Shown piece after piece: positions 1 through 13,996 of a DNA stretch of 13,996 nt. The stretch comes from Acidobacteriaceae bacterium (lineage in GTDB: Bacteria; Acidobacteriota; Terriglobia; Terriglobales; SbA1): the NCBI GenBank assembly GCA_019237515.1, contig JAFAGX010000535.1, positions 1 to 13,996 on the forward strand. The letters run 5' to 3'. The notes below the pieces were generated by a model. That model had not been told where the DNA came from. It did not search any database and was given only the letters and a program-made list of their open reading frames with translations. Position numbers and translations under genes: made by a program. Within the stretch, counting starts at the first letter, position 1, and each line of letters starts with the position of its first letter.

Positions 1-518
1 GGGAACCCGGCCAAATCAGTCCAGCGGTTGTTGTCTTGCTCGCGAACAAACGTGAGCTCTCGGATCGAAATCCGGCGGCTGCCTTGGTATTCGCCCCAAC
101 GGTCTCGCGCAACCACGTACGCTTGCTGTGCCTGCTCCTCCGTAGCCGTCTTGATAATCGTCAGGTGCGGCATGTATGGCCATTCTTCTTCGGCCTGAAG
201 CGGTTGTGAGTTCAAGCGGTCGTGCAACTCGCGCATGCGATATGCCGCATGCGCCACCCGGATGAAAACTGTAGGCGTGACTGGCACAAACGTTTCCACC
301 TCGCCGAGCACTACCTCGAAAGGTTCAACTCGGCTGCAACCGTCCTCCAGCGTTTCAAGCGCGGAAAGTTCAGTGCCGTGAAGGCAACGCGGCGGCAGGA
401 TCGTGAGATGCGCGGGCAGATGCGGAAGATCAGGGTGCAGTTCTTGGCGAAGCTTCTGGACGAACTCCCCTACGGCGTTTCTTACGTACGCCACCAGGGC
501 ATAACGCGGAGTCTCCAT
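1..518 (-). CDS. 2H phosphoesterase, LigT / 2'-5' RNA ligase-like (3' end off the window)
   Basis: The minus strand is open from an ATG at 518 to the left edge, giving 172 residues without a stop; the C-terminus lies outside the window. The protein begins METPRYALVAYV and carries the two histidine motifs that define the 2H superfamily: HLTILPP at residues 37-43 and HLTIIK at residues 118-123, about 80 residues apart as usual. Family members hydrolyse 2',3'-cyclic phosphates or join and cleave 2'-5' RNA linkages in the cytoplasm; the exact substrate cannot be told from sequence. LigT-type proteins are usually about 175-190 residues, so nearly the whole gene is present. An in-frame TAA lies five codons upstream of the ATG, which fixes the start. 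No Shine-Dalgarno is obvious, and a TATAAT lies only 11 nt upstream of the ATG. Confidence 0.85.
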   Translation of the reverse strand, partial: METPRYALVAYVRNAVGEFVQKLRQELHPDLPHLPAHLTILPPRCLHGTELSALETLEDGCSRVEPFEVVLGEVETFVPVTPTVFIRVAHAAYRMRELHDRLNSQPLQAEEEWPYMPHLTIIKTATEEQAQQAYVVARDRWGEYQGSRRISIRELTFVREQDNNRWTDLAGF

Positions 519-529
519 TTCAAGGCGAA

Positions 530-535
530 ATTATA
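530..535 (-). promoter_or_regulatory. Candidate -10 element of the LigT-like gene
   Basis: On the minus strand a perfect TATAAT ends 11 nt before the ATG of the 2H phosphoesterase. A GAGACA (4/6 to TTGACA) lies 19 nt upstream of it, so the -35 is weak. If used, transcription would start only a few bases before the ATG, giving a nearly leaderless message, which would agree with the missing Shine-Dalgarno. AT-rich hexamers occur by chance, so this is tentative. Confidence 0.3.
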
Positions 536-610
536 ACTCTTACTGCCATCATGTTGTCTCGATTGAGTTGGATTTGTGGTTCGCCTGCCAGTTCTACATT
601 TCCATAGGAC

Positions 611-623
611 ACTGAGTCTCAGT
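611..623. repeat. Short palindrome ACTGAG-T-CTCAGT
   Basis: A perfect 6-bp inverted repeat with a single central base lies between the stop of the exported protein gene and the LigT-like gene. The arms are too close for a good hairpin and no T run follows on the minus strand, so it resembles a protein-binding palindrome more than a terminator. No factor can be assigned. Confidence 0.3.
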
Positions 624-629
624 TCGATC

Positions 630-1439
630 CTAGTGCGAACGAGAGTTCAAGTCCCGCGAAAGCATCAGCTTCAGAGTGATTCTGTCGGCTCCGCCGCTCC
701 AGCCTAGGCCGACTCCTGTTTCCACATTCAGGAGCCTGCCGATCCGATCCACTACTGCCCAGGTCTCGTGAAACTGCTGATCACCGCGAACAAAAGCGCG
801 TAGCGGACCGAAGCCGTCGTACTCCTCGATTGCGCCCGCCCATCTTTGATCGAAATGGTAAGCCACACGGCCGGCGGGGTTGAACTGAAGGCCTTTGAGA
901 CCTCCAATGTAGTCGGTATCAAGAATCGGGTTGTAGATGAGGTCCCAATGGCCTACGTGCACGCCGACAATCGGGCGAAGTTCAGAAGTGATGCGCTTCG
1001 GTTCCCAGTACAGGGCATTCACGCTGAACTCGAAGTTCAAGCCATAAAAGAACCGGTGATCGACCGCGTGGGGACGGACAAAGAGTTCACGAATTTTGAA
1101 TCCGTTGACGGTTGCGCCGTGATCGGTCGAGTGCAGGCTGTACACGGGAAGATACAGGCCCTGCTCGAACCAGGGCTTCACTCCGTAAGCCCATTCGAGC
1201 GCTCCGTTGACGGAGTTGTTGGCGACGATTGCATTCCGGAATACGGGCGTTGTCCGGCCGATAGGCGTGAAATTCAAGTGGTTCATCAAGTTGAAAATGC
1301 CCTGGTCAGCGATCTCCGCGTCGTAAACCTGGATCTCATCGGTTTGCGCAGGCATCCGAGTCGGGATCACCACCGCACCGATCGTAAGGACCAATAATCT
1401 CGTGTAGATGAGTGTTCTTTCAGGCAGTTTCAATTGCAA
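630..1439 (-). CDS. Exported, probably outer-membrane protein of unknown function
   Basis: This 269-residue protein has a signal peptide: basic residues at the start, a hydrophobic run [11 protein letters not shown] at about residues 15-25, and a likely cleavage near RMPAQ (residues 28-32). The mature part begins [10 protein letters not shown] and is rich in alternating aromatic and polar residues ([38 protein letters not shown]). It ends in a strand-like LKLMLSRDL segment, as expected of a small beta-barrel. It resembles the poorly characterised transporter-like proteins of Gram-negative bacteria that start with EIQVYDA, but I cannot name a substrate. The start is a TTG; no ATG lies upstream in frame, and the only nearby ATG would remove the signal peptide. 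It shares its direction with the LigT-like gene, with 111 nt between them. Confidence 0.72.
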
Positions 1440-1547
1440 TCTAAATTCTCGCTGGATCTGGGATTCGATTTTATCGCCAACGTCGAATTGTTTCGCAAGC
1501 TTTGACGGCGGGTAGCACGAAAATCAAACAGTGCTTTAAAATCAAAA

Positions 1548-1679
<132 letters not shown>

Positions 1680-1717
1680 CTTGTGCCAGCTTCTGTCGCT
1701 ATACCTCGAGTGATCTG

Positions 1718-2584
1718 ATGAGCCATAGATCGCACGAAGCTATTTATCGTTCTTTAGTGATTGTCCTGCTGCTCTGGCTATGCGTTCGAGCGGTCGCGGA
1801 GACTCTTCGATACAGTCGTGTTCCGCGCGAGACAATTGACGCACGTTTAGAGAGGTATGCCGGCGACAATCAACAACGCGAGTCGACTCTCAAACAAATC
1901 TTTTCTGAAGCTGGATGCGATAACCAGCACCTGTCAGAACAGAAGGCAAAAGGCTTAAAACAGCCAAATCTTATTTGCCTGCTGCCAGGGACTTCCGAAA
2001 GAGTAATCATCGTGGGTGCGCATTTTGATCGGGTCTCCATGGGCGATGGAGTGGTCGACAATTGGAGCGGCGCATCTCTCCTACCTTCGCTGTATGAAGC
2101 AGTGAAGGTACAGCCCCGGAAACACACTTACGTCTTCATTGGGTTCAGCGGAGAAGAAGCGGGAGAGGTCGGTTCGCATTACTACGTCCAGAGAATGGCA
2201 AAAGAGAATGTTGCTGCAACCGATGCGATGGTGAACATGGACACGCTCGGCTTGGGCCCAACTAAGATTTGGGCAAGTCATTCCGATCAGCGGTTGACTG
2301 GCGTTCTTGTCTACATCGCCAAACAATTAAATTTGCCTGTCAGCATCATCAATGTGGACAATGTTGGCAGCAGCGATTCAGAGCAGTTCGCAGCTCGAAA
2401 AGTTCCTCGCATCACCGTTCATTCCCTGACGCAACAGACCTGGGATGCAAGAATAATCCACTCCAACAAGGACCGAATGTCTGCAATTCAGCATGATGAC
2501 TATTATCAAAGCTATGTGTTACTAGCGGCCTATCTCACATTCTTGGATCAAGCCACTGATCAAACTACGTCCAGCGCCCGGTAG
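1718..2584 (+). CDS. Secreted M28-family zinc aminopeptidase
   Basis: The 288-residue product starts with a signal peptide or anchor (hydrophobic LVIVLLLWLCVRAVA, residues 13-27, cleavage likely after AVA). The catalytic domain follows from about residue 85. The M28 metal ligands are visible in order: H102 in GAHFD, D114 in VDNWSGAS (bridging ligand), E146-E147 in GFSGEEAG (general base and ligand), D175 in NMDTLG, and H248 in IHSNKD. The family motif SDHxxF appears here as SDSEQF (residues 219-224). Enzymes of this kind remove N-terminal amino acids from peptides using two zinc ions, outside the cytoplasm when a signal peptide is present. At under 300 residues it is a single-domain form without PA or C-terminal extensions. 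The ATG at 1718 is chosen because it gives the full signal peptide; no strong Shine-Dalgarno precedes it. Confidence 0.88.
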   Translation: MSHRSHEAIYRSLVIVLLLWLCVRAVAETLRYSRVPRETIDARLERYAGDNQQRESTLKQIFSEAGCDNQHLSEQKAKGLKQPNLICLLPGTSERVIIVGAHFDRVSMGDGVVDNWSGASLLPSLYEAVKVQPRKHTYVFIGFSGEEAGEVGSHYYVQRMAKENVAATDAMVNMDTLGLGPTKIWASHSDQRLTGVLVYIAKQLNLPVSIINVDNVGSSDSEQFAARKVPRITVHSLTQQTWDARIIHSNKDRMSAIQHDDYYQSYVLLAAYLTFLDQATDQTTSSAR

Positions 2585-2649
2585 ACGGAAAATTCGTCCT
2601 CGTAATATCCTGATTGCACGCACATTGAAAGAGGGCAAAGGAGAAAAGA

Positions 2650-2781
2650 ATGGCGAAGAACCACTACGTTACAAAACCGAAGCGCCGCAACCGCTCAGGT
2701 AAACGAAAGGACACGCAGCTCATTGCTGCCAACATGGCGAAAATCAAAAAACTCGAAAAAGCCACGAGTCGCACAGAGTAG
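2650..2781 (+). CDS. 43-residue strongly basic small protein, unknown function
   Basis: A short open frame begins at an ATG preceded by AGGAG with a 6-nt gap (2639-2643), the best ribosome binding site in this part of the window, and ends at TAG 2779-2781. The product begins MAKNHYVTKPKRRNRSGKRK, continues with TQLIAANMAKIKKLEKATS and is roughly one-third Lys/Arg. The basic first half looks suited to nucleic-acid or ribosome contact; the second half could form an amphipathic helix. There is no signal peptide or Cys motif. I do not recognise the family; it is not the small ribosomal protein Thx by sequence. It lies 65 nt after the peptidase gene in the same direction and may share its transcript. 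The strong ribosome binding site is the main argument that it is real. Confidence 0.62.
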   Translation: MAKNHYVTKPKRRNRSGKRKDTQLIAANMAKIKKLEKATSRTE

Positions 2782-2881
2782 ATCGGCTCCGCTACTGATG
2801 GCATCCGCCGTTCATGTCAGAAAGCAAACCAAAAGAAAGTCAGACATTGAAGAGCGACAGTTCGACTCGCCCGCGCGACGG

Positions 2882-3277
2882 CTAAAGCAGCCCTGTCCGT
2901 ATCCGCCGCAGGAAATCCTCCCCCTCCCGGCGTGCCTGTTCAAGCACCTGCGGATCATGGCGGTGTTCCAGTTCGACTTCCTGCAAGAGAATCTCAACCG
3001 CATCCTTAGGTTTGAAACCCTGCGAAACCAGTTTTCGTATGCGTTCCGTAAAGCTCACTTCAGTCGCTTTAAGGCGCGACGGATAATCCGCGCACAAGTG
3101 TTGCGCAAACTTCGAAGTGGCCAACCGGTCATAAGCTGTTTTGGCGTCAGCGTTGCTCAGCAGAGTGGGCATGGGAGAATTCCATTCGCAGCGGGAGCAC
3201 GCCCATCCTTGAAACCCCGCCACTGTCAGCCAGTTCATGGCTCTCGCACTCCCCTCGTTGGTGCTGTCCTTGCCCAT
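2882..3277 (-). CDS. Small putative zinc-binding protein (CxxC...HxC), unknown function
   Basis: This 131-residue protein has CSRC at residues 27-30 in the context GFQGWACSRCEW and H60-L-C62 in the context FAQHLCADYP, which together could bind one zinc ion. The C-terminal half (about 76-128) is a charged helical region, FTERIRKLVSQGFKPKDAVEILLQEVELEH. I associate the GW.CS.C.W...H.C pattern with small proteins found in several copies in acidobacterial genomes, where it has no known function; that is recollection, not a search. Two starts are possible: ATG 3277 with a weak AGAAG, or the codon for M14 (ATG 3238) with AGGGGAG about 10 nt upstream, giving MNWLTVAGFQG. The domain is complete with either. 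It points toward the small basic gene and converges with it. Confidence 0.65.
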   Translation of the reverse strand: MGKDSTNEGSARAMNWLTVAGFQGWACSRCEWNSPMPTLLSNADAKTAYDRLATSKFAQHLCADYPSRLKATEVSFTERIRKLVSQGFKPKDAVEILLQEVELEHRHDPQVLEQARREGEDFLRRIRTGLL

Positions 3278-3416
3278 GATGCTTCTTGCGATCCTCGGCT
3301 GGCCCCAAAGTCAAGCCCGCTGTCACCTTTGGTGTCTATGGATCTGCGGATTAGCCTACCATGCCGACGCTGAAAACGAGGCGGAGAACGGGACCGCAAA
3401 GTATTAGGACGCCGTC

Positions 3417-4058
3417 TTACCGCGGAAAGTGGTAGTGCACATCCTGCTTCGAAGGGATTGGAACACCGTCTCGCGTAGCCGGAGCAAAATGCCATTTTTC
3501 GACCGCTGCGATCACCTTCTGATCTACAACTGGATTCAGGCTTTGCAGCACTCTCAGATCGGTGATGTTTCCGGCCGAATCAATCGTGATTTCAATGATT
3601 ACGTCCCCCGCCTCACCGTTGAGCAGCGCCGGCTCGATCACCGGATCCAGGGAGACGCTCGGCAGCGCCGGCCGCACTTCGAAACCTTTAACGGCCCCGT
3701 AGGAAAGCGATCCGTAAATCGACCCGGCGGCGGCTCCATCGTTCGCCAGCGCGAATGTTGTGGTGTTTCCTTTCTGTTGCTTTGGCGCAAGCGGCGGCAT
3801 CTGCACCCGGTGCTTGGCCGTTGTTTTCCGCGCGTAGATCTCAGGCGCCGGGCGCGCCTCTGTAACCCCGCTTGACCCACCGTAGTAAATCCGCGTCAGG
3901 GAAGTACCGCCATTGCCTTTCGTCACAAGTGAGGGCGCGACAAAGATCGGCGCAGGGCTGTGGAGAACGAAAGCCAGTAAAAGGATATGCATCGCGACCG
4001 ACGTAGCCAGCAAACACGGCTGCCGCTTCGGCGTCCCGGAACTCAGTTGCGCAAACAT
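3417..4058 (-). CDS. TonB-like energy transducer (TonB C-terminal domain protein)
   Basis: The 213-residue protein has the TonB layout. A short cytoplasmic N-terminus is followed by one hydrophobic membrane segment (LLATSVAMHILLLAFVL, about residues 16-32) and a periplasmic linker with proline- and lysine-containing stretches (about 40-135). A TonB C-terminal domain occupies about residues 137-212, recognisable by GDVIIEITIDSAGNITDLRV, the helix VDQKVIAAVEKWHFAPA, and the closing VHYHFP. Such proteins carry proton-motive energy from ExbB/ExbD to outer-membrane receptors. No exbB, exbD or TonB-dependent receptor lies nearby, so its partners are elsewhere. It diverges from the TolC-like gene across 209 nt and may share control elements with it. 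No clear ribosome binding site precedes ATG 4058. Confidence 0.85.
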   Translation of the reverse strand: MFAQLSSGTPKRQPCLLATSVAMHILLLAFVLHSPAPIFVAPSLVTKGNGGTSLTRIYYGGSSGVTEARPAPEIYARKTTAKHRVQMPPLAPKQQKGNTTTFALANDGAAAGSIYGSLSYGAVKGFEVRPALPSVSLDPVIEPALLNGEAGDVIIEITIDSAGNITDLRVLQSLNPVVDQKVIAAVEKWHFAPATRDGVPIPSKQDVHYHFPR

Positions 4059-4090
4059 TTGCCGTGTTTAGACGTCCAACCCACCCCGTC

Positions 4091-4105
4091 GGTTAGTCCC
4101 TAACC
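4091..4105. promoter_or_regulatory. Operator-like inverted repeat GGTTAG-TCC-CTAACC
   Basis: A perfect 6-bp inverted repeat with a 3-nt centre lies 32 nt upstream of the TonB-like start and in the leader of the divergent efflux operon. It has the size of a small dimeric-repressor site. A second inverted pair, GCACCTG at 4114-4120 and CAGGTGC at 4158-4164, follows with 37 nt between the arms. Neither matches an operator that I can name. Confidence 0.35.
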
Positions 4106-4185
4106 TCAAGTATGCACCTGAACGCCAGCTATATGCGAAAATCTTAATGCGGTTTTACAGGTGCGATTACTGGCTCATGCGACAC

Positions 4186-4219
4186 TTGGGCCGCCGATTG
4201 CATCTATTGGGCCGCGATT
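4186..4219 (+). promoter_or_regulatory. Tandem repeat TTGGGCCGC(C)GATT, 21-bp phase, upstream of the efflux operon
   Basis: TTGGGCCGCCGATT (4186-4199) recurs as TTGGGCCGCGATT (4207-4219), starting 21 bp later, which puts both copies on the same face of the helix. They overlap a possible promoter, TTGCAT (4198-4203) and TAGAAT (4219-4224) with a short 15-nt spacer, about 45 nt before the TolC-like ATG. This is a plausible activator or repressor array; the promoter itself is weakly supported. Confidence 0.4.
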
Positions 4220-4267
4220 AGAATCAACATCTGGTTGTTGGGTCAGTGATGTTCCTCCTTTATCACT

Positions 4268-5782
4268 ATGGAACAATCCAGCACGGGCAAGTCACTGTGG
4301 AGAAAGAGGACATCTCCTGGAAACGCGGCGGCTTTCTACCTATGCAGCATTCTTTTCATTCTGACTGGCTTGGGAACGGGCCAGATGACTACATCCACGG
4401 TTCCTGCGGCCCCGTATTCAACAACATCCGCTGCTAGCCAGTCCGGCGCCGGGGCAGGCGGCGCTTCCGGGCAGAGTCCATTTTTCGGCAGCGTGCCGGA
4501 AGGAAAAGCCACTCCGGGAATTCTGCAGTTGTCCTTTAAGGATGCGCTCGATCGCGGGCTCAGAAACAATCTCGGACTTTTGCTCCAGGGCGATACGACT
4601 CTGGCCGTGCGTGGACAAAAATGGAAGGAACTCAGTGACTTGCTTCCCCATTTAAGTGCGAGCGCGACTCAAAGCGCCGAGCAAATCGATCTGGCCGCAT
4701 TAGGATTTCGCTTTAAGTTTCCAGGTGTTTCCAACGTTATTGGCCCCGTCGGCGTCTTTCAGAGCGGCGTTTTTCTCAGCCAGTCCGTCTTTGATTACAA
4801 CGCCATTCTGCGCACGCGCGGCGCCCGTCAAAATGAAAAAGCTGCGCAATACTCGTACAAGAACGCACGCGAAGTAGTCGTGCTGGCAGTCGGAAACGCG
4901 TATCTTGTAGCCCTGGCCGGAGCGGCGCGAGTGGACACGGCAGAAGCTCAGGTGCAAACTGCGCAGGCGCTTTACGACAAAGCCGCCGATCAACAAAAGG
5001 CTGGAGTTAGCCCCGCCATCGATGTGCTTCGCGCGCGCGTCGAATTGCAAGGTCGACAAACGCAATTGATCGTGGCCAGGAACGACTACGCGAAGCAGTT
5101 GCTGCAATTGGGCCGTGTAATCGGTTTGCCTGCCGGTCAGGAGTTCACACTCGTCACCAAGGCACCCTACGAGCCGCTCGTAACTTCCAGCCTTGAAGAT
5201 GATTTGCGGCGGGCTTACCTGTCGCGTGCGGACTATCTTGCAGCCGTTCTGGAAGTTCGCGCCGCCGAAGCCCAGCGTCGCGCCGCAACCGCGCAACATT
5301 ATCCGTCAGTGGACATTGCAGGTGATTATGGTGCAGCCGGTGTTAACGTTGGCAATTCTCACGGCGTATTTCAAATCGGCGCAACTTTGAACATCCCCAT
5401 CACGGCAGGAGGCAGAACCCATGCCGACGTGCTGCAGACCGAAGCTGCCCTCCGGCAAAGCCGCCAGGAACTGGATGATCTGCGCGGCGAAATCGACTAC
5501 GAAGTCCGTGCTGCCCGCCTGGATCTGAATGCTGCTGCCGACCAGGTTGAGGTTGCCAGAAGCTCAGTCGATCTCGCCAATCAAACCTTGGTACAGGCCC
5601 GGGACCGCTTCGCCGCAGGCGTCACCGATAATCTCGAAGTGGTCCAGGCTCAGGAGGCGGTTGTCGCCGCCAATGAGAGTTATATTTCCAGCCTCTATGA
5701 ACATAATCTGGCTAAGATCGAATTGGTCAAAGCGATCGGCTTTGCCGAAGAAGGCGTGAAGCAATATTTACAAGGCAAGTAA
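4268..5782 (+). CDS. TolC-family outer-membrane efflux protein
   Basis: The 504-residue product is of usual size for the outer-membrane factor family. A signal peptide (basic KSLWRKR then AAFYLCSILFILTGLGTG, to about residue 39) is followed by a Gly/Ser/Ala-rich linker. Two repeats of the outer-membrane efflux fold follow: the first opens with LSFKDALDRGLRNNLGLLL, the second includes YPSVDIAGDYGAAG, and the last long helices contain AADQVEVARSSVDLANQTLVQA and FAAGVTDNLEVVQAQEAVVAA. Trimers of such proteins form the channel and tunnel through the outer membrane for type I secretion or multidrug pumps. ATG 4268 is the only start that keeps the signal peptide, since an in-frame TGA lies at 4247; no Shine-Dalgarno is evident. 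It is the first gene of a tight operon, with 2 nt before the adaptor gene. Confidence 0.92.
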   Translation: MEQSSTGKSLWRKRTSPGNAAAFYLCSILFILTGLGTGQMTTSTVPAAPYSTTSAASQSGAGAGGASGQSPFFGSVPEGKATPGILQLSFKDALDRGLRNNLGLLLQGDTTLAVRGQKWKELSDLLPHLSASATQSAEQIDLAALGFRFKFPGVSNVIGPVGVFQSGVFLSQSVFDYNAILRTRGARQNEKAAQYSYKNAREVVVLAVGNAYLVALAGAARVDTAEAQVQTAQALYDKAADQQKAGVSPAIDVLRARVELQGRQTQLIVARNDYAKQLLQLGRVIGLPAGQEFTLVTKAPYEPLVTSSLEDDLRRAYLSRADYLAAVLEVRAAEAQRRAATAQHYPSVDIAGDYGAAGVNVGNSHGVFQIGATLNIPITAGGRTHADVLQTEAALRQSRQELDDLRGEIDYEVRAARLDLNAAADQVEVARSSVDLANQTLVQARDRFAAGVTDNLEVVQAQEAVVAANESYISSLYEHNLAKIELVKAIGFAEEGVKQYLQGK

Positions 5783-5784
5783 AC

Positions 5785-7068
5785 ATGGCACAAGACACAG
5801 ACATTGAAGTCCACGATCGTCCAGCGCAATCCTCGGCCCCATCACCGCCCGGTCCCGGTCCACTGCCTGCATCCGACCGGGATCTGCGTTGGCGTCGTTT
5901 CAAAACACGGAGCCCAAAATTCCGGCTGTTTCTCATCATCGGTATCATTGTGCTCATCGTCGCCGGCTTCTTCCTTTGGCGCTATTTCAGCAGTTACGAG
6001 GACACCGATGACGCCCAAATCGACGGCCATCTCAACTCCGTTAGCGCGAGAATTTCCGGCCACGTCCTGAAACTTCTCGTGCAGGACAATCAGTATGTGC
6101 AGGCGGGAACCCCGCTGGTTCAAATTGACCCAAAGGATTATCAGGTAGCTTACGATCGCGCCAAAGCCGAATATGATGACGCCGTCGCCCTTGCCGAAGC
6201 TGCACACGTGAACGTGCCCATTACGTCGGTCAGTACGACTAGTCAGATTTCATCGGCTCAGGCAGACATCGAAAACGCAGAAGCTGGAATCGCCGCTGCC
6301 CGCCAGCAGTTTGACGCCGCCAATGCGCAGTTGGCAGAGGCTGAAGCCAACAACGTGAAAGCTCAGGATGATCTGGTCCGCTACCGCCAGCTAGTCGACA
6401 AGCAGGAGGTCTCGCAGCAGCAGTACGATCAGGCACTTGCGGCCGCAAAGGCCAGTGCCGCCGCCGTCACCGCGGCCCGCGCTTCGTCGCTCGCTGCCGA
6501 ACAGCAGGTACATCAGGCGAGGGCCCGGCTGCTGCAGGCGGAAGCCAATGAACGGGCCACCCGGACTGGCCCGCAGCAGGTCGCCGCCACCCGCTCCAGG
6601 GCTCAATCCGCCCTCGCGCAAGTGGAGCAGAGAAGAGCGGCATTGGATCAGGCACAGCTCAACCTCTCCTATACGCTGGTCATAGCGCCGGTGACTGGAG
6701 CTGTAACCAACCGGACGGTAGAGGTTGGACAGAACGTCTCCACGGGTCAGGAAATGATGCGCGTCATCAATTTCGACGACATCTGGGTGACTGCTAATTT
6801 CAAGGAAACGCAACTCAAGTACATGCGTGTCGGCCAGCCTGTTACCATTCACGTAGACGAAAATGGCAAGGATTACAAAGGCCACGTACAGAGCATTGCC
6901 GGCGCAACCGGTGCTATCACTAGCCTCTTGCCTCCGGAAAATGCCACCGGAAACTATGTCAAAGTGGTACAAAGGATTCCGGTGAAGATTACTTTCGATC
7001 CGGGCGAGACTAAAGAACACGTGCTGCGCCCCGGCATGTCGGTTGAGCCTAAAGTCTGGTTACGATAA
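5785..7068 (+). CDS. HlyD/EmrA-type membrane fusion (periplasmic adaptor) protein
   Basis: The 427-residue protein has a proline-rich cytoplasmic N-terminus (residues 1-30), one membrane span (LFLIIGIIVLIVAGFFLWRYF, about 48-68), and the EmrA-like signature YEDTDDAQIDGHLNSVSARI. The first half of a lipoyl-like domain is SGHVLKLLVQDNQYVQAGTP. A long Ala/Gln/Glu-rich coiled coil (about 120-300) forms the alpha-hairpin, and the second lipoyl half follows at APVTGAVTNRTVEVGQNVSTG. A beta-barrel region with FKETQLKYMRVGQPVTIHVD closes the protein. EmrA-type adaptors bridge an inner-membrane transporter to a TolC channel and usually sit beside an EmrB (MFS, DHA2) gene. Here the TolC-like gene ends 2 nt upstream, but no permease follows, so the pump partner must be encoded elsewhere or be unusual. 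Confidence 0.92.
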   Translation: MAQDTDIEVHDRPAQSSAPSPPGPGPLPASDRDLRWRRFKTRSPKFRLFLIIGIIVLIVAGFFLWRYFSSYEDTDDAQIDGHLNSVSARISGHVLKLLVQDNQYVQAGTPLVQIDPKDYQVAYDRAKAEYDDAVALAEAAHVNVPITSVSTTSQISSAQADIENAEAGIAAARQQFDAANAQLAEAEANNVKAQDDLVRYRQLVDKQEVSQQQYDQALAAAKASAAAVTAARASSLAAEQQVHQARARLLQAEANERATRTGPQQVAATRSRAQSALAQVEQRRAALDQAQLNLSYTLVIAPVTGAVTNRTVEVGQNVSTGQEMMRVINFDDIWVTANFKETQLKYMRVGQPVTIHVDENGKDYKGHVQSIAGATGAITSLLPPENATGNYVKVVQRIPVKITFDPGETKEHVLRPGMSVEPKVWLR

Positions 7069-7087
7069 CGCATCTTAAAAAATAGCT

Positions 7088-7759
7088 ATGTATAGAATCA
7101 TCACCATCGAGCGGGAGTATGGATGTGGAGCTGGCCAGATCGCGTGTCAGCTCGCTGAAAGATTGGGCTGGAAACTCTGGGATCACGCCCTCACCGAGGA
7201 AATCGCCAAACTGGCCAACGTTGAGTGCGCCGCAGTGGAGCGCTGCGAGGAACGCGCCGACAGCACCTTCCGTCGGCTGGTGAACAGTTTTCTTCGCGGC
7301 AGCTACGAAAGCCGCATGTCCGCCGCGGGGAATGAGCCTTTCAACACGGATCGCTTCGTGGACGTGGGCCACACAGTTATGGAGAACGTCGCCAAGAACG
7401 GAAATGGCGTGATCGTGGGCCGAGGAGCGCCCTACTTTTTGCGTGAACGCGCCGACGTTTTTCACGTCTTCTTATACGCCCCGTTTCCAGAGAAAGTCCG
7501 TCGCCTCAAATTGCTCGGCAAAAGCCAGCAGGAAGCGGAACACTTGCTGGATAACATCGATCGCGAGCGCATCGAGTTTGTGAAACGCTATTTCGATGCG
7601 GACTGGCCGACCCGGTCCCTGTACCACCTTATGATCAACACGGCCATCGGGAATGAAAACGTCATTTCGATAGTTTTAGACAGCATGTGCGTCTTTGAGA
7701 AAGGCCCCATTCGCGTACAGCCGCCAACTCATTCCGGTGAACAAGTCTCTACACAATAA
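7088..7759 (+). CDS. Cytidylate kinase-like family protein
   Basis: The 223-residue product begins MYRIITIEREYGCGAGQIAC, the N-terminal pattern of the cytidylate-kinase-like family. A strand leading to a glycine-rich turn is followed by a helix ERLGWKLWDHALTEEIAKLA. Further landmarks are GVIVGRGAPYFL (residues 107-118), the strand VFHVFLYAPF and the lid-like helix DNIDRERIEFVKRYFDADW. In true CMP kinases the loop is GxxGxGKS/T; here GCGAGQIA has no lysine. Weak or altered nucleotide binding is therefore likely, and phosphorylation of CMP cannot be assumed. The last 40 or so residues look unordered. The gene starts 19 nt after the adaptor stop and overlaps the next gene, so it belongs to the efflux operon. 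No clear ribosome binding site is seen, which suggests translation coupled to the gene upstream. Confidence 0.8.
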   Translation: MYRIITIEREYGCGAGQIACQLAERLGWKLWDHALTEEIAKLANVECAAVERCEERADSTFRRLVNSFLRGSYESRMSAAGNEPFNTDRFVDVGHTVMENVAKNGNGVIVGRGAPYFLRERADVFHVFLYAPFPEKVRRLKLLGKSQQEAEHLLDNIDRERIEFVKRYFDADWPTRSLYHLMINTAIGNENVISIVLDSMCVFEKGPIRVQPPTHSGEQVSTQ

Positions 7760-8438
7760 GATCGCCCTGGTTACGGGTGCCAACGGTGGTTTGGGAATGT
7801 CCGTTACACGGGCGCTTCTCGATGCAGGAGCGACCGTCGTCGGCGTTGCACGGCATATTGAACAGAAGGAGTTCGACAATCCTTCCTTCGTTGCAATTAC
7901 CGCCGAGCTTACCAATGCTGACGCGGCCCAAAAAACAGTCGATGAGGTTCTGTCCAGCTTTGGCAAGATCGATATTCTCGCGCATCTGGTCGGTGGTTTC
8001 GCCGGTGGGAAGACCATTGTCGAACTCGACGACGCCACTTTCGAGAAAATGCTGGACTTAAACTTGCGAAGCGCTTTTTACGTTCTCCGGGCGGTTGTCC
8101 CGCACATGCGACGTGCGGGAAGTGGCAGAATCATTGCGATTGGCAGCCGTGCCGCTGAAGATCCTGGCCCGGGTGTCGGCGCGTACAGCCTTTCCAAAGC
8201 CGCTCTCGTCTCCCTCGTCCGAACCGTGGCCCGCGAAAACAAACAGCAGGCCATAACTGCAAACGTCGTACTTCCGGGCACCATCGATACGCCCGCCAAC
8301 CGCGATGCCATGCCCGGGGCCGATCGTCGCACCTGGGTCCAACCGGACTCAATCGCTTCCCTGATCGTCTGGCTTGCCAGCGACCCAGGAAGAGACGTGA
8401 ACGGCGCAGTGATTCCCGTGTACGGGGCCGGAGTGTAA
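7737..8438 (+). CDS. Short-chain dehydrogenase/reductase (SDR)
   Basis: From a GTG at 7737 the product has 234 residues. It has the NAD(P)-binding TGANGGLG (residues 13-20), Asn109 in DLNLRSAF, catalytic Ser137 in IAIGSRAA, and Tyr150/Lys154 in AYSLSK, so the Ser-Tyr-Lys set and structural Asn are complete. The PGTIDTP segment marks the substrate-side loop. The usual NNAG after strand 4 is replaced by AHLVGG followed by FAGG, which I recall from a subset of classical SDRs. Substrate unknown. The frame also opens at a TTG at 7695, but that would add 14 residues with no counterpart in the fold; GTG 7737 begins right before the first strand. It overlaps the kinase-like gene by 23 nt, which suggests coupled translation, and closes the efflux operon. 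Confidence 0.88.
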   Translation: MNKSLHNKIALVTGANGGLGMSVTRALLDAGATVVGVARHIEQKEFDNPSFVAITAELTNADAAQKTVDEVLSSFGKIDILAHLVGGFAGGKTIVELDDATFEKMLDLNLRSAFYVLRAVVPHMRRAGSGRIIAIGSRAAEDPGPGVGAYSLSKAALVSLVRTVARENKQQAITANVVLPGTIDTPANRDAMPGADRRTWVQPDSIASLIVWLASDPGRDVNGAVIPVYGAGV

Positions 8439-8470
8439 AGATTCATCGCAGTATCCGCCGTAACCTCGCC

Positions 8471-8492
8471 AGTGCACCTTTTTTGCTGCACT
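8471..8492 (+). terminator. Weak hairpin after the efflux operon
   Basis: AGTGCA (8471-8476) and TGCACT (8487-8492) pair perfectly around a 10-nt loop that contains the T run; only TTAAC follows. It sits 32 nt after the SDR stop, where a terminator is expected, but it lacks a T tract after the stem, so it may be a different kind of RNA hairpin. Confidence 0.3.
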
Positions 8493-8557
8493 TTAACACT
8501 CCTGCAACATTCCGCCCTTAGCATAAGAATGTCCGGATTTGCCATGGAGAACGCGAT

Positions 8558-9046
8558 TTGGCTACGTCTCGCCTGCCTCGTTTCGCGCTGCCCCTACAGG
8601 TAGCGGCGGTCTGCTACCGTCGGCGCGGCCCGGACATCGAATTCCTGCTCGTCAACACAAATGGCGGGGGAAAGTGGACGTTTCCCAAGGGAGCTCCCGA
8701 ACACGGCATTTCCCACAGCCAGGCAGCCGAGCAGGAGGCCTGGGAAGAAGCTGGAGTCCGCGGGCACATCGAGACCCGGCACTTTCACCTCTATCTTCAC
8801 TCGAAAGGCGTCTTCTGGAAGCCTCCAGGTGTGCGCGAGTTCGTCATCAAAGCTTTCCTGATGGAAGTGGATGCCATTGAGCCCGGCCACGAACCCGAGC
8901 GAAATCCTACCTGGTTCTCTTCCGACGACGCCAAGAAGATTCTCGCTAAAGGCCGCGAAGTGAAGTACGCGCACGAAATGCAGGCTGTGATCGACAGAGC
9001 AGTCCAGCGTTTGAATGGTGCCGCAAAGCTGAACGTCACCGAGTAA
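8558..9046 (+). CDS. NUDIX hydrolase
   Basis: The 162-residue protein has the NUDIX box region at residues 45-67: FPKGAPEHGISHSQAAEQEA runs into WEEAGV. The essential EExG helix is kept, while the first box glutamate (GE in the classic motif) is Ile and the RE pair is QE. The form FPKG...G(I/L)S...AA..EAWEEAGV is one I recall from NUDIX enzymes related to diphosphoinositol/dinucleoside polyphosphate hydrolases, so the change may be normal for the subfamily. These enzymes cleave nucleoside diphosphates linked to other groups. The start is TTG at 8558: GGAG at 8546-8549 lies 8 nt upstream, an in-frame TAG lies at 8519, and no ATG exists in this frame between them. It is a single gene, 119 nt after the SDR. 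Confidence 0.86.
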   Translation: MATSRLPRFALPLQVAAVCYRRRGPDIEFLLVNTNGGGKWTFPKGAPEHGISHSQAAEQEAWEEAGVRGHIETRHFHLYLHSKGVFWKPPGVREFVIKAFLMEVDAIEPGHEPERNPTWFSSDDAKKILAKGREVKYAHEMQAVIDRAVQRLNGAAKLNVTE

Positions 9047-9070
9047 CGCCACCTTGTGCTCTAAATATCT

Positions 9071-9127
9071 GTCATCCTGAGCGAGGTCGTCCTGCGCAAT
9101 TGCGCGAGACAACGCAGTCGAAGGACC
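9071..9127. repeat. REP-like intergenic repeat with central palindrome
   Basis: The element starts GTCATCCTGAGCGAGG and ends CGCAGTCGAAGGACC. The middle holds a perfect 12-bp palindrome, GCGCAATTGCGC (9094-9105), with flanks GTCGTCCT and GAGACAAC that extend the pairing imperfectly. I recognise the two end motifs from dispersed intergenic repeats of acidobacterial and some other genomes. It lies in the 193-nt gap between the NUDIX and ABC-F genes; only one copy is visible in this window. Confidence 0.6.
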
Positions 9128-9239
9128 CCTTTTAGCTCTCCTGCTGTCACATGCCTTTCAAGAAATCCCTCATCAGCACCAAGTCGCAGCGCCCCATGCT
9201 TCTGCAAACCGCCCCTCTCATGAGACGATTGAATTATCC

Positions 9240-11168
9240 ATGATTCAGTTGTCTTCAGCCGGAAAGCGCTATGGCCAGAAGCTCCTGTTCGAAGGAGTCG
9301 ATTGGCTGATCACCAATCGCGACCGCGTCGGCTTGGTCGGCGCGAATGGCACAGGCAAATCCACCCTGCTGAAAATTCTCGGCGATTTGGAGACCCTCGA
9401 TTACGGCTCGATCAGCACTGCCAAAGGAATCAGCGCCGGATATTTGCCGCAAGAAGGCCTGACACTGTCCGGCCAAACCGTCTTCGCGGAGTGCATGTCG
9501 GTGTTTTCCGACCTGCGCGACATGGAGCGCGAAATGGAAGAGCTGACCGCGCGCATGTCCGAAGTCGACCACGCCTTGCCCGAATACACGCAAATCGCCG
9601 ACCGCTATCAACGTCTCGAGCATGAATTTCAAACCCGGGACGGCTACGCGATTGAGGCGCAAGTCGGCAGTGTGCTGATGGGTTTAGGTTTCGGCAAAGA
9701 AGACTGGCACCGGCAAACCGACGAATTCTCCGGTGGCTGGCAAATGCGCATGGCCCTCGCCAAGTTGCTCCTGGAAAAACCTAACCTGTTATTGCTCGAC
9801 GAGCCCACCAACCACCTTGACCTTGAAGCACGAAACTGGCTGGAAGAATATCTGTCGAATTATCCCTACACATTCGTCCTGATCTCCCACGACCGCTATT
9901 TTCTTGACGTGACCGTCAGCAAGATCGTCGAGATTTGGAATAAGAGAATCCACTTCTACCCGGGCAATTACGAGCATTATCTCGAGCAAAAGACCCAACG
10001 CCAGGAGCAGCTTGAGGCCGCGTATCGCAACCAACGCGAACGCATCGAGCAACTGGAAGTATTCATCAACCGATTTCGCTATCAAGCCACAAAAGCCAAG
10101 CAGGTGCAGAGCCGCATCAAGGAACTCGAGAGGATCGATCGCATCGAACTGCCGGAAGAAGAAAAGACGATCCATTTTTCCTTTCCGCAACCTAAGCAGA
10201 GCGGCAGGATTGTGGCTGAATTCGCCGCCGTGGCAAAGTCCTATGGACAGAAAGACGTCTTTCGCGACGTGAATTTCATGATCGAGCGCGGTGACCGCAT
10301 CGCACTCGTAGGCGTAAACGGCGCCGGAAAATCAACCCTGATCAAGTTGCTGGCGGGCAGGGAAGAGTTGACTGCGGGCGAATACAAGTTCGGGCATAAC
10401 GTCCAATCCGACTACTTCGCGCAGGATCAATACAAGGAGCTCGACGCAAACGCACGAATTTTGGACGACATCGGCACACTCTCTCCGCGTTCCACAGAAA
10501 CTGAACTGCGTAGCTTGCTAGGTTGCTTCCTCTTCTCCGCCGATGAGGTTTTCAAGCGCATCGGGGTTCTCTCGGGAGGCGAGCGCAACCGTTACGCGCT
10601 GTTGCGAATGCTTCTCCATCCGGCGAATTTCCTGCTTCTCGACGAGCCCACCAATCACCTCGATATCCGGGCGAAGGATGTCCTTCTCGAAGCTTTATCC
10701 AAGTACACCGGAACCGTGGTCTTCGTCTCTCACGACCGCTACTTCATCGATAAGCTCGCCACCCGCGTCTTCGAAATCGGTAACGGCCGCGTCGAAGTCT
10801 ATCCCGGCAATTACGAAGATTATCGCTGGCGAAAAGAGGGTGGAGCTGCAAAGTTGCAGGAGAGCGTTGAAGCGGCGACGGTGACTACGCCGCTTCAGCC
10901 CGGCAACGGCGATCATTCTCATGCGTCCGACGGTAAATCAAAGCGGCTGAATCCCATCAAGCGCAAGCAAATGGAAGATCGCGTTCGCGAACTGGAAGCA
11001 GAAATCAGTCGCACAGAATCAGCCATCGCCGACTGCGAAACCGGGCTGCAAACTTTCGTCAGCGCTGAGGAAACCACGCGCCTCTCACAGGAACTGGATC
11101 AGCAGCGGAGTGCCCTGAAACTCCACCTTTCCGAGTGGGAAGACTTGGCCAAAGCACTCGAGGTCTAG
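9240..11168 (+). CDS. ABC-F family ATPase (ribosome-associated type)
   Basis: The 642-residue soluble protein has two ABC domains and no membrane span. Domain 1 has Walker A GANGTGKST (34-42), signature FSGGWQ (163-168), Walker B LLLLDEP (183-189) with NHLD, and switch HD at ISHDRYF. Domain 2 has GVNGAGKST (358-366), LSGGERNR (444-451), FLLLDEP (464-470) and VSHDRYF. The roughly 80-residue linker between them (about 240-320) is charged and helical, as in ABC-F proteins that contact tRNA in the ribosomal E site. A C-terminal extension (about 570-640, KRKQMEDRVRELEAEISRTE...) is predicted to be coiled coil, as in Uup and several housekeeping ABC-Fs. It probably acts in translation; antibiotic protection cannot be inferred from the linker by eye. 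ATG 9240 gives the standard N-terminus; the ribosome binding site is weak. Confidence 0.92.
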   Translation: MIQLSSAGKRYGQKLLFEGVDWLITNRDRVGLVGANGTGKSTLLKILGDLETLDYGSISTAKGISAGYLPQEGLTLSGQTVFAECMSVFSDLRDMEREMEELTARMSEVDHALPEYTQIADRYQRLEHEFQTRDGYAIEAQVGSVLMGLGFGKEDWHRQTDEFSGGWQMRMALAKLLLEKPNLLLLDEPTNHLDLEARNWLEEYLSNYPYTFVLISHDRYFLDVTVSKIVEIWNKRIHFYPGNYEHYLEQKTQRQEQLEAAYRNQRERIEQLEVFINRFRYQATKAKQVQSRIKELERIDRIELPEEEKTIHFSFPQPKQSGRIVAEFAAVAKSYGQKDVFRDVNFMIERGDRIALVGVNGAGKSTLIKLLAGREELTAGEYKFGHNVQSDYFAQDQYKELDANARILDDIGTLSPRSTETELRSLLGCFLFSADEVFKRIGVLSGGERNRYALLRMLLHPANFLLLDEPTNHLDIRAKDVLLEALSKYTGTVVFVSHDRYFIDKLATRVFEIGNGRVEVYPGNYEDYRWRKEGGAAKLQESVEAATVTTPLQPGNGDHSHASDGKSKRLNPIKRKQMEDRVRELEAEISRTESAIADCETGLQTFVSAEETTRLSQELDQQRSALKLHLSEWEDLAKALEV

Positions 11169-11242
11169 CGGCGATCTGACGCCAGGTTTACGCAAACAGA
11201 TAACCAGCAGGAGTTTTCTGGATTGAGACGAGGCCAAAATTG

Positions 11243-12715
11243 TTATGTAGTGGCCAGTGCTCGTGCGAGCTCCTTGACACCGCGACGGATCTCTTTCACG
11301 TCCAACGCCGCGAATCCTAGTTGTAGCCCCTGTCTTGCGAGCGTGCCTTGGCTGTACCGATTCAGTGGAATCACATCCACATTGCGCTTCGCTGCGGCAC
11401 GCGCTGCGGATTCGGCCCGAATTCCGCCGCACAGCCATGCAGCCGTCTGTAACCCGGCTTCGACGGGTGAGATTTCCAGCAAACCAGCAAGCCTCATTTT
11501 AGCTTCTTCCAGTAACACCGAAAGGCGCTCAGCGTAGACCTCCCTCATCCGGCGCACGTGACGTGCAAAATGTCCTTCGGTGATGAAGTCCGTGAGTACG
11601 AGTTGCTCCGGCAGCGGTACGTGCCGCACGGTCAGCGATTGTATTGCTTCAAAGTGATGTACCAATCCTGCGGGAACCACAATGTAGCCCAAGCGCAGCG
11701 CAGGAAACAAAACCTTGCTGAAGCTGCCGGCGTAGATAACCGATTGGCTCTTATCGAGGCCTTGCAGCGCCGGAACGGGTCGTCCCGAATAGCGGTACTC
11801 GCTGTCATAATCGTCTTCAAAGATCATCGCGCCTGATTTGTTCGCCCACACCAACACTTCGAGCCGCCGAGCCAAACTCATTGTCGTTCCCAAAGGAAAC
11901 TGATGCCCCGGTGTGACATAGATCAGCCGCACGTCTTTCGAGGATAGTTGAGGAATCTTAATCCCCTGTTCATCCACCCCTGCCGCCAGGATCTTTGCGC
12001 CGAACGCCTGAAACGCGAGCGCGGCCCCAGGATATCCAGGGTTCTCGACACAGACTTGATCTCCCGGTTGCAATAAGAGGCGAGCTGTAAGATCGAGTGC
12101 CTCCTGGACTCCGGAGACCACTGCTACTTGCTCAGGTGCACACCTCACCCCGCGCGACACACTCAAGTATTCCGAAATGGCGTGGCGAAGCGGCTTGTAT
12201 CCCAACGGATCGCATCCCATCAGCTGGCGCGTGGAAATTCGCCGCAGGCAACGCATCGTGATCTTCGCCCACAGCGTGATGGGGAAAAGGTCTAACGCGG
12301 GAAGGTTGGCGCGGAACGCGCGAATCGGCCGGTTCTCGTAGCCGCTAAACAGTTTTGCTTTTCTGCCGTAGTCTGAAATTGCAAGTTGTCGATTCCTCTT
12401 GGCTGACGGCCCGGACGATCGTTCTGAAGGGACTTGCAGCAATCTCTCCGGTAGGACTTTGCTGACATACGTTCCCGACCCCACGCTGCCATCGATGTAA
12501 CCCTCGGACTTGAGTTGCTCGAAAGCATTGACGATCGTGCCGCGCGCTAGGCCATATTGGTACGCCAAATCGCGAGTGGACGGCAATCGCATTCCTGGGC
12601 GCAAGCGTCCGCCCAAAATCTCGCCGCTTAAGGACTCATACAGCCATCGATAGGCAGGCAGTTTCGGGCTGCGAGGCGGAAGGGCTATTTCTAAGACAGT
12701 CGTCTGCTTGGCCAT
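11243..12715 (-). CDS. MocR/GabR-type regulator (GntR HTH fused to aminotransferase-like domain)
   Basis: The 490-residue protein combines a GntR winged helix (about residues 21-86, with LPSTRDLAYQYGLARGTIVN and the wing GSVGSGTYVS) with a fold-type I aminotransferase-like domain (about 130-488). PLP-site residues are kept: the SGVQEALDL loop (201-209), NPGYPG (225-230), HQFPLGTTMS (271-280), DDYDSEYRY (301-309) and the Schiff-base lysine K334 in GSFSKVLFPALRLGY. Regulators of this class sense PLP or PLP adducts of amino compounds and often activate a neighbouring divergent gene while repressing themselves. The divergent neighbour here is the cupin-DoxX operon, which shares an 87-nt intergenic region with paired repeats, so that operon is the likely target. 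Unlike PdxR or GabR contexts, no pdx or gab gene is adjacent, so the effector is unknown. Confidence 0.92.
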   Translation of the reverse strand: MAKQTTVLEIALPPRSPKLPAYRWLYESLSGEILGGRLRPGMRLPSTRDLAYQYGLARGTIVNAFEQLKSEGYIDGSVGSGTYVSKVLPERLLQVPSERSSGPSAKRNRQLAISDYGRKAKLFSGYENRPIRAFRANLPALDLFPITLWAKITMRCLRRISTRQLMGCDPLGYKPLRHAISEYLSVSRGVRCAPEQVAVVSGVQEALDLTARLLLQPGDQVCVENPGYPGAALAFQAFGAKILAAGVDEQGIKIPQLSSKDVRLIYVTPGHQFPLGTTMSLARRLEVLVWANKSGAMIFEDDYDSEYRYSGRPVPALQGLDKSQSVIYAGSFSKVLFPALRLGYIVVPAGLVHHFEAIQSLTVRHVPLPEQLVLTDFITEGHFARHVRRMREVYAERLSVLLEEAKMRLAGLLEISPVEAGLQTAAWLCGGIRAESAARAAAKRNVDVIPLNRYSQGTLARQGLQLGFAALDVKEIRRGVKELARALATT

Positions 12716-12720
12716 TTTTT

Positions 12721-12770
12721 AAAGTGGTACATAGAATATATCGAAAAATGGATCTTGTGAGTGATCCATT
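12721..12770. promoter_or_regulatory. Candidate MocR operator in the divergent promoter region
   Basis: AGTGGTACAT (12723-12732) and AGTGATCCAT (12760-12769) agree at 8 of 10 positions as direct repeats starting 37 bp apart. The second copy also forms a perfect 8-bp inverted repeat with AATGGATC (AATGGATC 12747-12754, GATCCATT 12763-12770, 8-nt centre). AAAGTGG at 12721 begins 6 bp before the regulator's start codon and resembles the AAAGTGG core that I recall for PdxR-type MocR sites. Everything lies upstream of the cupin ATG at 12803, provided that start is correct. Confidence 0.5.
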
Positions 12771-12802
12771 ATTGCTCTATGGTCAGCGTTACGGAGGGTT
12801 CG

Positions 12803-13267
12803 ATGAATCTAACCAGAGCGTTGATCATAGTAATGGTTGCGTGTCCTGGATTGTTTGGAACGGCATGGTGCCAGACAAACCCTCCAAACCCTAAAAGCCA
12901 AAATAAAGATCGTGCCCGCACCCTGATATCCCAGGCGCTGCCACCGCTTGATGGTCATGGTCTGAAGGCAATCTTGGTGGAAGTTCGATACGGACCAGGT
13001 GAAGCTTCTCCGCCGCACAGCCACCCGTGCGCCGTCATCGGTTACGTGGCCGCAGGATCGCTACGAACCAAAGTGCAAGGCGAGCCAGAGATGATTTACA
13101 ACGCTGGTCAGAACTTTTACGAGGCGCCAAACGGTGTGCATCTTGTCTCAGCCAACGCCAGTACGACGGAACCAGCGAAATTGCTGGCGTATTTCATCTG
13201 CGATCGCGATACGCCACTTAGCATTGATATCCCTGAAAATCGCGGGCCGGAAGGAGAGTCACGATGA
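12803..13267 (+). CDS. Secreted cupin-domain protein
   Basis: The 154-residue product has a signal peptide (MNLTRALIIVMVACPGLFGT, cleavage near AWCQ) and a single conserved cupin barrel. Motif 1 is GPGEASPPHSHPCAVIGYV with H72 and H74. Motif 2 is GQNFYEAPNGVHLVSAN with H113. The usual motif-1 glutamate is not in its place, so the metal site would be three histidines plus another ligand. No enzymatic reaction can be assigned. ATG 12803 is chosen because GGAGG (12793-12797) lies 5 nt upstream and the signal peptide starts there; the frame opens earlier at GTG 12761, but that start would lie inside the operator-like repeat. The stop overlaps the next start as ATGA, so this gene heads a coupled operon, probably under the divergent MocR-type regulator. 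Confidence 0.82.
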   Translation: MNLTRALIIVMVACPGLFGTAWCQTNPPNPKSQNKDRARTLISQALPPLDGHGLKAILVEVRYGPGEASPPHSHPCAVIGYVAAGSLRTKVQGEPEMIYNAGQNFYEAPNGVHLVSANASTTEPAKLLAYFICDRDTPLSIDIPENRGPEGESR

Positions 13268-13761
13268 ACCGCCAATCCCCGGCTGTTTTGGATAGCACGA
13301 TGCCAGGCATCAGCGACAAATTGCGTGACATAAAGTGGGAGCGAGCGGGAATACTTTATGCGCGCGTTGCTCTGGGTGCCGCTTTCCTTTCCGCAGTGGC
13401 TTCGCGTTTCGGATTATGGGACGGTGTACTCGACCTCAAGCACTTTGTGAGTTTCATCGAGTACGCGGCGGAGGTCAATTCGTTCTTGCCCAGGACACTC
13501 ATTCCGACTGTCGCGGTCTTAGCTACGCTTTGCGAAACCGCGCTTGGAATTCTCTTGATCCTGGGCCTATGGCCACGGTGGGTTTCGCTCGGGAGCGCAG
13601 TTTTGCTAGCCATGTTTGGAACAGCCATGGCTATATCCTTTGGGCTCAAATCTCCAATGGACTATTCGGTTTTCTCCGCTTCGGGCGCATCCATTTTGTT
13701 GGCCTTGGATGCTTCCCGGCGGAAAGATCCAAACTCTCGGAATGAAGGAAGTAGAACATGA
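13264..13761 (+). CDS. DoxX-like integral membrane protein
   Basis: The 165-residue protein has about four hydrophobic segments: residues 29-47 (ILYARVALGAAFLSAVASR), 80-101 (IPTVAVLATLCETALGILLILG), 105-126 and 136-149. The N-terminal R.ALG.AFL..., the central ATLCETALGILLILGLWPRW and the overall length fit the DoxX family. Distant relatives include the DoxD subunit of thiosulfate:quinone oxidoreductase and membrane proteins linked to redox stress, but most members have no defined role. ATG 13264 overlaps the cupin stop (ATGA), and its own stop overlaps the start of the next gene in the same way, so the three genes are translationally coupled. The alternative M13 start is less likely for this reason. 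A role beside the secreted cupin, at or outside the inner membrane, is inferred from context only. Confidence 0.8.
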   Translation: MNRQSPAVLDSTMPGISDKLRDIKWERAGILYARVALGAAFLSAVASRFGLWDGVLDLKHFVSFIEYAAEVNSFLPRTLIPTVAVLATLCETALGILLILGLWPRWVSLGSAVLLAMFGTAMAISFGLKSPMDYSVFSASGASILLALDASRRKDPNSRNEGSRT

Positions 13762-13996
13762 AAAGCAAAAATAGAACCCGGTCCGTCGCAATTCTCTGCT
13801 CGGTGGTTCTTGCTGTAGTTTATTCAGCTGCGCAGAAGCAAGACGATTCAGAACTGCTGCGTACGCGCGAAACGGTGTGGCGGGCATGGTTTGCTGGTAG
13901 CACGGACACTCTTAAAGAGCCATGCCAAGGGCGGAAAACTCATTCAGTTGGAGTTTCCCCGCACCGAAATTCAGCACTTCGGCAACGTAGCCATCG
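13758..13996 (+). pseudogene. DUF4440/SnoaL-like exported protein, frameshifted with apparent internal deletion (3' end off the window)
   Basis: The ATG overlaps the DoxX-like stop (ATGA). The first frame gives a signal peptide (MKSKNRTRSVAILCSVVLAV to about SAAQ, residue 26) and then a typical DUF4440 opening, ELLRTRETVWRAWFAGSTDTLKE. After about 13919 this frame turns into unrelated sequence (PCQGRKTHSVGVSPHRNSAL), though without a stop before the edge. The +1 frame from 13921 instead reads HAKGGKLIQLEFPRTEIQHF and onward, which is what I expect further along in the same family. The segment normally between these two parts, which I estimate at 30-40 residues, is missing. The change equals a loss of 3n+2 bases near 13911-13920. 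It could be a real mutation or an assembly error near a contig end. Intact members are small exported alpha+beta-fold proteins of uncertain function. Confidence 0.6.

Follow-up and report, generated by a model that had tools for sequence, protein, structure and literature searches.

The window, a 13,996-nt stretch of DNA, appears to hold the channel-adaptor half of a tripartite exporter of the EmrAB-TolC type (DHA2, major facilitator) from a Terriglobia soil acidobacterium, in which the permease gene between the adaptor and the kinase-like gene would have been cleanly lost. The pump is probably split rather than broken, because relatives with the same loss usually carry a lone matching permease. 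Hence, the favored reading, for which the odds are good, is that the channel-adaptor operon uses an unlinked EmrB-type permease, and the adaptor would most likely assemble with one encoded alone elsewhere in the genome. The kinase-like gene would stay in the operon either way, and the short-chain dehydrogenase/reductase (SDR) would be a local passenger.

The TolC, adaptor, kinase-like, and SDR genes were found head to tail, all on the + strand (Table 1). A sequence-only reading of the window had reported their order and spacing, and both were confirmed by open reading frames (ORFs) and sequence: 2 nt between TolC and adaptor, 19 nt between adaptor and kinase-like gene, and a 23-nt overlap of the kinase-like and SDR genes (7737-7759), taking the in-frame GTG at 7737 as the SDR start. 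An alternative, longer SDR ORF with a TTG start at 7695 was also present in the program's ORF list. Because a promoter and terminator scan of positions 4000-9300 gave no signal above chance, the placement of all four genes on one transcript is a prediction from gene spacing.

Table 1. Features of the window discussed in the text.
Feature	Position	Strand	Evidence or remark
TolC-family outer-membrane channel, 504 aa	4268..5782	+	Pfam OEP 1.4e-43
EmrA/HlyD-type periplasmic adaptor, 427 aa	5785..7068	+	Pfam HlyD_3 5.2e-21, HlyD_D23 4.4e-17, Biotin_lipoyl_2 (all above cut-off)
Adaptor-kinase junction, 19 nt	7069..7087	+	Site of the EmrB/DHA2 permease in relatives
Cytidylate_kin2 (PF13189) kinase-like protein, 223 aa	7088..7759	+	Pfam 1.7e-41
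SDR, 233 aa	7737..8438	+	Pfam adh_short 2.4e-42
NUDIX gene, next after SDR	8558-9046		
ABC-F gene, after NUDIX	9240-11168		

The absence of a permease, which the sequence-only reading had also noted, was borne out, as neither a permease gene nor a remnant was found in the window by ORFs, by Pfam (run on 10 of the listed ORFs), or by tblastn of the whole 13,996 nt. One operon-type and one solo-type permease searched against the window gave short chance matches with a best E of 4.1, and a relocation of the permease inside the window was ruled out by this lack of a real tblastn match.

The window TolC exceeded the cut-off of the Pfam OEP model and scored 139 bits with TIGR01844, below its cut-off of 225; an orthologue 69% identical to it was found in the same position at locus L001. 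The adaptor, which has a hydrophobic stretch at its N-terminus as read from the sequence, is 78% identical to the adaptor of the same relative (genome G001, locus L001). Its best NCBIfam score was with the EmrA/EmrK model TIGR00998 (242 bits, below the cut-off of 390.8), and the one listed NCBIfam model whose cut-off it passed was RND_mfp (TIGR01730, 130 vs 94.9). The adaptor was assigned to a DHA2 pump because its orthologues adjoin EmrB, being directly beside it in 52 of 66 loci. Judged by these orthologues, the window adaptor would serve such a pump as well.

A profile of 30 kinase homologues was used to collect 80 loci from GTDB genomes (80 of the 90 confirmed matches), all titled Acidobacteriota and mostly of the Terriglobia kind, with one from Bryobacterales. 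In 52 of the 80, the adaptor and kinase genes were 1482-1867 nt apart, with an EmrB-type ORF occupying the interval; at L044, this ORF was broken into two. Adaptor and kinase genes were adjacent without a permease in 14 loci, and no adaptor was seen in another 14, which included nine cut-off stretches and five with room. Among the 66 loci showing both genes, the permease was thus present between them in 52 and absent in 14. The operon permease is of the EmrB/DHA2 type with about 530 codons, and all eight gap fillers run on NCBIfam were identified as EmrB (TIGR00711, 456-498 bits, cut-off 230). In 13 of the 14 permease-less loci, 13-52 nt separated the adaptor stop from the kinase start, and in the remaining one (L026) the two frames overlapped. 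The complete TolC-adaptor-EmrB-kinase order was also found in the distant named strain Silvibacterium bohemicum (L076). Since this strain and the relatives share the full order, the permease-bearing order is most likely ancestral, and the window order would represent a loss.

A phylogeny of TolC, adaptor, and kinase with 65 rows placed the 15 permease-less rows such that four changes were needed, and branches with good support forced three of these. As 19 of the 62 branches in this tree were open, only a bound can be given for how often the permease was lost (at least four changes, three forced). One loss in one clade was rejected on this tree (p-AU 3.45e-5) and was not seen on a weak rpoB tree, where the permease-less state took five changes, three of them forced. 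The rpoB tree included 27 rows from 27 of 33 genomes; in it, the row of G001 (L186) came from a wrong reading frame and had a branch length of 10, and the branch of G045 (L160) was also long. As judged from these trees, the operon permease is absent from more than one lineage.

A lone permease was found in most genomes that lack the operon permease. When searched with the operon-permease profile, 13 of 14 permease-less genomes yielded an EmrB-class permease that scored 587-645 bits, and in G001 and G004 an additional, higher-scoring one occurred inside a second, permease-bearing operon. Above 300 bits, exactly one EmrB-class permease was found in nine of the 14 genomes (G002, G003, and G007-G013), and it was of the solo type in all nine; four genomes had more than one, and G006 had none. 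With a profile built from 11 solo permeases (that of G010 not among them), 12 of the 14 genomes scored 1041-1081 bits, and in all 12 the solo permease was on a different contig from the operon. The same profile reached at best 703 bits in 38 permease-bearing genomes (38 of the 52 loci taken), none of which had the solo type. Two solo permeases run on NCBIfam passed the EmrB model TIGR00711 (496-497 bits, cut-off 230). The operon and solo types are about 47% identical, and the 16 solo sequences in the permease tree formed one clade with an SH-aLRT of 100. The suggestion of the sequence-only reading that the permease is supplied from elsewhere is made probable by this search for an orphan permease, run in the relatives' genomes, where an EmrB-type permease without an adjoining adaptor was found in 12 of 14.

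The 6-20 kb surrounding each of the 12 solo genes (L111-L122) showed no TolC or adaptor orthologue, with one side unseen in G010 and G013, where the contig starts less than 500 nt upstream of the solo gene. G002 carries, 1.9 kb downstream of its solo gene, a 417-aa ORF that weakly resembles an adaptor (32%, E 2e-7). In seven of the 12 genomes, the solo gene was beside siroheme and sulphate genes (CysG-like, tetrapyrrole methylase, and PAPS reductase). The siroheme locus held no permease in nine permease-bearing genomes, where some stretches were short, or in G002, G009, and G012, where the solo gene is elsewhere. Searches for EmrA-like adaptors with E up to 1e-40 found exactly one, that of this operon, in 13 of 16 permease-less genomes, which are drafts; more than one was found in G001, G003, and G004. 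That an adaptor and a permease are each left without a partner in the same genome suggests, within these draft genomes, that the two work together.

Eight further genomes were examined, namely seven previously untested ones (from the 39 of 300 with a close adaptor) and G141, whose operon state was already readable beforehand from the order sample. In six of the eight (G265, G247, G242, G334, G352, and G141), the operon permease was present and the solo type absent. The other two, G256 and G237, lacked the operon permease and had a solo-type permease as assigned by score and not by placement in the tree: a 213-aa fragment in G256 (379 vs 171 bits) and a match of 851 vs 506 bits in G237, where the kinase start was taken from the terminal bases of the contig.

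In the order sample of 200 genomes, matches above 990 bits were found in G002, G004, G009, and G014, which were known to be permease-less, and in G157, G139, G148, and G170. The adaptor of G157 is at a contig end. In G139, G148, and G170, the TolC-adaptor pair has no permease, and both the kinase gene and the solo permease are elsewhere; the adaptors of these three genomes belong to a distant lineage, and a further adaptor match was found in G139. Because most of the 800-845-bit matches in the order sample directly adjoin their own adaptor by coordinates, another EmrAB family seems to be the source of the solo clade. An ancestor would have had both permeases, and lineages seem to have kept one or the other.

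Exceptions to this alternation were also observed. In G001, the window's nearest relative with a genome, no solo gene was found, only a 707-bit cousin; in this draft, the siroheme methylase was not found, and rpoB was recovered only in part (193 positions). No solo gene was found in G006 (a 2.6 Mb draft) either. Nearly all genomes are draft bins whose completeness is not stated, and absence from a single genome carries little weight. From its relatives, the window's own genome would be expected to carry the solo gene. G138 has no operon permease and a lone permease (875 bits) outside the solo clade, and G152 and G189, which kept the operon permease, carry in addition a lone one (863-867 bits) that is of the wider family and outside that clade. 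In G146, two permeases (905 and 735 bits) come after TolC-adaptor-kinase; the 905-bit one, of the solo gene's wider family, is immediately next to the kinase gene, an arrangement that links this family to the adaptor-kinase block. Additionally, G171 has, besides a complete operon, another set of TolC, adaptor, and permease, and G004 combines the solo gene with a second operon that does carry a permease.

Across 69 rows of known state, the strict solo type was present in 17 of 21 permease-less rows (G146 included) vs none of 48 permease-bearing rows, with a Fisher value of 1e-12 that ignores kinship. Independent contrasts gave 3-4 pairs in one count and 4-5 in another, too few for significance in a sign test. 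The independent pairs went in the expected direction or showed no difference; a looser count gave an average of 0.3 pairs in the opposite direction.

In a different reading, channel and adaptor have changed partners and now work with an inner-membrane transporter of another kind (RND, ABC, or a different MFS type), with the solo EmrB acting independently of this adaptor, either alone or with another. Some DHA2 transporters function without an adaptor, the window adaptor passes the cut-off of RND_mfp and not that of EmrA, and G002 has the weakly adaptor-like ORF near its solo gene. However, orthologous adaptors adjoin EmrB at 52 of 66 loci, two solo permeases pass the EmrB model, the solo gene alternates with the operon permease, and 13 of 16 draft genomes have no second EmrA-like adaptor at E up to 1e-40. 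Such a change of partner is therefore considered unlikely.

The kinase-like protein matched the Pfam model PF13189, and with TIGR02173 it scored 38.9 bits, below the cut-off of 102.1, which rejects a curated (d)CMP kinase identity. Its closest solved structure is 3hdt (1.9e-13). This structure and 3fdi, both of PF13189, match the sequence over most of the protein, and they were deposited as "putative kinase" and "uncharacterized protein", with no function to transfer. The kinase gene was within the pump operon at 66 of the 71 loci with room to see, whether the permease was present or not, and the link between the two is considered real on this account. Related kinase genes without a nearby adaptor made up the other five, and further adaptor-free loci were L195, L197, L199, L206, L207, and L208. 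Because EmrB/DHA2 lies between adaptor and kinase in 52 of 66 loci, the kinase-like gene is, as its position in relatives argues, an old member of an ordinary pump operon that has lost the permease.

The SDR gene had a different distribution. It adjoined the kinase gene only in the window and at L002 among the 80 loci (80 of the 90 confirmed matches). A search of 22 genomes found SDR homologues of 59-69% identity in nine; the homologue adjoined the kinase gene in G002 (locus L002) and was on another contig in the other eight. The SDR as a pump component was rejected, as it is not conserved at the locus and is on another contig in eight of nine genomes, and it is probably a local passenger. At L070, an SDR 27% identical was observed 2 kb away from the kinase.

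These distributions bear on the original interpretation of the sequence-only reading, in which the four genes form a new unit whose enzymes may modify the substrate that is exported or tie export to nucleotide state. The tight spacing and overlap in the window would fit it, as would a kinase gene kept in the operon irrespective of the permease (66 of 71 loci), but the SDR is not conserved and related kinase genes also occur without an adaptor (five of 71 loci and the six named above), which makes such a unit quite improbable. The view of kinase and SDR as standing in place of the pump did not hold for the same two genes, the kinase being in the operon regardless of the permease and the SDR not being conserved. 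That reading had taken a permease between the adaptor and kinase genes of relatives, here seen in 52 of 66, as evidence against its unit and as a sign of recent loss; the loss stands, and "recent" is too simple for a state that is not one clade and an operon that appears to be under purifying selection. It had likewise considered that kinase and SDR might lie mostly away from efflux genes, and here the SDR was on another contig than the kinase in eight of nine genomes and the kinase was in the operon at 66 of 71 loci.

Selection was assessed by dN/dS, with rough values because dS was near saturation in most pairs (and saturated between the window and L001). In the permease-less pair L008-L011, dN/dS was 0.08 for TolC, 0.04 for the adaptor, and 0.03 for the kinase, and it was 0.08 for the adaptor of L009-L029. 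The solo permease had values of 0.04 (G004-G010) and 0.08 (G170-G148), and the dispersed-type adaptor of G170-G148 had 0.10. Rough as they are, these values suggest that the operon without its permease is under purifying selection, against decay. An operon decaying after the loss of its pump, with a coincidental solo permease, is highly improbable: the permease has gone cleanly without a remnant and deletion alone would be the simplest event, but divergent lineages without the permease have kept TolC, adaptor, and kinase intact (dN/dS about 0.03-0.08, dS near saturation) and the permease-less state is spread over several lineages.

A broader proposal, put forward tentatively and with doubts that outweigh its support, is that channel, adaptor, and kinase form a stable Terriglobia export module whose permease is exchangeable, as two EmrB types would work with the same adaptor and each lineage would keep one of them. 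In this proposal, the kinase would be tied to the adaptor and not to the permease, and may therefore act on cargo or assembly instead of on the permease.

The split pump would have practical consequences. Neighborhood rules pair an adaptor with the adjoining permease, and here they would overlook the pump or label it broken. Two diverged permeases alternating around one adaptor provide a concrete pair to test, and their alternation could serve as a natural experiment on which features of an EmrB its EmrA adaptor recognizes. In addition, a PF13189 protein of unassigned function appears to have accompanied an export system over a long time.

Among titles and abstract openings of the open literature, no report was found of a solo EmrB alongside an EmrA-TolC operon, nor of a PF13189 gene in an efflux operon. 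What appears to be new, as not seen in that portion of the literature, is a DHA2 channel-adaptor-kinase block that loses its permease more than once with a lone EmrB type kept. According to one review, adaptor and MFS genes are usually in a single operon, with AcrAD-TolC as an extreme case whose genes are all at different loci (PMC8277102). A split pump would accordingly be of an already known kind, because the AcrAD-TolC genes are described there as lying at different loci.

EmrAB-TolC of E. coli and EmrAB-EmrC of Chromobacterium violaceum, both DHA2 MFS tripartite exporters, consist of the same three types of parts as found here, and the permease-bearing relatives resemble them in keeping channel, adaptor, and EmrB in one operon. 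In contrast, the window has channel and adaptor together, the permease gone, and a PF13189 gene attached. The likeness to AcrAD-TolC is that of a lone permease using an adaptor encoded elsewhere, as would be the case here, and the difference is that the latter is an RND and not an MFS system. Furthermore, AcrA retains its own permease, AcrB, whereas the adaptor operon of the window has none.

A second operon of a different lineage, in which the adaptor, EmrB, and kinase genes occur in that order, was found in genomes G001 (locus L128, with one additional ORF ahead of the kinase gene) and G004 (locus L129, where TolC is also present). Each of these genomes carries a permease-less and a permease-bearing set. 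A complete dispersal of the export set was observed in G139, G148, and G170 (L195-L200 and L228-L230), where the TolC-adaptor pair, the kinase gene, and the solo EmrB gene, the distinct type encoded apart from the adaptor, are located on three different contigs. The solo permease gene adjoins siroheme/sulphate assimilation genes in seven of 12 genomes (L111-L114, L116, L117, and L120).

The permease was found 3' of the kinase gene, not 5', in L190, and its two EmrB-type proteins scored 905 and 735 bits against the solo profile. A second example of this placement is perhaps L065, where the EmrB-type ORF scored 781 bits against the profile of operon permeases, those encoded between adaptor and kinase genes. 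The split operon permease of L044 represents either a sequencing error or a permease under loss.

Features of the window and of related loci
Locus	Positions	Strand	Feature
Window	7088-7759		Putative kinase (PF13189)
Window	8558-11168		NUDIX and ABC-F genes
L044	8504-9986		Operon permease as two ORFs (308 and 222 aa)
L190 (G146)	6818-13312	-	TolC-adaptor-kinase, directly followed by two EmrB-type permeases
L065	114-2431		Kinase gene, then EmrB-type ORF; upstream part beyond sequence end

The NUDIX and ABC-F genes also follow the kinase gene in several other loci, both permease-bearing and permease-less, and form a conserved neighbourhood. Where classical CMP kinases carry a Walker A lysine, the PF13189 protein has the sequence EREYGCGAGQ in its N-terminal loop, and most of this sequence is kept across 30 homologues.
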